DNA from: an uncultured bacterium | Lineage (GTDB): Bacteria; Planctomycetota; Phycisphaerae; Phycisphaerales; UBA1924 | Length of the DNA stretch: 64,000 bases | Assembly: GCA_903834785.1 (NCBI GenBank) | Contig: CAILKP010000049.1 | Span: 1-64,000 of the forward strand | Direction: 5' to 3' | In this document: one piece after another, positions 1 to 64,000 of the stretch | Numbering within the stretch: position 1 is the first letter of the stretch | How the letters are laid out: every line of letters begins with the position of its first letter | Notes under the pieces: generated by a model | What the model was told of the DNA's origin: nothing | The model's input: only the letters and a program-made list of their open reading frames with translations | Database searches by the model: none | Translations under genes and position numbers: made by a program

Positions 1-45
1 AACATGACCTTGAGCTTGGCTGGTGCGGGTGTGCTGGACATGGTG

Positions 46-546
46 TCAGGACTTCCTGGCTTTGAGGGTGCGGGGGGTGGTGCGGGGAGCGATGCGGGCG
101 GATGAAGTGCCGCCGGCGGCGGCGGACTTCTTGGCGACGGTGATGGTGATGGGAGCAGAGCAGTTGCACGGGCCGGTGCAGGCGGCCGCATCGGTGGGCT
201 GGTGCGAGGAGATGGCATCGGCCAGCGAACGCAGGAGCCCGGCGAGGTGCTGGTAGCGGACGATGTACGAGACAGTGCGGCCGGCTTTGGAGCCTTCGAG
301 CAGGCCGGCGCGTTCGAGGTGCTGAAGGTGGCGGGAGACGACCGAGAGGTCGACATGGCAGCAGGCGGCCAGCTCGCTGACCGAGCAGGCGCGGCCGCAC
401 TTGATGAGGCAGCCCAAGAGCTGGGTGCGGGTGGGGTCACCCAGGGCCTTGAAGAGCTCGGGGTCCAAGAGGTGATCGGCCGGGCCGCAGCAACTGGAGG
501 CCTGACTGGGGGACATGGGCTGTTGTTTGCGTACTTGCACCATCAT
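46..546 (-). CDS. ArsR-family winged-helix regulator, cysteine-rich (metal or redox sensor)
   Basis: An ArsR/SmtB-type repressor of 166 residues. The core runs from about residue 26 (LLDPELFKALGDPTRTQLL) through the recognition helix (VDLSVVSRHLQHLERAGLL) to a beta wing (GRTVSYIVRY). Cysteines are unusually many: a CC pair near residue 19, two in CGRAC, a CC pair at the start of the recognition helix where ArsR/CmtR-type sensors bind metal, and a C-terminal CTGPCNC cluster followed by a basic Ala/Thr/Lys tail. A metal or thiol ligand is therefore likely, but its identity cannot be read. A promoter and a perfect inverted repeat cover the start codon, so self-repression is probable. The start is uncertain: ATGs lie at 546, 543 and 516. 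Target genes may lie beyond the left edge. Confidence 0.88.
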   Translation of the reverse strand: MMVQVRKQQPMSPSQASSCCGPADHLLDPELFKALGDPTRTQLLGCLIKCGRACSVSELAACCHVDLSVVSRHLQHLERAGLLEGSKAGRTVSYIVRYQHLAGLLRSLADAISSHQPTDAAACTGPCNCSAPITITVAKKSAAAGGTSSARIAPRTTPRTLKARKS

Positions 547-553
547 GCAAGTA
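532..553. promoter_or_regulatory. Inverted-repeat operator for the ArsR gene
   Basis: TACTTGCA, six bases, then TGCAAGTA: a perfect 8-bp inverted repeat. It overlaps the -10 box and the first ATG of the ArsR gene. ArsR/SmtB repressors typically bind imperfect palindromes of this size across their own promoter, so this is the obvious autoregulatory site (inference from position and symmetry). Confidence 0.7.
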
Positions 554-577
554 TAGCGGTTGAAAGTCGTGCGTCAA
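550..577 (-). promoter_or_regulatory. Sigma70-type promoter of the ArsR gene
   Basis: On the minus strand, TTGACG (577-572), a 16-base spacer and TATACT (555-550). This is one of the best consensus promoters in the window. The -10 box ends only 3 bases before the ATG at 546, so the transcript should start at or inside the first codons. The message is therefore leaderless, or translation starts at the in-frame ATG at 516. Confidence 0.7.
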
Positions 578-628
578 CGTAGCGGTGTTGCTCGCCCTGA
601 AGTGGGGGGAGGGAGCCCGGCTTGCGGT

Positions 629-1405
629 TTAGCGGAGTGATTTTTGCAAGTCGAGCAGCGGCTGGTGGCTGATCTTGACCAGGCCGCGGAAGGGGCGGTC
701 CAGATCGATCACCACGAAGAGCACGGTGCACAGCAGCAGCGAGAAGAACGTGGTGGCGAAGCTCAGGCGGCGGCGGGCCAGGCCGCAGCGGAAGCCCAGG
801 CCGAAGACGCCGGCGAAGGTGGCACCAAAGAGCAGGGCCCAGACGATCAGCGGCACGTGGTTGTCCAGCGAGGCGGCCCGCTTGGCCTGCAGGTCGATGA
901 GCTCGTTGATGGAGGTGGCCACCATCGGCAGGACGCCCAGCGAGCGGGGATCAGCGGCGAAGGACTTGAGTGTGTCCCAGATCTCCCGGTGGATCCTGAT
1001 GGAGAGTTGCTCGGCGGCGAGGGCGGCCTGCGGATCGGTCCCGGCTTCGGCAAACTGCACGCGGGCATCAACATATCGGAGCAGCGTGGTCCGGATGGCG
1101 GTGTCGTGGGGCGCGGGCAGCAGTTCGCTGCGCAGCACGGCGGTGCCCAGGGCGTTGGCCTCGTCGAGGACGAGCTGGCGGCGGGTATCAAACCGCCCGG
1201 CGGACATGGCAAAGGAGAAGCCCAGCAGCAGAGCCAGCAGGCCGAGCAGCGAGCCGTGGATCATGTCGATGACGCCGCGGTCGTCCTGATCGAACGTGCG
1301 CGACATCCGCGAGGCCAGGCGATAGCCAAGCGCTGTCATGCCCAGGCAGAGTGCCAGTGCGGCCAGGCAGAGCAGCACATGGTGTATGGCATCGAAGTAG
1401 TTCAT
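629..1405 (-). CDS. DUF4239-like (bestrophin-like) membrane protein
   Basis: A 258-residue integral membrane protein with four hydrophobic segments: about residues 8-28, 48-66, 185-205 and 215-235. The middle holds a long helical soluble stretch (about 70-180). The GSLLGLLALLLGFSFAMSAG segment followed by a basic RR and a DEANALGTA helix is the usual signature of the DUF4239/bestrophin-like family. Function is not established for this family. It lies upstream of the ArsR gene on the same strand, but the ArsR gene has its own promoter, so cotranscription is not implied. Confidence 0.72.
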   Translation of the reverse strand: MNYFDAIHHVLLCLAALALCLGMTALGYRLASRMSRTFDQDDRGVIDMIHGSLLGLLALLLGFSFAMSAGRFDTRRQLVLDEANALGTAVLRSELLPAPHDTAIRTTLLRYVDARVQFAEAGTDPQAALAAEQLSIRIHREIWDTLKSFAADPRSLGVLPMVATSINELIDLQAKRAASLDNHVPLIVWALLFGATFAGVFGLGFRCGLARRRLSFATTFFSLLLCTVLFVVIDLDRPFRGLVKISHQPLLDLQKSLR

Positions 1406-1452
1406 GGCGGGGGAGAGCGGCGGGACGGGAGAGCTTCGTTAGGCCGAGAGCA

Positions 1453-3168
1453 TCACAGCTTGACATAGGCCCGCAGGCCGTGGATGCCGCCTTCGCGGCC
1501 GAAGCCGCTTTCCTTGACGCCGCCGAAGGGGCTGGCGGGGTCGAACTTGTTGTAGGTATTGAGCCAGACGACGCCGGCTTCGAGCTTGCTGGCCAGGCGG
1601 AGGATCTTGGCGCCCTTGTCGGTCCAGACGCCGGCGGCCAGGCCGTAGGGCGTGTTGTTGGCGCGCTGGATGGCTTCCTCGGGCGTGCGGAAGGTCATGA
1701 CGGCCAGGACGGGGCCGAAGATTTCCTCACGGGCGATGCGGTGGCTGGGCTGGACGCCGGTAAAGAAGCTGGGGCGGCACCAGAAGCCCTTCTTGCCGCC
1801 GCCGGGCAGCGGGCAGGTGCTGGTGTGGAACTCGGCGCCTTCCTGCTTGCCGACGGCGATGAACTTCTCGATGGTCTGGAGCTGCTGGCGGCTGTTGATG
1901 GCGCCGATGTCGGTGTTCTTGTCCATCGGGTCGCCGACGCGAAGGGCGGCCAGGCGGAGTTCGAGCTTGCGGATGACGCGGGCCAAGATGCTCTCCTGAA
2001 CGAAGAGGCGTGAGCCGGCGCAGCAGACGTGGCCCTGGTTGAAGTAGATGCCCTCGATGATGCCCTCGATGGCCTGGTCGATGCTGGCATCCTCAAAGAT
2101 GATGTTGGCGGACTTGCCGCCGAGCTCGAGGGTGAGCTGCTTGTCGGTGCCGGCTGCCGCGGCGGCGATCTTTTTGCCCACCTCGGTCGAGCCGGTGAAG
2201 GCGAGCTTGTCGATGCCGGGATGTGCGGCCAGGGCGGCGCCGGCGACGCCATCACCGGTGACGATGTTGACCACGCCGGGGGGCAGGCCGACTTCCTGGA
2301 AGATCTCGGCCAGGCGAAGGGCCGTCAGCGAGGTGGTCTCGGCGGGTTTGAGCACGACGGTGTTGCCGCAGGCCAGGGCGGGGGCGATCTTCCACGCGGC
2401 CATGAGCAGGGGGAAGTTCCAGGGGATGATCTGGCCGCAGACACCGACGGGCCGCGGGTTCATGCCGGCGAAGGCGAAGGGGAGCTTGTCGGCCCAGCCG
2501 GCGTGGTAGAAGAAGTGGTGGGCGGCCAGGGGGATGTCGACATCGCGCGACTCCTTGATGGGCTTGCCGCCGTCGAGGGTCTCGAGAATGGCCAGCTCGC
2601 GGGCACGCTCCTGGATGCGGCGGGCGATGCGGAAGAGGAACTTGCCGCGTTCGGCGGGCTTGAGGGCCTGCCAGGGGGCGAGTGCCTTGCGCGCGGCTGC
2701 GACGGCGGAGTCAACATCGGCCGCGGTGCCCAGGGCCACCTCACTGAGCGGCACCTCGGTGGCGGGGTTGATGGTGGTAAACCGGCCGCCGGAGGAGGCG
2801 GGGGCGAACGTGCCGCCGATGAAGTGGCCGTACGAGGCGGCGATGTCGACCTTCACGGTCTCGGGCGCGGGGGCGTAGGGCCAGGGATCGGCGGCGAAAT
2901 CGACGAGGGGTTTGGAGGCTGCGCCGCGCGGGGAAGGGGAGGGCTTTGGGGCAGATGTGGCGCGGGCGGCCTTGGAGGTGGTTGCGGCTTTGGCGATGCT
3001 TGTCGCGCGGGCGGCCTTGCTGGTGGGCTTGGCGCGCTTGGCGGCGGGCTTTGCGGAAGTGCCCTTGGCGGCGGAGGGGCGGGAGGGGGAGCGGGAGCCG
3101 GACGGGGTGGAGGGGCGCGAGTTGGAAGCGGCGGATGCCTTGGAAGCCGTGCGTGCCATAGGGGCCAT
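1453..3168 (-). CDS. NAD(P)-dependent aldehyde dehydrogenase with a basic low-complexity N-terminal tail
   Basis: Oxidises an aldehyde to a carboxylate; substrate unknown. The ALDH domain spans about residues 112-571 and has the usual landmarks: FIGGTF start, IPWNFPL and KPAE cofactor-binding motifs, FTGSTEVG, the general-base Glu in LELGGKSAN (about E348), nucleophilic Cys in GHVCCAGSR (about C382), EEIFGPV and the C-terminal PFGGVKESGFGRE. The first ~90 residues are Ala/Lys/Ser/Pro-rich, with KAARATS occurring twice, as in histone H1 or bacterial H1-like tails. This extension is absent from ordinary ALDHs of about 490 residues. The gene stands alone; an internal start after the tail would require a non-ATG codon, so the extension may be genuinely translated. 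Confidence 0.93.
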   Translation of the reverse strand: MAPMARTASKASAASNSRPSTPSGSRSPSRPSAAKGTSAKPAAKRAKPTSKAARATSIAKAATTSKAARATSAPKPSPSPRGAASKPLVDFAADPWPYAPAPETVKVDIAASYGHFIGGTFAPASSGGRFTTINPATEVPLSEVALGTAADVDSAVAAARKALAPWQALKPAERGKFLFRIARRIQERARELAILETLDGGKPIKESRDVDIPLAAHHFFYHAGWADKLPFAFAGMNPRPVGVCGQIIPWNFPLLMAAWKIAPALACGNTVVLKPAETTSLTALRLAEIFQEVGLPPGVVNIVTGDGVAGAALAAHPGIDKLAFTGSTEVGKKIAAAAAGTDKQLTLELGGKSANIIFEDASIDQAIEGIIEGIYFNQGHVCCAGSRLFVQESILARVIRKLELRLAALRVGDPMDKNTDIGAINSRQQLQTIEKFIAVGKQEGAEFHTSTCPLPGGGKKGFWCRPSFFTGVQPSHRIAREEIFGPVLAVMTFRTPEEAIQRANNTPYGLAAGVWTDKGAKILRLASKLEAGVVWLNTYNKFDPASPFGGVKESGFGREGGIHGLRAYVKL

Positions 3169-3401
3169 TGTTCACCGGTGGGGCGGGCGGGGGAGTGGGG
3201 TGAGGGGGGAAATGGTGGGGTGGGGGTGGCGAGCCCGACTGATGGCAGGGCATGGGGGAGAGCGGCCGGGAGGTGTTGGAGCAGTACTGTGGCACCGGCC
3301 AGGTTTCCAGACACCAGAGGTTTGCGAAGCTTGGCGGTGCAGAACACGTCCCCCGGCATGACCTAAGTTTCTCGCGGATCGAGGCACCTTCTTCGAAATC
3401 C

Positions 3402-4313
3402 ATGAGAAACGAGCAACTTTCTGCCTGGTCACAGCTTCTCAGCGGAGTTCCTGCAGAGAAGATCAACGGGCCGCGGACGGCCATCGGCATGCTGAACCTT
3501 CGCGGCATCAACGTGCCGATTGACGATGGAAGCTCCGGCGGCCGAAGTGGGGTGATGTCGCCGCACCTGCCGGCAGATATCGAGGTGCCGATGGCGAAGT
3601 GGGAACGGGTGGACTTCAGCGGTAGCGTGCTCAGCAGGCTGCGGCTGCGGACCGTGAGATGGCGGGACTGCAGCTTTGACGGGTGCAAGATCCACGATTG
3701 CACGCTGTGGAGCCCGGTCATCGAGCGGTGCTCATTGAACAAGGTGAAGTTTCGAGAGACGTTCCTGACCGCCTGCACCAGCCTCCCTGTCGGGGAGATT
3801 CGCGACAGCACGTTTGTCAGTGCGGACTTCCGAGGTTCGCACCACGATGTGTGCACCTACACGAACTGTGACTTTTCAGGTGCGAATCTGAACCGGGTGG
3901 AGTTCACAGGAGCGGCAATGAACGGGGCGGTTTTCGCCGGTGTGCTCAGGGACACGTGTTTTCAAGGTCCAGATGCGATCGTGAGCCTCGCCCACCCCAG
4001 CTTCCAGTTCCGGCGCGTGGATTTCACGGCCTGTGAACTCATCGATGTGTACTTCCGGTCAGTTGATCTGAGCGATGTCCGGTTTCCCGCTGACGACAAG
4101 CATCTGGTGTTCACACTGAGTGATGCGCGCAAAGTGGAGGGGGCGATCGGGTCGGGACAGAGCGGCCAGCTTGGACTCGCCGCACTCCCGTTTGCACAGG
4201 CACTGCGGTTCCCTCCACCAGATGGCGGACGCGCCGGAGTGATTCATCTGCCGACGTACCGCAAGCAGGTTGGGGAGGCGAACGCCGAGCAGGTTCTTGA
4301 GTTGCTGCGGTGA
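3402..4313 (+). CDS. Pentapeptide-repeat-like protein
   Basis: About 303 residues from the ATG at 3402; the reading frame stays open upstream to 3252, but that extension looks like random GC-rich translation. The middle (about residues 65-230) is a loose run of A(D/N)(L/F)XX-type repeats: VDFSG, VRWRDCSFDGC, VKFRE, ADFRG, CDFSGANLNRVEF, AVFAGV, VDFTACEL, VDLSDVRF. These predict a right-handed beta-helix. The repeats are irregular and Cys-rich compared with classic members. Base composition is clearly less GC-rich than the flanks, as in the next gene, which suggests acquired DNA. Function unknown; some pentapeptide proteins protect gyrase, others are effectors or scaffolds. Confidence 0.72.
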   Translation: MRNEQLSAWSQLLSGVPAEKINGPRTAIGMLNLRGINVPIDDGSSGGRSGVMSPHLPADIEVPMAKWERVDFSGSVLSRLRLRTVRWRDCSFDGCKIHDCTLWSPVIERCSLNKVKFRETFLTACTSLPVGEIRDSTFVSADFRGSHHDVCTYTNCDFSGANLNRVEFTGAAMNGAVFAGVLRDTCFQGPDAIVSLAHPSFQFRRVDFTACELIDVYFRSVDLSDVRFPADDKHLVFTLSDARKVEGAIGSGQSGQLGLAALPFAQALRFPPPDGGRAGVIHLPTYRKQVGEANAEQVLELLR

Positions 4314-4444
4314 AACGTGGCGAGTTGAGTGCTGGTGAGTTGTGAAAGTCTGGCTTGCCCGCTAGGAGGCAAACGTCGCGCTGGCTGTCCCGTTCCACGG
4401 GCGAGTGGCCCCGCGCGTGGCCGAACAAGGCGGAACGATGGAGA

Positions 4445-5401
4445 ATGCCGGGTAGAGCAGACTCGCCTGCGGTTGGTGCACAGATCGATGGTGCTAAGGT
4501 TCTGATGTTCTCCATTGGCCGCGTGTCGGCGGCTGATGCTGGCGAGGTCACACCGAGCGGGGTGCGTGCAGTTATGAAAGGCCGGAGTCTGCAAGTCGAC
4601 ATCACGCTGGAGTTCTCAGAGCACCTGTTCGCCAATGAACGGTCCAAAGGACTCTGTCGTGTGCTCGAGAAGTTCCTTTCCGTCGAGGAGGTGACTGTGC
4701 GATTCCCGGGCCATCGTCGCCGCATGCAGACGATTCCGCTGGATGATGAGCTGCTGACGAAGGCCTTCCTTATCCAGAAGAGCCGAGGTATTGACGGGCA
4801 AGTTGAAGTGACGCCGGAGGATGCGCAGTCCGCTCTCGTTTCCGATGATTCTCTCGAGATCTCTGCGCTAGAGGGAAAGGTGGTCATCGCAACGGCAAGT
4901 CATCCGAAGAGATCCCATCTGATCCAAGGTCGGCTGATTCCGGCGAACGGGATGCTGATTTCGCTGCTGAACAGCGGACTGCCTGCTGCGGGCAACTGCT
5001 GGCTCGAGTTCGTCGATGCGCTTGCAGAGTCGGTCCGGCCTTGGTACATGTTCGCATGTGCGACAGACGAGTACGATGCCAACAACATGGACTTGTCGTA
5101 CGGCATGCGAGCGATCGGTGTCGATTACAACAAGGGGCTGCCCGGCTTCTATCACTATAACTTCTTTTCGAGTCGCCTCGCGCAGCAGGTGATTCGCCGA
5201 GACGCGCTCACGCGATTGTCAGCGTTCGATTGTGTCCGCGTGCTCGAGGGCGGCGTCGCGGTTCACGTCGGGACGTGGCCGCTGGATTGGTCAACCGAAG
5301 GTTACAGGTCCCTTCGCGAGACTGCTTTTGCGGTAGTTGACAGGGACCTGTTCTTCGAGCGCGACGTGTCCAAGCCGGGCAGACAGCTCTGCTTTGAATG
5401 A
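4445..5401 (+). CDS. Unknown protein (possible immunity or effector-associated family)
   Basis: Not recognised with confidence. The start is uncertain between ATGs at 4355, 4445 and 4505; the earliest gives an Arg/Trp-rich, coding-poor N terminus. Visible features are a beta-rich middle (SLQVDITLEFSEHLFANERS) and a C-terminal half with many aromatics: RPWYMFACATDEYDA, GMRAIGVDYNKGLPGFYHYN, FDCVRVLEGGVAVHVGTWP. The layout (aromatic/acidic DEYDA, then G-x-D...LPGFY-x-YN) loosely recalls immunity-type proteins from polymorphic toxin loci, but this is only resemblance. It follows the pentapeptide-like gene on the same strand, shares its lower GC content, and has no signal peptide or membrane segment. 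Confidence 0.6.
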   Translation: MPGRADSPAVGAQIDGAKVLMFSIGRVSAADAGEVTPSGVRAVMKGRSLQVDITLEFSEHLFANERSKGLCRVLEKFLSVEEVTVRFPGHRRRMQTIPLDDELLTKAFLIQKSRGIDGQVEVTPEDAQSALVSDDSLEISALEGKVVIATASHPKRSHLIQGRLIPANGMLISLLNSGLPAAGNCWLEFVDALAESVRPWYMFACATDEYDANNMDLSYGMRAIGVDYNKGLPGFYHYNFFSSRLAQQVIRRDALTRLSAFDCVRVLEGGVAVHVGTWPLDWSTEGYRSLRETAFAVVDRDLFFERDVSKPGRQLCFE

Positions 5402-5581
5402 GCCATGATCGTTTAGCTGTCGGATCGCCGGCTGGGTTGAACTGCGTTGGGCCGAGCGTTGCTGCGGCGTGTTGCTCGGATGACGCTTCCGCCCGTGCGT
5501 TGTCCTGTGGCATCCGGATGACGCTGCGTAGTTGGTCGCTCGCGACACCGTGAGCGGCGATGTGTTCGTCCTCCCGCCATC

Positions 5582-8335
5582 TCACTTCATCGCCTTCTCC
5601 AGCCTCGCATACGCCATGGCGACGCCGAGCATCAGGGCGCCGGTGGCGATGAAGCTGGCGACGCGCCAGAGGCCGGGGACGGCTGCCAGGTCGACCAGCA
5701 CCACCTTGGTCAGCGTGAGCATGAGCAGGCCCAGGCCGATCTGGCGCCAGCGGGTGGCCAGCGTGGTCATGCGGAGTTCGGTCTGGGTATCGGCCGGGCC
5801 GCGGCGGGCGGCGTGCAGGAGGCGGGTGATGAGGTCGCGGAGGAACGTGCCGCGGAGGCCGAAGCCCAGCGACATGCCGCCGGCGATGAGCACGACGGCC
5901 AGCAGGCCCCAGTAGATGGAGATGCCGGTGCCCGAGGCGTGGCGTTCATCGGTGAGCATGCGTGTGATGCGGCTGGCCTCCAGCGTGGTGGAGATGAAGA
6001 AGACCGCGGCGGCGGTGACGGCCATGGCCGCGACGGCGAAGGTGGTCTTGGTATCGGGCTTGGGCTGTGACCAGGGGGCCCGCAGCGAGAGCCAGCGGCA
6101 CTGGACCAGCACCGTGAGCATGCCCAGCGTGACGAGCATGGCCAGGTGGAAGATCGGCGGGCCCTTGATGTCGACCCAGGTGGGGTCCTGGACAACGAAG
6201 ATGAGCAGCGCCAGTGCCGCGACGGGGATGGCCAGCACGCCGACAGCGCGGGGAAGGCGGAGGCGCTGGTCGACACGGTCAAGCTGCACGGCCAGCAGGA
6301 GCAGCACGGCCCAGGCGGCCATGAGGGACTCGCCGCGGGTCTCGCTGTGCATCGCGCTGCCCAGCAGCGGGAGCAGGCCCAGGGCGGCGATGATGCGGGC
6401 GGTGTGGTGGCGTGTGAGGTGGACCGAGCCGATGAGCAGCAGCCGGCCGATGATGACCGCGGCCAGCGCGGTGAGCAGGGCCTTGAGGTTCCACGGCCCC
6501 AGGTGCAGGCCGAGCACGCGGACGACGTCGGTCTCGAACATGGCGCCGGACCAGCCGCGGATGGGATCGGGCTCCATGCGGCCGAAGGCGGGGATGAGTT
6601 CGTGGAGCAAGCGTGCCGCACCGACGGCAAGGAGCACGACGCCGTAACCATCAAGCAGCGGGCTGCGGAGCTTGCGGCCTGTGGCCACGGCGGCGATGGC
6701 CAAGGTCAGGTAGACGATGACCATGGCATCGGTACTGACGCCGATGGCCACCGCAACGATGAGCATGGCCGCGGACTGGGCGAGCAGCGAGAGGCCCAGC
6801 GCGGCGGTGGGCGTGACATCGGACGGTGCGGTGCGGAGGAGGCCGAGCAGGCCATCGGCGATGGATGTGCCGCGGCGGAGGATGGTGAGGATGGCGGTTG
6901 CCAGGCAGGCGGCCGTGAGGATGGCGGGGACGAGCCAGTCAAGCGATGGTGCCGGGGCGGGCATGGCGTGCAGCGTGGCCACACCCAGTGCCGCAACGCC
7001 CGCGGTGACGCTGAAGCTTGCGACGGGGGCGAGCCCGCGCTGGAGGAACTTGCGAAGGCGGACGAGGTCGGATTCCTCTGGGGTGAAGAGTTCGGATTCG
7101 AGTTTTGATTCGAGCTTTGGCGGCGGGGCGGCGGCGAGATCGGCCGCGTTGGCCTGGCTGCGCAGGATGGCGAAGGCCTGCATGACCAGCCACGTGACGG
7201 TGATGAAGCCCAGGACAACTTCGGACTCGGCGGCCATCTTGGCCGCGGACCAGCCGGCGCCGAGCAGGATGGTGCCCCACCAGGCCACGGTGCCGGCGGC
7301 GGCAAACCAGCCGCGGAGACGCAGGGCCAGCACCTGGCCGGCGATGAGCAGCACGGTGAGGTACGTGGGCAGGACCAGGACCGGACCCTGAGATTTGTAG
7401 AGGAACACCGGGGCCAGATACGCGCCGATGAGGCCGACGATGGCGACCAGCGGCTGGCGGCTGAGTGTGGCGACAGCGATGCCCAGGCCGCCGACAGCGG
7501 CCAGCAGCGTGAAGGCGGTGCCGTCGCTGAGCAGCTCATACCAGCCCCATGCGGCCAGGACCGATGAGTACGCGATGCCGATGCCGGCGGTGGAGACGCC
7601 CGCGGCAACCGCGGCGCCGAAGCGGCGGCGGATGACTTCGCCCACGCCAAGCAGCGCGAGGCCGAACGCGCCGGTGATGCTGCAGCGGACGGCGGGGGTG
7701 ACGAATGAGAACCAGCCGCGCTCGATGGCGATCTTCAGGAAGAGAATGGCGCCGATGCACAGGGCGACCGCACCAAGGGCGGCGAAGAACTTGCCGCCGA
7801 TGAGTTTTTCAAGGTCCAGTGATGAGCGAGCGGGCTTGATGCTCGCGGGTGCGGGGTTGAGTTCGTATTCGTGTGCGGCGGGAGCGCCGGCCCGCGCGTG
7901 GCTGCGGGCTTCGGCTGCTTCCTGATCGGCCAGGAAGGATGAACTGGTGATGGGGCGGGCCGGGCTTGCAGGCGCGGCATCGAGTTGGGCGGGTGGTGTT
8001 GCGGGGGCCGATGTAGTGCGTGGCGCGGGATGTGGTGCGGGGTGCCGTCCGGCCGGATCGGCGAGCTCACCCCAGACCTGCCGGATGACGCGGCCGATGC
8101 GGTCGGGGCTGAGCGCGGGCTCGGGACGCTGCGACGGCGGCGGGGCCTCGGGCGGTGGTGAGGCCGGCGGCACGAGCGGGCGGAGGCCGAGGGTCTGCTC
8201 GATGCGATCCAGCCGCCGCGTCATGTCGGTGAGCGTGACGGCCAGCGGGTCCAGCGGTGGGGGGCTTCCGGCGGGGAGGCCGGGGTCGCGGCCGGGGTTG
8301 CTGCTGGGGTCGGGCGTTGGGGGTTGCTCGTTCAT
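5582..8335 (-). CDS. DUF2339 polytopic membrane protein
   Basis: A 917-residue inner-membrane protein. Residues 1-165 are cytoplasmic and Pro/Ala-rich, with a short coiled segment (TLTDMTRRLDRIEQTLGL). The remainder is more than 20 closely spaced hydrophobic segments, starting at LEKLIGGKFFAALGAVALCIGAILF. The order G-G-K-F...GA-A...GAILFLK-A-ERGWF-x-PA-R and later Y-S-S-V-L-A-A-W-G-W-Y matches the DUF2339 family. Its function is unknown; members are often found near cell-envelope genes. ATG at 8335 is preferred, with a promoter-like region just upstream. It is a single-gene unit. Confidence 0.85.
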   Translation of the reverse strand: MNEQPPTPDPSSNPGRDPGLPAGSPPPLDPLAVTLTDMTRRLDRIEQTLGLRPLVPPASPPPEAPPPSQRPEPALSPDRIGRVIRQVWGELADPAGRHPAPHPAPRTTSAPATPPAQLDAAPASPARPITSSSFLADQEAAEARSHARAGAPAAHEYELNPAPASIKPARSSLDLEKLIGGKFFAALGAVALCIGAILFLKIAIERGWFSFVTPAVRCSITGAFGLALLGVGEVIRRRFGAAVAAGVSTAGIGIAYSSVLAAWGWYELLSDGTAFTLLAAVGGLGIAVATLSRQPLVAIVGLIGAYLAPVFLYKSQGPVLVLPTYLTVLLIAGQVLALRLRGWFAAAGTVAWWGTILLGAGWSAAKMAAESEVVLGFITVTWLVMQAFAILRSQANAADLAAAPPPKLESKLESELFTPEESDLVRLRKFLQRGLAPVASFSVTAGVAALGVATLHAMPAPAPSLDWLVPAILTAACLATAILTILRRGTSIADGLLGLLRTAPSDVTPTAALGLSLLAQSAAMLIVAVAIGVSTDAMVIVYLTLAIAAVATGRKLRSPLLDGYGVVLLAVGAARLLHELIPAFGRMEPDPIRGWSGAMFETDVVRVLGLHLGPWNLKALLTALAAVIIGRLLLIGSVHLTRHHTARIIAALGLLPLLGSAMHSETRGESLMAAWAVLLLLAVQLDRVDQRLRLPRAVGVLAIPVAALALLIFVVQDPTWVDIKGPPIFHLAMLVTLGMLTVLVQCRWLSLRAPWSQPKPDTKTTFAVAAMAVTAAAVFFISTTLEASRITRMLTDERHASGTGISIYWGLLAVVLIAGGMSLGFGLRGTFLRDLITRLLHAARRGPADTQTELRMTTLATRWRQIGLGLLMLTLTKVVLVDLAAVPGLWRVASFIATGALMLGVAMAYARLEKAMK

Positions 8336-8377
8336 GGCACGTTCAGATGAGGAAGAGCTGGGTCAGCGATACAAACT

Positions 8378-8406
8378 AGTATACACTAACTTTGGGAACG
8401 TGCCAT
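8378..8406 (-). promoter_or_regulatory. Possible promoter of the DUF2339 gene
   Basis: On the minus strand a perfect TATACT (8383-8378) lies about 43 bases before the ATG, in an AT-rich patch unlike the surrounding sequence. The best -35 at a 17-base spacing (ATGGCA) is weak. TAGT/ACTA half-sites flank the -10 box. Confidence 0.4.
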
Positions 8407-8450
8407 ACTAACCTTATGCGAACGGAGCGTGAGCCCGCTGGGGGCGGTGG

Positions 8451-8825
8451 TTACTGGCCGAACTTCTTGAGGTCACCGGCGATGTTGCCCAGGCCGAGTT
8501 TCTCCGCTTCCTTGCTGATTTCCTCGGCGATGGCGTCTTTGGCCTTGCTCAGGGCGATGTTGACGGCCCGCTGGACGAGTTGCTCGAGCTGGGCGTGGAC
8601 GGCCGGCCCGCCTGCCGCGGCGTCCTGGACGACCTTGGGATTCAGGGAGATGGTCTGGACTTCGAGCTTTCCGGAGACCTGGACGGAGATGGACTTGTCG
8701 GGCGACTCGACAGTGATGGTGCGGCGGGCGAGTTCATCCTGCACGCGTGCCGCGGCACCGGCGATGGCGTCTTTGTTCTTCATCAGGCCGGCGATGGCGG
8801 ACATGGCTTTGAGCTGGTCAAACAT
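8451..8825 (-). CDS. YbaB/EbfC-family nucleoid-associated protein
   Basis: A 124-residue protein with the YbaB/EbfC layout: an N-terminal helix (MFDQLKAMSAIAGLMKNKDA), a three-strand sheet (TITVESPDKSISVQVSGKLEVQTISLNPKVV) and a long C-terminal helix (QLEQLVQRAVNIALSKAKDA). Family members dimerise and bind DNA with low specificity. The usual neighbours dnaX and recR are absent here. The match is at fold and motif level rather than near identity. Confidence 0.75.
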   Translation of the reverse strand: MFDQLKAMSAIAGLMKNKDAIAGAAARVQDELARRTITVESPDKSISVQVSGKLEVQTISLNPKVVQDAAAGGPAVHAQLEQLVQRAVNIALSKAKDAIAEEISKEAEKLGLGNIAGDLKKFGQ

Positions 8826-9219
8826 GGATGGAAGGTAGGTGGGGTGGGGCGGGAGGCGGCCGGTGGGGAGAGGAGGGCGTGTTTGGTTATAGGACTCTAT
8901 TGCGAGGCGGGATCGCCTTGACCGCCCCCGGGGCCGACGCTAACCTCTCCTCCCTGTTCGGGCCGTTCCCGGGCTGGATTTCACATATCTGCCGTCCGCG
9001 TGCGAGTGCACGCAACGGCCCGTCCCGCCCGGAAGGCGGCGAGTCACTGTCCGAAAGGGCAGCGTTCAGGCAACGCCCCGCTCTGCATCAGGTTTCGCAT
9101 CGCCTTGCGGCGAGAGAAACGGGAAGCAGGAGCAACGGGCAACCCGGGTCAGCCGAGCAATCGGTCAAACGCGGGCCGGCGAGTGTGTCACTGCTGTGAA
9201 CGGAACATTGGAGTCCTGC
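8826..9219 (+). other. Leader region of rplM-rpsI without a gene
   Basis: Nearly 400 bases between the divergent ybaB-like gene and rplM, with no coding signal on either strand. It contains the probable rplM promoter (8918-8946), leaving a leader of about 265 bases. Leaders of ribosomal-protein operons often bind a product protein, but no known L13 leader fold was recognised by eye. Confidence 0.5.
8918..8946 (+). promoter_or_regulatory. Probable sigma70 promoter for rplM-rpsI
   Basis: TTGACC (8918-8923), exactly 17 bases, then TAACCT (8941-8946). Spacing and key positions fit, and it is the only such pair in the leader. Confidence 0.5.
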
Positions 9220-9660
9220 ATGAATCGTCGCGAAACCACGTATCTGCGTCAGCCCCAGGTCAAGAAGACCTGGAAGCTGGTCAACGCTGAGGGCATCCCG
9301 CTGGGTCGTCTGGCCACTGAGGTGGCGCAGGTGCTCATGGGCAAGAACAAGCCCGAGTACACCCCCCACATCGATTCCGGCGATTACGTCGTGATCATCA
9401 ACGCCGACAAGGTCCACATGACCGGCAACAAGGGCGAGCTGAAGTTCGCCTGGCACTACACCGGCTACCCGGGTGGCCGCCGCACCGAGAGCTACAACGA
9501 GCTCAAGGAGCGCGCCCCGGAGCGTCTGTTCGAGCTGGCGGTCCGCCGCATGCTGCCGAAGAACCGCATCGGCCGCGTGATGCTGGGCAACATGAAGGTT
9601 GTCAAGGGTTCGACCCACCCGTACGCGGCGCACAACCCCGTTGAGATCAAGATCGGCTGA
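9220..9660 (+). CDS. rplM: 50S ribosomal protein L13
   Basis: A 146-residue ribosomal protein binding 23S rRNA early in large-subunit assembly. Family landmarks are KTWKLVNAEGIPLGRLATEVAQVL, the KPEYTPHIDSGDYVVIINADKV block, YTGYPGGRR, ERLFELAVRRMLPKNRIGR and the C-terminal HPYAAHNPVEI. The start at 9220 is preferred to the in-frame ATG at 9196 because a GGAG lies 6 bases before it and the protein then has normal L13 length. It is followed by rpsI after 135 bases, the conserved L13-S9 operon order. Confidence 0.97.
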   Translation: MNRRETTYLRQPQVKKTWKLVNAEGIPLGRLATEVAQVLMGKNKPEYTPHIDSGDYVVIINADKVHMTGNKGELKFAWHYTGYPGGRRTESYNELKERAPERLFELAVRRMLPKNRIGRVMLGNMKVVKGSTHPYAAHNPVEIKIG

Positions 9661-9795
9661 TTTCGTCGCGGCGGGGCGATGCCCAGCCGCACGGGACTGC
9701 CGGGTTCCCTTCCTTCGAAAGCAAACATACCGGGCCGATGAGCACGACAGTGCCCCGCCCGATCCGAACTTCAAGAACGACTCCGAGACACAACC

Positions 9796-10320
9796 ATGTC
9801 TGACACCCCCCTGAAGCCCCTGATTCCCTCGCTCTCCGCGGTGGCTCCTGCCGCCCCGGCGGCCCGCATCGAGCGTGTCGTCCGCGTCCCCAAGCCGGCC
9901 AAGGCCGGCTGGTGGTGGGGCGTCGGCCGTCGCAAGACCGCTGTCGCCCGCGTCCGCCTCAAGCCGCACAAGGCCGGCGCTGAGGAGGCGAAGGTCCTCA
10001 TTCAGATCAACGCCAAGAAGTTCAAGGCCGTTGCCGAGTACTTCGCCGAAGAGCGTGACCGCGCTGACGCGGTGGCACCGCTGAAGGTGACGGGCAACCT
10101 GGGCAAGTTTGATGTCTTCGTCCGCGTTGCGGGCGGCGGCTTCATGGGCCAGGCCGGCGCGATCAAGCTGGGCATCGCCCGCGCTCTGCGCGACTTTGAC
10201 CCGACCGTTGACGGCGCGCTGCGTGACAACGGCCTGCTGACCCGCGACAGCCGCGACGTCGAGCGTAAGAAGTACGGCCGGGCCGGTGCCCGCCGCAGCT
10301 TCCAGTTCAGCAAGCGTTAA
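9796..10320 (+). CDS. rpsI: 30S ribosomal protein S9 with an N-terminal extension
   Basis: S9 sits at the head of the 30S subunit and contacts P-site tRNA through its basic C-terminal tail. The core begins at WGVGRRKTAVARVRL (about residue 41) and continues through GGGFMGQAGAIKLGIARAL, GLLTRDSRDVERKKYGRAGARRSFQFSKR, ending in the conserved KR. About 40 extra Ala/Pro/Lys-rich residues precede the core. The 135-base gap after rplM holds no terminator, so the two are probably cotranscribed. A strong terminator follows. Confidence 0.97.
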   Translation: MSDTPLKPLIPSLSAVAPAAPAARIERVVRVPKPAKAGWWWGVGRRKTAVARVRLKPHKAGAEEAKVLIQINAKKFKAVAEYFAEERDRADAVAPLKVTGNLGKFDVFVRVAGGGFMGQAGAIKLGIARALRDFDPTVDGALRDNGLLTRDSRDVERKKYGRAGARRSFQFSKR

Positions 10321-10366
10321 TCCGGATCGCCGGATCGCTGCTGGCACAAACCAGTTCCTTTGTCCT

Positions 10367-10400
10367 CCAACCCCGGTGCAAGCCGGGGTTGGTTGTTTTT
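10367..10400 (+). terminator. Rho-independent terminator of rplM-rpsI
   Basis: Perfect 10-bp stem CCAACCCCGG / CCGGGGTTGG with a 6-base loop, followed by TTGTTTTT, 46 bases after the rpsI stop codon. Confidence 0.9.
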
Positions 10401-10431
10401 GAAGGTGCGTTACGAGCAGATGTGCGACAGG

Positions 10432-10650
10432 TCAGTGCGGAGAGCGGCCGTTCGGCCCACTGTCGCCTGTCTGGTTTTCCGACAGGGTTCTCCGGACGAG
10501 CGATCTGAGCTTCTCAGTGTGAGCGTCGGTCGTACTTTGCCAGCGATCGTCCTCGTCTAACTCGTGGACCACGAACCTGGCGAACGCATCTTGCTCGCTT
10601 TCGGGGAGTGCTCTGAGGCGTTGGATAGCATCTTGCATTCGTGCTGTCAT
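10432..10650 (-). CDS. Small antitoxin-like protein without an adjacent toxin
   Basis: About 72 residues from the ATG at 10650 (MTARMQDAIQRLRAL); the frame is open to 10698. The helix MQDAIQRLRALPESEQDAF followed by ARFVVHELDEDDRW resembles a widespread family of small acidic antitoxins (LPE-x-EQD...L-x-ELE-x-E-x-RW) usually paired with a RelE/ParE-type toxin. No toxin reading frame follows it: the rpsI terminator lies directly downstream. It may be a solitary antitoxin or the residue of a decayed module. Confidence 0.6.
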   Translation of the reverse strand: MTARMQDAIQRLRALPESEQDAFARFVVHELDEDDRWQSTTDAHTEKLRSLVRRTLSENQTGDSGPNGRSPH

Positions 10651-10771
10651 ACGGGCGTTCCTAAGGCGGATAAATCGGAGGTGACTTTGGCGGACCAAGT
10701 CGACGCCTTGAAGCCCGGTTTCGGCAGGTTGGGTTCAGATCGACGGGACTAGGCCGGCTTTGCGATCAACG

Positions 10772-11272
10772 TTACTGCCGCAGGTTCCGGAAGAACTCGC
10801 GGAGGAGCTTGCCGCAGTCGTCGGCCATGAGGCCGGGCAGCGGGGTGACGCGGTGGTTCAGGCGCGTGTCGGTGGTCAGGGTGTGCAGGGACTCGCAGGC
10901 GCCGGCTTTGGGGTCGGTCGCGCCGTAGACGAGGCGGCCGACGCGGGCGTTGATGATGCCGCCGGCGCACATGCAGCAGGGCTCGAGGGTGACGACCAGG
11001 GTGCAGTCGGTCAGGCGCCAGTCGCCCAGGTGGCGGGCGGCGGCGGCGATGGCGATGAGCTCGGCGTGGGCGAGGGGGTCACCGTCCATCTCGCGGCGGT
11101 TGAAGCCCTCGCCGAGTGTGGTGCCATCGGCGGTGCGGTAGACCACTGCGCCGACGGGGACCTCACCGAAGCTGGCGGCCAGCGAGGCCAGTTGCAGGGC
11201 TCGCTGCATGGCGGCGTGGTCCGCTGCCGTGAACAGGGGGGGCGTGCTGGCTGGAGTGGGGGATGCGCTCAT
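10772..11272 (-). CDS. tadA: tRNA-specific adenosine deaminase
   Basis: Converts adenosine-34 of tRNA-Arg(ACG) to inosine. Of 166 residues, the zinc-deaminase signature is complete: catalytic HAE (about 69-71) and PCCMCAG (about 98-104), giving one His and two Cys ligands, plus FGEVPVGAVV and the C-terminal LLREFFRNLR helix. The ATG at 11272 gives normal TadA length; the open frame up to 11419 overlaps the upstream region and is not typical of the family. It is divergent from the pyruvate-kinase gene, sharing a 127-base intergenic region. Confidence 0.93.
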   Translation of the reverse strand: MSASPTPASTPPLFTAADHAAMQRALQLASLAASFGEVPVGAVVYRTADGTTLGEGFNRREMDGDPLAHAELIAIAAAARHLGDWRLTDCTLVVTLEPCCMCAGGIINARVGRLVYGATDPKAGACESLHTLTTDTRLNHRVTPLPGLMADDCGKLLREFFRNLRQ

Positions 11273-11399
11273 GGGTACACCGTGGTGCAGGATACGGCGG
11301 GCATCCCCCAAGTCGGCGGGTTGCGGCTTCACGGAGTGTTCGTACTGCAGTGGGGCCGATGCGGGGCATCGGCGTTTGCGAACTCCGTACAGTGAAACG

Positions 11400-13478
11400 A
11401 TGTCCGCAGAGCAAGCCAAGAGCGTGAACGTCGAACGACTGGGGGATGGATCAGCGGCGGGAGGTGCCGCGGTGTGGAGTGGCCAGGTGGATCCGCAGCT
11501 GGTCGTGGAGCTCGATGCGCTGCGTGACGCGCTGCTGGCGGCCGAGCGGCAGCACGCGGGGATGTTGGGCGGGCTTGGGCCGGCAGCGCGGGCGAGTGCG
11601 GCGAACCTGGTGCACTATCTGGCGTTTCGCAGCCGCGACCTGCGGGAGATGCAGCGGACGCTGGCGGACATGGGGCTGAGCTCGCTGGGGCGGAGTGAGG
11701 GGTCGGTCCTGGCAACGCTGGATCGGGTGCGGGGCATTCTGGCATTGCTGCGGCGGGTGCCGCTGCAGGCGGGTGCAGGTGCGGCATCGCCTGCACCGGC
11801 GACGGCTGATGAGGCGGGGGAGCTGCTGGAGGAGCGGACGAGCGAGCTGCTCGGGCCGATGGATGAGTCGAGCGGGAGCACGGGCGAAGCACGCCCGCCG
11901 CGGCGGACGCGGATCATGGTGACCATGCCCAGCGAGGCGGCGACGGATCCGCGGATCATCTCGGATCTGCTTGATGGCGGGATGAACGTGATGCGGATCA
12001 ACTGTGCCCACGACGGGCCGGAGGCGTGGGCGGCGATGATCGGGCACCTGCGGCGGATCCGCGGTCAGCGGCCGTGCCCGGTGTTGATGGACATTCCGGG
12101 GCCGAAGGTGCGCACGGGTGCGATCAGGCCGGGGCACGCGGTGATCAAGATCGCCCCGCCGCTGGATGAACTGGGCCGGCCGGTGCGTGCAGCGCGGGTG
12201 CTGCTGACCAGTGCGGCCGAGGCCAGCGAGCCGGTGGCGGTGATGCCGGCGGGTGCCGCCGGACAGGACGATGACCCGAGTGTGCCGGATGTGTGCGTGC
12301 CGGTTGTTGGGCCGTTGGTCGCGGGGCTGGCCGTCGGCTGCCGCGTGCGGCTGCGGGATACGCGGAACCGGCTGCGAACCCTGACGGTGGCGGCCGCGCA
12401 CGAGCGCGGGTGGATGTGCCACTGCGACCGGACGACGTACTTGGTGCCGGGGATGGAGCTGCGGGCCAAGTCCGTGGGCACTGGGGCCGAGGCCGGGCAT
12501 GCGGGGCGGCAGCTGCGCGGGGTTGTTGGCGAGGTCCCGGCGGGTGCGGGGGTGATCGTGCTGCGCGAGCGGGACCTGCTGGTGCTGACGCGTGACCCGG
12601 TACCCGGCGGGCCGGCGGAGGCGGACCCGGTGACGGGGGTGACGCGGCCGGCGCGGATTCCGTTTACTCTGCCGCAGGTGTTCGGGGATCTGCGTCCCGG
12701 CCAGCGAGTGCTGCTTGATGACGGGAAGATCGAGGGGCGGGTGCAGACGGTGACGGCGGCGGAGGTGACGCTGATGATCACGCGGGCGAGGCCGGGCGGG
12801 AGCAAGCTGCGTGAGGCCAAGGGTGTGAACTTCCCGGATGCGGAACTGTCGATCGACCCGCTGACGCCCGAGGACCTGGCGGACCTGCCGTTCATCGCGG
12901 CCAACGCGGACATGGTGGGCTTCTCGTTTGTGCGCCGAGCCGCGGATGTGCGGAGCATCCGGGCGCACCTGGCGCGGCTGGGAGGCAAGCACGTCGGTGT
13001 GGTGCTGAAGATCGAGACGGCGGCGGCGTTTACGAACCTGCCGGAGTTGCTGCTTGAGGCGCTGGGACAGCCGTGTGCCGGGGTGATGATTGCCCGAGGC
13101 GACCTGGCGGTAGAGGTGGGCTGGGAGCGGCTTGCGGAAGTGCAGGAGGAGATCCTGTGGCTGTGCGAGGCGGCGCACGTGCCGGTGATCTGGGCGACGC
13201 AGGTGCTGGAATCACTGGCCAAGAAGGGGCTGCCCAGCCGCAGCGAGATCACCGATGCGGCGATGGGTCAGCGGGCCGAGTGCGTGATGCTCAACAAGGG
13301 GCCGTTTGTGGTGCGGGCGGTGCGGATGCTTGATGACATCCTGCGGCGGATGAGCGAGCACCAGAGCAAGAAGCGGTCGATGCTGAGGCGGCTGAAGGTG
13401 GCTGGGGTGGGAGGCGGAGCCAAATTCACCGGTGACCAAATTGACAAATTGTCGAATGAAGGCAGGGGCTTGAGTTAG
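11400..13478 (+). CDS. Atypical pyruvate kinase with an N-terminal helical domain
   Basis: Predicted to transfer phosphate from phosphoenolpyruvate to ADP, or to be a related enzyme. Of 692 residues, 1-165 are a helical extension (LRDALLAAERQ, SAANLVHYLAFRSRDLREMQ, MGLSSLGRSEGSVL). The catalytic barrel begins at RTRIMVTMPSEA (about 170) with RINCAHD, MDIPGPKVRTG, and later KIETAAAF, ARGDLAVEVGWERLAEVQ, WATQVLESLAKKGLPSRSEITDAAM and MLNKGP. Relative to typical enzymes (about 470 residues) the C-terminal allosteric domain is replaced by a short basic tail, and the B-domain segment is long. The ATG at 11400 fits the conserved N terminus. The 3' end overlaps the convergent mutY gene by 4 bases. 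Confidence 0.85.
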   Translation: MSAEQAKSVNVERLGDGSAAGGAAVWSGQVDPQLVVELDALRDALLAAERQHAGMLGGLGPAARASAANLVHYLAFRSRDLREMQRTLADMGLSSLGRSEGSVLATLDRVRGILALLRRVPLQAGAGAASPAPATADEAGELLEERTSELLGPMDESSGSTGEARPPRRTRIMVTMPSEAATDPRIISDLLDGGMNVMRINCAHDGPEAWAAMIGHLRRIRGQRPCPVLMDIPGPKVRTGAIRPGHAVIKIAPPLDELGRPVRAARVLLTSAAEASEPVAVMPAGAAGQDDDPSVPDVCVPVVGPLVAGLAVGCRVRLRDTRNRLRTLTVAAAHERGWMCHCDRTTYLVPGMELRAKSVGTGAEAGHAGRQLRGVVGEVPAGAGVIVLRERDLLVLTRDPVPGGPAEADPVTGVTRPARIPFTLPQVFGDLRPGQRVLLDDGKIEGRVQTVTAAEVTLMITRARPGGSKLREAKGVNFPDAELSIDPLTPEDLADLPFIAANADMVGFSFVRRAADVRSIRAHLARLGGKHVGVVLKIETAAAFTNLPELLLEALGQPCAGVMIARGDLAVEVGWERLAEVQEEILWLCEAAHVPVIWATQVLESLAKKGLPSRSEITDAAMGQRAECVMLNKGPFVVRAVRMLDDILRRMSEHQSKKRSMLRRLKVAGVGGGAKFTGDQIDKLSNEGRGLS

Positions 13479-14839
13479 CTGGTACGGGGCCGGCTCGTTG
13501 CGAGGGTGATGGCCTTCTTGGCGGCGTTGGAGATGCCCAGGGTGGGCAGGTCGGTTGCTGCGAGCCAGCGGGTGGTGGAGGGGGCGGTGGGGGCGGGGAT
13601 GGTGCGGGGGAGGGCCAGGGTGCTGACGGAGAAGAGGAGTTCGCGGTGCGTGGTTTGGTGGGTGAAGGTACCGGCGGGGCGGATGTGCTTGAGGTGGGCC
13701 TGGGGCTTGAGGTTGAGGGCGGCGAGTACTGCCGCGGGGTCCGCGGGGGGTGTGGAGCCGGGTGCGGCGGCGGGGCTCTCGTGCGTGGGGGACTGCCACA
13801 TGTTGGCCCAGAGGCCGGAGGCGGGGCGCTGCTGGAGCAGAAGCTCGCCGGCGGGGTTGGTGATGACCAGCACGGTGCAGCGGATCTGCGGGCGGGCGGA
13901 GGTTTTCTTAGCCGCGGGGATCTGGTCCTGCGTGCCGTCTGCCGCGGCGCGGCAGTGGGGGCGAAGGGGGCAGATGATGCAGCTTGGCGAGCGCGGGGTG
14001 CAGCAGATCGCACCGAGTTCCATGAGTGCTTCGTTGGTCAGCCCCGGGCTGCGGGCGGCGGCGGCAAGGTCGGCGGCATGGTGCCAGAGCAGGTCGGTGG
14101 TGGTGCATGCCTGGGGGTCCAGCGGCATGCCGCCGATGCGGAGCAGGACGCGGGCGACGTTGCCATCGACAATGGGCTCGGGCTGGCCGAAGACGATGGA
14201 GCTGATGGCCCCGGCGGTGTAGCGGCCGATGCCGGGGAGCGTGAGCAGGTCGCTGACGGTGTGGGGAACGCTGCCGCCGTGATGCTCGACAATGGCGATG
14301 GCGCAGGCCCGCAGGTTGCGGGCGCGGCGGTAGTAACCCAGGCCGGACCACATCGCGGTGACCTCGGACTCCGGGGCGGCGGCCATGGAGGCAGGGGTGG
14401 GGAACCGGGCGGTGAAGCGGTCGAGGTACTCGATGACGCGGGAGACCTGGGTCTGCTGGAGCATGGCCTCGGCCATGAGGGCGACCCAGGGGTCGCGGCA
14501 GGGGGCGGAGGGGGTGGAAGCGGCGGAGGGGGCGGGGTTGGCCGGGCTGATGTCGCGGGTGTGGTAGCCGGTGCGCCAGGGCAGCGGGCGGCGGGCGGTG
14601 GTGAACCAGCGGGAAAGGGCCTCGGCGATTGCCGCGGCGGAGGGGAGGTGGGGGGGCGTGCTCGCGGCGGGGGCGGTCCGTGCCGCAGCGGCGGCGGCGC
14701 GGCCAGCGGGGGGCCGTTGCGGCGCAGTCGTTGCGCGGGGCCGCTTGGCCGGGGTGCCGGCTTTGGTGCTGGCCGGGGCGCTGGCTGGCCGGCTGGGTTT
14801 AGCGGCTGATCGCTTGGGCAACGATGCGCTCCACGGCAC
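13475..14839 (-). CDS. mutY: A/G-specific adenine DNA glycosylase
   Basis: Removes adenine mispaired with 8-oxoguanine. The glycosylase core starts near residue 70. Catalytic Glu lies in EAMLQQTQV (about E124), the helix-hairpin-helix is LTLPGIGRYTAGAI, the catalytic Asp is in IVDGNVARVLLR (about D225), and a complete [4Fe-4S] set C-x6-C-x2-C-x5-C occupies about 280-296. A C-terminal NUDIX-like domain follows from about 315 (CTVLVITNPAGELLLQQRP...GLWANMWQSP). Oddities: a ~65-residue Ala/Pro/Lys-rich N-terminal extension and a ~20-residue insert after LPWR. The first 41 bases overlap the end of the upstream NifU-N-like gene, so the true start may be an internal non-ATG codon. Confidence 0.93.
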   Translation of the reverse strand: MPWSASLPKRSAAKPSRPASAPASTKAGTPAKRPRATTAPQRPPAGRAAAAAARTAPAASTPPHLPSAAAIAEALSRWFTTARRPLPWRTGYHTRDISPANPAPSAASTPSAPCRDPWVALMAEAMLQQTQVSRVIEYLDRFTARFPTPASMAAAPESEVTAMWSGLGYYRRARNLRACAIAIVEHHGGSVPHTVSDLLTLPGIGRYTAGAISSIVFGQPEPIVDGNVARVLLRIGGMPLDPQACTTTDLLWHHAADLAAAARSPGLTNEALMELGAICCTPRSPSCIICPLRPHCRAAADGTQDQIPAAKKTSARPQIRCTVLVITNPAGELLLQQRPASGLWANMWQSPTHESPAAAPGSTPPADPAAVLAALNLKPQAHLKHIRPAGTFTHQTTHRELLFSVSTLALPRTIPAPTAPSTTRWLAATDLPTLGISNAAKKAITLATSRPRTS

Positions 14840-15146
14840 GCTTGATGGGCGGCCACTTGGACTGGGGATCTTTGGTGATGGTCAGCCAGTGCTGGTGGAG
14901 GAGGACGCCGGTGAGGCCGGGCACCGCGAGCAGCTCGGCGGCGAGCGCATCACCGGCGGCCAGGGCGGCCTGGGCCGAGCGGTAGGACCGGAGCGCGCCG
15001 GGGCGGCCGGCCAGCGGCGGCAGCCCGGGGGCCGAGGCACTGCCCGCGTCCGCGGGAGCATCGGGGCCCGCGGATGGGGCGGCCAAGTCGCAGCGGAGTG
15101 CGGCGGGGTTGGGCGTTTCGGAGTATGTCAGCACGGAGCGTGGCAC
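14799..15146 (-). CDS. NifU/Nfu N-terminal-domain-like protein
   Basis: A 115-residue protein matching the Nfu N-terminal domain: the opening TYSETPNPAALRCDL, a run of small residues, SAQAALAAGDALAAELLAVPGLTGVLLHQHWLTITKD and a closing helix WPPIKRAVERIV. In canonical Nfu proteins this domain precedes a CxxC iron-sulfur scaffold domain; none follows here, so it cannot bind a cluster in the usual way. A long Ala/Pro/Gly insert interrupts the domain. It overlaps mutY, which encodes an Fe-S enzyme; a role in client binding is conceivable but unsupported. Confidence 0.7.
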   Translation of the reverse strand: MPRSVLTYSETPNPAALRCDLAAPSAGPDAPADAGSASAPGLPPLAGRPGALRSYRSAQAALAAGDALAAELLAVPGLTGVLLHQHWLTITKDPQSKWPPIKRAVERIVAQAISR

Positions 15147-15347
15147 GGGCAGGAGGGGCGGGGCGAGAGGGGCGGGAGGGGAGGCGGGTTGGGCGGGTGG
15201 GGCAGAAAAGAAAAAAACGAACCGCTGACTCGGATCAATGGTTTGAGCCGAACACTAGACTTGCAGGCAGCCCGCACCGTGCGGGCGGCACCGACCAAGG
15301 ACCAGTCACCCGGAACGGGATGAGAGAACCAGCGGAGTCCCCTCGGC

Positions 15348-16280
15348 GTGCTGTTGAGCGACCGTGTCAGACAGTTGTGGGAACGCCTGGCGGCTTATCC
15401 GCTGTGGCAGGTTTTCCTTGAGCTGCTGGTGATCTGGGTGGCAGTGTACTTCATCGTGCGGCTGATCCACGGTACGCGGGCGGCGGGCGTGCTCAAGACG
15501 GTGGTCTTCTTCATCGTCACGGCGACGCTGCTGATCCGGATCCTGGGCCAGCGCGAGGCGCTGTCGCGGCTTGAGGTGCTGTACGACAACTTCATCGGGT
15601 ACCTGGTCTTCGGGTTGATCGTCGTCTTCCAGCCCGAGCTGCGGCGCGGCCTGACGCGGATGGGCGAGACCTCGCTGTTTCGGCGCGTGCCCAAGCCCGA
15701 GACGGTGACGGTGGAGGCGGTGGTGGAGGCGGCGCGGTTCCTGAGCCGGGCACGCTTCGGCGGGCTGATTGTGCTGGAGCGGACAGTGCCGCTGAAGAAC
15801 ATTGTTGAGGGCGGCACGCCGATGGATGCCGTGGTCAGCGCGCGGCTGCTGCAGACGATCTTCTTTCCCGGCAGTGCGCTGCACGATCTGGCGGTGCTGG
15901 TCAAGGGTGACAGGATCCGCTCGGCGGGCGTGCAGCTGCCGCTGGCGGAGGCCGAGGATGTGGGCGATGCGAACCTGGGCTCGCGGCACCGGGCCGCACT
16001 GGGTGTGACGCAGGAGAGCGACGCGGTGGCGGTGGTGGTCTCGGAGGAAACCGGGACGATCTCGATTGCCGAGCGCGGGCAGCTGACGCGGGGGCTGACT
16101 GAAGATGAGCTGCGCGGTCTGCTGATCCTCAAGCTCAACAAGGGTCTGGTCTCGCGGATCACCCGGGCGGCGGAAGATGCGCCCGAGGGTGCTGAGGCGA
16201 GCGATGCGGGCGCAGACTCGGCCGGGGAATCACACGACAATGGCGAGCACAGCCGCAGCCGCGAGGAGGCACGCACGTGA
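15348..16280 (+). CDS. cdaA: Membrane diadenylate cyclase (c-di-AMP synthase), CdaA type
   Basis: Predicted to condense two ATP into c-di-AMP at the inner membrane. Three N-terminal hydrophobic segments (about 20-40, 48-66, 78-95) precede the DisA_N domain (about 115-245). The domain includes GGLIVLERTVPL, FFPGSALHD, GDRIRSAGVQLPL, LGSRHRAALG with RHR at about 213-215, and VVVSEETGTISIA. The usual metal/ATP motif DGA reads D-L-A here (about 180-182), an unusual substitution. A ~35-residue acidic/polar tail ends the protein. The start is a GTG preceded by GCGGAG. The last 4 bases overlap the next gene (GTGA). Confidence 0.9.
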   Translation: MLLSDRVRQLWERLAAYPLWQVFLELLVIWVAVYFIVRLIHGTRAAGVLKTVVFFIVTATLLIRILGQREALSRLEVLYDNFIGYLVFGLIVVFQPELRRGLTRMGETSLFRRVPKPETVTVEAVVEAARFLSRARFGGLIVLERTVPLKNIVEGGTPMDAVVSARLLQTIFFPGSALHDLAVLVKGDRIRSAGVQLPLAEAEDVGDANLGSRHRAALGVTQESDAVAVVVSEETGTISIAERGQLTRGLTEDELRGLLILKLNKGLVSRITRAAEDAPEGAEASDAGADSAGESHDNGEHSRSREEART

Positions 16281-17269
16281 GCACACTGCGGGTGATTCTG
16301 GCTGATGCGAGACTGTTCGTCACGGTGACGCTGCTGTCGCTGCTCATCTGGCTGTGGGCCGAGAGTGAGAGTCTGCGGTCGCTGCAGGTCTCGCCGCGGC
16401 TTGAGGCGCTGGCTGAGCAGTCGATGGTGGAGGCAACGCTTGACGGGCTGGAGTCGGGCGGACTGGCGCGGATTGCGCTGCGGGGCTCGACATCCGGGAT
16501 TGATCAGGTGCAGCGGGCGATGCCGGGCATTTTGCGGCTGACGCCGGGCACACCGGGCGTGCCGGGTGAGCCCGGCGAGCACACGCTGTCGCTGCGGGAG
16601 GTGCTGGCCCAGCAGCAGGTCTTCCGCCAGGCGGGCGTGACGGTGGAGCAGGTGGAGCCGGCCCAGGTGCGGCTGCGGGTGGTGGCGATGCAGGATGTGA
16701 AGCTGCCGGTGATGGTGGAGAGCCCGAGCGTGGAGTTTGAGGTGCCCCCGGCGGCGAGCCCGCGCGAGGTGACGGTGCGGATCCCGGCGGCGATGAAGCT
16801 CAGCGACAAGTACGCGGCGGTGGCGGCCCTGGATGAGGCGGTGCTGGCCGAGGCCCGCGAGGGTGAGCGGTTCCGGACCAACATCAAGCTGGTGCTGCCC
16901 AACCTGCCCGACCGCCGGCCCGACCCGCAGACGGTGACGCTGGAGTTCACGCTTCGGCGGAAGCTGGAACTGCACACGGAGCCCTCGGTGGGCGTGCTGG
17001 TGTGCCTGCCGCCGGATGAGGCGGACCGCTGGCAGGTGCAGCTGAAGGAAAGCTCGGTGCGTGAGGTGACGGTGGCCGGCCCACGCGACCTGGTGCAGCA
17101 GGTGCGCGACCGCAAGATCCAGCTGCAGGCGCTGCTGATGCTGACGGCCGATGACCTGAAGAACAAGGTGTCGAGCAAGGCGGTGACGTTTGCAACGGTG
17201 CCGCCGGGGCTGCTGGTCTCGGCCAAGGAACCGGTGGTGCAGTTTGTGATCACGCCACGCGGTGGGTGA
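16277..17269 (+). CDS. YbbR-domain protein, probable cyclase regulator (CdaR-like)
   Basis: A 330-residue protein anchored by one N-terminal membrane segment (about 12-28, FVTVTLLSLLIWLWAES) with a periplasmic part made of repeated YbbR-type beta domains (LARIALRGSTSGIDQV, VRLRVVAMQDVKLPV, VTVAGPRDLVQQV). Its GTG start overlaps the cdaA stop as GTGA, indicating translational coupling. In many bacteria cdaA and its YbbR partner form a complex that controls c-di-AMP synthesis. The glmM gene that often follows is absent here. Confidence 0.82.
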   Translation: MSTLRVILADARLFVTVTLLSLLIWLWAESESLRSLQVSPRLEALAEQSMVEATLDGLESGGLARIALRGSTSGIDQVQRAMPGILRLTPGTPGVPGEPGEHTLSLREVLAQQQVFRQAGVTVEQVEPAQVRLRVVAMQDVKLPVMVESPSVEFEVPPAASPREVTVRIPAAMKLSDKYAAVAALDEAVLAEAREGERFRTNIKLVLPNLPDRRPDPQTVTLEFTLRRKLELHTEPSVGVLVCLPPDEADRWQVQLKESSVREVTVAGPRDLVQQVRDRKIQLQALLMLTADDLKNKVSSKAVTFATVPPGLLVSAKEPVVQFVITPRGG

Positions 17270-17302
17270 GGGAAGTGGGGGCGGCGGTGAGCGTGTCCGA
17301 CA

Positions 17303-17719
17303 ATGGTGAAACGTCTGAAAGCTACCGCGTTCGCGTTAATCGAGCTCTTCCGTGATGTTCGGACTTGGAGATCCGCTCGCGCGACAGGTTTGTCTCACGA
17401 GAAAGACGTTCTCGTGATAAACGGGTGCCCGTTCACGCTTGAGTTTGTCATACTCGAGTCTTTTGTCGTCGGAAGCACTGTCGTTGTTTGGTTCGATCCT
17501 GGCCAAGCATTGTCGGTGATCGACGGCTTCAGGAACATCTGTGGGTATGACTTGCAGGGGCGATTGTTGTGGCGTTGCGAGCTTCCCGTATCGGAGTCGA
17601 TGGAAGCATGCGTGGGACTCATCAGCAAAGATCCGATCATTGCCTACACGTTCTGTGGTTACAGATGTCAGATCGATCACAAGACGGGCCGTATTGTTTG
17701 CAGAGAGTTCACAAAGTAA
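17303..17719 (+). CDS. Unknown small protein of lower GC content
   Basis: 138 residues, no recognised family. Beta-rich and aromatic: FTLEFVILESFVVGSTVVVWFDP, GYDLQGRLLWRCELP, GLISKDPIIAYTFCGYRCQIDHKTGRIVCREFTK. The W-x-YD-x-x-G-x-L-x-W and ID-x-x-TG-x-I pieces resemble a single propeller-like repeat seen in small orphan proteins near toxin-immunity loci. Its base composition is visibly less GC-rich than the cdaA-ybbR operon it follows by 33 bases, suggesting a recent insertion. No signal peptide. Confidence 0.6.
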   Translation: MVKRLKATAFALIELFRDVRTWRSARATGLSHEKDVLVINGCPFTLEFVILESFVVGSTVVVWFDPGQALSVIDGFRNICGYDLQGRLLWRCELPVSESMEACVGLISKDPIIAYTFCGYRCQIDHKTGRIVCREFTK

Positions 17720-17880
17720 CTGCTATGTTCTGCTGAGCCATGAACCCCGTCCGCAACGGCTGGGGTGCGAAAGCTCAAATGTGTCAACACTGCCACGCAC
17801 TGCTGCACGCGCAGGTCTGCCTCCGCCCGGGATAGATGTTCAGTGATCGCCATCCGCCGAGTTGGCGAACGCCGCTGCCG

Positions 17881-19029
17881 CTACTTCTCGATGACCTCAC
17901 CCTTGCCCTTGACGATCTTGCCGATGATGTGGACGCGCTCGCCGAGCTTTTCGAGCTGGGCTTTGACCGAGTCAGCGAAGCTGGGGCGGACGACGATGCA
18001 GTAGCCGATGCCCATGTTAAAGACGCGGCGCATCTCCAGTTCGTCGACGTTGCCGTGCTTCTGCAGGAACTTGAACACGGGCGGGACGGGCCAGTCCTTG
18101 GTGTCGACGACAGCATCGACCTTGGGGTGCAGGGCGCGGCAGAGGTTGCCGGCCATGCCCGAGCCGGTGATGTGGGCCATGCCGGTGACGACCTTCTTCT
18201 TGCGGTATGCCGCCAGCAGGCGGCTGACCGGCTTGACGTAGATGCGGGTGGGGGTCAGCAGGATCTCGCCGAGGGTGGGGAGTTTGAGCTCGGGAGCATC
18301 GGCGGCCTTCTTGGCGGGCTTGGCGGCCTTGCGGCGGCCCTTGGCCAGCAGGGGCGGGGGGAGCAGCTCGGGGTAGACCTTGGCCAGGTCAAGCTCGGCG
18401 GAATCGACGATCTTGCGGACCAGCGAGTAGCCGTTGCTGTGGATGCCGTCGCTGGAGAGGCCCAGGACAACATCGCCGACCTCGACGCGAAGCGGGTTGA
18501 CGGCGCGGTCAAGATCGACCACGCCGACGGCAAAACCGGCGAGGTCAAAGTCGCCCGGGGCGTAGAGGCCGGCCATTTCAGCGGTTTCGCCGCCGAGCAA
18601 TGCCGCACCGGACTGCTTGCAGCCCTCGACGATGCCGAGCATGAGCTGGTGGAGCATGGCCTTGTCGACCTTGGGCACGGCGATGTAGTCCAGGAAGAAC
18701 AGGGGCTCGGCACCCTGGACGATCATGTCGTTGACGTTCATGGCCACCAGGTCGATGCCAAGGGTGTCAAACTTGCGGCAGGCGATGGCGAGCTTGAGCT
18801 TGGTGCCCACACCGTCGGCGCAAGCCACCAGCACGGGGTGCTTGTAGTTGCGGGCGAAGATGCGCTCGTTGAAGTCGAGCCGGAAGAGACCGGCGAAGCC
18901 ACCTGGGTTCTCGATGACGCGCGGCCCGTAGGTGCGGCGCATCAGCGTGCCCAGCGACTCCGTGAAGGAGTCCTTTTCCTCGAGGTTGACACCGGAACTT
19001 GCGTACGTCAGGCCTTTGCTCGCTGCCAT
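17881..19029 (-). CDS. purM: Phosphoribosylformylglycinamidine cyclo-ligase (AIR synthetase)
   Basis: Fifth step of purine biosynthesis: ATP-dependent ring closure of FGAM to AIR. About 382 residues with LTYASSGVNLEEKDSF, GVGTKLKLA, the GIDLVAMNVNDMIVQGAEPLFFLDY block, LLGGETAEMAG, LGLSSDGIHSNGYSLVRK and a C-terminal AHITGSGMAGNLCRAL. An Ala/Lys-rich insert (AKGRRKAAKPAKKAADAPEL, about 235-255) interrupts the usual sequence. The ATG at 19029 (MAASKG) is preferred over 19047 because it gives the standard N terminus. Transcribed divergently from metK. Confidence 0.95.
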   Translation of the reverse strand: MAASKGLTYASSGVNLEEKDSFTESLGTLMRRTYGPRVIENPGGFAGLFRLDFNERIFARNYKHPVLVACADGVGTKLKLAIACRKFDTLGIDLVAMNVNDMIVQGAEPLFFLDYIAVPKVDKAMLHQLMLGIVEGCKQSGAALLGGETAEMAGLYAPGDFDLAGFAVGVVDLDRAVNPLRVEVGDVVLGLSSDGIHSNGYSLVRKIVDSAELDLAKVYPELLPPPLLAKGRRKAAKPAKKAADAPELKLPTLGEILLTPTRIYVKPVSRLLAAYRKKKVVTGMAHITGSGMAGNLCRALHPKVDAVVDTKDWPVPPVFKFLQKHGNVDELEMRRVFNMGIGYCIVVRPSFADSVKAQLEKLGERVHIIGKIVKGKGEVIEK

Positions 19030-19154
19030 GGTGCAGGATAGCGGCAAGGCGGCCGGGCTTCGATGCGCCCGAGCTTCCTGAAGGCGTGAAATTCACGGCG
19101 TGCGCATGCAACCGACAGGCCGCCCAGAGGTGCGGGGCGGGGTCCGGCCGGGCG

Positions 19155-19181
19155 TTGCGGGGCTCAGGGCCGGTCTAAACT
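19155..19181 (+). promoter_or_regulatory. Weak candidate promoter of metK
   Basis: TTGCGG (19155-19160) and TAAACT (19176-19181) with a short 15-base spacer. The string CTAAACTC recurs before guaA (47446-47453), which makes the -10 assignment more credible than the spacing alone suggests. Confidence 0.3.
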
Positions 19182-19291
19182 CGTCGCTTTCGCGTCCCGT
19201 TTTCCCTCTCTCCGAGCCTGCTGGAACCTGGCCGCCCGCATGGGCCAGAGTCCGGCCCGCCGGCTCGGCGTTTTTTCCGGAGTTAGTAATC

Positions 19292-20491
19292 ATGTCAAAC
19301 CGCCTGTTTACCTCAGAATCCGTTTCCATGGGTCACCCCGACAAGGTGGCCGACCAGATTTCCGACGCCGTGCTGGACGCGATGCTGGTCGACGATGCGA
19401 TGTCGCGCGTGGCCTGCGAGACGCTGTGCTGCACCGGCATGGTGGTGGTCGCCGGGGAGGTGACGACCAAGACGTACGTGAACATCCCGGACCTGGTCCG
19501 CGAGACGGTGCGGGAGATCGGCTACAACACTGGCGACATGCGCTTTGATGCGGACTCCTGCGGCGTGATGGTGGCGCTGAACAAGCAGTCGCCGCACATT
19601 GCCATGGGTGTGGACCGCGAGGGCGCGGGCGACCAGGGCATGATGTTCGGCTTTGCCTGCAAGGACACGCCGGAGCTGATGCCGGTGGCGATCCAGCTGT
19701 CTCACCAGCTCGTCGAGCGCCAGGCGCTGGTGCGCCGGACGGGCAAGATCAAGGGCCTGCGGCCGGATGCCAAGAGCCAGATCACCGTGGAGTACGACGC
19801 GCACGGCAAGCCCATTCGCATCGACACGGTGGTGCTCTCGACCCAGCACGGTCCGGAGTGGAACAGCAAGCAGCCGGCACTGAAGAAGGCGGTGATCGCG
19901 CAGATCATCAAGCCGGTGCTGGGCAAATGGTGGAACAGCAAGATCAAGGTGCACGTCAACCCGACGGGCTGCTTTGAGATCGGCGGCCCCCACGGCGACA
20001 CTGGCCTGACGGGCCGCAAGATCATCGTCGACACCTACGGCGGCATGGGCCGTCACGGCGGCGGCGCGTTCTCCGGCAAGGATCCGACGAAGGTGGATCG
20101 CTCGGCCGCGTACATGGCCCGGTACATCGCCAAGAACGTGGTGGCCGCCGGCCTGGCCGAGCGCTGCGAGATCCAGCTCTCCTACGCCATCGGCGTTGCC
20201 GAGCCGACGAGCGTGTACGTGGACTGCTTCGGTACCAGCACGGTGCCGGAGGCCCGAATCTCCAAGGCCATCTACGAGCTGTTCGCGCTGACGCCGCGCG
20301 GCATCATCGAGACGCTGAAGCTGCGGAACCCGATCTACTCGCCGACGGCGCGTCACGGGCACTTCGGCCGTAAGCCGTACACTGCGGCGTACACCAACCC
20401 CGCGACCGGGGAGACCAGCAAGAAGAAGTACGAGTTCTTCTCCTGGGAGAAGACCGACAAGGCCGATGCGCTCCGCAACGCGTGCAAGTGA
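19292..20491 (+). CDS. metK: S-adenosylmethionine synthetase
   Basis: Makes S-adenosylmethionine from ATP and methionine. 399 residues from the ATG at 19292, which has GGAG 9 bases upstream; the open frame to 19100 is not MetK-like. Landmarks are [22 protein letters not shown] with the catalytic His and Asp near residues 15 and 17, [12 protein letters not shown], the [20 protein letters not shown] region, [21 protein letters not shown] and the phosphate loop [16 protein letters not shown]. No recognisable SAM riboswitch was seen in the upstream 260 bases. Confidence 0.97.
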
Positions 20492-20513
20492 TCGACGCTT
20501 GCGTGTGAATGAT

Positions 20514-20554
20514 CTGAACGGATCAGCGGACTATCGGATTTCCTGATCGTTCAG
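20514..20554. terminator. Hairpin just after metK
   Basis: CTGAACGGATCAG pairs with CTGATCGTTCAG over 12 bp with one bulged G and a 16-base loop, 23 bases after the metK stop. No T-run follows directly, so it may only stabilise the message end; the stronger terminator lies 30 bases further on. Confidence 0.45.
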
Positions 20555-20582
20555 TCGGCAAAGCGTGAATCTGTTTTTGCCC

Positions 20583-20617
20583 AAGCCCTGGCGAAATGCT
20601 GGGGTTTTCCCTTTTTG
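20583..20617 (+). terminator. Terminator between metK and ribD
   Basis: AAGCCCTGGC, loop GAAAT, GCTGGGGTTT: a 10-bp stem containing some G-T pairs, followed by TCCCTTTTT. It ends 20 bases before the ribD start, so it could also act as a ribD leader attenuator. Confidence 0.6.
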
Positions 20618-20636
20618 CAGTGTACGTTTGCTCCTC

Positions 20637-21854
20637 ATGAACGAACGCTGGACAAAGGCGATGCTGGACCTTGCCGCGGCACACGCGGTGCGTGCAACGG
20701 GCTGCGTAGAGCCGAACCCGCTGGTTGGCGCGGTGATTGTGCGCGAGGGCGCGAGCGGCAGCGGCGGTGAGGTGATCGCGATCGGGCATCATCGTGTGTT
20801 CGGTGGTGTACACGCGGAGGTTGATGCGATCTCGCGTGCGGCACAGCTTGGGCGTGATGTGCGCGGGTGCACGATGTACGTGACGCTGGAGCCATGCTCG
20901 CACACGGGCAAGCAGCCGCCGTGCACGGACGCGGTGATTGCCGCGGGCATCACGCGTGTGGTGTGCGCACGGCGGGATCCGAACCCGCTGGCATCGGGTG
21001 GTGCGGAGAAGTTGCGTGCCGCGGGGATTGCGGTGGAGTTCACGGAGGTCTCGCCGCGGGCGATCGAGCTTTCTGAGCCGTTTGTCGGGCGGCTGACCAG
21101 CAAGCTGCCGTGGGTGATTGCCAAGTGGGCGGCGACGATTGACGGGCGGCTGGCCACCAGCACCAGCGACAGCAAGTGGATCAGCGGGCCGCGGTCGCGG
21201 GCCAAGGTTCAGAAGCTGCGGAGCCGCGTGGACGCGATTGTCACGGGCATCGGCACGGTGCTGGTGGATGATCCGGAGCTGACGTGCCGGGACTATCCGT
21301 GGCGGCGGGGAGCGGCGGGAAGGGCTGGAGCGGCGAACTCGGGGACGGCGGAGCAGACCGGGCCGTTGCGTGTGGTGCTGGATGCCGGGCTGAAGCTGGC
21401 CAACCAGCGGCATGCGCGGCTGCTGACGACGCTGGATCAGGCTCCGCTGCTGGTGCTGACGGCGCCTGGCCAGGAGACGACGTCGCTGGCCAAGCGGCTG
21501 ACCGATGCGGGGGCATCGGTGGCGGCGGTGCCGCTGGCCGGTGACGGTTCACGCGGGCTGAGCTTTCGGGCGGCGATGGAGCATCTGCGGGCACAGCGCG
21601 GGGCATCGACCGTGCTGGTGGAAGCTGGGCCGACGCTGCTGGGCAGCGTGCTGCAGGGCGATGAGCAGGGTGCACTGGCTGATGAACTCCACGTGTTTAC
21701 CGGGCCGCTGGTCATCGGCCATGAGGACGCGATGACGCTGGCGGGGCGCCGGCCGGTGGACCGGCTTGGTGAGGCATCACGCTGGCGCGTGGTTGATGTG
21801 CGGCAGCTCGATGACGATGTGCGCGTCGTGTACCGGCGTGCCCGGGGCAATTAG
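20637..21854 (+). CDS. ribD: Bifunctional riboflavin biosynthesis deaminase/reductase
   Basis: Two consecutive riboflavin steps: deamination of the pyrimidine, then NADPH-dependent reduction of the ribosyl side chain. 405 residues. The N-terminal zinc deaminase has HAE (about 59-61) and PCSHTGKQPPC (Cys at about 87 and 96); the C-terminal reductase has PWVIAKWAATIDGRLATS, SKWISGPRSR, DAIVTGIGTVLVDDPELTCR and VLVEAGPTLLGSVL. The ATG at 20637 is the first that leaves a conserved N terminus. No other rib genes or FMN riboswitch motif are adjacent. Confidence 0.95.
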   Translation: MNERWTKAMLDLAAAHAVRATGCVEPNPLVGAVIVREGASGSGGEVIAIGHHRVFGGVHAEVDAISRAAQLGRDVRGCTMYVTLEPCSHTGKQPPCTDAVIAAGITRVVCARRDPNPLASGGAEKLRAAGIAVEFTEVSPRAIELSEPFVGRLTSKLPWVIAKWAATIDGRLATSTSDSKWISGPRSRAKVQKLRSRVDAIVTGIGTVLVDDPELTCRDYPWRRGAAGRAGAANSGTAEQTGPLRVVLDAGLKLANQRHARLLTTLDQAPLLVLTAPGQETTSLAKRLTDAGASVAAVPLAGDGSRGLSFRAAMEHLRAQRGASTVLVEAGPTLLGSVLQGDEQGALADELHVFTGPLVIGHEDAMTLAGRRPVDRLGEASRWRVVDVRQLDDDVRVVYRRARGN

Positions 21855-21856
21855 AA

Positions 21857-21878
21857 CAACCCCGCGAGAGCGGGGTTG
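21857..21878. terminator. Hairpin between convergent ribD and lipoprotein genes
   Basis: Perfect 9-bp stem CAACCCCGC / GCGGGGTTG with a GAGA tetraloop, 3 bases after the ribD stop. There is no T-run on the ribD side; it may serve as a stabilising or bidirectional end structure. Confidence 0.55.
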
Positions 21879-21944
21879 CTGTGTGGGCTGTTCAGCCGCT
21901 GGACGCGGGGGACGGCGCCGCCAAGGCGGATCCGTCATGCCGGA

Positions 21945-22130
21945 TTACCGATCGCCGCGATCGCCGGGGGCGATGTGGGCGAAGAACGGCTGGTCGAAGG
22001 ACGTCTCGGTGGCCTTCGTGTTCGCCGCGGTGCCGTTGTTGGCGGCGGTCTTGCCTGAGTTGTTGCAGCCGGCGACGAGGGCGACGGCCAGGGTGCAGAG
22101 AACGGTGCCGATGATGCGGGTGGACTTCAT
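21945..22130 (-). CDS. Small lipoprotein
   Basis: 61 residues from the ATG at 22130, which is preceded by CAGGAG. MKSTRIIGTVLCTLAVALVAGC is a textbook type II signal with the lipobox L-V-A-G-C, so the mature protein is only about 40 residues: an Asn/Ala/Thr-rich linker (NNSGKTAANNGTAANTK) and SFDQPFFAHIAPGDRGDR. Function unknown. The open frame upstream to 22223 lacks a signal peptide and is not preferred. Confidence 0.7.
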   Translation of the reverse strand: MKSTRIIGTVLCTLAVALVAGCNNSGKTAANNGTAANTKATETSFDQPFFAHIAPGDRGDR

Positions 22131-22384
22131 GGTCAAACTCCTGTAATCGTCGCGTCGACCTGACGCGGCTGAGTTCACAGAGTCGAGCCGTTTGCCAGCA
22201 GTCTTGAGCACACGGGTCGCCATTCTTTGTTAAGAAGATGACCCGATCGGGATATTCCGTAGACCCCAAAGTCACTGGCGGCGATGCAGGGCTGATCATG
22301 CCCGGAATACGGGATGTCTGTGGGATTGCGGCGACAGTTCTCGGAACCGTCGAGCGTTGATCGAAGATCTGAGCTTTCGCCGTT

Positions 22385-23653
22385 TCAGCTGACCGCCATG
22401 GAGGCGAGGGTTGCCGCGTAGGCCGGGCCCATCTCCACCTTGCGGCGGGCCATGACGGTGCGGGCGATGTCCAGGAACTTATCGGGACGGAAGAACTTGC
22501 TGCCGGGGGGCGTGGCATCGGTCACCCATGCGAAGGCCGGGGTGGTTCCGGTGACGGCCTGCCCGGCGGCCCACATGGCGCCGGTGTGCACGATGGAGCC
22601 GGTCATGATGCGTGTGCAGATGGCAAGTTTGACGTGGTCGCCGATGATGCAGCCCATGAACTGCTGGCCGGTGCGCTCATTGGAGCTTGACGGGGTCACC
22701 TTCATGATGACCTCGCCGTAGGTGTTGAGCAGGTTGCTGTTGGTGGTGCCGGCACCCAGGTTGGCCCACTGGCCGATGTAGCTGTCGCCCAGGTGGCCAT
22801 CGTGGGCCTTGTTGGCGCAGCCCTGGAAGATGCTGCCGCCGACTTCGCCGGCGACCTTGCAGTGCGGGCCGATGGCGGTGTTGGCCTTGATGATGGCGCG
22901 GTCCAGCACGGTGGAGCCGGCACCGATGATGACCGGGCCGATGAGCGTGCAGCCGGGGCGGATGACCGCGCCGGCGGCGATGTGGATGCCGCCGGATTCG
23001 CAGTCGAAGATGGTGCCGGGGTAGACCTTGGCAGCCGGGTCGATGGTCAGCGGGCGTGAGCCGATGACGGTGCAGGCAGGGACCGCAGAGAGGTTATCGT
23101 GGCCGATCTGGAGCATCGACAGATCGGTGCTGATGGCGGCATCACGGAAGTGGCGCACGTGCCAGGGGCGGCTCATCAGCGCGGGGCCGGGCATGGTGTC
23201 GGTGGTGAAGGTGCCGGGGGCGAGTGCGGAGGTATCGCCGGTGCGGGCGAGCGTGGCGGCCTGAGCCGCCGGGAGCATGGCGGCGACGATGTGGCCGGTA
23301 TCCTCCTCCAGCAGAACAGTGCCAACGGCAAGCCGGCGCAGCAGCGGCCAGGGCAGCGGGCAGCGCGAGTTGATGGCCAGCACGGGGGCTGCGGGATCGA
23401 CAGCGGCATCACCTGTCGGCAGGGCATCGACGGGCAGCGCGTGGCCATCGGCGGCGAGGCACTCGGCGGCCAGTGCTCGGAGGTCGTGCCGTACCGGGCT
23501 GACGAAGACCGCCAGCACGTGGAGGTCCAGCACGCGGGTGTGACGCTCCAGCGTGGTCAGGCCGCCGGTGCGGATGAGCACGCGGGGGCGGAGATCATCC
23601 AGCGGCGTGAGCAGACCGTGTGCATCATCGAAGAAGATCGCGGGCGTGGACAT
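22385..23653 (-). CDS. GlmU-like sugar nucleotidyltransferase with hexapeptide repeats
   Basis: 422 residues. The N-terminal 150 match the putative sugar nucleotidyl transferase family (NTP_transf_4-like): FFDDAHGLLTPLDDLRPRVLIRTGGLTTLERH, LAINSRCPLPWPLL. They lack the classic G-x-G-T-R-M pyrophosphorylase loop of GlmU. A left-handed beta-helix follows from about 215 (VYPGTIFDCESGGIHIAAGAVIRPGCTLIGPVIIG...), with a planctomycete/Bacteroidetes-type GSIFQGCANKAHDGHLGDSYIGQWANLGAGTTNSN block. Probably acts on a nucleotide- or acyl-linked sugar; the substrate is unknown. The ATG at 23653 is preferred. It lies 51 bases downstream of the giant Bat-region gene on the same strand. Confidence 0.82.
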   Translation of the reverse strand: MSTPAIFFDDAHGLLTPLDDLRPRVLIRTGGLTTLERHTRVLDLHVLAVFVSPVRHDLRALAAECLAADGHALPVDALPTGDAAVDPAAPVLAINSRCPLPWPLLRRLAVGTVLLEEDTGHIVAAMLPAAQAATLARTGDTSALAPGTFTTDTMPGPALMSRPWHVRHFRDAAISTDLSMLQIGHDNLSAVPACTVIGSRPLTIDPAAKVYPGTIFDCESGGIHIAAGAVIRPGCTLIGPVIIGAGSTVLDRAIIKANTAIGPHCKVAGEVGGSIFQGCANKAHDGHLGDSYIGQWANLGAGTTNSNLLNTYGEVIMKVTPSSSNERTGQQFMGCIIGDHVKLAICTRIMTGSIVHTGAMWAAGQAVTGTTPAFAWVTDATPPGSKFFRPDKFLDIARTVMARRKVEMGPAYAATLASMAVS

Positions 23654-23704
23654 AGCCGAGGATACGTGCGGCCAGCCGGGGTGGGCTGGCCGCACAACCG
23701 CGGC

Positions 23705-26700
23705 TTAACCGGCCTTGGTGATCCATGTCTGCAACGTGGAGGCGAGTTCCTGCTCGCTGACGCCGTCGGCGGCGGGGGCGAAGCTGCGCTGTTCGAGGTT
23801 CTTGATCTCGACGACCAGCGCGTCCTGGTCGGCCTTGGACAGCACGGCGCCGTTGAGGGACTGGATCTGGCGGAGGACGGCCAGGGTGGTGACCGGGCTG
23901 ACCTGCTGGGGCATGGCAAAGCGCGGGCCGACGGGGGCGGGCCGGCGTGCCGCGGCGCGGCGGGCCAGGAAGGTGACGATGCCGCCGATGGCCACCAGAC
24001 CGCCGAGGATGCCGGCGGCGGCGAGCAGCAGCCGGGTGGTGCGGCCTTCAACTGCCGCGAGGGTGACCTTGTCGCCGGGTTTGAGCACGACGACATCGGC
24101 ATCGCTGTATCGCTTGGTCTCCAGCTTGGCGGCGGCGAACTGGCCGACGAGGGTGGGGAACGAGAAGCTGGTCTCACCGATTGAGCCACCGGCAACACCG
24201 GCGAGCTCGCCGGTTCCGGTCTGACGCATGCGGACGGTCCAGGACCGCTCGCTGATGGGGATGACGCGGCCGAGTTTCTGCTGCAGCTCGGTGATGGTGA
24301 CGCCGCGGTCCTCGACCTTGACGACCTCCATGCCGGGCACGGAGGTCAGGTCGACGATCTTCTCGAGGTTGGGCAGCAGGCCTTCGGCCTTGGCACGCAC
24401 CTCCAGCAGGAGCTCGCCGGGCTTGAGGGCTTCCTTGAGGTCCTTGGCGTTGGGCGTGCCGCGGGCGAAGGCGCGGTCGTCGAGCACGATTTCCAGCGTC
24501 GGGTTGACGACGCGACGGTCGGGCAGCGTGGTCGCGCGGGCATCAACCAGCGTGGGCGTGCTGGCGATGGGCAGCAGCACGTTGCCGGTGGTGTCGCGGA
24601 AGTCCATCTCCATCGAGACGCTGGGGAGCTTGTCGGCGGCGGAGTCCTTGGCTTTGAGGACCATGTAGGCCAGGGCCGTCTGCTCCCAGCCCTCGCGCCC
24701 GCCGCTTTCGATGGGCATGGGCTTGACGTCGGGCTTGCTGAAGGTCACTGAGAGGACCTCGAAGCGGTCGCCCATGGCTTCGCGGAGCTTCTTTTCCAGG
24801 GCCTCGCGGCGGTCGATCTGCTCGCCGGTCTGCTGGTTCCAGTCCTGCGGGTTGAGGTAGCGACCGAAGCCGCCGGATTCGCGGCTGACGCTGACGGAAC
24901 TCCAGACGCTGAGCACGGCGCCGAAGGGCTCGCGGCCGATGTCGCTGGAGCCGTCGACCGCGAAGTTGAGCTGGACCTCCTTGGTCAGGTCGTCGTAGTA
25001 GCTCAGGATGGTGCGGATCTCGCGTGCCTGCGGGACATCGCCCAGCAGGGCCACGGCCTGGCGGGCGTAGCGGTGCTTGAGCTCGGGGTTCAGTTCGCTG
25101 AGTGCCTGCGTAGCAGCCTGCGCGAAGAGCTCGGTGTGCTGCTTGCGGACATCTGCCGGCAGTGAGGCGAGCGAGCCCTTGACCAGATCAAGCTGGCCGG
25201 CATCGGGCGCATCCTGACGGGTCATGAAGCCCAGGTCGCTGGCACCCAGTGAGCTGTTGAACCACTGGCTAAAGGGCCGTGCCGAGGGCTGGACCTTGCC
25301 GGCGGCCATCTGCTGGGTGTACAGGTCGGCGGCCTGCTGGTAGAGACCAAAGGCCTGCTTGCGGAGCTCGGCGTAGACGGCCGGGTCGCCCTTGCGGCCG
25401 TAGAGATACTCGGCCTTGTCGAAGTTCAAGTCGGCGCGGGTCTGCAGACCCTGCCAGGCGCTGCGGCGCTCATCATCGGTGCGTGCCGCGGCGGCATCCG
25501 GTGCCACCTTCATGGCCAGTTCGTAGCCGCGCATCACTTCCTTGGCCACTTCCTGCTCGGTGCGCTTGGTGCCCGCCTGCTGCTGGACCTGCTGAGAACG
25601 CCACATGCCGGCGAGGCGCTTGCGCATGCCGTCCGCCAGCTTGATGCGCATGTCGAAGCTGAGACGCTCCGGGTCGCCGAAGACGGCCATGATGTCTTCG
25701 TTGGTGTAGACCTCAGCGGTGGAGTGGCAGGCGGCGAAGGCATCAACCAGCGGGCCGGTGGGCAGCGGGCCGACCTTCATGGTCTCAAGTTCGGCGATGA
25801 CGTCGCGGAGCTTGGCCAGGTGGCGCATCTGCTGGGCGCGGGTCAGCGGGATGCCGCCCTGCTCGTTGCCGTAGCCGCCGCCGTAGAACATGCCGAAGCG
25901 GTTGTACCGCATGTTGCGGCCGTAGAACTGGCTGGGGTCGGTGTTGCCACGCTTGGTATAGGCGGGCCAGGCCTTAAGCAGCGCCTCGGCGAGTTTCAGG
26001 GCGCGGGCCTTGTCCTTCTCGGCCACGGGGCGGATGAGTTCCAGCACGCTGGTGACATCACCCGCGCTGCCCTGGGTCTGGGCGACCAGCAACTCAAGCT
26101 TGGCGGCCAGACCGGGATCGATGGCCAGGAGCCACTTGTCATCGGGCAGGAGCTTGTTGAGGTCCTCGGTGGGGATGGGCTGCAGGCGACCGCCGCGGCC
26201 GCTGCCATCGTCGTACTCGTCACCGTACCCGCCGTAGGGGTTGTATCCGCCGTAGGGGTTGGGGTTCGGCTGCTTGCCTGCGCTCTGACGCGAGACTTCG
26301 GCCTCGTCGAGGATGGCCTGCGTGAGCATGTTCAGGCCGCTCTGCCAGGCCATGATCTCTGGTGAGCCGGGGTTCTTGCCGGCCAGCAGGGCCTGACCGA
26401 GCCGTTGGACGATCTGCAACTGGCGGGTGCGGATCTCCGGCGGCGCGCTCATCTGCTTGAGCCGCAGGGCGCGGCCCTTGGCCTTCTGCAGGGCGTTCCA
26501 GGCCACATCGGTCTCGGTACCTGCGGCATCGACGAACAGCGACTTGAGGAACGCGTCACCAACGGGCTTGTCAACGATGGCCAGCAGCTTCATTGCTCCG
26601 CTGATGGCCGCGGTGCGCTGGGCGATGGTGGCGCGGGGGAGCTTGAGGACTTCAAGTGCGACGTCCCAGCCCTGAAGCTGGACGGCACGCTTCTCGGCAC

Positions 26701-28225
26701 CTTCCTTCTTGCGGGCCAGCGCATCGAAGTATGTGACGTAGAGGTTGAGCAGCTCGGCATCACCATCGGCCTTGGCCTTCTCAAGCGGGGCCAGATACGG
26801 CTGGGCTTCAACGGTCTGGCCGGCGGCCATCATGAGTGTGGCGGCGTTCTTGCGCTTCTGGGCACGCAGTTCGGCCTCGGGGCCTTCGCCGCCGTCCGGC
26901 CCGCCGAAGTGCGTGGTGCCCTCGCGGATGCGGGAGGCGACTGCGGCAGGATCACCACCGCGTGCGGCGGTGTTGCGGAGCAGGACGCCCAGGAGCTTGA
27001 TCTGCCGCTCGCTGAGCTTGGGAGCCAGGCCCGATGATGCCTTGGCCGGTTCGGTGGTTGTCGTGGCAGCGGCAGGGCCGGTCGCTGGGCCCGGTGCGGA
27101 GCCGGATGCTGGGACGGCTGCAGGGCCAGTTACAGGGCCAGTATTTGAGCCGATGATCGCGCCGGACATTGCGCCGCGCGTCGAGACAGTGGCGGAAGTT
27201 CCGGCGGGTTGGGCCGCCCGGGCTGCATCCGCCGCAGCGAGATTGGTCAGCGCGTCGGCACCGAGCTTCATCATCGCCGGGTCGGGCTTGCCGGCATCGG
27301 CCGGGTCTGCTGCGGGTACTGCGGGTGCAGCGTCTGGCTCGTCGGCGGCGTGCTCGCTGGCACCAGCACCGCCAGCGGCGGCATCGGCGCCGGGTTTGGG
27401 CTTGCCGCCGGGGGGCGGGGCGATTTCCGACAGGGCGATGACATCACCGGGGACGGCGGCCTGATCCGCCGCACTGAGCTGCATCAGCATGTGGGTGTAG
27501 ATGGACTCTGCATCGTCGCCGCCATATTCGCTAATAAAGCGACCGACTTCGGTCCAGTCACCGGCGGTGACCAGCGTTTGGAACTCACCGGCTTGCTTGC
27601 GGGCGAGCTTGAGTGCGGCGGCCTTGTCTGCCTTGGCCTTGGCGGCCTTTGCAGCGGCCGAGTTCTTGCCTCCGGCTGCGGCTGCGGGGTCGGCCGGGGC
27701 ATCACCGGGGGCCGTGGGCACCGCGCTGGCGGCGCCAGCCGCCGCGGCAGCGGTCATCATCCGCATCATGGCCGCGGGGTCCATGCCCTCGCCCATGTCG
27801 CCGCCGTCCATCATGGAGTCGGGGTCCATCCCGGGCATGGCCGGACCGCCCTTTGCATCCTCAACGTCGGGTGCCGGTGGGCCGACGAGCGTGAGGGATT
27901 TGCGGAGCTCCTGGCCGAGCTTGGTGCGTGCTGCCAGCACGCTTGCGGGGGTGCGCTGGAACTGCAGCTTCTGCACTTCGCGGCCGAGATCGGTCTTAAA
28001 GACGACCGGTGCGTTGTCACCGCCACCGCTGGGCATCCCGCGCATGCCGCGGGGGCTGAAGCCTTCTTCACCGTCGCCTCCGGCATCATCGATGGCGTCC
28101 CAGTCAAAATCGGCGGGGAAGCGCGAACGCTGGTTGCCGCCGGGCTGGTACATGGCGGTGGAGTAGAACTGGGCCGAGGCGGTGCCGGCGAGGACGAGAA
28201 CAAGGGCGGGGGTGAGCAGTCGCAT
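23705..28225 (-). CDS. Giant secreted, membrane-anchored protein of a Bat-like locus
   Basis: 1506 residues, family not recognised. An N-terminal signal peptide (residues 1-18, MRLLTPALVLVLAGTASA) is followed by a Met/Gly/Asp-rich stretch (about 130-165), an Ala/Lys helix (about 190-215) and Ala/Pro/Gly linkers (about 270-405). A long mostly helical region with repeat-like segments (about 405-1100) gives way to a beta-rich part with DVVVLKPGDKVTLAAVEG. One membrane segment (about 1395-1420) and a C-terminal cytosolic helical tail close the protein. The topology resembles the BatD/BatE side of Bat operons, but the size and low-complexity content are unusual. It is the last member of a seven-gene minus-strand series, 126 bases after the preceding gene. 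Confidence 0.8.
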   Translation of the reverse strand: MRLLTPALVLVLAGTASAQFYSTAMYQPGGNQRSRFPADFDWDAIDDAGGDGEEGFSPRGMRGMPSGGGDNAPVVFKTDLGREVQKLQFQRTPASVLAARTKLGQELRKSLTLVGPPAPDVEDAKGGPAMPGMDPDSMMDGGDMGEGMDPAAMMRMMTAAAAAGAASAVPTAPGDAPADPAAAAGGKNSAAAKAAKAKADKAAALKLARKQAGEFQTLVTAGDWTEVGRFISEYGGDDAESIYTHMLMQLSAADQAAVPGDVIALSEIAPPPGGKPKPGADAAAGGAGASEHAADEPDAAPAVPAADPADAGKPDPAMMKLGADALTNLAAADAARAAQPAGTSATVSTRGAMSGAIIGSNTGPVTGPAAVPASGSAPGPATGPAAATTTTEPAKASSGLAPKLSERQIKLLGVLLRNTAARGGDPAAVASRIREGTTHFGGPDGGEGPEAELRAQKRKNAATLMMAAGQTVEAQPYLAPLEKAKADGDAELLNLYVTYFDALARKKEGAEKRAVQLQGWDVALEVLKLPRATIAQRTAAISGAMKLLAIVDKPVGDAFLKSLFVDAAGTETDVAWNALQKAKGRALRLKQMSAPPEIRTRQLQIVQRLGQALLAGKNPGSPEIMAWQSGLNMLTQAILDEAEVSRQSAGKQPNPNPYGGYNPYGGYGDEYDDGSGRGGRLQPIPTEDLNKLLPDDKWLLAIDPGLAAKLELLVAQTQGSAGDVTSVLELIRPVAEKDKARALKLAEALLKAWPAYTKRGNTDPSQFYGRNMRYNRFGMFYGGGYGNEQGGIPLTRAQQMRHLAKLRDVIAELETMKVGPLPTGPLVDAFAACHSTAEVYTNEDIMAVFGDPERLSFDMRIKLADGMRKRLAGMWRSQQVQQQAGTKRTEQEVAKEVMRGYELAMKVAPDAAAARTDDERRSAWQGLQTRADLNFDKAEYLYGRKGDPAVYAELRKQAFGLYQQAADLYTQQMAAGKVQPSARPFSQWFNSSLGASDLGFMTRQDAPDAGQLDLVKGSLASLPADVRKQHTELFAQAATQALSELNPELKHRYARQAVALLGDVPQAREIRTILSYYDDLTKEVQLNFAVDGSSDIGREPFGAVLSVWSSVSVSRESGGFGRYLNPQDWNQQTGEQIDRREALEKKLREAMGDRFEVLSVTFSKPDVKPMPIESGGREGWEQTALAYMVLKAKDSAADKLPSVSMEMDFRDTTGNVLLPIASTPTLVDARATTLPDRRVVNPTLEIVLDDRAFARGTPNAKDLKEALKPGELLLEVRAKAEGLLPNLEKIVDLTSVPGMEVVKVEDRGVTITELQQKLGRVIPISERSWTVRMRQTGTGELAGVAGGSIGETSFSFPTLVGQFAAAKLETKRYSDADVVVLKPGDKVTLAAVEGRTTRLLLAAAGILGGLVAIGGIVTFLARRAAARRPAPVGPRFAMPQQVSPVTTLAVLRQIQSLNGAVLSKADQDALVVEIKNLEQRSFAPAADGVSEQELASTLQTWITKAG

Positions 28226-28351
28226 ACGGGTGTCCTTGGCTTCTACTTCTGACTACCGGCGAGTGCGGCCGGGGTGATGCGGGGAATCGGGTTGTTGCGA
28301 GCGAAACGGGAGGCGGTGGGTGCGGAGATAGGTGAAGACTGAGGTGGCGGC

Positions 28352-29191
28352 TTACGAGCCCTTGCCGCCACGCTTGGCGCTGCTGGCGGCGTCGCTCTTG
28401 ACTTGTTCGCGGATGTCGCCCTGGCCCTGGCTCTTGCCCTTGGAGTACTTCTGGCCTCGCTTCTTGCCGGTTTTCCCAGCGCGGTCGCTGGGGCCGGGCT
28501 GGTCCTGGTCGTCGGCTTCGTCATTGGGCAGCCGCTGGAAGCGGATGACGGTCTCCAGGTCGCGCTTGTAATCCTCTATCTTCTCGGCGCCGACGACCTC
28601 GGCCAGATGGCGGAACTGCTGGCGGGCGATGTCGCTTTCGGGCCGCCACTCATCCTCAGCGGCGCCTTCGCGGCGCATGGCAAAGGCGATGAAGTAACTG
28701 GCGCGGGCCAGTTCTTCGCGGAGATCGTTCTCGCGTCGGGCATACTTGCCGGTGGCTTCGTTCTCAGCGAGCATGGACTGCAGGCTGGACTGGGCGGCGA
28801 CGATCTCGCCGGCTTCGATGCGATTCTGCAGCTCCAGGACTCGCAAGTCCAGGCGAAGGGCCTCATCGGCATCGGGCAGGGCGGCGCGGGCGGCGGCGTA
28901 CTTGCCGGCGGCTTCCTTGTACTTGCGGATCGTGGCTTCCTGGCTTGCCTTGCGGTCCAGCGGCTTGCCGGCCTCATCGCTAAAGACATCGCGCTCGAGG
29001 ATGGTCTTAGCCTCGGCGATGAGCGCTGAGGCGTCATCACGCTGAACGTGCGGCTGGCCCGCGGCGACGTGGTACGCCAGCCCGGCCACTGGCACGAGCA
29101 GCCAGACGCACCATGCGGCGGGCTTGAGCCAGCGGCGGCGCGGGCGAACCGGTGTGCCGACAGTGACGTTGGTGGTGTCCTGCTGGGTCAT
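28352..29191 (-). CDS. Bat-locus membrane protein with helical periplasmic region
   Basis: 279 residues: a short cytosolic N terminus, one membrane segment (about 25-43, PAAWCVWLLVPVAGLAYHV), a long alpha-helical, TPR-like region (about 50-225; KYKEAAGKYAAARAALP, LRLDLRVLELQNRIEAGEI) and a basic Lys/Gly/Ser tail. It occupies the position of the TPR protein BatC in classic Bat operons. Its ATG overlaps the stop of the upstream VWA gene by 4 bases, implying translational coupling. No family assigned. Confidence 0.75.
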   Translation of the reverse strand: MTQQDTTNVTVGTPVRPRRRWLKPAAWCVWLLVPVAGLAYHVAAGQPHVQRDDASALIAEAKTILERDVFSDEAGKPLDRKASQEATIRKYKEAAGKYAAARAALPDADEALRLDLRVLELQNRIEAGEIVAAQSSLQSMLAENEATGKYARRENDLREELARASYFIAFAMRREGAAEDEWRPESDIARQQFRHLAEVVGAEKIEDYKRDLETVIRFQRLPNDEADDQDQPGPSDRAGKTGKKRGQKYSKGKSQGQGDIREQVKSDAASSAKRGGKGS

Positions 29192-30246
29192 GAGGATGCT
29201 CCTGCAAGCTGGCGTTCAGCTCGAATCTTGGTTTCCAGTTCGTCTCGGGCGTCAACCTCGGCCACGGCGCGGGCGGCGCGGCGAACGGGGCGGGGCATTC
29301 CGTACCAGGCCAGCAGCGGCCACATGGCCGCCAGCAGCACACCGCCAAGGCCGGTGCAGATCAGCGCGATGGTGCGCTGGGCAAGGCCGCCGGGCGGTTC
29401 CTGGCTGAGCATGGCCAGCCCGCCGAGGATGCCGCTGGGCAGGTGGCTGGTGTTGCCGTCGAAGTACTGGCCGCGGAGGCGGGCGGCAAGCTGCTTGAGC
29501 GAGGCGGTGTCCTGCCGGCTGGCGGTGTCGCCAACGGGGCTTGCCTTAAACGGATCGCCCACGCCCAGCACCATCGCATCGGCGATGGAGGGCGGCAGCG
29601 GCTCAAGCTCGGAATCGGGCAGCGTGTCACCATCGCTGATGACCACGAGCGTGGTGGAAGCAGCGGCAAAGGGCTTGGCGATGCGGATGGCCTCGCGCAC
29701 GCCGGAGTACATGTTGGTCTTGTCGGGGTCGAAGGCAAAGGACATGGGCAAGTCGGCCAGGATGTTCTGAACGACGTTCATGTCGGCGGTGTCAACGACG
29801 ATGGACTTGGCTGAGGAGTAGAAGGCAACGACCGAGACCCGCACGCGGGTGGTATCAAGCCGGTTGAGGACCGAACGCATGACATCGCTGGCGCGGGTGT
29901 TGCGGGCCAGGTTGCCGCCGGGGCCGGCATCCTTAATGGTCATGCTCGGCGAGACGTCCAGCGCCAGGATCATGTGCTGATCGGGTTCGCGTTTGGCAGC
30001 TCCGGCCTCGGCACCTTTGCTGCCGTCGATGCGGATCAGCGTGGTGATGCCGAAGGCCAGCAGCCCGCAGGCCAGCACACGCAGCAGCGGGGCCCAGCCG
30101 GCCCAGACGGCGGGCCGTCCGCCCCGGCCAAAGAGCACGAAGCGAATCGGCGTGACGCGCCGATGGTGCAGCCACTCAGCCGCAGCAATCAGAAGGCAAG
30201 TCGAGATGGCAATCAGCAGTGCGGTCATGTCAGGGCTGGTCAGCAA
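29188..30246 (-). CDS. VWA-domain membrane protein (BatB-like)
   Basis: Up to 352 residues (start at 30246 or the ATG at 30228). Two membrane segments (about 8-25 and 52-68) precede a von Willebrand A domain with a complete metal site: D-x-S-x-S in ALDVSPSM and later VVISDGD. A third membrane segment lies at about 288-308. The overall layout is that of BatB. It lies 22 bases after the first VWA gene and overlaps the next gene by 4 bases. Confidence 0.85.
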   Translation of the reverse strand: MLTSPDMTALLIAISTCLLIAAAEWLHHRRVTPIRFVLFGRGGRPAVWAGWAPLLRVLACGLLAFGITTLIRIDGSKGAEAGAAKREPDQHMILALDVSPSMTIKDAGPGGNLARNTRASDVMRSVLNRLDTTRVRVSVVAFYSSAKSIVVDTADMNVVQNILADLPMSFAFDPDKTNMYSGVREAIRIAKPFAAASTTLVVISDGDTLPDSELEPLPPSIADAMVLGVGDPFKASPVGDTASRQDTASLKQLAARLRGQYFDGNTSHLPSGILGGLAMLSQEPPGGLAQRTIALICTGLGGVLLAAMWPLLAWYGMPRPVRRAARAVAEVDARDELETKIRAERQLAGASS

Positions 30247-30268
30247 CGGTCAGAAGGAGCGTCAGCGG

Positions 30269-31384
30269 TTACCAAGGCGTCATGCGAAGGCCAAACAAAC
30301 TCAGGCCATGGAGCAGCAGCAGCCCCGCAGCGGTGTAGGCAAACGGCCAGAAGCAGTCGACGGGCTCCGGCTGGCGGGCGGCAAGCTTCACGGGGGCCAT
30401 GCCGTCAATCGTGTCGAAGATGCCCGAGAAGCTGGACGGATCGGTGGCTGCAAACACCCGGCCGCCGGTAGGTGAAACGACCTCGCTGAGTTGGTTCGGC
30501 GGGCTGCCCTCACCAACGTGCACAGCGTGCACGGTGATGCCGGCGGTCAGCAGTTCATTGCCGATGGTCGTCGCCGCTCCGCCGTCGAGGTCGTAGCTAA
30601 AGCCGTCGGTGATCACGACGATGAGCTTGTCGCCCGCGGTTCTCGGAGCAGCCGCTGCATCGGCCCGCTGGTCGCCCGTTTCGGGCACCTCGCCCTCCTC
30701 ATCGCGCTCGGTGAGCTTCTCCTCGTCCTTGCGGCCCACGTTCTCCAGGTTCCGCAGGGCGTAGCGAAGGGCGAAGCCCACGCGCGTGCCGCCCAGACCG
30801 CGGGGCATCTTGGTTGGGTCCAGGAACTGCAATGACGAGGCGATGGCCTTGTGGTCGCGCGTCAGCGGGACCCACTTGGCCACCTGATCACCGAAAATCG
30901 TCAGGCCGAAGGTGTCACCCTGTCGCTTCTCCAGGAAGTAGCGGATGGCATCCAGTGCGGCGGTGTTGCGTGTCTGGCCGCTGCCGCCCAGTGGCGAGGC
31001 CATGGAGCCGGACACGTCGAGCACGAACTCGATGTTCGTCAGCACGCGTTCCTGCTGGGGCGGGCCCATCTTCTTGGGGCCGGCCAGGATCAGGATGACC
31101 ACGGCCATCACCAGAACGGGAATCACCACGCTGGCGGTGAGCAGACCCCGCAGGATGATGCCGCGGATGCGGCGAACCAGCTGCTTTGCAGAGAGCTTCG
31201 GTGAGAGAGTCTCATCCGGGCGATTGCGGCGGGCGGATCCGGCTGGACCGAGGCGGTCAACGGGAAGGGCGATCTTTACGCCGTAGCCGAACCAGACGCG
31301 CAGGACCTCGGCAATCAGCAGCCCCGCGGGGACCAGCAGCAGAAAGAGCACCCAGGTGTGGGCGAAGCTGATACCGAAGTTCAT
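30269..31384 (-). CDS. VWA-domain membrane protein (BatA-like)
   Basis: 371 residues. Membrane segments at about 9-26 and 78-100, then a VWA domain beginning FVLDVSGSM (D-x-S-x-S metal site) with GLTIFGDQVAKWVPLT, GGTRVGFAL and VVITDGFSYD, and a final membrane segment near 347-365. An acidic/polar insert (about 218-245) interrupts the domain. This is the BatA layout: VWA in the periplasm between membrane helices. The first 4 bases overlap the stop of the preceding gene. Confidence 0.88.
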   Translation of the reverse strand: MNFGISFAHTWVLFLLLVPAGLLIAEVLRVWFGYGVKIALPVDRLGPAGSARRNRPDETLSPKLSAKQLVRRIRGIILRGLLTASVVIPVLVMAVVILILAGPKKMGPPQQERVLTNIEFVLDVSGSMASPLGGSGQTRNTAALDAIRYFLEKRQGDTFGLTIFGDQVAKWVPLTRDHKAIASSLQFLDPTKMPRGLGGTRVGFALRYALRNLENVGRKDEEKLTERDEEGEVPETGDQRADAAAAPRTAGDKLIVVITDGFSYDLDGGAATTIGNELLTAGITVHAVHVGEGSPPNQLSEVVSPTGGRVFAATDPSSFSGIFDTIDGMAPVKLAARQPEPVDCFWPFAYTAAGLLLLHGLSLFGLRMTPW

Positions 31385-32460
31385 GCTGCACCTCCTCCGC
31401 CCGCGGCGGCAAGTTCGGGCTCGCGAGAACCGACTGCCACGGCGGGCCGGGGCGAGCGATAGGGGGCCAGCAGTGCGGCGATGTCGGGCTTCTCGTGCGG
31501 GGTGGCCGGGTCGCGGTGCAGCCAGGCGTCCATGGCCCGAAGCAGCGCACCGGCCTTGGCGTCCTGCCGCAGCAGGGAGAGTGCATCGATCACCGGCTTG
31601 CCAGTGAGGTTCAACTCACCACGCCAGTAGCGAAGCAGCGTGGCCTCCAGTGCGGCTTTGTTCTCAACGGTGTCGCGGCCGGCGAGGATCGCCTCAGCCA
31701 GCCGGGCAAGCTGCTCGGCGATGGTGGGGGCGGCGGCCGCTGCCGCACGCTCGGCCTCAAGCCGCTTGCGCTCGGCCCGCTGGCGGTTCATAAAGCCGAC
31801 GAGCCACCAGACAATGGCCAGCACGACGGGCACCGCCCAGGCCAGACCAAGCGTTTTCATCAGTTTCTCGTACCCGCCGAGCTTGGGCAGGTCGCTGACC
31901 CGGTCTGCTTGCGTCAACTGGGCATCGAACGAAGCCTCATCGAAGTACGCGGTGACCTGCACGAACGCGTGGGGCAGTTGCCGCCGCGGGCCAAGGTCGA
32001 TGCGCTCGAGGCTGGTGCGCAGGTCGTGCAGGCCCTCGACCTCGCCGATGAAGCGGATGTCGTACTCCAGCACATCGCCGTCCTGGCGGACATCGGCAAT
32101 GCGGACGCGGATCGGCGGCAGCAGGCTGGCGCCCGACGATGATGACGGGCCGACTCCGGCGCCACCCGCACCGCTTGTGCCGCTGAGACTGGCCGAGGGC
32201 CGCACGCGGATGCCCGGTGCGGCTGGCGTGCCGTCAGGTCCACTGGATCCGGCGGCCCCGGTGATGGGCGAAACGCGGTAGAGCACCCGGCCCTCGATGC
32301 CGATGGGGCGGGTGCCAAGGAGCTTTTCACCCTCGGGCACACGCTTGCGCCAGCGGCCGTCGCTGGGGCCGGCCAGCGCGGCACCAGCGGCAAGCAGGAC
32401 GATGCACGCGACAGCGGTGCCGTGCCAGAGGTGACGATGGCTGCGCTGCGGCGTATTCAT
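31381..32460 (-). CDS. Bat-locus exported protein, DUF4381-like
   Basis: 359 residues. A signal-anchor or signal peptide (about 12-30) is followed by a Gly/Ser/Pro linker, a beta-rich region (about 110-180; IRVRIADVRQDGDVLEYDIRFIGEVEGL), a membrane segment (about 203-222) and a cytosolic coiled region (RQRAERKRLEAERAAAA) ending in a helical DUF4381-like part (ALEATLLRYWRGELN). It sits between DUF58 and BatA with 4-base overlaps on both sides, the slot usually held by a BatD-type or DUF4381 protein. Confidence 0.72.
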   Translation of the reverse strand: MNTPQRSHRHLWHGTAVACIVLLAAGAALAGPSDGRWRKRVPEGEKLLGTRPIGIEGRVLYRVSPITGAAGSSGPDGTPAAPGIRVRPSASLSGTSGAGGAGVGPSSSSGASLLPPIRVRIADVRQDGDVLEYDIRFIGEVEGLHDLRTSLERIDLGPRRQLPHAFVQVTAYFDEASFDAQLTQADRVSDLPKLGGYEKLMKTLGLAWAVPVVLAIVWWLVGFMNRQRAERKRLEAERAAAAAAPTIAEQLARLAEAILAGRDTVENKAALEATLLRYWRGELNLTGKPVIDALSLLRQDAKAGALLRAMDAWLHRDPATPHEKPDIAALLAPYRSPRPAVAVGSREPELAAAGGGGAA

Positions 32461-33400
32461 CGTGCCCCCCGCGTCATGCTGCGACCGCGGAAGAGACTGC
32501 GCAGGCCCGGCAGCACCTCGCGCCCGCCGAAGGCGGTGGAGATGATGGCGTGGCGCACGCCCGCAGCGGCAAGGGTCGAGAGATCGGGATCCGCCGGCAC
32601 GCAGGCGAAGGCGCCTGTGATCACCTCGCCATCATCGTGCTCGGCGCCGCGGGCCATCATCAGGCCAGCGCGGAGCGGGCGGGTTTCGATGGGGTCCTGC
32701 ACCTGGATCGCGGTGACGTCGTGACGCTGGGCCAGCCGCTTGAGCTGGTGGGCCACGCCGGGCTCGTGCAGATCGCTGATGACCACAATGCTGGCGACGT
32801 TGCTGATGGTGCCCTCGATGCGCTTGAGCCGGTCGATGATCATGGTGCCCTCGGCACCCATGTCGCCCTCGGCGGGCTGGCGCAGGGCATCGATCTGGGC
32901 CCAGACCTTGCCGCGCTCAAGGCTCGGCACCGGCGGCAGGCCGCGGCGGGAACCGCCGGCGAAGACCGACACCGGCGAACGACGCTTGAGCCCGACCATC
33001 GCCAGCGTGCCGGTGATCCACATCGCTACATCGTGCTTGCTCAGCGGTTCGCTGCTGACGGCCATTGAGGCCGAGGTATCGGCCACCAGCACCACGCCCG
33101 AGCGCTTGGTCGAGTCGTAGTCCTTGACAAAGACCTTGCCGGTACGGGCGGTGACGCGCCAGTCGATGCTCTTGACCGCATCGCCGCGCTGGTAGGGGCG
33201 GCTCTGGGCGTAGTCGGTGCCTGCACCGAAGAAGCGCGACGGGTCGATGCCGTAGGTCAGGTCATCGGCCAGCCGGCGCAGCACGATGGCGAACTGCTCG
33301 GCGGCGAGCGTCTCGGGCACGGGCAGCACGGGTTGGGAGGCGGTGGGAGTCATGGGATCGCCGAGGCGGATGGAGGCATGTCGCCGCTGCGGCTGGTGAT

Positions 33401-33404
<4 letters not shown>
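32457..33404 (-). CDS. DUF58-family protein
   Basis: 315 residues, cytosolic, the constant partner of MoxR. Family landmarks are GIDPSRFFGAGTDYAQSRPYQRGD, then SIDWRVTARTGKVFVKDYD, and a VWA-like core VVLVADTSASMAV. A GTG at 33404 overlaps the moxR stop as GTGA, favouring coupled translation from there; the ATG at 33353 is an alternative. Its partner MoxR is immediately upstream. Confidence 0.9.
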
Positions 33405-34423
<1,019 letters not shown>

Positions 34424-34712
34424 TTTCACTTCCATGTGTGTGGCGTGCGGCATTGCCGCCGCACGTCCGTGTGGTGCCGGTGCAACCGTGCCGGCTGCCG
34501 GTGCTGATGATCCAGAGACTCCGTTCGATCCCGCGATGGTACTGCCTCCGGGGTCGGGGCCATGCCTTACCTTCCCTGCCCGGCGTGGTTCACCAGGTGC
34601 GTGGCATCGGTGGCTGGCCAGTCGTTGCCAATATACCGGAAGCCGGGCCCGCCGGGCGCAGGGGACTGCCAGATTCCCTGTTTTGACGCGGGGCCGAGCT
34701 TGGGTGGTGATT

Positions 34713-34741
34713 TTCCGGTGGAAAGCGGAGCATGAGATACT
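34713..34741 (+). promoter_or_regulatory. Possible promoter of the truncated haemoglobin gene
   Basis: Extended -10 element TGA-GATACT (34733-34741) with a poor -35 (TTCCGG, 34713-34718, 17-base spacer). The expected start point is about 34748, directly over the repeat cluster. Confidence 0.4.
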
Positions 34742-34768
34742 ATCAAAATCCGATCAAAACCGGTTTTG
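34742..34768. promoter_or_regulatory. Operator-like repeat cluster before the globin gene
   Basis: Two adjacent 11-base near-identical units, ATCAAAATCCG (34742-34752) and ATCAAAACCGG (34753-34763). The second runs into the perfect palindrome CAAAACCGGTTTTG (34755-34768). It lies just after the candidate -10 box, the place for a repressor site. The regulator is unknown. Confidence 0.55.
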
Positions 34769-34813
34769 GCCGATTTGGACGTTTTAGGCGGGTTAGACGA
34801 CTACTATACCGCC

Positions 34814-35266
34814 ATGTCCGCTTTTACCCCGCATGTTGCCCTCCCGCTGCCGCTGACCGCCGAGCCGACCGAGGCCGGTGCGGTTCGCGTCACCGGGGTC
34901 ACGCCGGAGATGATCCGCGGCATCGTCAACGACTTTTACATGGCCTGTCGGTGCGACCCGACGTTGGGGCCCATCTTCGCCAGACAGATCTCCGATTGGG
35001 ATGCGCACCTGGAGAGGATCCGGAACTTCTGGGGTGCTGCGATGCTCGGAACGGGTGAGTACAGCGGCAGGCCGATGGAGGTGCACAACTCGATCCCGCG
35101 GCTGACGGCGGAGCACTTTTCGATCTGGCTGCGGTTGTTCCGGCGAACGGTTGAGCGCTGGTGCACACCGGAAGATGCCACGGTGATCATGACCATGGCC
35201 GGGCGAATGGCCCGGAACATCATGGCGACCTGCCCGATGATGCAGCGGGGCGAGGGCCGCGCATGA
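34814..35266 (+). CDS. Group III truncated haemoglobin
   Basis: About 150 residues from the ATG at 34814. Group III features include VNDFYMACRCDPTLGPIFARQISDWDAHLERIRNFW, GTGEYSGRPMEVHN with the candidate proximal region, and HFSIWLRLFRRTVERW. Such globins bind oxygen or nitric oxide at haem and are linked to nitrosative or microaerobic stress. The open frame upstream (from 34766) covers the promoter and is not coding. The gene is isolated on the plus strand, divergent from moxR. Confidence 0.88.
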   Translation: MSAFTPHVALPLPLTAEPTEAGAVRVTGVTPEMIRGIVNDFYMACRCDPTLGPIFARQISDWDAHLERIRNFWGAAMLGTGEYSGRPMEVHNSIPRLTAEHFSIWLRLFRRTVERWCTPEDATVIMTMAGRMARNIMATCPMMQRGEGRA

Positions 35267-35268
35267 AA

Positions 35269-35294
35269 AGACCGGCGACACTTGCCGCCGGTCT
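35269..35294 (-). terminator. Terminator of the glycine-zipper gene (shared hairpin with globin gene)
   Basis: Perfect 9-bp stem AGACCGGCG / CGCCGGTCT with an 8-base loop. Read on the minus strand it is followed by TTTTCATG, a reasonable terminator for the gene ending at 35343. It starts 3 bases after the globin stop, so it also ends that message. Confidence 0.6.
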
Positions 35295-35342
35295 GAAGCT
35301 CACGGACTCACGTGCTGATGGTAAGCGGCCTGTGACGGCCGG

Positions 35343-35858
35343 TCAGTGAGGTGTCGGTTTGGAAACGGGGTGGGCCGCCAGCTGGACACGGTCCCAGGCG
35401 GCGCGGCTTGCGCTGCGAACCTGCGGCCAGGCGAGTGTGGAGGTGCCCTTGGCCTTGTCCCAGCCGCGGCTCATCTCGGCCTCGACGCTGTCGAAGGTCG
35501 TTGCGTCGTTATGCCGGCCGTAGTTCTCCCAGCCGAACTGGTACGCCGGGGCGTACTGGTCGTAGGTGTAGGCCGACTGGGCGTAGGGACGGGACGCGTG
35601 GTTCTCCGTCCAGTACTTACTCTCGATAGTGGGGTTGATCATTTGTGCGGCAGCGTTGCCGGCAACTCCACCCAGGACTGCTCCGGCGACAGCGCCGGCG
35701 ACGGCACCGGCGGGGCCCGCGACAGCGCCGCCGACTGCGCCAGCGACGGCTCCGGTGCCCACGGCACCCACTCCGGTGGCGACGGGGTGATCACCCAGGA
35801 CGCCGGGCTTGCCGTCCTTGAGGTCTTTGTCAGAGGGCTTGTTGTTGGGGTTCATCAT
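35343..35858 (-). CDS. Glycine-zipper protein with YW-N-SRPY domain
   Basis: About 171 residues from ATG 35858 or 35855, preceded by CAGGAG. Residues ~25-75 are a Gly/Ala zipper (GVGAVGTGAVAGAVGGAVAG), likely membrane-inserting. The C-terminal half carries the motif YWTENHASRPYAQSAYTYDQYAPAYQFGWENYG and a helical end (AEMSRGWDKAKG, AWDRVQLAAHP). Proteins of this layout are common in stress-related gene clusters but lack a known function. A homologue of the C-terminal half is encoded immediately upstream. Confidence 0.78.
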   Translation of the reverse strand: MMNPNNKPSDKDLKDGKPGVLGDHPVATGVGAVGTGAVAGAVGGAVAGPAGAVAGAVAGAVLGGVAGNAAAQMINPTIESKYWTENHASRPYAQSAYTYDQYAPAYQFGWENYGRHNDATTFDSVEAEMSRGWDKAKGTSTLAWPQVRSASRAAWDRVQLAAHPVSKPTPH

Positions 35859-36111
35859 GTGATGCTCCTGGATGTTGTGACCGCTGCCGCGGGTGCGGCA
35901 TTGGCCGGTGATGGTGACTGACCGCCTAGTCATCAGAGGCGTTCCCGCTCCGCGATGCCGATCCGGCCGCCCTCGCCGGAATGTGCAGCTTGCAGTGCAT
36001 CCAAGGTCGGCGGATCGGTCGCATGGGTGGCCGCCTGCTTTCGCAGATGGCCGCCACGAGTTCTCTCTCTCCATCATCCGGATGCGGCGCTGCGTGTGCA
36101 GCACCAGCAAG

Positions 36112-36546
36112 TTACGTGGTTGTGCCAAGGCCGCTGACCTTGCCGTGGGTGATCAGTTGCACGCGGTCCCATGCGTCCTTGCATGCGCCGCGGGCCTGGT
36201 CCCACGCCAGTCGCGAGGCCCCTTTGACGCGGTCCCAGCCGCGCTGCATCTCCAGTTCCATGCGCTCGAAGGGGGTCTCGTCGCCGATCGTGGTGTAGAA
36301 GCGCCAGCCGTACTCGTACGCGGGCTGGTAATCCTCGTAGGTCAATCCCGCTTGGGTGTAGGGGCGCGAGTCGTGGTTGGCACGCCAATAGGCACGCTCG
36401 ATTGAAGGAAACAGCAGGCCGAAGCCGCGGCCGATGATCAGCGCTGTCTCGTGATCGGACGGTGCGGGTAGGCAGGCGGCGGTTTCGCGGACGCGCTGGG
36501 GTCGGCTGGCGGATCGGGCTGCGATGTCAGGGCGGCTTCCGGGCAT
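36112..36546 (-). CDS. YW-N-SRPY domain protein, paralogue without glycine zipper
   Basis: 144 residues. It repeats the domain of the neighbouring protein: ERAYWRANHDSRPYTQAGLTYEDYQPAYEYGWRFY, then EMQRGWDRVKGASRLAWDQARGACKDAWDRVQLITHG. The glycine zipper is replaced by a short polar/Arg-rich N terminus. Tandem duplication is the simplest origin. The 250-base gap to the next gene has no clear promoter. Start could also be internal. Confidence 0.72.
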   Translation of the reverse strand: MPGSRPDIAARSASRPQRVRETAACLPAPSDHETALIIGRGFGLLFPSIERAYWRANHDSRPYTQAGLTYEDYQPAYEYGWRFYTTIGDETPFERMELEMQRGWDRVKGASRLAWDQARGACKDAWDRVQLITHGKVSGLGTTT

Positions 36547-36624
36547 GAGATGTCCTTTCGCATTCTGGTTAGGGGGACCTCGAAGTTGTTACTCGTTCAT
36601 GGCGGCAACATGGCCGCTGGAAGG

Positions 36625-38223
36625 TCAGGGCTGAGCCCAGACGGGCGCGTCGGAGCCTTGGAGCAGGACAACGCGGCCGTCGATGCAGTCAACGTGGCGG
36701 GCGATCCAGTACCGGCGCCCGTCAATCGTGGTCCGGTACGCCTCGAGCTTGACGGAGTCGCCGGTCTTGCAGATCGGCTTGTGGTTGTTGAGATAGGCGG
36801 ATGGGCCGAGGAGCACGACTTCGTCGCCGCGGCCGTTGGTGGTTTTGATCGTCAGTGCCTTGGCCGGGGTGGTGCCGTTGTCAAAGGTGACCTCCGTCAG
36901 AGCGGTAACTTGGCCTTCGATGGAGGTCAGCGACTCCTGGGCGATGGCCACGTTGATCGGGCCGCCGGCGGACCAGGCGTTGTCGCCGCGGAGCCCCGGC
37001 ATGAAGGCGACGGGGCGGCTGCGGAACTGGGGGGCCGGAACGTCAAAGGCCTTGTAGACGCGCTCGGTCAGGCCGGAGGTGCCGATGCCGCTGAGCTCTG
37101 ATGGTGCGGCCGGGCTTGCCATGACCATTTCCTTCGATGCGTCGATGCGGAGCTTGCCGTCGAGGGTCACGGCGGCGACGGTCCAGGGGATCAGGTGATT
37201 GGTGTCACCGATGCCCATGAAGTTGACATCAGGGTCGAGGACGATGAACACGAGCCCGCCCGAGCCGAGATCGACGATCATGTCGGCAACCTTGCCGGCC
37301 TTGCTGCCGCGGCAGTCAACCTTCAGGCCGTTGATGTCGCTGACCAGCAGGTAGCGTGAGTAGGGGGCGCTGTAGGTGCGGATGTCGGACTGAATAATCG
37401 GCAGCGACCACAGGGGGATGCCCTTGCCGTCGCGCAGCTGCAACCGGCGCTCGCCGTTTCGCAGCTCGGTGGCGGCGAGCAGTTTGTCGGGGTCGCGGGG
37501 GAGGGGAATCGCATCGACGCTGATCTTGTCGCCACGCATCGGCGCTGCCATGGAGGCGTTGACGAACCACGACGGCCCCATGGCCACCTTGCGTGTGGTG
37601 CGGTCGGGCAGTTCGATGGTGACAACGATCTGCTCACCGAAGGTGCTGGTGCGGACGCGCTCGACGCGGGTGATGGTGCCTTCGATGGCGCTGGCTTTGG
37701 CGTCTGCCAGGCCGCCGGCGTACGGATCGCTCGGAATCACCGTGTCCTGAGCCAGTCGGCGGTGGAGCGTGTCGATCGCGTCGTCCTTGGCCTCACTGCG
37801 TGACTCGCGGAGGGCTTTCCAGCGCTCAGCGGAATACTCGGGCATGCCCTTGAGCTGTTCGGGGGTTGAGCCGAGCACCATGCGTTCCTTGTTGCCGAAC
37901 TCAAAGCGCATCGAACCGAACGGGACGACGACTTCGCGGCCGCCCAGGCCCATGGTGGCACCGGACTTGACGACCACGTAGACGATCTCGCCGGTGCCTC
38001 GGTCGAGGATCAGATCGGCGACCGTGCCGATTTCCTCGGCGTTGCTATTGACGATGCTGCGGCTGCTGAGCCACTTGGCCGACCGGTAGTCGGTGCCGGG
38101 CACCGCCGTCGCGGTGGCCGGTGAGAGGACCCCGGGCTGCTGGGCCCGAGCGGAGGTAGTGGTGCCCGCGAGCATCGGAATCGCCATCGCACTGAGAATC
38201 GAGATCATGACATGTGCTGACAT
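36625..38223 (-). CDS. Exported PRC-barrel-domain protein
   Basis: About 532 residues from the ATG at 38223. A signal peptide (about 1-27, ending TTSARA) precedes a first PRC-barrel unit (YRSAKWLSSRSIVNSNAEEIGTVADLILDRGTGEIVYVVV...). A beta domain (SAIEGTITRVERV...) follows, then a second PRC-barrel (LLVSDINGLKVDCRGSKAGKVADMIVDLGSGGLVFIVLDP) and a final OB-like beta region. PRC barrels usually mediate protein-protein binding. The exported, duplicated form is uncommon. Upstream ATGs in the open frame lack a signal peptide. Confidence 0.8.
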   Translation of the reverse strand: MSAHVMISILSAMAIPMLAGTTTSARAQQPGVLSPATATAVPGTDYRSAKWLSSRSIVNSNAEEIGTVADLILDRGTGEIVYVVVKSGATMGLGGREVVVPFGSMRFEFGNKERMVLGSTPEQLKGMPEYSAERWKALRESRSEAKDDAIDTLHRRLAQDTVIPSDPYAGGLADAKASAIEGTITRVERVRTSTFGEQIVVTIELPDRTTRKVAMGPSWFVNASMAAPMRGDKISVDAIPLPRDPDKLLAATELRNGERRLQLRDGKGIPLWSLPIIQSDIRTYSAPYSRYLLVSDINGLKVDCRGSKAGKVADMIVDLGSGGLVFIVLDPDVNFMGIGDTNHLIPWTVAAVTLDGKLRIDASKEMVMASPAAPSELSGIGTSGLTERVYKAFDVPAPQFRSRPVAFMPGLRGDNAWSAGGPINVAIAQESLTSIEGQVTALTEVTFDNGTTPAKALTIKTTNGRGDEVVLLGPSAYLNNHKPICKTGDSVKLEAYRTTIDGRRYWIARHVDCIDGRVVLLQGSDAPVWAQP

Positions 38224-38473
38224 CTGAGGCCTGCTTTCTGTTTCCGACGTGAGTCGGAGTTTGACACCCGGATTGCGGTATCGCGATGCGGGTCGCTCGC
38301 CTTGGTGAGCCGGAGTCCACATGCAGAGCATGTTCAGCAGGGTCCTTGGCCCGGACCAGAGCGGAAACATCCGTGATCAACCGGCCCGTCAGCCCTCTGC
38401 CGCGATGCCGGCCGACGGCTGACTCGCGACGTCGTGGACGCGATGTCGTCGGATCGATCGGTTGTCAGATCAT

Positions 38474-39274
38474 TCAGGCCTTGACGAGGCCTTCGCGGAT
38501 CGCGTACCGCAGCAGGTCTGCACGGGCGGTGATGCCGAGCTTGTTCATGATCCGGTCCTGGTGGCCGTCAACAGTCTTGACGCTCCGGCAGAGTTCCTCG
38601 GCGATCTGGATCCGGGACAGGCCCTTGCCGATGAGCCGGAGGATTTCGTTCTCGCGTGCGGTGAGCTGCGAGAGCTTGGTCTTCGGCTCCGGACCATCCA
38701 GGCTCTCGGCACTGGTGGCTCCTGCGCCCCGGCGCGGCTGGCTGCCGAGCCGAGTCATGGTGGGCCTGCACTGCTCGCGGACCTTGGGGCTCAGCAGGAA
38801 CGAGCCGGGCTTGCTGCGGGCGACCTCGCGGATTCCGGCGACGATGTCCTCGAGTTCGTCGCTCTTGGCGAAGTAGCCGCGCACATCGGCGTTGTACGCC
38901 GCGGTGATCAGCGCATCGGAGATGTGAGCACTGAGCACGATGATGCGGACGGCAGGACACACCTGGCACAACCGGGAGGCGGTCACGAAGGCATCGGGGC
39001 CGGGCATCTCAACATCCAGCAGCACGACACGGGGCACGAGTCGGAGGGTCTCGGCGACGAGTCGGGACGCGTCGGGCAGGCGGCCGATGATCTCGATCCG
39101 GCCGTCGATGGCGAACTGGGCCTTGAGCCCTTCGATGAGCACGGCATGATCATCGACGCACAGGACGGTGATGGAGTGAGAAGCAGCCCCGTCGCCTGGC
39201 GAGGCACCTCCGCCGTCACCGATTGTGGGCGTGCCGCGAGTCATGATGCTGGTTCGGGTAGATGTGCTGCTCAT
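38474..39274 (-). CDS. NarL/FixJ-type response regulator
   Basis: 266 residues. Receiver domain from about 35: acidic pair VDDHAVL (41-42), phospho-acceptor in LLDVEMPG (about D87), switch residue in VLSAHIS and Lys in YFAKSDE. A LuxR-type HTH at about 200-262 (LTARENEILRLIGKGLSRIQIAEEL...VKTVDGHQDRIMNKLG). The ATG overlaps the stop of the upstream sensor kinase by 4 bases, so the two form one two-component system. The first ~30 residues are a disordered Gly/Ser/Thr-rich leader. Confidence 0.93.
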   Translation of the reverse strand: MSSTSTRTSIMTRGTPTIGDGGGASPGDGAASHSITVLCVDDHAVLIEGLKAQFAIDGRIEIIGRLPDASRLVAETLRLVPRVVLLDVEMPGPDAFVTASRLCQVCPAVRIIVLSAHISDALITAAYNADVRGYFAKSDELEDIVAGIREVARSKPGSFLLSPKVREQCRPTMTRLGSQPRRGAGATSAESLDGPEPKTKLSQLTARENEILRLIGKGLSRIQIAEELCRSVKTVDGHQDRIMNKLGITARADLLRYAIREGLVKA

Positions 39275-40881
39275 GGGCTGACCCCTGGAGTGGTGTGTTG
39301 GTTGATGGCCTGGCCGAGGACCTGTCGCATGACCTCGAAGTCGTCGGGTGGGTCTATGACCGCAGTTGCTATCGATGCCCAGCCTGCGCGGGCGGACTTC
39401 GATGGCATCCCCAGCAGTACGACGGTGCGTTTGGGGAACTCTATCCGCCAGCGCTTTGCGATGGTCAGGGCTCGCGGTGAGGGGGTGGTGATCCAGCAGT
39501 CCGTGTTCTCCGGTCCCGTTGCCTTGGCCGCTCGCACATCCACATCAGCACTGATCAGGATCTGGGTGATCAGCGCTGCAGCACGCCGATCGCGCACCGA
39601 GATCGCGGCGGTTCGGAGTGACTTCAGCGAGCGGGCGGGTACGACACTGGCAGGAGCAACCGGAAGCACCAGGACAACGGTTGTTCCCTTACCCGGCTGG
39701 CTGGTGATCTCCACCTCGCCTCCGGCTCGCTCGGCAACCTTCTGGGCCAGTGGCAGACCCAGCCCCGTGCCCATGCTGCGGGGCTTGGTCGTGAAGAACA
39801 GATCAAGGGCCCGCCGCTGAACGCCATGCGACATGCCCCGGCCGGTATCTGTCACGCCAAGCCGCACCTTGCTGCCGTCGCTGGTGACCTCAGCCCAGAG
39901 GTGAACCGTCGCGGTCTTGCTCCCCGGCGGGATGGCCTCGCCCGCGTTGACCACCAGATTCAGCACGGCCTGGGTCAGCCAGTGCGGCGCGACACCGATG
40001 GCCGGCAGCTTCGCGGACAGTGATGCGCGGAACTTGACGTGCTTGGGAACGGCCTTGCGCAGCAGGTCGCCGACCTGGCCCCACCAGTAGGACAGCTCGG
40101 TCGTGCCGGCCCCGTTGCTGCCCGTTCCCGGTCCGTCGGGGTCCATTGCCAGGAAGTGCAGCCCGTCAGAGAGATGCTGGAGGTACGCGATCGATCGACG
40201 AACGGCCTTGAGGTGGGTTTGGGCTGCATCGCCGATGCCGGCGTGCTCTATGGCATTGAGGTGGGCTCGGACGGGCAGCAGGACATTGTTCATGTCATGG
40301 CCGAGTCCGGCGGCGAGCGTGCCCAGCGCTGCCAGTCGGTCCGCCAGTTGCAGCCGCAGGTTCGCGGTGGCCAGCGCACGCGTCTGAGCCAGGATCAGCT
40401 GCTGCAGGCGGGATCGCTCCGCCGCGGTGTCCTGCCCGATGTCGATCTCATTGGTGACGTTGCGGATGATGCCGATGAAGAAGGGAGCGGCGTGGACGGG
40501 CAAGTCGGCCCGTGACATGGCCAGTTCGATCTTGATGCGTTTGCCGTCCTTGCGGACAGCGTCGAATCGCCGGGTGCGTTTGAGCGTGACGGCAAGGTCG
40601 GCGTGGCGGTAACGATCCAGGTACCGGTCCAATGCCGAGCGCCGCGGCTCGGGAATGAGCAGCTTGACGTTCTTGCCCAGGAGTTCTGTTGAGGTCCAGC
40701 CAAAGAGCGTTTCCACCGAGTCGCTTGCAGACTGGATGATCCCGCCCCCGTTCATGGTGATGATCGGGTCAAGGTCAAACGGACGCTTTGGGCTTGAACG
40801 TCCGGTTTTTTTTGCCGTCGGAGAAGCCGCACCGCGGCTCACCGGCTTCGCTCGTCTCGCCGTTGCGGACCGGATAGGCAT
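39271..40881 (-). CDS. PAS-domain sensor histidine kinase with a C-terminal pseudo-receiver
   Basis: 536 residues from the ATG at 40881. PAS domain about 36-145 (LDPIITMNGGGIIQSASDSVETLFGWTSTELLGKNV), DHp with LAAGLGHDMNNVLLPV (His about 195), and a complete ATPase: N box LNLVVNAGEA, G1 DTGRGM, G2 GTGLGLPLAQ. After about residue 410 comes a receiver-like fold (TAAISVRDRRAAALITQILISADVDVRAA...) with no acidic pair or phospho-Asp. No membrane segment, so the stimulus is probably cytosolic. Coupled to the response regulator by a 4-base overlap. The N-terminal coding part contains an A8 run (AKKT). Confidence 0.92.
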   Translation of the reverse strand: MPIRSATARRAKPVSRGAASPTAKKTGRSSPKRPFDLDPIITMNGGGIIQSASDSVETLFGWTSTELLGKNVKLLIPEPRRSALDRYLDRYRHADLAVTLKRTRRFDAVRKDGKRIKIELAMSRADLPVHAAPFFIGIIRNVTNEIDIGQDTAAERSRLQQLILAQTRALATANLRLQLADRLAALGTLAAGLGHDMNNVLLPVRAHLNAIEHAGIGDAAQTHLKAVRRSIAYLQHLSDGLHFLAMDPDGPGTGSNGAGTTELSYWWGQVGDLLRKAVPKHVKFRASLSAKLPAIGVAPHWLTQAVLNLVVNAGEAIPPGSKTATVHLWAEVTSDGSKVRLGVTDTGRGMSHGVQRRALDLFFTTKPRSMGTGLGLPLAQKVAERAGGEVEITSQPGKGTTVVLVLPVAPASVVPARSLKSLRTAAISVRDRRAAALITQILISADVDVRAAKATGPENTDCWITTPSPRALTIAKRWRIEFPKRTVVLLGMPSKSARAGWASIATAVIDPPDDFEVMRQVLGQAINQHTTPGVSP

Positions 40882-41119
40882 AACCAAGTTTACGGCCGAC
40901 GGGTGTTTGTTCAGGAGGCAATCTGCTGAGCGCGGGGCAATTAGGGGAAGTCTTCGCAGGTTCTGCAGCTGGCGACCGCCGCAGTTGGGGGAGGCCTGAA
41001 TGGGGATCGTTCCCCCGCTGCAGCGGACGGGCGGGGTTGCCACCATCTAGCAGTCGGATCTCATCGTGGTGCACGTGCATCGCCGGAGCGTTCGGCATCC
41101 TCTGTTTTAAGGAGTTCCC

Positions 41120-41275
41120 ATGCTCGGGACACTGCTGCTGATCATGCTGGTACTGATTCTGGTCGGTTCGCTGCCCGTCTATCCGTACAGCCGCAAGTGG
41201 GGCTACGCCCCGGGCGGGGTGCTGGGCTTGCTGCTGGTCATCATGCTGGTCATGGTCCTGATGGGCCGTATCTGA
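41120..41275 (+). CDS. DUF3309 small membrane protein
   Basis: 51 residues, missed by length cut-offs. AAGGAG lies 5 bases before the ATG. Two hydrophobic helices flank a loop LPVYPYSRKWGYAPGGV, which matches the DUF3309 signature (hydrophobic - P-x-x-P-x-S-R-x-W-G-Y-x-P-x-G - hydrophobic). The family is a small stress-associated membrane protein of unknown role. It is divergent from the histidine kinase and 96 bases before another small membrane gene. Confidence 0.85.
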   Translation: MLGTLLLIMLVLILVGSLPVYPYSRKWGYAPGGVLGLLLVIMLVMVLMGRI

Positions 41276-41371
41276 TAGTCCCTGATTCAGAAGCCGCGCG
41301 GCACCGATGTGCCCGCGGCATCGCAGCGACCCTCGCTGCTTCGTACACCGTTTGCAAGAAGGATGTCACAC

Positions 41372-41590
41372 ATGGTTCCCCAACGCATCGTCGGTCTGGT
41401 GATTATCGCAGTCGGCATCGTGCTGCTGGTGATGGGACTGCGTGAGATGGACTCGCTGGTCTCGCAGTTCTCCAAGTTCTTTACCGGCTCACCCACCGAC
41501 CGCGCCGTCTGGCTGACCATCGGCGGGAGCGTGCTCATCCTCGCCGGTGCCTCTGCCGCGGTGATGACCCCGAGCAGCCCGAAGGCATGA
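41372..41590 (+). CDS. DUF3185 small membrane protein
   Basis: About 72 residues from the ATG at 41372, with AAGAAGG 9 bases upstream; an ATG at 41363 is also possible. Two helices (VGLVIIAVGIVLLVMGL and WLTIGGSVLILAGASAAV) enclose the conserved segment DSLVSQFSKFFTGSPTDRAVW of the DUF3185 family. Function unknown; often next to other small membrane proteins, as here with DUF3309. Confidence 0.82.
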   Translation: MVPQRIVGLVIIAVGIVLLVMGLREMDSLVSQFSKFFTGSPTDRAVWLTIGGSVLILAGASAAVMTPSSPKA

Positions 41591-41629
41591 TGCCAGTCCC
41601 GTCGCCCGGTTGCCCTGCCGACTGATCGC

Positions 41630-42169
41630 TTAGCTGCCAGCTGCGGGGGCGAGCGTGACAAACGTGCCGCGCTCGCGATCCTTGCGAACGCCGGGGAACG
41701 CCAGCGAGCGGCCATGGGCCGTCACATAGACGCCGGGGGCGAGCTGGCCGGTAGAGAAGATCGCCTCGGTGAGGTTCTGCAGCGCATCGGAGCGGACCAT
41801 CTCAAAGGGCCGCATCGCGCCGGTGAGCACGACCGGCACACGCGGCGTCTTGAGCTGGGCGGCCAGCAGGTCGCCTGTGGTGCACAGCGTGTCCGTGCCG
41901 TGCAGGATCACGATACCCGTCGCGGCGGTCGGTCCGCCGTGGTCGCCGATGGCGGCCCGGGTCACATCAACAATCCGACGACGGTCATCGTCGGTCATCT
42001 CCAGTGAGTCCTTGCTCAGCAGCTCGATAGTCGAGATTACCGTGTCCTCCAGCCGCAGGCGGCGGAGCATGCGACGGACGATGGAACGCCGATTCTCAAG
42101 CCTGCCCGACTGCTCGTCGTAGGTCTTCTCAATCGTGCCGCCGGTGGTGATGAGCGTGATATGCCGCAT
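41630..42169 (-). CDS. Short asparaginase-like protein (N-terminal domain only)
   Basis: 179 residues. The N-terminal L-asparaginase domain is well conserved: ITTGGTIEKTYDE with the nucleophilic Thr (about T12), the Thr-Asp pair in ILHGTDTLC (about 92-93) and VLTGAMRPFEMVRSDALQNL. The C-terminal asparaginase domain is absent; the protein is half the usual length. Short stand-alone forms of this kind exist in many bacteria and their amidase activity is unclear. Convergent with DUF3185 gene. Confidence 0.85.
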   Translation of the reverse strand: MRHITLITTGGTIEKTYDEQSGRLENRRSIVRRMLRRLRLEDTVISTIELLSKDSLEMTDDDRRRIVDVTRAAIGDHGGPTAATGIVILHGTDTLCTTGDLLAAQLKTPRVPVVLTGAMRPFEMVRSDALQNLTEAIFSTGQLAPGVYVTAHGRSLAFPGVRKDRERGTFVTLAPAAGS

Positions 42170-42241
42170 GCCGCAGGGTAGTGCGGCACGCGTCGGCTGT
42201 GTATCGCATGACCCCGGTCAGGGGTCGCGATCGCAAAGTGC

Positions 42242-42967
42242 TCACCACCGCATGTGGACGCCCATGTGGTAGAAGCCGCCGGTCGGCCCACTTGCATCCA
42301 GCGTGGCGAGCATCACGCTCGTTTTGGCTCCGTCGACGATCTCCATGGGGGCCTGCGCGCCGCCCATGTCCGTCTTGACCCATCCCGGATGCGCCGCGTT
42401 GACCTTGATGCTGGTCCCCTTGAGCTCCCAGGCCAGGTGGTTGGTGAACATGTTCACCGCCGCCTTGCTGGCGTCGTAGCCCAGGAACTTGGCCTGGTAG
42501 ATCGGGCTGTTGGGGTCTGCGTGCTCGGCGATGGAACCCAGGATGCTCGTGAGGTTCACGATGCGGCCCGCGCTGCTCTTGCGGATCAGCGGCAGCAGAG
42601 CCTGCGTCACCTCAACAAGGCCGAAGAAGTTGATATCGAACGTGGTCCGGATCGCCGCGAGCTTGGCCGTGCTGGCGGGGCCCTCGTTGGCATAGTCCAG
42701 CCAGCCGGCGTTGTTGATCAGCACGTCCAGCCGGCCGAACTGCTTGTCGATCGCCGCCGCGGCGGCCGCGATGGACTTGGCGTCGGTGACTTCCAGCTGA
42801 ACCCAGTGCGCGTCGATCTTCTCATCACGAAGTGCGGCAACGGCCGCATTGCCGCGGCTGGCATCGCGAGCGCCGATGAGCACGGTGTGGCCGAGGCGGC
42901 CGAGTTGGCGTGCGGTTTCAAAGCCGATGCCCTTGTTGCCGCCGGTGATGAGGGTGATGGTGGACAT
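42242..42967 (-). CDS. Short-chain dehydrogenase/reductase
   Basis: 241 residues, classical SDR. Nucleotide-binding TGGNKGIGFETA, NNAGW, catalytic Ser in NLTSILGS and YDASKAA (Tyr and Lys), then PGWVKTDMGG. The C terminus (ASGPTGGFYHMGV) resembles the carbonyl-reductase-type branch. Substrate unknown. The next gene upstream on the same strand is a second SDR, 108 bases away. Confidence 0.9.
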   Translation of the reverse strand: MSTITLITGGNKGIGFETARQLGRLGHTVLIGARDASRGNAAVAALRDEKIDAHWVQLEVTDAKSIAAAAAAIDKQFGRLDVLINNAGWLDYANEGPASTAKLAAIRTTFDINFFGLVEVTQALLPLIRKSSAGRIVNLTSILGSIAEHADPNSPIYQAKFLGYDASKAAVNMFTNHLAWELKGTSIKVNAAHPGWVKTDMGGAQAPMEIVDGAKTSVMLATLDASGPTGGFYHMGVHMRW

Positions 42968-43075
42968 GCCGTGTTCCTTTTGGTGATCTGCTGTGGGAGT
43001 TGGACGGAGCGTAAGTCACGCCGCCGACCCATGCCGGTCGGCGTGATGCATGAGAAGGCCTGGGAAACAACCGAT

Positions 43076-43861
43076 TCACTGGGCGGTGAATCCGCCGTCA
43101 ACCTTCAGGTCGTGGCCGGTGACAAAGCTCGAGGCGCTGCTGAACAGGAACATCACGGCCTTGGCGATCTCCTCGGGCTTGCCGACGCGGCCGATGGGGT
43201 GCATGCTGGTCATCCAATCCAGCGCGGCCTGCTGGCGTCCGCCGGTGAAGCGGTCGAGCATCTCGCTGTCGATGCCACCGGGCGAGACCGCGTTGATGCG
43301 GACACCGGACTTTGAGACCTCCAGTGCGGCGGCCTTGGTCAGACCGAGCACGGCGTGCTTGCTGGCCGCGTAGATGCCGACGCCGCCCATCGCGATGGAC
43401 CCGGCGATCGAGGCGTTGTTGACGATGCTGCCGCCGCCAGCGTTGCCCGCCATGGCCCGCAGCTGGTGCTTCATGCTCAGCAGCACGCCCAGGACGTTGA
43501 CGTCCATGACCTTGTGGTACTGCTCACTGGTGGCCTCGGTCGTCGGCACGTTGGCCAGTTCAACACCGGCGTTGTTGAACGCAAAGCTGAGGGTGCCGGT
43601 CAAGGCCTTGGCCTGGGCAACCGCATCGGCCACGTGCTTTTCATCGGTGATCTCGCCTTGAACGAACAGACTCTCGACACCTCGCCGGGCGATCTCCGCG
43701 GCGACGGCCTGGCCTTCCTTCTCGCGGCGGCCGGTGATGACGACGTGAGCACCGGCATCCGCCAGGGCAAGGGCGGCGTGGCGGCCGATGCCGCTGGTGC
43801 CGCCGGTGACCAGGGCGACTTTTCCGGCAAGGTCGGGGAAGATCGGGGCGGTCGTGGCCAT
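43076..43861 (-). CDS. Short-chain dehydrogenase/reductase (glucose-1-dehydrogenase-like branch)
   Basis: 261 residues, classical SDR: TGGTSGIGRHAAL, ITGRREKEGQAV, NNAGVELA, catalytic triad with NNASIAGS, YAASKHAVLGLT, then NAVSPGGIDSEML and the C-terminal VTGHDLKVDGGFTAQ. The opening arginine pair (GRRE) favours NADPH over NADH (inference). An ArsR-family gene lies 163 bases upstream on the same strand. Confidence 0.9.
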   Translation of the reverse strand: MATTAPIFPDLAGKVALVTGGTSGIGRHAALALADAGAHVVITGRREKEGQAVAAEIARRGVESLFVQGEITDEKHVADAVAQAKALTGTLSFAFNNAGVELANVPTTEATSEQYHKVMDVNVLGVLLSMKHQLRAMAGNAGGGSIVNNASIAGSIAMGGVGIYAASKHAVLGLTKAAALEVSKSGVRINAVSPGGIDSEMLDRFTGGRQQAALDWMTSMHPIGRVGKPEEIAKAVMFLFSSASSFVTGHDLKVDGGFTAQ

Positions 43862-43980
43862 GGGCGTTTCCTTTCAGGGTTGGGGGACGGACAGTTTGAT
43901 ACCCGTCTATGTTGTTTCGTTACATCCCGGGGCCGAAGTTCGCCCATGAACAGGGAGTATTGATGTGAATCAAAATGACA

Positions 43981-44004
43981 AGCGGCCGGTTTGAGCCGGC
44001 CGCT
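43981..44004 (-). terminator. Terminator of the ArsR gene
   Basis: Perfect 9-bp stem AGCGGCCGG / CCGGCCGCT with a 6-base loop; read on the minus strand it is followed by TGTCATTTTG. It lies 21 bases after the ArsR stop, separating that gene from the SDR genes. Confidence 0.7.
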
Positions 44005-44024
44005 GAGGTACAAAAACAAGCAAA

Positions 44025-44330
44025 TTATTCGGACGTCTTCCCGGATCCAACGCTCAATCCGCTAAGCCGAGCAGCCAGTTCTGCCTGGTACGCATCAAGT
44101 GTTTCACGACGAAGCGAGAAGTGGGCACACTTGCCCTCCCGGCGGACTTCGACCAACTCAGCCCCCGCCAGCTCTTTGAGATGGTGGGAGATCGTGGCCT
44201 GGGTGATCGGGAACTCCTCCACGATCTTGATGCACGGGCACTCGGAATCCTTTGCAATTCGCTGGAGAATAGCGAATCGCTGGGGGTCAGCGAGTACTTT
44301 GGCGATTTTGGTGAAAAGAGCGGAGTCCAT
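44025..44330 (-). CDS. ArsR-family transcriptional regulator
   Basis: 101 residues, a compact winged helix: LFTKIAKVLADPQRFAILQRI, the recognition helix ITQATISHHLKELAGAELV and wing VRREGKCAHFSLR. Only three cysteines (CPC near residue 32 and one in the wing), so it is not an obvious metal sensor. A typical regulator for neighbouring oxidoreductases: two SDR genes follow downstream on the same strand, but a terminator lies between. Start at 44330 (MDSALF). Confidence 0.85.
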   Translation of the reverse strand: MDSALFTKIAKVLADPQRFAILQRIAKDSECPCIKIVEEFPITQATISHHLKELAGAELVEVRREGKCAHFSLRRETLDAYQAELAARLSGLSVGSGKTSE

Positions 44331-44449
44331 CGACAGGATCCATTTCGGCGGGTCTTGGCCGACGCACCTGCGTCAAGAAATCGGTACGAAATTGAAGACT
44401 GACTGTGAATCCTTAGGCGCGCACATGGCTCCGCGTTCGCTGTCGAGGC

Positions 44450-44884
44450 TCAGAATCCTTGATTCTGAACAGATTCCCGTGGTCCCGGGGTAACTCTCGG
44501 CGTTGCTGAGGGAGCCGCGCGAGGCACCCCGCCCCCGATCGGGTCAAGCTGCGGCGCCTTCTGCGGTTGCAGGCCGGAGTTTTCGCCGGCCTTGGTCCGA
44601 GAGACCGGGGGGACGACCGCCTTGGGCTCGGCGGGATTGGCGATGACCGTCCGCGGCTGGGGGTACAGCAGGCGCAGGCGACCTGAGATCAGTAGCGCGA
44701 CAAAGCTCAGGGCCAACACGCCGAGCGTGACCGGTCCAAACGGGCCGATGCGGAGGCGCGAGAGCCAGGTTCGGCGGGCGAGAATCGCCGCCTTGCGAGG
44801 CCCGGGAGGAGGCGGGGTTTCAAAGAGCCCGGAACCGGGCTCACTGGGCTGATCGCGGCCGGCAGACTGGTCGGTTCTGGACAT
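44450..44884 (-). CDS. Unknown single-pass membrane protein next to pseudopilin genes
   Basis: About 144 residues from the ATG at 44884. A basic, Pro-rich cytosolic N terminus (about 1-48) is followed by one membrane segment (about 51-66, VTLGVLALSFVALLI) and a Pro-rich periplasmic tail. No family recognised. It follows a pseudopilin gene by 37 bases on the same strand; a bitopic assembly-platform-like role is only a guess. The frame upstream (to 45112) overlaps that gene and is not coding. Confidence 0.6.
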   Translation of the reverse strand: MSRTDQSAGRDQPSEPGSGLFETPPPPGPRKAAILARRTWLSRLRIGPFGPVTLGVLALSFVALLISGRLRLLYPQPRTVIANPAEPKAVVPPVSRTKAGENSGLQPQKAPQLDPIGGGVPRAAPSATPRVTPGPRESVQNQGF

Positions 44885-44921
44885 GCGGTACGGTCCTGAA
44901 GGAAGGTTCCGGGCCGGCGGT

Positions 44922-45506
44922 TCAGTTAATCGGCTCTGGTGTGGGAACAGGGGTCGGGGTAACGGGTGCCGCGTTGATGCGGCGAACCGAGACGCGACCG
45001 GTGAACGGTTCGACGATGATGTCGAAGGTCTGTCCCTGCCCGGTGATGCGCACGGCACCGCCGGTGCCGGCGGTGTCGCCGCTCGCGGCGGCGGCCGGCG
45101 AGCCCATGTCATCGAAGATGAGCGTGGATGGCGCGGTGGAGGATCCGAAGTTGGCGCTCGTCATTGTCGCGCCGGCGAACTGCGGGTTGTTAAAGGAGAT
45201 CTCGAAGCGGTTGCCGTTGTTGCCGGGGTTGTAGAGCACGCCGGTGTCGGTGTTGATCTGGCCGCCGACGACGTGAACCAGCGTGTAGCGGTTGTTGGGC
45301 ACATCAAAGACAACGGCCCGGCGCTGCTGCTGGGCGATGGCATCGCCCTGGGCAAACGTCAGATCGCTGACCAGCGTGCGCACGGCGGCCTGGATGCGGA
45401 GAACGCCGACGGAGCCCATTGCCGGAACTACGAGCATCCCGGCGATGCCGAGCAGCACCACCACGATGAGCAGTTCGATGAGCGTAAAAGCGCGGCGGGC
45501 AGTCAT
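44922..45506 (-). CDS. Type II pseudopilin, GspH/FimT-like
   Basis: 194 residues. Class III leader MTARRAFTLIELLIVVVLLG with cleavage expected before Phe7 and the conserved Glu5 of the mature protein; the helix continues to about residue 50 (VRTLVSDLTFAQGDAIAQQ). The C-terminal domain is beta-rich with Gly/Ala/Ser linkers and a Thr/Pro tail. The QRRAVVFDV-type strand after the helix favours the GspH/FimT minor-pseudopilin group. Confidence 0.85.
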   Translation of the reverse strand: MTARRAFTLIELLIVVVLLGIAGMLVVPAMGSVGVLRIQAAVRTLVSDLTFAQGDAIAQQQRRAVVFDVPNNRYTLVHVVGGQINTDTGVLYNPGNNGNRFEISFNNPQFAGATMTSANFGSSTAPSTLIFDDMGSPAAAASGDTAGTGGAVRITGQGQTFDIIVEPFTGRVSVRRINAAPVTPTPVPTPEPIN

Positions 45507-45569
45507 GGCGTGGTCCTTGCGGGCGGGCGTCGGGTCGTCGTTGTATCGCGCAGGCGCGATGCCGCGGGG

Positions 45570-45932
45570 TTACTCGCGGGGTGCGTCCTTGGCCGCGGCG
45601 CTGGGGTTGGTGATCGTGACCGGGGGCATCTCCGTGACCTTCACCTGCAGCGGCTTGCTGAGCGTGGCCTCGATGCGGCCCAGGCGCTGGTTGGCCTCGG
45701 TCAGCGCGACTTCGATCTTGCGGTTGGTCTCAGCGGCGTTGGGGAAGCTGGGCACCTCGCCGGGCTTGGTCTGACCATGCACAGGGGTCACGGTGCGATC
45801 AGCCACGGTCCACAGCTGCACGGCGGTGTTGACCGCCAGCAGCGCTGCCAGCGCGGTGGCCAGGCGGGTCGACACGCCGCGGACGGGGGCCTGGGTGGTC
45901 GAGACGGTCGCGTTGCGGTCAGTGGCTTGCAT
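45570..45932 (-). CDS. Unknown membrane-anchored protein in the pseudopilin cluster
   Basis: 120 residues: polar N terminus, one membrane segment (about 22-40, LATALAALLAVNTAVQLWTV), then a helical coiled region (NAAETNRKIEVALTEANQRLGRIEATL) and a beta/Pro ending (PLQVKVTEMPPVTITNPS). No family recognised. It sits between two pseudopilin genes on the same strand, with 63-95-base gaps. Confidence 0.62.
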   Translation of the reverse strand: MQATDRNATVSTTQAPVRGVSTRLATALAALLAVNTAVQLWTVADRTVTPVHGQTKPGEVPSFPNAAETNRKIEVALTEANQRLGRIEATLSKPLQVKVTEMPPVTITNPSAAAKDAPRE

Positions 45933-46027
45933 GGTCGGAACTCCAGAATGGGCAAGGAACCGGCGAAAGGCCGGTTCTCAGCGGTCACATCGGTCCGCCC
46001 GCGGCGGCGGTTGAGGTCCCAGGTGTG

Positions 46028-46465
46028 TTATGGGTTCAGCGGCTGGTCTTCGGCGTCAAAGGCACCAGCCCAGACCCGTCCTGTGGCGGGATCGAAGATC
46101 CAGCCGTAGTCGGCCTGGAATGCCGCGTCCGGCCCGGTGCCGAAGATGATCCGGCGGCCGTTGCTGCCGCCGACGTGGGAGTTCAGCGGTGCGCCCTGGA
46201 GGTACTCGCTGGTCCGGCCGACGAGCTCTCCCCAGTTGCCGTCAGAATCGGCGACGACGGTGGGGAAGGCCCCGGCGTTGCGGGCTCGGTAGATGTCGAT
46301 GTGCCGGCGGATCTTCTGCAGCTCGCTGAAGGTGGTGCCGTTGCGTGCCTGCTCGCTGGCCTCGGTGAAGCGAGGCACGACAATGGAGGCGAGAATTCCA
46401 AGGATCACGACGACGATGAGGATCTCAACGAGCGTGAAGCCCGTCCTGACTGACGTGTGTGGCAT
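46028..46465 (-). CDS. Type II pseudopilin, GspG-like
   Basis: About 145 residues from the ATG at 46465 (MPHTSVRTGFTLVEILIVVV), giving a standard short leader; the longer frame to 46504 is unlikely. Mature N-terminal F-T-L-V-E helix, QKIRRHIDIYRARNAGAFPT, then an ending GWIFDPATGRVWAG typical of GspG-type proteins in planctomycetes. Paralogous to the next pseudopilin. Confidence 0.85.
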   Translation of the reverse strand: MPHTSVRTGFTLVEILIVVVILGILASIVVPRFTEASEQARNGTTFSELQKIRRHIDIYRARNAGAFPTVVADSDGNWGELVGRTSEYLQGAPLNSHVGGSNGRRIIFGTGPDAAFQADYGWIFDPATGRVWAGAFDAEDQPLNP

Positions 46466-46507
46466 TCGCGGTCTCCATCGGGATGCGAGCGGCTGCTGAA
46501 TCAAAGA

Positions 46508-46536
46508 AGCCGGCTTTCGATTTCCGAAAGCCGGCT
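46508..46536 (-). terminator. Terminator between two pseudopilin genes
   Basis: Perfect 12-bp stem AGCCGGCTTTCG / CGAAAGCCGGCT with a 5-base loop; on the minus strand it is followed by TCTTTG. It lies about 44 bases after the stop of the upstream pseudopilin, so the two are probably separate transcripts. Confidence 0.65.
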
Positions 46537-46579
46537 CTTAGGTGTATCAGATTCGTGAACTCTCGTTCACGGACTTGAG

Positions 46580-47020
46580 TTACGGGGCGATCCAGGTGCG
46601 GGTGGTCTCGTTGAAACCGTTGGCCCACAGCTCGCCGGTGGCGGCGTCGTAGATCCAGCCGGCATCGCCGGTGGCCACGGCCGCGGTCGGGGCAGCGGTG
46701 CCGGCAGTGATGGTGCCGGTGCCGGTGCGGGGGTTGATCGGGGCCGCACGCATGAAGTTGGCGCCGATCAGAGCATCCCAGCCGAAGTTGCCGGTGGTAA
46801 CGCTGGCGGTCAGACCCGGGAAGTTACCGTTGTTGCGAACGCGGAAGAGTTCGATCTGGCTGCGGACGGTCTGCAGCTGGGTCACCACGTTGCCGGTCTG
46901 GGCGTCCTCGCTGGCCCGCGTGAACTGCGGAACAACGATGGCGGCCAGAATGCCGAGGATGACCACCACGATCAGAATTTCGACCAGCGTAAAGGCCTTG
47001 GACTTGCGAACGTTCATCAT
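46580..47020 (-). CDS. Type II pseudopilin, GspG-like
   Basis: 146 residues with leader MMNVRKSKAFTLVEILIVVV, cleavage before Phe10 and mature Glu5. The helix continues through QFTRASEDAQTGNVVTQLQTVRSQIELFRVRNN. The C terminus carries GWIYDAATGELWANG, the paralogue of the GWIFDPATGRVWAG motif in the neighbouring protein. A CGTGAAC/GTTCACG hairpin lies just after the stop, before the stronger terminator. Confidence 0.87.
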   Translation of the reverse strand: MMNVRKSKAFTLVEILIVVVILGILAAIVVPQFTRASEDAQTGNVVTQLQTVRSQIELFRVRNNGNFPGLTASVTTGNFGWDALIGANFMRAAPINPRTGTGTITAGTAAPTAAVATGDAGWIYDAATGELWANGFNETTRTWIAP

Positions 47021-47521
47021 GAATCACTCCTTGCTTGCTTGACATGCATCGGACGAACCCGAATCCGCCCGGTGCGTTGCATGGCTTGTGGGCACCCATC
47101 GAACATCGGATCTGATCGGAGACCGGTTAAGGGAAGGTGCTGATTTTCGGCAGAAGCTGGCGCGGCTGCAACGGGCGGGCAGACCGGTTCGCGTTTCTGA
47201 CCCGCTCCCGCGTCCAACCCCTCCGGGTGGCCCGGCTGAGCGGTGTGTTTACCGGACGGCAGATTCTGCGCGCGGCTGAAGCGACCCCTGGGGGCAGTGG
47301 TGGGGGCACGATTCACCCGCGGCTTGGGCAGCTTCCCCTGTCGGTTGGCGGGTGCAAGTGCCCGTTTGGCGTGCAAAACCGCCGATTCAACGAGTCGGCA
47401 TGCGCTGAGAACCGAGCCGCTGGCCAAAGCCGAGGCACCGAGCCGCTAAACTCCCCATTCCCCCCGGAGCGGGTCCGAAGCCGGACCGGCTGCCAGTCGT
47501 GCGGGGTCTGCGAGTCTCAGC
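47021..47521. other. Intergenic region before guaA
   Basis: 500 bases between the divergent pseudopilin gene and guaA. Open frames here have no family signal and atypical composition, so it is read as noncoding. A CTAAACTC box at 47446-47453, shared with the metK leader, is a candidate -10 for guaA; no good -35 accompanies it. Confidence 0.5.
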
Positions 47522-49141
47522 ATGTCGACGATCACCAAGCCCAACGAAAACACCTCCGCCACCGGACCCGCTGCGCGGGAGACCGTGGTGATTCTGGACT
47601 TCGGCAGCCAGACGGCACAGCTCATCGCCCGCCGCGTGCGCGATGCCGGCGTGTTCTCGCTGCTGGTGGCCCCCAGCACGCCCATTGAGAAAATCCGCTC
47701 CCTCAAGCCCGTCGGCGTGATCATGTCCGGCGGTCCGGCCAGCGTCTACGAGCAGGGTGCACCGACGTGTGATCCGGCGATCTTCGATCTGGGCGTCCCG
47801 GTGCTGGGCATCTGCTACGGCATGCAACTGGCCTGCCGCATGATGGGCCTTGAGGTCAAGCGTGCCGATCACCGCGAGTTCGGACGTGCGGCGATCAGCA
47901 TCACCGACCGCAACGACCTGATGCACGCCCTGCCCGAGAGCACCACGGTGTGGATGAGCCACGGCGACCAGGTCTTTGCACCTGCCGCGGGTTCCAGCGG
48001 CCCCAAGGTTGACGTGCTGGCCAGCACGCCGACGTGCCCGCTGGCCGCCGTGCGGGCCATCAACGGCAGCCGCCGGTTCTACGGCGTGCAGTTCCACCCG
48101 GAACTGACGCACACGCCCCAGGGCGGGGCGATGCTCCAGAACTTCCTGTACGAAATCTGCAAGGCCAAGGGCGACTGGCGAATGAGTGACTACGTCAACA
48201 CAGCGGTGGAGCAGGCGCGGGCGACCATCGGCAGCAAGCGCGTGATCTGCGGGCTCTCCGGCGGGGTGGACTCCGCCGTGGTGGCCGCGCTGCTGCACCG
48301 GGCCGTGGGCAAGCAGCTCACGTGCGTGTTTGTGGATACCGGCCTGCTCCGCAACGCCGAGCGTGCGCTCGTCGAGAGCACCTTCCGCGACCACTTCCAT
48401 GTGGACCTTCGTACGGTCGATGCGGAGAAGGACTTCCTGGCTGACCTGGCCGGCATCACCGACCCGCAGGAGAAGCGCCGCCGGATCGGCCACCGCTTCA
48501 TCAGCGTGTTCAAGGCCGCAACGCGTGACAACCCGGAACTGGCCGATGCGGCCTTCCTGGCCCAGGGCACGCTGTACCCGGACGTGATCGAGTCAGGCCA
48601 CGGACTCTCGGGCACATCGGCGGGCATCAAGCTGCACCACAACGTCGGTGGCCTGCCCGAGGACATCGGCTTCAAGCTTGTTGAGCCGCTCCGTGACCTG
48701 TTTAAAGACGAGGTCCGCAAGCTCGGCGAGGTGCTGGGCCTGCCGGAGAAGATGATCTGGCGGCACCCGTTCCCGGGCCCCGGGCTGGCGGTCCGCATCA
48801 TCGGCGAGGTGACCAAGCCCAAGCTCGACTTGCTGCGGGCCTGCGACCAGATCGTCATCGAAGAAATCGAGGCGGCCAATCTGTACCGCGCGACCAGCCA
48901 GGTCTTCGCCGTGCTGCTGCCGGTCAAGAGCGTTGGCGTGATGGGCGACGGCCGCACCTACGACTCGTGCGTGGCGGTCCGTGCGGTCAGCACGGAGGAC
49001 TTCATGTCCGCCGACTGGGCCCGCCTGCCCCACGAGGTGCTGGCCAAGATCTCCAGCCGCATTATCAACGAAGTCCGCGGCGTCAACCGCGTGGTCTACG
49101 ACATCTCCAGCAAGCCGCCGGCAACGATCGAGTGGGAGTGA
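47522..49141 (+). CDS. guaA: GMP synthase (glutamine-hydrolysing)
   Basis: Final step of GMP synthesis: XMP + Gln + ATP. 539 residues. The N-terminal glutaminase has GICYGMQLA with nucleophilic Cys (about C98) and FHPE with His/Glu near 192 and 194; the ATP-pyrophosphatase domain has the P-loop GLSGGVDS (about 244-251); the C-terminal dimerisation domain ends with the usual [16 protein letters not shown] short non-conserved N-terminal extension of ~20 residues is present. Confidence 0.97.
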
Positions 49142-49235
49142 TGCAAAGTCGCCAGTCGCCAGGATCTAGTCGCAAGGCAAACCACGGCGTGAGCACGGCT
49201 GCAGTCAGTGCAGGCCGCGTTGCATCCGGCCTTCC

Positions 49236-49266
49236 ATCCTGTCGATCCTGTCCATCCTGTCCATCC
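49236..49266. repeat. Short tandem repeat, 9-base unit
   Basis: Three contiguous near-identical copies of ATCCTGTCC (the first ends in G) plus a partial fourth (ATCC), in the 250-base gap after guaA. Similar CCTGTCCATCC strings continue irregularly to about 49290. Too short for CRISPR and without spacers; perhaps a slipped-strand repeat. Confidence 0.75.
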
Positions 49267-49388
49267 ATGTCCCCTGTCCTCCTCCCGTCCGCAAGGTGTC
49301 TGGATGCGTTTGTTTGTCTTTGGGTTCCCGCTCGCGACTCGCGACTCTTTCCCGCCTCCGCATCCTTCGTGTTCATCCGACGAGAGAC

Positions 49389-49613
49389 TCACTGCCTCCC
49401 GGTCACAAACAGCACCACGCCGTCGCGCACCCGATAGCGCAGCGTCCGCGACGCGTTGATCGCGTACTGCCCCTGCGCATCAGTCTCCAGCGAGAGTTTT
49501 TCGCCCGTCGCCGGGCAGCGCAGCAGCGCGATGCTCGCGGCCAGCGGTGAGTCCTGTGCGGAGTTCGAAACGGCGGTTTGCGGGTTGGTCGGTGCGTTGG
49601 TGTTCATTTCCAT
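49389..49613 (-). CDS. Small Trm112-like protein
   Basis: 74 residues. The middle and end resemble the Trm112/UPF0434 fold: LLRCPATGEKLSLE, then LRYRVRDGVVLFV (the conserved R-DG-x-x-x-L/F strand). Canonical members carry several zinc cysteines; only one Cys remains here. Its first 10 bases overlap the end of the upstream RMD1-like gene on the same strand. Trm112 proteins activate methyltransferases, but no partner is adjacent. Confidence 0.62.
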   Translation of the reverse strand: MEMNTNAPTNPQTAVSNSAQDSPLAASIALLRCPATGEKLSLETDAQGQYAINASRTLRYRVRDGVVLFVTGRQ

Positions 49614-50833
49614 CCCAGAATCGGCATGACGATTTCAAAGGCGATCAGCAGGATCACGATCCACTCGAGGATCTCCATCCGATGGCTGGAGGCCGAGTCG
49701 GCGAGCTTGTCGTAAATGCTCCCCAGCGTGGCCTGCTTGCGCTGGATGCTGGTCTCAAACGAGGCCAGGTGCAGGCGGCTGGCCGCCAGACGGTACACCC
49801 GGGCCAGATACGGCTCACCGACGAGCTTGAGCGCGTTGCTGACCGATTCGAACAGCACCGCGGCATCAACCTGCATCGTCGCCAGCTTCTCCACCTCGTG
49901 CGAGCGCGAGCCCGGCAGCACATCCCGCAGGCGGGTGATCGCCCGCCGCAGCACGCCCTTGCCCGCCGTGCCCAGCCGCCCGGCGGCCTGCAGCTCGTAC
50001 GCCTCATCGAGCATCGCATCCAGCCGGTCGTCCATGAAGCGCATCTCCAGCAGCTCCACGTTGGCAAACCGCAGCACTTCCAGCACCGCCGCATTACCGT
50101 CGGCCGCATCGCCGGTGCCGGTCGCCTGTGTCGGCGTGCCGAAGACCATCGCCGCGGCCCAGTCGGCCACAACCGCGTCGCGGCGGCCGAAGCACACCGC
50201 CCCGGCAACCGCATCATCGGCCTCCTGCCTGCTCAGCGGGGCCGACTCCGCGGCAAGCAACTGAGCCATCGCCCGCCGAAACTCAGGTGCTTCAAGAAAG
50301 GTCTCGATGGTCGGCCCGTCTTCACCAGCCGCTGCCGCAACCGGGCTCGGCAGAAGGTACACCGTGTAGTCCTCAACCAACTCGCTGACCAGACGCTTGC
50401 GGATCGCCGGTCCCAGCGTGGTGACCAGTCCCTCCACCAGTGCCGCCGCGGCCGCACGCAGCACAGGGTTCTCGTACAGCGCCTCCCCCAGCGGCAACAA
50501 CGCCAGGATCGCCCGCGGATCAGGCGTAGTGCCCGCCAGCTCCGGCAGCGGAATAGTCAGCGTGACGGATACGGCGCCAAAGTCATACAGCGTCAGCTCG
50601 GCCTCGCCGCTGACGCTGTGACCCGCGACCGCAGGCAGCGTGACCGGCTGGCGGACGCTCAGCGGCAGCGGGCGGAACTGGAACCAGTCCGGCATGCGCG
50701 GTGTGCCCGGCGTGCCCGGGGTGCTCAGCGTCGCGCGGCTGGAGCCCGCCAGCCGCGCAGCCGCCGCGGGCAGGTCGATCGCCGAGCCGACATCAAAGGC
50801 AAACAGCGCGACGGCGCGAGCGGGCGGACACAA
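49604..50833 (-). CDS. RMD1/YagE (DUF155)-family membrane protein
   Basis: 409 residues. A beta-rich N-terminal part (VSGEAELTLYDFGAVSVTLTIPL) is followed by a helical region typical of RMD1/DUF155 (LRFANVELLEMRFMDDRLDAMLDEAYEL...VDAAVLFESVSNALKLVGEPYLARVYRLAASRLHL) and a C-terminal membrane anchor (ILEWIVILLIAFEIVMPIL). Homologues occur from yeast mitochondria to bacteria; function is unclear. The best start is a TTG at 50833; the ATG 46 codons later would remove conserved-looking residues. Confidence 0.8.
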   Translation of the reverse strand: MCPPARAVALFAFDVGSAIDLPAAAARLAGSSRATLSTPGTPGTPRMPDWFQFRPLPLSVRQPVTLPAVAGHSVSGEAELTLYDFGAVSVTLTIPLPELAGTTPDPRAILALLPLGEALYENPVLRAAAAALVEGLVTTLGPAIRKRLVSELVEDYTVYLLPSPVAAAAGEDGPTIETFLEAPEFRRAMAQLLAAESAPLSRQEADDAVAGAVCFGRRDAVVADWAAAMVFGTPTQATGTGDAADGNAAVLEVLRFANVELLEMRFMDDRLDAMLDEAYELQAAGRLGTAGKGVLRRAITRLRDVLPGSRSHEVEKLATMQVDAAVLFESVSNALKLVGEPYLARVYRLAASRLHLASFETSIQRKQATLGSIYDKLADSASSHRMEILEWIVILLIAFEIVMPILGWK

Positions 50834-50949
50834 GTTGGCGGTGGTGGCAGGGGAGATCGGTAAGGCGAGGTAAAAGGACTGAAGTCAGGCCAACACGATC
50901 CCGGCAGGGCACTGCGCCCCGATGGGTGGGCGGCGCAATGTAGGGGCCA

Positions 50950-51858
50950 TCAGCGGCGGGTGATCTCGATGCCGCCGTTGGATGTCTTAGCCTGGGACTG
51001 CGTGCCGCCAGCCGCTGTGGCGGTGCCGCCAGCGGCCGCGGCACCCGGGCCAAAGTCAAACTCGCCGGTGTTCCGCGTGATCTTCTGCATCACCGGCGAG
51101 AGACCTGAGTAGCGGATCGAACCGTTGGACGTGCGGGCATCGAGCCGGCCGGTAAAGCCCGCACCGACAGTCAGGTTGATGCCCCCGTTGCTGGTCTCCA
51201 GATCGCACGGACCCTGCGCGGTGTCGGTCAGACTCACCGTGATGCGCCCGTTGGACGTTTCCGCTTTCACGGGGCCGGCCGCATCGATGATCGTGATGGC
51301 GCCGTTGGAGGACTCAACATCCACGCCGCTCGCGGGGGCCGTCAGCTCGATGCGCCCGTTGGATGTGCGTGCGCTGACAACGCCCTTGGCCTTCTCGACC
51401 GTGATTGTGCCGTTGCCCGTGCGCAGGATTGTGCCCCGGACCTCGGGTGTCAGCACAGTGATGGATGCACCCTCGTTCGGCTCACGCCCGGAGCCCGGCC
51501 AGAGAACGGAGATGCTCAGCGTTCCCGCGGCATCGGTCTCAGTGACAATCTTGCAGGCATCCAGCCGCTCCTGTGTGACCGCGCGGATCTCCGCCGAAAT
51601 GCTCACTCCGGCCGCCGATGCTGCCGCGGGATCAGCCATCGCCGGCCGGACGGTGATCGACCCGTTGGAGGTCGTCACCTTGATCGTCGCCGGTGTGGAC
51701 TGAGCCGCTGTCCCTGAGGCCGCAGCACCCGAAGTCTTGGCACCCACGACCAGTTGCTGGGTGCCGACGTAGTTGGCCGAGAAGTTGCAGCCCGCCAGCC
51801 CGGCGGCAGCAAGCAGGGCAAGGGGCAGCAGGGCGGCAGCGAGACGGTTGGTGCGCAT
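50950..51858 (-). CDS. Lipoprotein with DUF4097-type TSNG repeats
   Basis: 302 residues with a lipoprotein signal (lipobox LAGC, about Cys24). The rest is a one-sided beta solenoid built from a repeating (T/S)-S-N-G-x-I motif, eight copies: TTSNGSI, RTGNGTI, RTSNGRI, ESSNGAI, ETSNGRI, ETSNGGI, RTSNGSI, KTSNGGI. This is the DUF4097 pattern. Function unknown; surface-exposed and probably structural or adhesive. Lipoprotein gene neighbours suggest an envelope role. Confidence 0.85.
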   Translation of the reverse strand: MRTNRLAAALLPLALLAAAGLAGCNFSANYVGTQQLVVGAKTSGAAASGTAAQSTPATIKVTTSNGSITVRPAMADPAAASAAGVSISAEIRAVTQERLDACKIVTETDAAGTLSISVLWPGSGREPNEGASITVLTPEVRGTILRTGNGTITVEKAKGVVSARTSNGRIELTAPASGVDVESSNGAITIIDAAGPVKAETSNGRITVSLTDTAQGPCDLETSNGGINLTVGAGFTGRLDARTSNGSIRYSGLSPVMQKITRNTGEFDFGPGAAAAGGTATAAGGTQSQAKTSNGGIEITRR

Positions 51859-51939
51859 GGGATCTTGCTCCGAAGGTGGCAGTGGCTTCGCTCCGCCAGC
51901 CAGGCGGATGCATGGGCTTTGGGAATCGCCCGGGCCGGA

Positions 51940-52647
51940 TTACATGCCATCGGGCGAAGCAGCCGCAGGTGTGGCAGGCGGCGTCGGCGCAGTTACCGGT
52001 GCCGGGGCTGCCTGCCGCGGATTGACCACCCCCTGGTACTCAAGCTCAATGACCGAATCCGGCGGCAGCGGGCAGATGGACAAAATGTCCACCGTCACCT
52101 GCGGGCGGCCCTTGGCCCAGCGGGGCAGGCCCGTCAGCCGGGCTAGGTACGAGCGGCTGACCGGATCAAACGTCCGGGCTGCCGCCGACGCATCCAGAGC
52201 CGCAAATCGGAACCGGACCGGGGTCGCCGCGCCATCCGCTGGTGTCCCGCCGGCGGCCGCTGTTGCAGAGGCCAGTTCGGCGATGGTGGTCATCAGCGGC
52301 CCGCCCGAAGGCGTGATGGTCAGTGTCACGCTCGCGGGCCACTTCACCGGGTCGTTGGAGTCGTCGAGCAACTCCACATATATCAGCAGCGTGGGTTCAG
52401 CGGCCTGAGCATCCCATCGCGACAGCGGGTGCAGGCGCACGGATGTAGGGGCGAAACTCCCCAGAATCGGGGCCACGGCCTCGGCACCGAACGTGCCCGG
52501 AGCTTCAAGGTCCGAGCCCACGGCCTCGCGGATGTTTCGACCGCACCCGCTGATCCCCGCCGCGGCACACGCCGCACCAAGCAGCAGCCCGAGCACGGGC
52601 ACCGGAGGGCGGGGGGAAAACCTGGCTGGCAACTTCAGTGCGGGCAC
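51940..52647 (-). CDS. Unknown lipoprotein
   Basis: About 235 residues from a GTG at 52647, chosen because it yields a compact type II signal peptide (LPARFSPRPPVPVLGLLLG, lipobox near ISGCG). Other frames or an ATG at 52779 would overlap the divergent plus-strand gene. The mature part is beta-rich (SVRLHPLSRWDAQAAEPTLLIYVELLD, GRPQVTVDILSICPLPPD) with a Pro/Ala-rich end. No family recognised. It follows the DUF4097 lipoprotein gene on the same strand. Confidence 0.6.
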   Translation of the reverse strand: MPALKLPARFSPRPPVPVLGLLLGAACAAAGISGCGRNIREAVGSDLEAPGTFGAEAVAPILGSFAPTSVRLHPLSRWDAQAAEPTLLIYVELLDDSNDPVKWPASVTLTITPSGGPLMTTIAELASATAAAGGTPADGAATPVRFRFAALDASAAARTFDPVSRSYLARLTGLPRWAKGRPQVTVDILSICPLPPDSVIELEYQGVVNPRQAAPAPVTAPTPPATPAAASPDGM

Positions 52648-52777
52648 GATGTGGTGATGCAAATCAGGTGGCACAACTTGGGCCGGCAAGCCGGGGTGGA
52701 CGGGACTGGTCGGCCGCGGGGCGCGGTTCGGCACGAGTGTACTGCAGCACACGCCCCGGGGCTGGTACCCTTGGCCC

Positions 52778-54127
52778 ATGATCACCAGCCCCCGGACGTT
52801 TTCAGTTCGATCGATTTCCCTGCCGCCGCTGTCCGGGTTGTGCGGCATGCTCGCACTCGGCGGCATTCTGATCTGCGGACCGCTGGCCGGCACCGGCCAC
52901 GCCCAGGCACCGATCATGGTCAAGCGGACGGAGACCAGGCCCGCCGATGAGGTCAAGTCCCTCACCGCCAAGGACCTGCAGGAGGCCGTGGCCCGCGGCA
53001 CCGAGTACCTGATTGCGTTGCAGGCCCGCAGCGAAGGCGCTGATGAGAAGTCGCCGCCGTGCGAATGGTCCTACGAGGGCGTCTATCGCGCCGGTGGCAA
53101 GATTCCGGTCGCATATCGCACCGGTGGCACGGCCATCACCGTCATGGCCCTGGTGCAGGCACCGGGGTACAAGGACGATGCCAAGCGCCAGGCTGCCGTG
53201 GCCGAGGCCGTCAAGTTCATCATCGCGCAGAACCAGCACCCGCTGATGAGCTACAAGGACTACGACGCCGGGTACGACGTCCGCGGGTGGGGTTACACCT
53301 ACGGCCTGCTGTGCTTCTGCGACCTCCGCGCCCGCGGCCTGGTGCCCGCCGGACAGCAGGAGGCTGTGACCAAGGCCTGCGAGTGGTTCATCCAGGCCAT
53401 CGAGACAACCCAGATCCCCGTCGTCGGTGGCTGGAACTACGCCCGGCCCGCCGGCAAGGAAAAGCCCGCGGCACCCAGCACCTTCATGACCCCGGCGACC
53501 GTGCAGGCCCTCTTCGCCGCCCAGGCACTGGGTATGAAGGTTGACCAGCCGACGATCACCAAGGCCGTGACGTTCATGGAGCAGTCCATCGCCGCCGAGG
53601 ATGCCGATGGCGGCAAGAGCGCCGGCTCCGTGACCTACGCCGGGCCGCAGAACGCCCGGCGCCCCGAGAAGATCCCCGGTGCCGTCGGCCGCATGTGCGT
53701 GACCGAGGCCACCCTGGCGATGGCGGGTCGCTCAAGCGATGCACGCCTGACCCGCGCCGTCGAGTCGTTCGCCACCCACTGGGATGAACTCGATAAACGC
53801 CGCCAAAAGAGCGGCACGCACGAGGGCCCGTTCGGTGTCGCGCCGTACTACTTCATGTTCGCCCACTTCTACGCCAGCCAGGCCATCGAGATGCTCCCGG
53901 CCGAGCGTCGAGCCGCCCTGCGCGAGAAGTGCGATGCCCAGCTCTTCCGCGTGCGGGACGACAACGGCTCGTGGAACGACCGCGTGTTCAAGCGGTCCTC
54001 CGGCTACGGCACGGCCATGGCCATGATGGCGATCATGGGACCGAAGACTTATGCAGGAAAGGTGGAGGCGGCCAAGCCGGCCGAAGCCAAGCCAGCAGAG
54101 TCAAAGCCCGCCGACGCAAAGAAGTAA
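52778..54127 (+). CDS. Exported prenyltransferase/squalene-cyclase-fold repeat protein
   Basis: 449 residues with a signal peptide (about 1-43, ending TGHAQA). The body is an alpha/alpha-toroid of repeated helices with QW-like motifs: W-x-Y-E-G-V, PVAYRTGGTAITVMALVQA, YDVRGWGYTYGLLCFCDLRA, GGWNYARPAG, GSVTYAGPQNARRP, PYYFMFAHFYASQAIEMLP, NGSWNDRVFKRSSGYGTAMAMMAI. Secreted members of this fold are common in planctomycetes and have no assigned activity; catalytic Asp motifs of true cyclases are not evident. The last ~15 residues are a Lys/Ala/Pro tail. Confidence 0.78.
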   Translation: MITSPRTFSVRSISLPPLSGLCGMLALGGILICGPLAGTGHAQAPIMVKRTETRPADEVKSLTAKDLQEAVARGTEYLIALQARSEGADEKSPPCEWSYEGVYRAGGKIPVAYRTGGTAITVMALVQAPGYKDDAKRQAAVAEAVKFIIAQNQHPLMSYKDYDAGYDVRGWGYTYGLLCFCDLRARGLVPAGQQEAVTKACEWFIQAIETTQIPVVGGWNYARPAGKEKPAAPSTFMTPATVQALFAAQALGMKVDQPTITKAVTFMEQSIAAEDADGGKSAGSVTYAGPQNARRPEKIPGAVGRMCVTEATLAMAGRSSDARLTRAVESFATHWDELDKRRQKSGTHEGPFGVAPYYFMFAHFYASQAIEMLPAERRAALREKCDAQLFRVRDDNGSWNDRVFKRSSGYGTAMAMMAIMGPKTYAGKVEAAKPAEAKPAESKPADAKK

Positions 54128-54179
54128 CCCCCGTTGGCAGCCGTTAGCTCGGCCGTTCACTCGGCACTCAACCCGCCGC

Positions 54180-55457
54180 TCACTTGGCCAGTTGCAGTTG
54201 TGCCGCTTCGGTGGCAATGGTGCGGATCGCCGCCAGTGCCGCGGCAACATCGCCGCGCGTCGTAAACGGACCGATGGAAATCCGCGTGGCGCCGAGGCTG
54301 CTGGCCGGGCGCGATGAGTCAGCCGAGGCAGCTGCACCGGTGCCCATCGTCGCGTGCGCAGCCGGTGCACAGTGCAGGCCCGAGCGTGACAGCACGCCAA
54401 ACTGCGTCTCGAGCATCCCGCCAAACGTCGCCGGATCCAGATGATCGCACGTGAAGCTGAAAACGCCGACGCGTGCCGCGGCATCAGCCGGGTGGCCGGG
54501 GCCAAGCAGCGTCAGGCCCGGCGGCGCATCCGGCCCGGTCAGTTCAGCCAGAATCACGCTGATAAGCTCCAACTCATGCCCGCGAAGCCGGTCCAGTCCC
54601 TGATCCAGAATCCACTGCACCGCTTCGGACAGCCCCAGAATGCCGATCGTGTTGTGGCTGCCGGGCTCAAACCGGTCCGGCAGGAAGTCGGGCATCGCCT
54701 CAAGCTCGCTGCGCACGCCGGTGCCGCCCTCGCGAACGGTGTCCATCACCCGTTCCAGCCCGGGCCGGATGTACAGTGCCCCGGTGCCCGTCGGCCCCAG
54801 CAGCCCCTTGTGGCCGGGCATCGCCAGCAGATCCACACCCATCGCATCAACATCCACCGGCACATGGCCCAGCGACTGCGCGGCATCGAGCAGAAACGCC
54901 ACGCCGTGCCGGCGGCAGATCGCACCGATCTCCCCGGCGGGCTGGATCATGCCCGTGACGTTGCTGGCGTGCAGCGTGGCTGCCAGCACCGTGTCGGGTG
55001 TGATGGCCCGCTCGAACGCGTGCGGATCCAGGACGCCGCTGGCCGGGTCAAACGGCACGCGCGTCTGGCGCACGCGCGGGCCGTACCGCTCAACAAGCAC
55101 ATTCAGCGGCCGCAGGGCCGAGTTGTGATCAAGCTCGCTGGTGATGATGTGCACCGGCCGCGAGGCAGGCCTCGTCCGCAGCGCATGGCCGATGAGCCCG
55201 TGAATCGCCAGGTTCATCGCATCGGTCGTGTTGAGCGTGAAGATCACGTGGCTCGGCGCGTCGGCGTGCCGCGCACCGATCAGCGTGGCGATCCGCTGGC
55301 GGCACAGATTCACCAGACGCGAGACCTCGCGCACCTCCGCATACGCCCCGCGTGCCGACACGCCCAGGTCGCCGGCGTACCGCATCATCGCCTCGATCAC
55401 GCAGGGCGGCTTGGGGTAGCTGGTCGCGGCGTTGTCAAAGTACAGGCGGGTGGGCAT
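54180..55457 (-). CDS. Cysteine-desulfurase-like class V aminotransferase
   Basis: 425 residues from the ATG at 55457 (MPTRLYFDNAATSYPKPP). PLP-enzyme landmarks: H111 in SELDHNSALRPL, D191 in LLDAAQSLGHVPVDVDAMGVDLLAMPGHKG, and the PLP Lys (about K217) in PGHKGLLGP. The active Cys of desulfurases is likely C363 in GLHCAPAAH. It belongs to the small selenocysteine-lyase/cysteine-desulfurase-like group. An open frame upstream to 55661 overlaps the next gene and carries Pro-rich noise. Confidence 0.88.
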   Translation of the reverse strand: MPTRLYFDNAATSYPKPPCVIEAMMRYAGDLGVSARGAYAEVREVSRLVNLCRQRIATLIGARHADAPSHVIFTLNTTDAMNLAIHGLIGHALRTRPASRPVHIITSELDHNSALRPLNVLVERYGPRVRQTRVPFDPASGVLDPHAFERAITPDTVLAATLHASNVTGMIQPAGEIGAICRRHGVAFLLDAAQSLGHVPVDVDAMGVDLLAMPGHKGLLGPTGTGALYIRPGLERVMDTVREGGTGVRSELEAMPDFLPDRFEPGSHNTIGILGLSEAVQWILDQGLDRLRGHELELISVILAELTGPDAPPGLTLLGPGHPADAAARVGVFSFTCDHLDPATFGGMLETQFGVLSRSGLHCAPAAHATMGTGAAASADSSRPASSLGATRISIGPFTTRGDVAAALAAIRTIATEAAQLQLAK

Positions 55458-55560
55458 GACTGATCGGTGTCTCGATGGCTCGGTGTCGGGGGGCGGAGAG
55501 GGCGGAGGGGGCGGAGGGGGTGTCGGAGGGCAGGGGTGGAGCGTGCCTCTCAACTCGTTC

Positions 55561-56028
55561 TCAGGGTTGGCGCGGGGGCGGCCCGGCGGTGTCCGGACGA
55601 GGTGGAGAATCCGGCCCCATCCCGCCGCCCGGTGCCGGCGGCCGCAGTTCAACTTCCTCAATCGTCGTCCGCCGCAGAATGATCCGGCCGTCAGCCATCA
55701 TCGCCTGCTGCTCGCTGACTGACCGGTGCACGCCGCCAACTTCAACAACCGGCGGCTCGGTGGCAGTGGGGGGTGGCGGTGTTTGTGCCAAGGCCGGTGC
55801 CGGTGGCGGAATCGCAGGTCCCGCGCGGCCATGGCCCGATGGCGGCCCCACCGGTGCCCAGATCGCCTTCCAGACATGCCCGACCATCGATCCCACCGCA
55901 TGACCCACGGTTTGCGGTTCCTGCGGCTGGGGTGCTGGGGTAAATGGCTGGGGCTGCGGCGGAGGCACCTGGTACCCAAGTGGCGGCTGGAGCTGCGGTT
56001 GCTGGCGTGGGTTGGGGCCGGGAACCAT
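55561..56028 (-). CDS. Unknown Pro/Gln-rich protein
   Basis: About 155 residues from ATG 56028. The first half is Pro/Gln-rich (PQPQPFTPAPQPQEPQT); then HAVGSMVGHVWKAIWAP, another Pro-rich spacer, and a more protein-like end (VVEVGGVHRSVSEQQAMMADGRIILRRTTIEEVEL). The end suggests a short conserved beta piece, but no family was recognised. Same strand as the aminotransferase gene, 103 bases upstream of it. Confidence 0.5.
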   Translation of the reverse strand: MVPGPNPRQQPQLQPPLGYQVPPPQPQPFTPAPQPQEPQTVGHAVGSMVGHVWKAIWAPVGPPSGHGRAGPAIPPPAPALAQTPPPPTATEPPVVEVGGVHRSVSEQQAMMADGRIILRRTTIEEVELRPPAPGGGMGPDSPPRPDTAGPPPRQP

Positions 56029-56136
56029 AAAAAAGAGCCCGCTGGCAGGGGTGCAAGGCCGTCCGGACTTGCCGCGGCCGGGCACGCGTCCTAGGTTTAG
56101 CTCCCTCGCGGTGCCCTCGGCCGAGCGGGTCCAACT

Positions 56137-56207
56137 TGGGGATTAGTGTAACGGTAGCACAACTGACTCTGACTCAGTTAGTCTAGGTTCAAATCCTAGA
56201 TCCCCAG
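56137..56207 (+). tRNA. tRNA-Gln (anticodon CTG)
   Basis: Complete cloverleaf: acceptor TGGGGAT / ATCCCCA with a U1-A pair and discriminator G; D-arm with GTAACGGTAGCAC; anticodon stem ACTGA / TCAGT with loop CTCTGAC, anticodon CTG; T-arm CTAGG-TTCAAAT-CCTAG. U1 and G73 are typical identity elements for glutamine. No CCA is encoded. Confidence 0.95.
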
Positions 56208-56619
56208 CTTCAGAAACCAGCCCCGGAGCCATCCGGGGCGGTCTCGTTTTTGGCAGCGACTCGCTCGGGGCGATTGAGGTCTGCAGGCTCGTGTCGCCCG
56301 ACCAACATCGAACGCAACGGAAAACCGTCAGTTATTTGGACTTTAGTAGTATCTTTTTTGACGTTCTCGGTCTTGCGGGTTGGCGTCTTAACAAATACGG
56401 GGTATATTACTTGCGGTACTGTCCCTGAAAGGGTTCGTATCCCGTTGAGGACGAGAGAGACTCTCCAAACGGCGTTTCCTGTTCTTCGCTTGTGGCGGTT
56501 CGGCCAACTCCGAACTTGCGACTGGTGCGGCTCTGTGTATTTGGCAGCGGTGAACCTTCCGAGCACCGGCCACCCACAGCGTTCATGTATTTCCTTTCAC
56601 CTTTTTTGGAGAGAATTGT
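56208..56619. other. Noncoding leader before the PTPGA-tailed protein
   Basis: 410 bases between tRNA-Gln and the next gene. Open frames have no family signal. The stretch is AT-richer than its surroundings and contains the strong promoter at 56380-56408, leaving a leader of about 205 bases, and a GGAG ribosome binding site. Confidence 0.6.
56380..56408 (+). promoter_or_regulatory. Sigma70-type promoter of the PTPGA-tailed protein gene
   Basis: TTGGCG (56380-56385), exactly 17 bases, TATATT (56403-56408). It is the only good match before this gene; the leader would be about 205 bases. Confidence 0.65.
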
Positions 56620-57234
56620 ATGAAGAAGATCACTGCCCTTGCCGCTATCGTCCTGTTCGCCGGCGCCGCCGCCGCCCAGACCCACACCGAAATCGGTGAC
56701 GCCCCCCAGCTGCTGTTCGGCCAGGACACCGGCGCGGGCTCGCTGAACTTCATCGCCGGCGCGCTGGGTTCCTCCGCCGACGTCGACCTGTACGCGATCA
56801 CCATCACCGACTTCGCCAACTTCAGCGCCACGGTCAACACCAACGCGGGTATTGACACGCAGCTGTTCCTGTTCAACGCGGCCGGCCTGGGCATCGTGTT
56901 CAATGATGACTTCGGCGCGGGCCTCACCTCCGCGCTTGTTCCCTCAGCCTTCATCACCGCCAACGGCCAGTACTTCCTGGCCATCTCGTCCTACAACATC
57001 GACCCGACCTCTTCGGCCGGCAACATCTTCCCGAACACCTTCAGCGGCCAGATCGGTGCGACCGGCGCGGGTGCCGCCGCCGCTCTCAGCGGCTGGACCG
57101 GCGCTGGCTTCGTCAGCGGCACCGGCGAGTACGAAATCCGCCTGACCGGCGCTGCCGGCGCCATCATCCCGACCCCGGGCGCCGCTGCCCTGCTGGGCCT
57201 CGGTGGCCTCGCCGCCTTCCGTCGCCGCCGCTAA
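56620..57234 (+). CDS. Secreted protein with a C-terminal PTPGA sorting signal
   Basis: 204 residues. A signal peptide (1-19, MKKITALAAIVLFAGAAAA) is followed by a beta-rich domain resembling a pre-peptidase C-terminal/DVUA0089-type fold (DVDLYAITITDFANFSATVNTNAGIDTQLFLFNAAGLG...QYFLAISSYNIDP). It ends with the tripartite tail PTPGAAALLGLGGLAAFRRRR: a short motif, one hydrophobic helix and a basic tail, the Phycisphaerae version of PEP-CTERM sorting. The protein should be cleaved and attached or released at the surface by an exosortase, which is not encoded in this window. Own promoter and terminator; codon use is extremely C-rich at third positions, suggesting high expression. Confidence 0.9.
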   Translation: MKKITALAAIVLFAGAAAAQTHTEIGDAPQLLFGQDTGAGSLNFIAGALGSSADVDLYAITITDFANFSATVNTNAGIDTQLFLFNAAGLGIVFNDDFGAGLTSALVPSAFITANGQYFLAISSYNIDPTSSAGNIFPNTFSGQIGATGAGAAAALSGWTGAGFVSGTGEYEIRLTGAAGAIIPTPGAAALLGLGGLAAFRRRR

Positions 57235-57252
57235 ATCCGGCGTCTTCGGTGC

Positions 57253-57270
57253 CACCCGGTTCTCCGGGTG
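57253..57270 (+). terminator. Secondary hairpin after the PTPGA-protein gene
   Basis: 7-bp stem CACCCGG / CCGGGTG with a TTCT loop, 18 bases after the stop and before the main terminator. No T-run; may act as an mRNA 3' stabiliser. Confidence 0.4.
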
Positions 57271-57287
57271 TGACCTTTGAACTCACG

Positions 57288-57322
57288 CAAGCCGCCCCGT
57301 TCGTCGGGGCGGCTTGTTTTTT
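57288..57322 (+). terminator. Rho-independent terminator of the PTPGA-protein gene
   Basis: Perfect 12-bp stem CAAGCCGCCCCG / CGGGGCGGCTTG, 5-base loop, then TTTTTT. Confidence 0.92.
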
Positions 57323-57540
57323 GGTCCTGCGAACCTGCTGGAAGAAAATTCGGCGAGCACTCGAACCACGGAATGTGGATCTGCGTAAACCTGATAGCAC
57401 ACAGGCGTGCGGGAAACAGCACACTGCGTGTGGAAACAGAAGGCCGGACTCCGCGAGAATCGCGGGCCGGCACCGCGTGGTCCGCACCCGTCGGATCGAC
57501 TGTGCTCTGTGGATTCAACCCTGACCACCCCCTCCCCTTG

Positions 57541-57574
57541 GCGGGTCTGCTGCTCACGCGGCGGACCCGCTTTT
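57541..57574 (+). terminator. Terminator-like hairpin with no adjacent gene
   Basis: GCGGGTCTGC / GCGGACCCGC, a 10-bp stem with one G-T pair and a 10-base loop, followed by TTTT. It lies about 220 bases beyond the previous terminator, so it may end a small unannotated RNA or be a decayed copy. Confidence 0.4.
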
Positions 57575-57643
57575 CTGCGCTCCCCATTTGCCCCGTTTGA
57601 CCCGTGCGACGCGATCCGCACCGCAACACGCCACACCAAATGA

Positions 57644-57679
57644 CAAGGGCAATCGTGTTGCGAAGCACGATTGCCCTTG
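57644..57679 (-). terminator. Hairpin after the hydrolase-propeller gene
   Basis: Perfect 14-bp stem CAAGGGCAATCGTG / CACGATTGCCCTTG with an 8-base loop, followed on the minus strand by TCATTTGG. It lies about 70 bases beyond the stop of the minus-strand gene. Confidence 0.55.
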
Positions 57680-57747
57680 CCTTGAGGAGAGAGCGGGGTT
57701 TTCGATTCCCGGCTCGTCCGGGTCTGATGGACTTTACGCGGCCGACG

Positions 57748-60288
57748 TCACTTCCGTTCCAGTTTGTGAACATCAACTCCGATGCTGTACAGCGTCAGGG
57801 CCGAGTTGCTCATCGGCGCTTCGGCCGTGCCCCGGACGACGCGAATCTTGTTCACCGCGTTGCCGAAGCCTGCAGGTGACCAGGTCTTGCCGCCATCGGC
57901 GGTGTAGAAACCGCCCGGCATCGCACCGGCCCAGCCCTCGTTCTCGCTGGCAAACGCGATGCCGAACTGGCGGACCTTGTGATCATCAACCAGTGGAATC
58001 TCGCTGAAAGTCCTGCCGCCATCGGTGGTCTTGGCAATGAATCGCTGGCTCACCGAGGTGTCCGGGTTGTACGCCTGAATCGTCACGTAGCCGGTTGTTT
58101 TGGTGGGAAACGAGATCTTCCAGGTCAGCTCGTATGGCCGCGACGACTGATAGACCTTGTTCCACGTCTTGCCGCCATCCGTCGTCGCCAGAATCAGCGC
58201 ATTGGCCTCGGCCACATCGGCCGAGGTCGCCCCGGCGATGAAGCCGTGCTCATGGTCGTTAAAGTGCACATCAAAGACCATCTTGCACTGATCGGGCAGT
58301 TTGACTTGCTGCCACGTCTCACCGAGATCGTCGGAGTAGATGTACGCCGCCGGTGAGCCCGCGCGTCCGCCGGCGACGATGCGTGTGCGTGTCTCCAGCT
58401 TGCCCGCGTTGACGAACTCCGTGCGCACCACCTCGATAGCGCACAGCCCCACCACCTGCGGGCCCGGAATCGTCGTCACCGCCGACCAGGTCGCCCCGCC
58501 GTCGGTCGTGCGGTACAGCGGCGTGGCGTCCGTCACGTTGGGGAAGTAGCCGGGGCCGATGTTGCCTGCCAGGCCGATCTTCCCATCAACAAACGCGATG
58601 CAGCGGAAGTACGTGCCCGGCTTGTGCAGTTGCATCGTCCAGTTCGCCCCGCCGTCGCTGGTCTTGAAGATCTTGCCCGCGCCGTTGACGTACCAACCGG
58701 TGGTGGGCGAGATGAACGCGATGTCGTCCTGCTTGCCGGGGTACCGCTCGGTTGTCAGCTTCGTCCACTTCGCTGCAGCAGTGGGGGCCACCGCCGCAGC
58801 CGGGCCCGCCGCGGGTTGCTCGCCGGCTGGCAGCGAGCCCCTGGCGGACCCGGCGCCGGGTTCCCCGCCGGCTGGCTTGTCCAGTGAAGCAATCCAGTTC
58901 AGCACCGCCGGCGGCAGCGTGTCGGCCCACTTGCCCTGGCCCATTGCCCCCAGGCTGGCCTGAAGCGTGTCGTGCGTGGTAAACGCGTGGTCGGCCTTGG
59001 GCAGCGAGAGCATCGTGGCCGTGGCCTTGTTGGTGCCGCGGCCGGAGACAACCGTCGCGATCGCCTCGTGGTCACCCGCGGTCGTCACCCAGTCGTACTC
59101 GCCGTAAATCGCCAGCGTGTGGCCGGTGGCACGCGTCCACGCCGCGGCAATGTTGATGTCCTGCAGCTCGTGATAAAAGCTCATGTGCCGGCTGCTGAGC
59201 CGGTCACGCGTCATCATCGGGCTCTCCTGCTGCGGCTTGAACTCCGGGTGCTTGTCCCAGATCTGCCCCAGCGTCATCTTCTCCAGCAGCATCATCGAGT
59301 CAATCCGCGACTGGGCCTGCACCATCTCCGTCACCTCGCCGGGGCTCGCACCCTGCAGCCCGGCCTGGCGGCGCGTGTTCTCCAGCGAGTACTCCAGCCA
59401 CGTGCGCATCAGCGTGCCGTAGACGATCACGCCCTTGACCGGCACCTTCTCGGTAATAAACGGCGCCATCACGCCGCCCATGGAGTGGCCAAACAGGTAC
59501 ACGCGCTCCGGGTCCACACCCGGCAGCGAGCGCAGTTGCTCGGCTGCGGCGATGTACCCCGCCAGCTCGGTTGAGAAGTTGATGTCGCCGCACGGCGGAC
59601 CTTCCGAGTCTCCCATTCCCGGCTTGTCGACCCGCATCGTGATGAACCCCGCATCGGCCATGGCTCGCACCAGGCGTGTGTCCACCGCATCGCGTGCCGA
59701 GGGTGCCGGGCGATCAATGCTCGCGCAGTAGATGCCTTGAACAAACAGGAACGCCGGCCGCTTGCCGCCGACAACCTTGTCAGCCCCCGTGCCGGCCTCC
59801 GGCTCGGTGATGATCGTCCGCAGCCGGTAGCCCGCCGGCACGGCCACCGAGTCATAACGCAGTGTGGAGCCCGGCATCACCTCCGCCGGTGCGGCAACAA
59901 CCGGCAGCTCCAGCGTGATCGTCTTGCCCTCACGCATCACCTCAATCGGCAGCGTCGCCGTCTTCGGTGACCGCAGTGCCAGCATCAGGGCCTCGGTCGT
60001 CGGCGTGCGCAAGCCCGCCAGCGACAGCAGCTCATCACCGGTCTTCAGCCCGGCGCGGGCACCCGCCCCATCGGGCACCAGCGTGCCCACGGTCAGGCCG
60101 CCGGCTGTACCCGGGCTGAACGCCGCGCCGATGCTCGCACGGCGGGCCAGAGCTTCAGCCGCCGGTTTGGCAGCAGGTGCAGCCGCTGGCTTGGCAAGCG
60201 CCGCCGCCGGAAGCACCGGCCCCGCAAGTCCCGCGGCAGTGAGTGCCAGTGACAGAAACAAACGATGCAACTGAATGTGAAGTTTCAT
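57748..60288 (-). CDS. Exported PDZ - alpha/beta-hydrolase - beta-propeller fusion protein
   Basis: 846 residues, predicted periplasmic. A signal peptide (about 1-32) precedes a PDZ domain (about 52-130; GLTVGTLVPDGAGARAGLKTGDELLSLAGLRTPT). An alpha/beta-hydrolase follows (about 140-475) with nucleophile elbow FGHSMGG (S269), acid in GEYDW (D399) and His in KADHAF (H434). The C-terminal half (about 505-840) is a Ycf48/BNR-type propeller with repeated (T/S)-x-DGG-x-(T/N)-W motifs (TSDGGANWT, TTDGGATWS, TTDGGKTWN, TADGGKTWS). I know of no described protein combining all three. Third gene of a minus-strand set, 45 bases after the regulator gene. Confidence 0.85.
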   Translation of the reverse strand: MKLHIQLHRLFLSLALTAAGLAGPVLPAAALAKPAAAPAAKPAAEALARRASIGAAFSPGTAGGLTVGTLVPDGAGARAGLKTGDELLSLAGLRTPTTEALMLALRSPKTATLPIEVMREGKTITLELPVVAAPAEVMPGSTLRYDSVAVPAGYRLRTIITEPEAGTGADKVVGGKRPAFLFVQGIYCASIDRPAPSARDAVDTRLVRAMADAGFITMRVDKPGMGDSEGPPCGDINFSTELAGYIAAAEQLRSLPGVDPERVYLFGHSMGGVMAPFITEKVPVKGVIVYGTLMRTWLEYSLENTRRQAGLQGASPGEVTEMVQAQSRIDSMMLLEKMTLGQIWDKHPEFKPQQESPMMTRDRLSSRHMSFYHELQDINIAAAWTRATGHTLAIYGEYDWVTTAGDHEAIATVVSGRGTNKATATMLSLPKADHAFTTHDTLQASLGAMGQGKWADTLPPAVLNWIASLDKPAGGEPGAGSARGSLPAGEQPAAGPAAAVAPTAAAKWTKLTTERYPGKQDDIAFISPTTGWYVNGAGKIFKTSDGGANWTMQLHKPGTYFRCIAFVDGKIGLAGNIGPGYFPNVTDATPLYRTTDGGATWSAVTTIPGPQVVGLCAIEVVRTEFVNAGKLETRTRIVAGGRAGSPAAYIYSDDLGETWQQVKLPDQCKMVFDVHFNDHEHGFIAGATSADVAEANALILATTDGGKTWNKVYQSSRPYELTWKISFPTKTTGYVTIQAYNPDTSVSQRFIAKTTDGGRTFSEIPLVDDHKVRQFGIAFASENEGWAGAMPGGFYTADGGKTWSPAGFGNAVNKIRVVRGTAEAPMSNSALTLYSIGVDVHKLERK

Positions 60289-60333
60289 GGATCGGGTTGT
60301 GTGAGAGTGTGATCGGGGCGAGCCTGGCTCGCC

Positions 60334-61056
60334 TTAAACGGACGATGTCGGTGATGCGGGAACAGCCGAAGCAGACGATGAGGCCGCGCTCGCAGACTTC
60401 CGCGCACGCTTGGGTCCGGCCTTCGCCGGCTCGGTGTCCGCCGCTGCCGCGGCCTTGCCCCGCCGCGAACGCACCACAGGCATCAGCGTGCACAGGTTCA
60501 CGTACAACTCACCCTTGCGGCGGCGGCGGCCCCGCTCGCAGAGGGCGTGAATCCGCCCGACCAGCGTGCGCAGCTGTGCCACCGCCTCCGGCTCCAGCCA
60601 CGTCAGGTCGTAGTCAATCAGCAGGTTCCGGTTCTCCGGTTCCAGCACCAGCGCCCGCGCCGCGGCGGCCTTGCCCGCGTACCGCGACACGCTCCGCGCA
60701 AACACGCTGACAGTCTCCGCAATCGCCGTCCGCTCCGCGGCACCCGTGCTGTCGGCAAACGCAATGCGATAGTCGCTGGCCGTCAGATCAAACACCTGCT
60801 CGGTCCGTCGCCCCGCCTTGCGAAAGCCCACCTCCCGCACGATCCCCGCCTGCATCAGCAGCCGGATGTGGCGGTACAGCCCGTCTGCCGGACGCCCCAG
60901 CAGCTCGGCAATCTCCGCGATCGCGCACGGTGCGGCACACCGCATCGCCTCGATGATCTCGATGCGGGCCGGCGCGATCATCGTCCGCCACACCGCCGGT
61001 GAGGTGATCAGTTGTACTTTCGGTCGCGTCGCAACCGGTGACCTGGCCATGCTCAT
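60334..61056 (-). CDS. Winged-helix (ArsR-like) regulator with a basic C-terminal tail
   Basis: 240 residues. Winged helix at about 20-95: AVWRTMIAPARIEIIEAMRCAAPCAIAEIAELLGRPADGLYRHIRLLMQAGIVREVGFRKAGRRTEQVFDL. A helical sensor-like part (about 95-185) follows, and a Lys/Ala/Ser-rich tail closes the protein. Cysteines near residue 38 do not form a canonical metal site. The gene lies 6 bases after the small beta-flower gene and 45 bases before the fusion-protein gene on the same strand, and probably regulates this operon. Confidence 0.78.
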   Translation of the reverse strand: MSMARSPVATRPKVQLITSPAVWRTMIAPARIEIIEAMRCAAPCAIAEIAELLGRPADGLYRHIRLLMQAGIVREVGFRKAGRRTEQVFDLTASDYRIAFADSTGAAERTAIAETVSVFARSVSRYAGKAAAARALVLEPENRNLLIDYDLTWLEPEAVAQLRTLVGRIHALCERGRRRRKGELYVNLCTLMPVVRSRRGKAAAAADTEPAKAGPKRARKSASAASSSASAVPASPTSSV

Positions 61057-61062
61057 CCTCCC

Positions 61063-61362
61063 TTAGGTGCAGTACACCAGAAACGCCGCGCCCAGCAGCG
61101 CACGCTGCGAGTCGGTCCCCGTCGTCACATTGGCAATCGTCTGCCCGTGCCGATTGACAACCTGGCTGCCGTGAACGTGCAGCAGCGTCTCCCCTCCGCT
61201 GCGCGAGACCCGGCCGCCCTCGACCGTCGCCAGCAACTGGTTGTGCAGGTTCAGCAGCCGGTTCTCCGCAACCCGCGCAATCTCATGGCCCTGAAGGTTC
61301 AGGACGCTCTCGCCGCGGAGTCGAAGGATCGGCTGGCCGTGCAGGTTGATCAGTTCGGTCAT
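61063..61362 (-). CDS. 4-fold beta-flower-like small protein
   Basis: About 99 residues from the ATG at 61362. It is a series of short repeated strands around L-x-N/x-L-H/Q-G-x-x-I/V: INLHGQPILRLRGESVLNLQGHEIARVAENRLLNLHNQLLATVEGG, LLHVHGSQVVNRHGQTIANVTTG. This repeat matches the 4-fold beta flower pattern (predicted four-bladed small beta protein). Function unknown; the protein ends in a hydrophobic stretch (LLGAAFLVYC). It is the first gene of the operon with the winged-helix regulator. Frame upstream of 61362 is not conserved-looking. Confidence 0.7.
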   Translation of the reverse strand: MTELINLHGQPILRLRGESVLNLQGHEIARVAENRLLNLHNQLLATVEGGRVSRSGGETLLHVHGSQVVNRHGQTIANVTTGTDSQRALLGAAFLVYCT

Positions 61363-61526
61363 GGTGTGCCTCGCGTGGTGGGGCGGTTCCATCGTTGACG
61401 AAATGCAAATCGAATCAACCATTGACATTTATTAGGAAATGTCAACAGACGGTTGCAGGGTACCCCGCCCAACCCGCCGCGGGCAACCCCCGCGCCCTCT
61501 GCCAGCCCGGCGGCCGATAATCCCCC

Positions 61527-62159
61527 ATGCACCTTCGTTCCACGTCGCCCTCCCGCTGGCGGCTTCTGCTGGCCATGGCCCTCGCCGCCGCGGCACTCGG
61601 CACCGCCTCGGAACTCGGCCACCTCCAGTGGACCAGCGGCCGGCCCTCCGGCCTCCGGGGTCGGGGCGTCCCCTTTGATGCCCAGTCCGTGGCCTATTGG
61701 CGGGAATCAGGATTCACCCTCTGGGCTGGTGCAATCTCAATCTGGTCCGCCCCGCGGCTGACGTCCCAGGAGAGCTTCGTCTGGGGCGGCGGCGGGGCCA
61801 GCTTCTTCGGGGTTGATACCACTCTCGGCGGCCCGAGTGATGCCGATACCGCCGCCCGCTGGCTGCCTCGCCTGGCCATAGGCACGCCTAGTACGGTCGG
61901 CCCCGCCATGCCCGGCCTGGCCGGTGCCTCCTGCCTCATGCTGCCCATCTGGCCGCTTGCCACCCTGCTCGCCGCCGCCGCCGGTTGGAGTTACCGCCGC
62001 CATCGCCGCCGCCTCCCCGGCAGCTGCGCCCGCTGTGGCTACGACCGCGCTGGCCTCGGCTCACGCCCCTGCCCGGAGTGTGGCGGCACCGAGATCATCC
62101 AGTTCGCCAATCCAGTGGCCATCCCCGCCGCAGCGGCTGACGGTCAGCCCAAAGCCTGA
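61527..62159 (+). CDS. Membrane protein ending in a zinc ribbon
   Basis: 210 residues. Signal-anchor (about 11-30), a Gly/Trp-rich exported part (about 35-130), a second membrane segment (about 142-155, WPLATLLAAAAGW) and a cytosolic basic linker followed by a four-Cys zinc ribbon CARCGYDRAG...PCPECG (CxxC...CxxC). The CGYD...CPECG ending is very common in Phycisphaerae membrane proteins of unknown function. Its 3' end overlaps the convergent photolyase-fusion gene by 16 bases. Confidence 0.75.
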   Translation: MHLRSTSPSRWRLLLAMALAAAALGTASELGHLQWTSGRPSGLRGRGVPFDAQSVAYWRESGFTLWAGAISIWSAPRLTSQESFVWGGGGASFFGVDTTLGGPSDADTAARWLPRLAIGTPSTVGPAMPGLAGASCLMLPIWPLATLLAAAAGWSYRRHRRRLPGSCARCGYDRAGLGSRPCPECGGTEIIQFANPVAIPAAAADGQPKA

Positions 62160-64000
62160 TCGCCGGTTCGAATCGCCAGTTGCCCCATCACCTGCCCCGC
62201 CAGCGCCGCACCGCTCAGCACGGCCTTCTCCACGCGTGACGGTCCCTGCCCGCACCAGTCGCCGCACACCCCAAGCAGCGACTGGGCATCCAGCACGCAC
62301 GGTGCATCCAGCGGCGTCTCCACCGCGGCATACCGCCAGCGGTGCGCCGCCACAAAGCTCGGCTCCGGCAGCGATGACTCGGCCATCATCCCCGGCGACT
62401 GCCGGCCAAGTGCCGCCGCGGCATGCCGGCTGAACGCCGCCAGCATCTCCGCCGCAGCCCGGTCGGGCGTCAGTTCCACATTCGCCTGCGACCACGCGTG
62501 CGAGGCGTGCAGCACCCAGCGTTCGCGCACCCCAGCCCGCCCGCCATCCGCCCCTTCGCCCGGCCCGCCACCAATTGCCGCCGCCGGTCGATCGTTCACC
62601 CCCGGCCGTCCGGGCTTGGAGTTCTCCAGTGCCACCCACGACAGCACCGCATCGTTCCGCACAAATGCAGCGTCAAACGGCAGCGACAGCGGCCGGTCAA
62701 AGGCAACCATCGTCGCCCACGTCGGCAGCATCCGCACCGGCGCAATCGTTTCGAGTACGCCCGCCGCAACCGGCATCGTCCCCAGCACCTTGCGGATGTT
62801 CTCCGGCGGTGTGGCCAGCACCAGCACATCAAAGCTCGCCGGCACCTGCTGCGTGGTGCCATCCTCGCCTGCAACCAGCAGCGTCCACTGGCCCTGGCTG
62901 AACTCCGCCCCCGCAATCTCCGTCTTGTACCGCGCCGTCACGCCCGCCCGCGCGGCTGTTGAGCCCAGATGCACGCACACCGCGTTCATCCCCGGCCGGC
63001 CCACAAAGCGTGAGAAGCCCGTCGCCGCCGAGTCGTGCTGTCCATCGCCGGAGCTCGCATCATGCGGCGTCGGCGGCTGGCCCGGCCGCAGATCCACCAG
63101 CCGCGGCGTCCACCGGCTGATGATCCCGTCGTGCAGCCAGCTGTCAGCCAGCCGCCGCAGCAGCGGCGAGCGCGCCGTAAAGAACTGCGCGCCGTGGTCA
63201 AACTGATCGCCCCCCGTCATCCGCGTGCTCGTCCGTCCGCCCGGCCCGCGTCCCTTGTCAAGCAGTGTCACGCTCAGCCCGTGGTCCGCCAGCGTGCGGG
63301 CGCACAGCAGCCCCGCGATGCCGGCCCCAACCACCGCAATCCGCGGCGTCGAGCGTCCGCCCTCGGCCCTCGGCACGGCAAACGCCGACCGCGAGATCCG
63401 GCTGTTGTACCGCCCCACATCCAGCCGCATGCTGTGCTCGGCCGTCGTCCGCGGCCTAACCGATCCCAGCACCGGTACCTCTGGTGAAAACGGCCGATCA
63501 AACAGCCCCAGGCACCACAGGATCCCGCCGTAACTCGCCGGGTCGCGACCGTCGAGCGCGTAGCGGTGGTTCAGGTCAATCAGCAGCTCCAGCGTGCGGG
63601 CCGCATGCGGCGTCCAGCCCAGCAGCGCCTTGCCCCATGTCATCCGCACGTTGTTGTGCAGCTCGCCGTGGATCAGCAGGCTCCGCTGGGCCGCGTTCCA
63701 CAGGTCGTCGGCCGTCTCGGCCCGCGCCAGCATCTCCCAGCTGTACAGCGCGGGGCGCCGGTCAACCTCATGGGCCCGCAGCGTCTGAAGTGCCCACGTC
63801 GGGATCGAATCCGTCGTGCCATGATCGGGCCGATACCGGCACCACGTGTACGCCACCTCACGCCAGATCAGCAGCTCATCAAGGAACTTCTCCGCCCCCG
63901 CACTGCCCGCCGCCGCGGCCTGCCGGGCCACCAGCATCGGGCTGATCATCCCGTAATGCAGATACGCGCTCATCCGCGACACGCCGTCACGCAGCGGGTC
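62144..64000 (-). CDS. Photolyase C-terminal part fused to a renalase-like oxidoreductase (partial)
   Basis: The 5' end lies beyond the window; the reading frame is open through position 64000 (DPLRDGVSRMSAYLHYGMISP). Residues up to about 190 (counted from 63982) are a cryptochrome/photolyase FAD-binding domain: SRMSAYLHYGMISP, KFLDELLIWREVAYTWCRY, LWNAAQRSLLIHGELHNNVRMTWGKALLGW, DLNHRYALDGRDPASYGGILWCLGLFDRPF. The rest is a renalase-like FAD/NAD(P) oxidoreductase: Rossmann start VVGAGIAGLLCARTL, LLDKGRGPGGRTSTR, DHGAQFFTAR and the C-terminal CGDWCGQGPSRVEKAVLSGAALAGQV. Two flavin-binding modules in one chain are notable; DNA repair plus an unknown redox role is inferred. Confidence 0.85.
   Translation of the reverse strand, partial: DPLRDGVSRMSAYLHYGMISPMLVARQAAAAGSAGAEKFLDELLIWREVAYTWCRYRPDHGTTDSIPTWALQTLRAHEVDRRPALYSWEMLARAETADDLWNAAQRSLLIHGELHNNVRMTWGKALLGWTPHAARTLELLIDLNHRYALDGRDPASYGGILWCLGLFDRPFSPEVPVLGSVRPRTTAEHSMRLDVGRYNSRISRSAFAVPRAEGGRSTPRIAVVGAGIAGLLCARTLADHGLSVTLLDKGRGPGGRTSTRMTGGDQFDHGAQFFTARSPLLRRLADSWLHDGIISRWTPRLVDLRPGQPPTPHDASSGDGQHDSAATGFSRFVGRPGMNAVCVHLGSTAARAGVTARYKTEIAGAEFSQGQWTLLVAGEDGTTQQVPASFDVLVLATPPENIRKVLGTMPVAAGVLETIAPVRMLPTWATMVAFDRPLSLPFDAAFVRNDAVLSWVALENSKPGRPGVNDRPAAAIGGGPGEGADGGRAGVRERWVLHASHAWSQANVELTPDRAAAEMLAAFSRHAAAALGRQSPGMMAESSLPEPSFVAAHRWRYAAVETPLDAPCVLDAQSLLGVCGDWCGQGPSRVEKAVLSGAALAGQVMGQLAIRTGDQALG

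Follow-up and report, generated by a model that had tools for sequence, protein, structure and literature searches.

A single chain that unites an alpha/beta serine hydrolase with a beta-propeller has been described for the prolyl oligopeptidase family S9, which includes POP, OPB, DPP and ACC (PMC4522959), and the beta-flower, a small repeat fold, was described in 2023 without a function (PMC10584680). A literature search found no description of a fusion of a Ycf48-like propeller with a hydrolase and a PDZ domain, and related searches yielded nothing beyond prolyl oligopeptidases, esterases and Ycf48; the combination and its regulation are apparently undescribed, the domains themselves being known. 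The locus analysed here lies in a window of 64,000 nucleotides from an uncultured bacterium of the Phycisphaerales (contig CAILKP010000049.1 of assembly GCA_903834785.1) and comprises one unit of three minus-strand genes, read in the order beta-flower, winged-helix regulator and 846-aa enzyme, with the following features (positions are those of the window).

61422 to 61445, no strand: candidate operator, a perfect 24-bp palindrome, TTGACATTT-N6-AAATGTCAA, 59 bp upstream of the beta-flower start codon
61063 to 61362, minus strand: 5-fold beta-flower protein, 99 aa, with a C-terminal hydrophobic stretch and no signal peptide (PF21785)
60334 to 61050, minus strand: ArsR-like winged-helix regulator, 238 aa, with an alternative start at 61056 (Pfam)
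60317 to 60333, minus strand: GC-rich hairpin directly after the regulator stop codon (z -3.0)
57748 to 60288, minus strand: PDZ, alpha/beta hydrolase and Ycf48-like propeller protein, 846 aa, predicted to be exported (Pfam, fold matches)
60196 to 60288, minus strand: predicted signal peptide, spanning roughly residues 1-31 (read from the sequence by its charged n-region, its hydrophobic core and a cleavage region of small residues)
59899 to 60141, minus strand: PDZ domain, about residues 50-130 (weak itself, above the cut-off in homologues)
58879 to 59856, minus strand: alpha/beta hydrolase with a helical insertion, residues 145-470, S269/D399/H434 (Pfam, alignment, fold matches)
57751 to 58767, minus strand: Ycf48-like beta-propeller with Asp boxes, residues 508-846 (Pfam, fold matches)
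57642 to 57681, minus strand: terminator-like hairpin with a 16-bp stem, about 70 nt past the enzyme stop codon (z -6.4)

All three open reading frames lie where the original prediction had placed them, and its gap of 45 bases between the regulator and the large gene is correct. The 6 bases that it gave between the beta-flower gene and the regulator hold if translation of the latter begins at 61056; from the second ATG, at 61050, the distance becomes 12 bases, and this start fits better because a Shine-Dalgarno-like AAGGGAGG sits at the beta-flower stop. That the genes form a single transcription unit, as had also been proposed, is supported by the operator-like palindrome, the close spacing and the terminator, and the hairpin between regulator and enzyme is possibly an element of expression or stability. 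Of the three products, only the large one shows an N-terminal signal peptide. Since the sole predicted sensor and the beta-flower protein both lack one, the idea of periplasmic sensing is not supported: sensing, if any, would be cytosolic, and the beta-flower protein itself is predicted from its sequence to be cytosolic.

The large protein, read at the outset as three folds in one exported chain, is a genuine and recurrent three-domain protein, with its domains recognised by Pfam. Matches above the cut-off cover the propeller (PSII_BNR/YCF48, E 5.5e-17, 62.4 bits against a cut-off of 27, together with four BNR matches) and the hydrolase (Hydrolase_4, 7e-10), and the PDZ domain, below the cut-off in the window protein (PDZ_6 0.004, PDZ_2 0.006), passes the threshold in homologous proteins (5e-10 in G084, a genome of the same order and another family, and 1.4e-8 in L003). 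The triad S269, D399 and H434 had been numbered correctly; it stands in canonical order, its GHSMGG elbow fits GxSxG, and in the alignment of 28 homologous hydrolases the Asp and His are invariant and the nucleophile is Ser in 25, the column being Gly in the remaining three (L050-L052). C188 and C233 are both present in 21 of the 28 homologues and both absent in 7; they come and go together, as expected of the predicted disulfide in an exported protein. By sequence and fold, the nearest relatives of the hydrolase, whose helical insertion would be a lid, are feruloyl esterases, MHETase, PET46, TTL and lipases, and also EstD, with the tricorn interacting factor F1 (1mtz) among the fold matches. 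In Foldseek the propeller matches the Ycf48 structures 5ojr and 5oj5, and the solved structures of Ycf48 include bound D1 peptide. The structure model of the whole protein is moderate (mean pLDDT 68), and its pTM of 0.46 does not establish how the domains pack.

The regulator matches PF25212 (HVO_A0114, 7.5e-9) and PF12840 (HTH_20, 7.7e-8), both above the cut-off. Regulators of the same family stand directly upstream of the fusion in G084 (40% identity to that of the window), of a propeller alone in G563 and of a hydrolase alone in G260 (29% identity), which means that the gene order of regulator and then enzyme, put forward earlier as a test, is found in three further Planctomycetota genomes. 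In the Bacteroidia, an AraC-family regulator takes this place, being directly adjacent in 11 of the 14 fused loci, and AraC genes are also found upstream of three hydrolase-only genes (measured gaps of 23-64 nt); inspection by eye revealed no obvious shared motif upstream of these AraC genes. As a rule, then, a dedicated regulator lies close by, and its family is not the same in the two phyla. Other relatives of the window regulator lie ahead of the gene for an exported S8 subtilase in G119 and of that for an S41/Tricorn_C1/PDZ peptidase in G580. As a side observation, the propeller that is under the regulator without a hydrolase in G563 may also act alone. A role in defence was rejected: no PADLOC model matches the enzyme or the beta-flower protein, and the weak matches of the regulator are to the winged helix only.

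Even when up to 3 mismatches are allowed, the palindrome at 61422-61445 has no second copy in the genome of 4.3 Mb. Its 24-bp geometry, TTG-N18-CAA, is also present upstream of the same-family regulators in G563 and G084, and in the approximately 186 kb scanned with at most 2 arm mismatches it occurs three times, each time heading a regulator-led operon (window, G563 and G084), the motif having been defined post hoc, once the sites had been seen, and G563 and G084 belonging to one genus. A 25-bp version lies upstream of the regulator in G119, inside a longer palindrome of 35 bp. Compared with Markov-simulated sequences, the palindromes have p values of 0.010 (window), 0.023 (G563), 0.066 (G084) and 0.003 (G119); under the same null, none was shown for the regulator promoters of G587 (p 0.063, a different sequence) and G580 (p 0.70), and the window operator was not found before the regulators of G260 and G580. 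The candidate operator is conserved in geometry only. A -35-like hexamer sits at the palindrome centre in G563, G084 and G119, with a plausible -10 16-17 bp further; in the window, TTGACA within the palindrome arm may be the -35 element of the operon, the -10 is poor and a consensus scan of the promoter region gives no promoter.

An artefact of sequencing or assembly, with the domains separate in all relatives, is ruled out as the origin of the fusion by fused homologues in two phyla. The full three-domain protein is encoded in G084, with 52% identity over residues 31-843, and the fused form is present in 14 Bacteroidia loci altogether, found in two Flavobacteriales metagenome-assembled genomes and then in a search of 199 genomes of the order and 295 of the class. 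Separate forms exist as well: G619 carries the PDZ-hydrolase and the propeller on different contigs, and G944 has adjacent hydrolase and propeller genes, 6 nt apart and with one signal peptide each, the hydrolase ending in a tail similar to the linker that the Flavobacteriales fusions contain, whilst propeller, fusion and hydrolase stand in tandem in G871. On well-supported branches of the trees there are at least five changes between the fused and the separate state for the propeller and at least three for the hydrolase, independent fusions and fissions both being possible. Moreover, a separate hydrolase and a close separate propeller co-occur in 6 of the 289 Bacteroidia genomes without a fusion, versus 0.76 expected (p 2e-5, shared ancestry being ignored and few candidates per genome being scored in the search). 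Plasmids show distant halves only, none spanning most of the protein, and a plasmid-borne system was discarded.

This recurrent fusion and separation argues that both parts work together. Could it be a coincidence instead, the hydrolase and the propeller being two co-transcribed exported proteins with separate jobs? Hydrolase-only and propeller-only genes are commoner than fusions, the regulator of G563 keeps a propeller without a hydrolase, and other members of the propeller family are fused to a lipocalin-like domain (L005), to a LolA-like tail (L134) and, in rhizobia, to a ferritin-like domain, all of which would suit such a coincidence. However, the same two families have been repeatedly fused and separated in two phyla, and both the adjacent genes of G944 and the excess co-occurrence point the other way, so that separate jobs appear unlikely. 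Is the enzyme then an envelope peptidase for quality control or processing, similar to S41 or HtrA proteases, in which the PDZ domain and the propeller would bind tails and the S33-type hydrolase would trim them? That is doubtful, albeit with a number of points in its favour: the PDZ domain precedes the catalytic domain, the best relatives of the propeller are Ycf48 structures with D1 peptide bound, related regulators precede the S8 and S41/Tricorn_C1/PDZ proteases, and factor F1 is among the fold matches. Against it, the nearest matches of the hydrolase (MHETase, PET46, TTL, feruloyl esterases and EstD) are esterases and lipases, not peptidases.

It is very improbable, lastly, that the three genes make up a conserved sensing system of three parts, the beta-flower protein being an essential one. 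That protein matches PF21785 (Bflower_2) above the cut-off (E 6.6e-13, 48.9 bits against 38); for the ten-stranded shallow barrel expected of the family, its single-sequence model is of low confidence (pLDDT 62). Its gene is the first behind the candidate operator, and its stop codon abuts the Shine-Dalgarno sequence of the regulator. Nevertheless, among the 198 genomes sampled in the class the protein is present only in that of the window, and is absent from the other 197 and from the loci of G084, G563 and G260; in the phylum, it exceeds the cut-off in 3 of 382 genomes, and the other two loci contain neither the regulator nor the enzyme. This rules it out as a conserved partner, contrary to the original prediction, and it is regarded as a lineage-specific accessory.

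We consider it probable that the locus forms a self-regulating operon encoding an exported, esterase- or peptidase-like serine hydrolase that works with a substrate-binding Ycf48-like propeller partner. By binding the 24-bp palindrome in the promoter of the operon, the cytosolic winged-helix regulator would keep its own operon repressed until a signal lifts the repression. The large product would then be exported, and its PDZ domain and propeller would hold a peptide-like or acylated ligand, in which the alpha/beta hydrolase, of the feruloyl-esterase/lipase/S33 fold, would cleave an ester or peptide bond. Hydrolase and propeller would be an old functional pair, made either as two proteins or as one, and the beta-flower protein would be carried along locally, or serve the operon as an accessory, in the lineage of the window. 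More tentatively, and with somewhat less than even chances, the Planctomycetota and Bacteroidota may possess a widespread class of exported hydrolases whose activity depends on a dedicated Ycf48-like propeller partner, in cis or separate, and which is turned on by a one-component regulator encoded nearby, of the winged-helix or the AraC type, following a prolyl-oligopeptidase-like logic of independent origin. The recurrent fusion connects two large uncharacterised exported families, the PDZ hydrolases and the Ycf48-like propellers found in non-photosynthetic bacteria, so that each has a testable partner. The split pair of G944, together with the fused forms, allows a direct test of this partnership. 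Starting from the conserved regulators nearby, one could look for the inducing compound and, via the inducer, for the substrate.

As in the prolyl oligopeptidases, an alpha/beta serine hydrolase and a beta-propeller are joined in one chain of the window enzyme. Unlike in them, the order is reversed, the hydrolase preceding a C-terminal propeller and not being interrupted by it, the propeller is of the Ycf48/Asp-box type, a PDZ domain is present, and hydrolases and propellers of this type are also found as separate genes. Peptidase_S9 gives a partial match of 21.2 bits, versus a cut-off of 22.6, with Hydrolase_4 as the best model, and membership in S9 failed on domain order and catalytic family. 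The likeness to the tricorn protease and its factor F1 consists in the combination of propeller and PDZ domain with a serine hydrolase; the catalytic domain of tricorn is S41, not an alpha/beta hydrolase, and the window enzyme has no Pfam match to an S41 catalytic domain or to Tricorn C1, on which tricorn membership failed. With the photosystem II assembly factor Ycf48/HCF136, which binds peptide, the propeller shares its fold and Asp-box sequence, but it is linked to a hydrolase, the phyla concerned are not known to have photosystem II, and its 74.4 bits with the NCBIfam model NF010237 are far under the equivalog cut-off of 326, by which measure it is not Ycf48 itself. EstD, the feruloyl esterases, MHETase/PET46 and the TTL lipase have the hydrolase fold and triad in common with the window enzyme, at about 17-18% identity in the structure matches, and differ from it in having no PDZ or propeller partner. 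The described beta-flower proteins (PF21784-PF21786, PMC10584680) carry the same hydrophobic C-terminal stretch as that of the window, which, unlike them, stands in a regulator-hydrolase operon. In all, the window locus is a new arrangement of known parts, namely a regulated exported hydrolase-propeller unit with a recurrent fusion.

The lipocalin-like domain is a second fusion link, connecting the propeller and PDZ-hydrolase parts. It forms one fusion with a propeller in a Planctomycetaceae MAG (locus L005, 5428-7065), and in a Phycisphaerales MAG (locus L006, 5258-5824) it is encoded by its own gene, divergent from a PDZ-hydrolase gene; a Pfam search with the domain of these two loci returned zero matches. 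Other domains are also joined to the propeller. Bacteroidia propellers (L134 6000-7751, L138 and L139) carry a C-terminal LolA-like domain of ~240 aa, with a weak match to LolA, and plasmids of Rhizobium leguminosarum and Bradyrhizobium encode a remote relative within the propeller family whose annotation reads ferritin-like protein; that of R. leguminosarum (L161 3644-6373) is a fusion with FlgD-Ig and ferritin-like (PF12902) domains.

Regarding the hydrolase part, three related hydrolases (L050, L051 and L052) have Gly in the alignment column of the nucleophile, S269 in the window, while keeping the Asp and the His. They are possibly pseudo-enzymes, or else the elbow may be misaligned.

The regulator-led units of genomes G084 and G563 (loci L041 and L068) are followed by a gene for a DUF4097-like lipoprotein and then by ABC transporter genes, which in G084 include one for a large permease that may also contain a peptidase portion. 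In the window, a convergent gene downstream of the hydrolase-propeller operon (56620-57234) has an exported product that ends in a PEP-CTERM-like sorting signal and gave zero matches in a Pfam search. At the window edge lies a photolyase fusion gene (62144-64000, minus strand; continued in locus L159 at 645-3377), whose product of ~910 aa combines, according to the domain search, a DNA photolyase (PF00875) and a flavin amine-oxidase-like domain (NAD_binding_8/Amino_oxidase) in a single chain.
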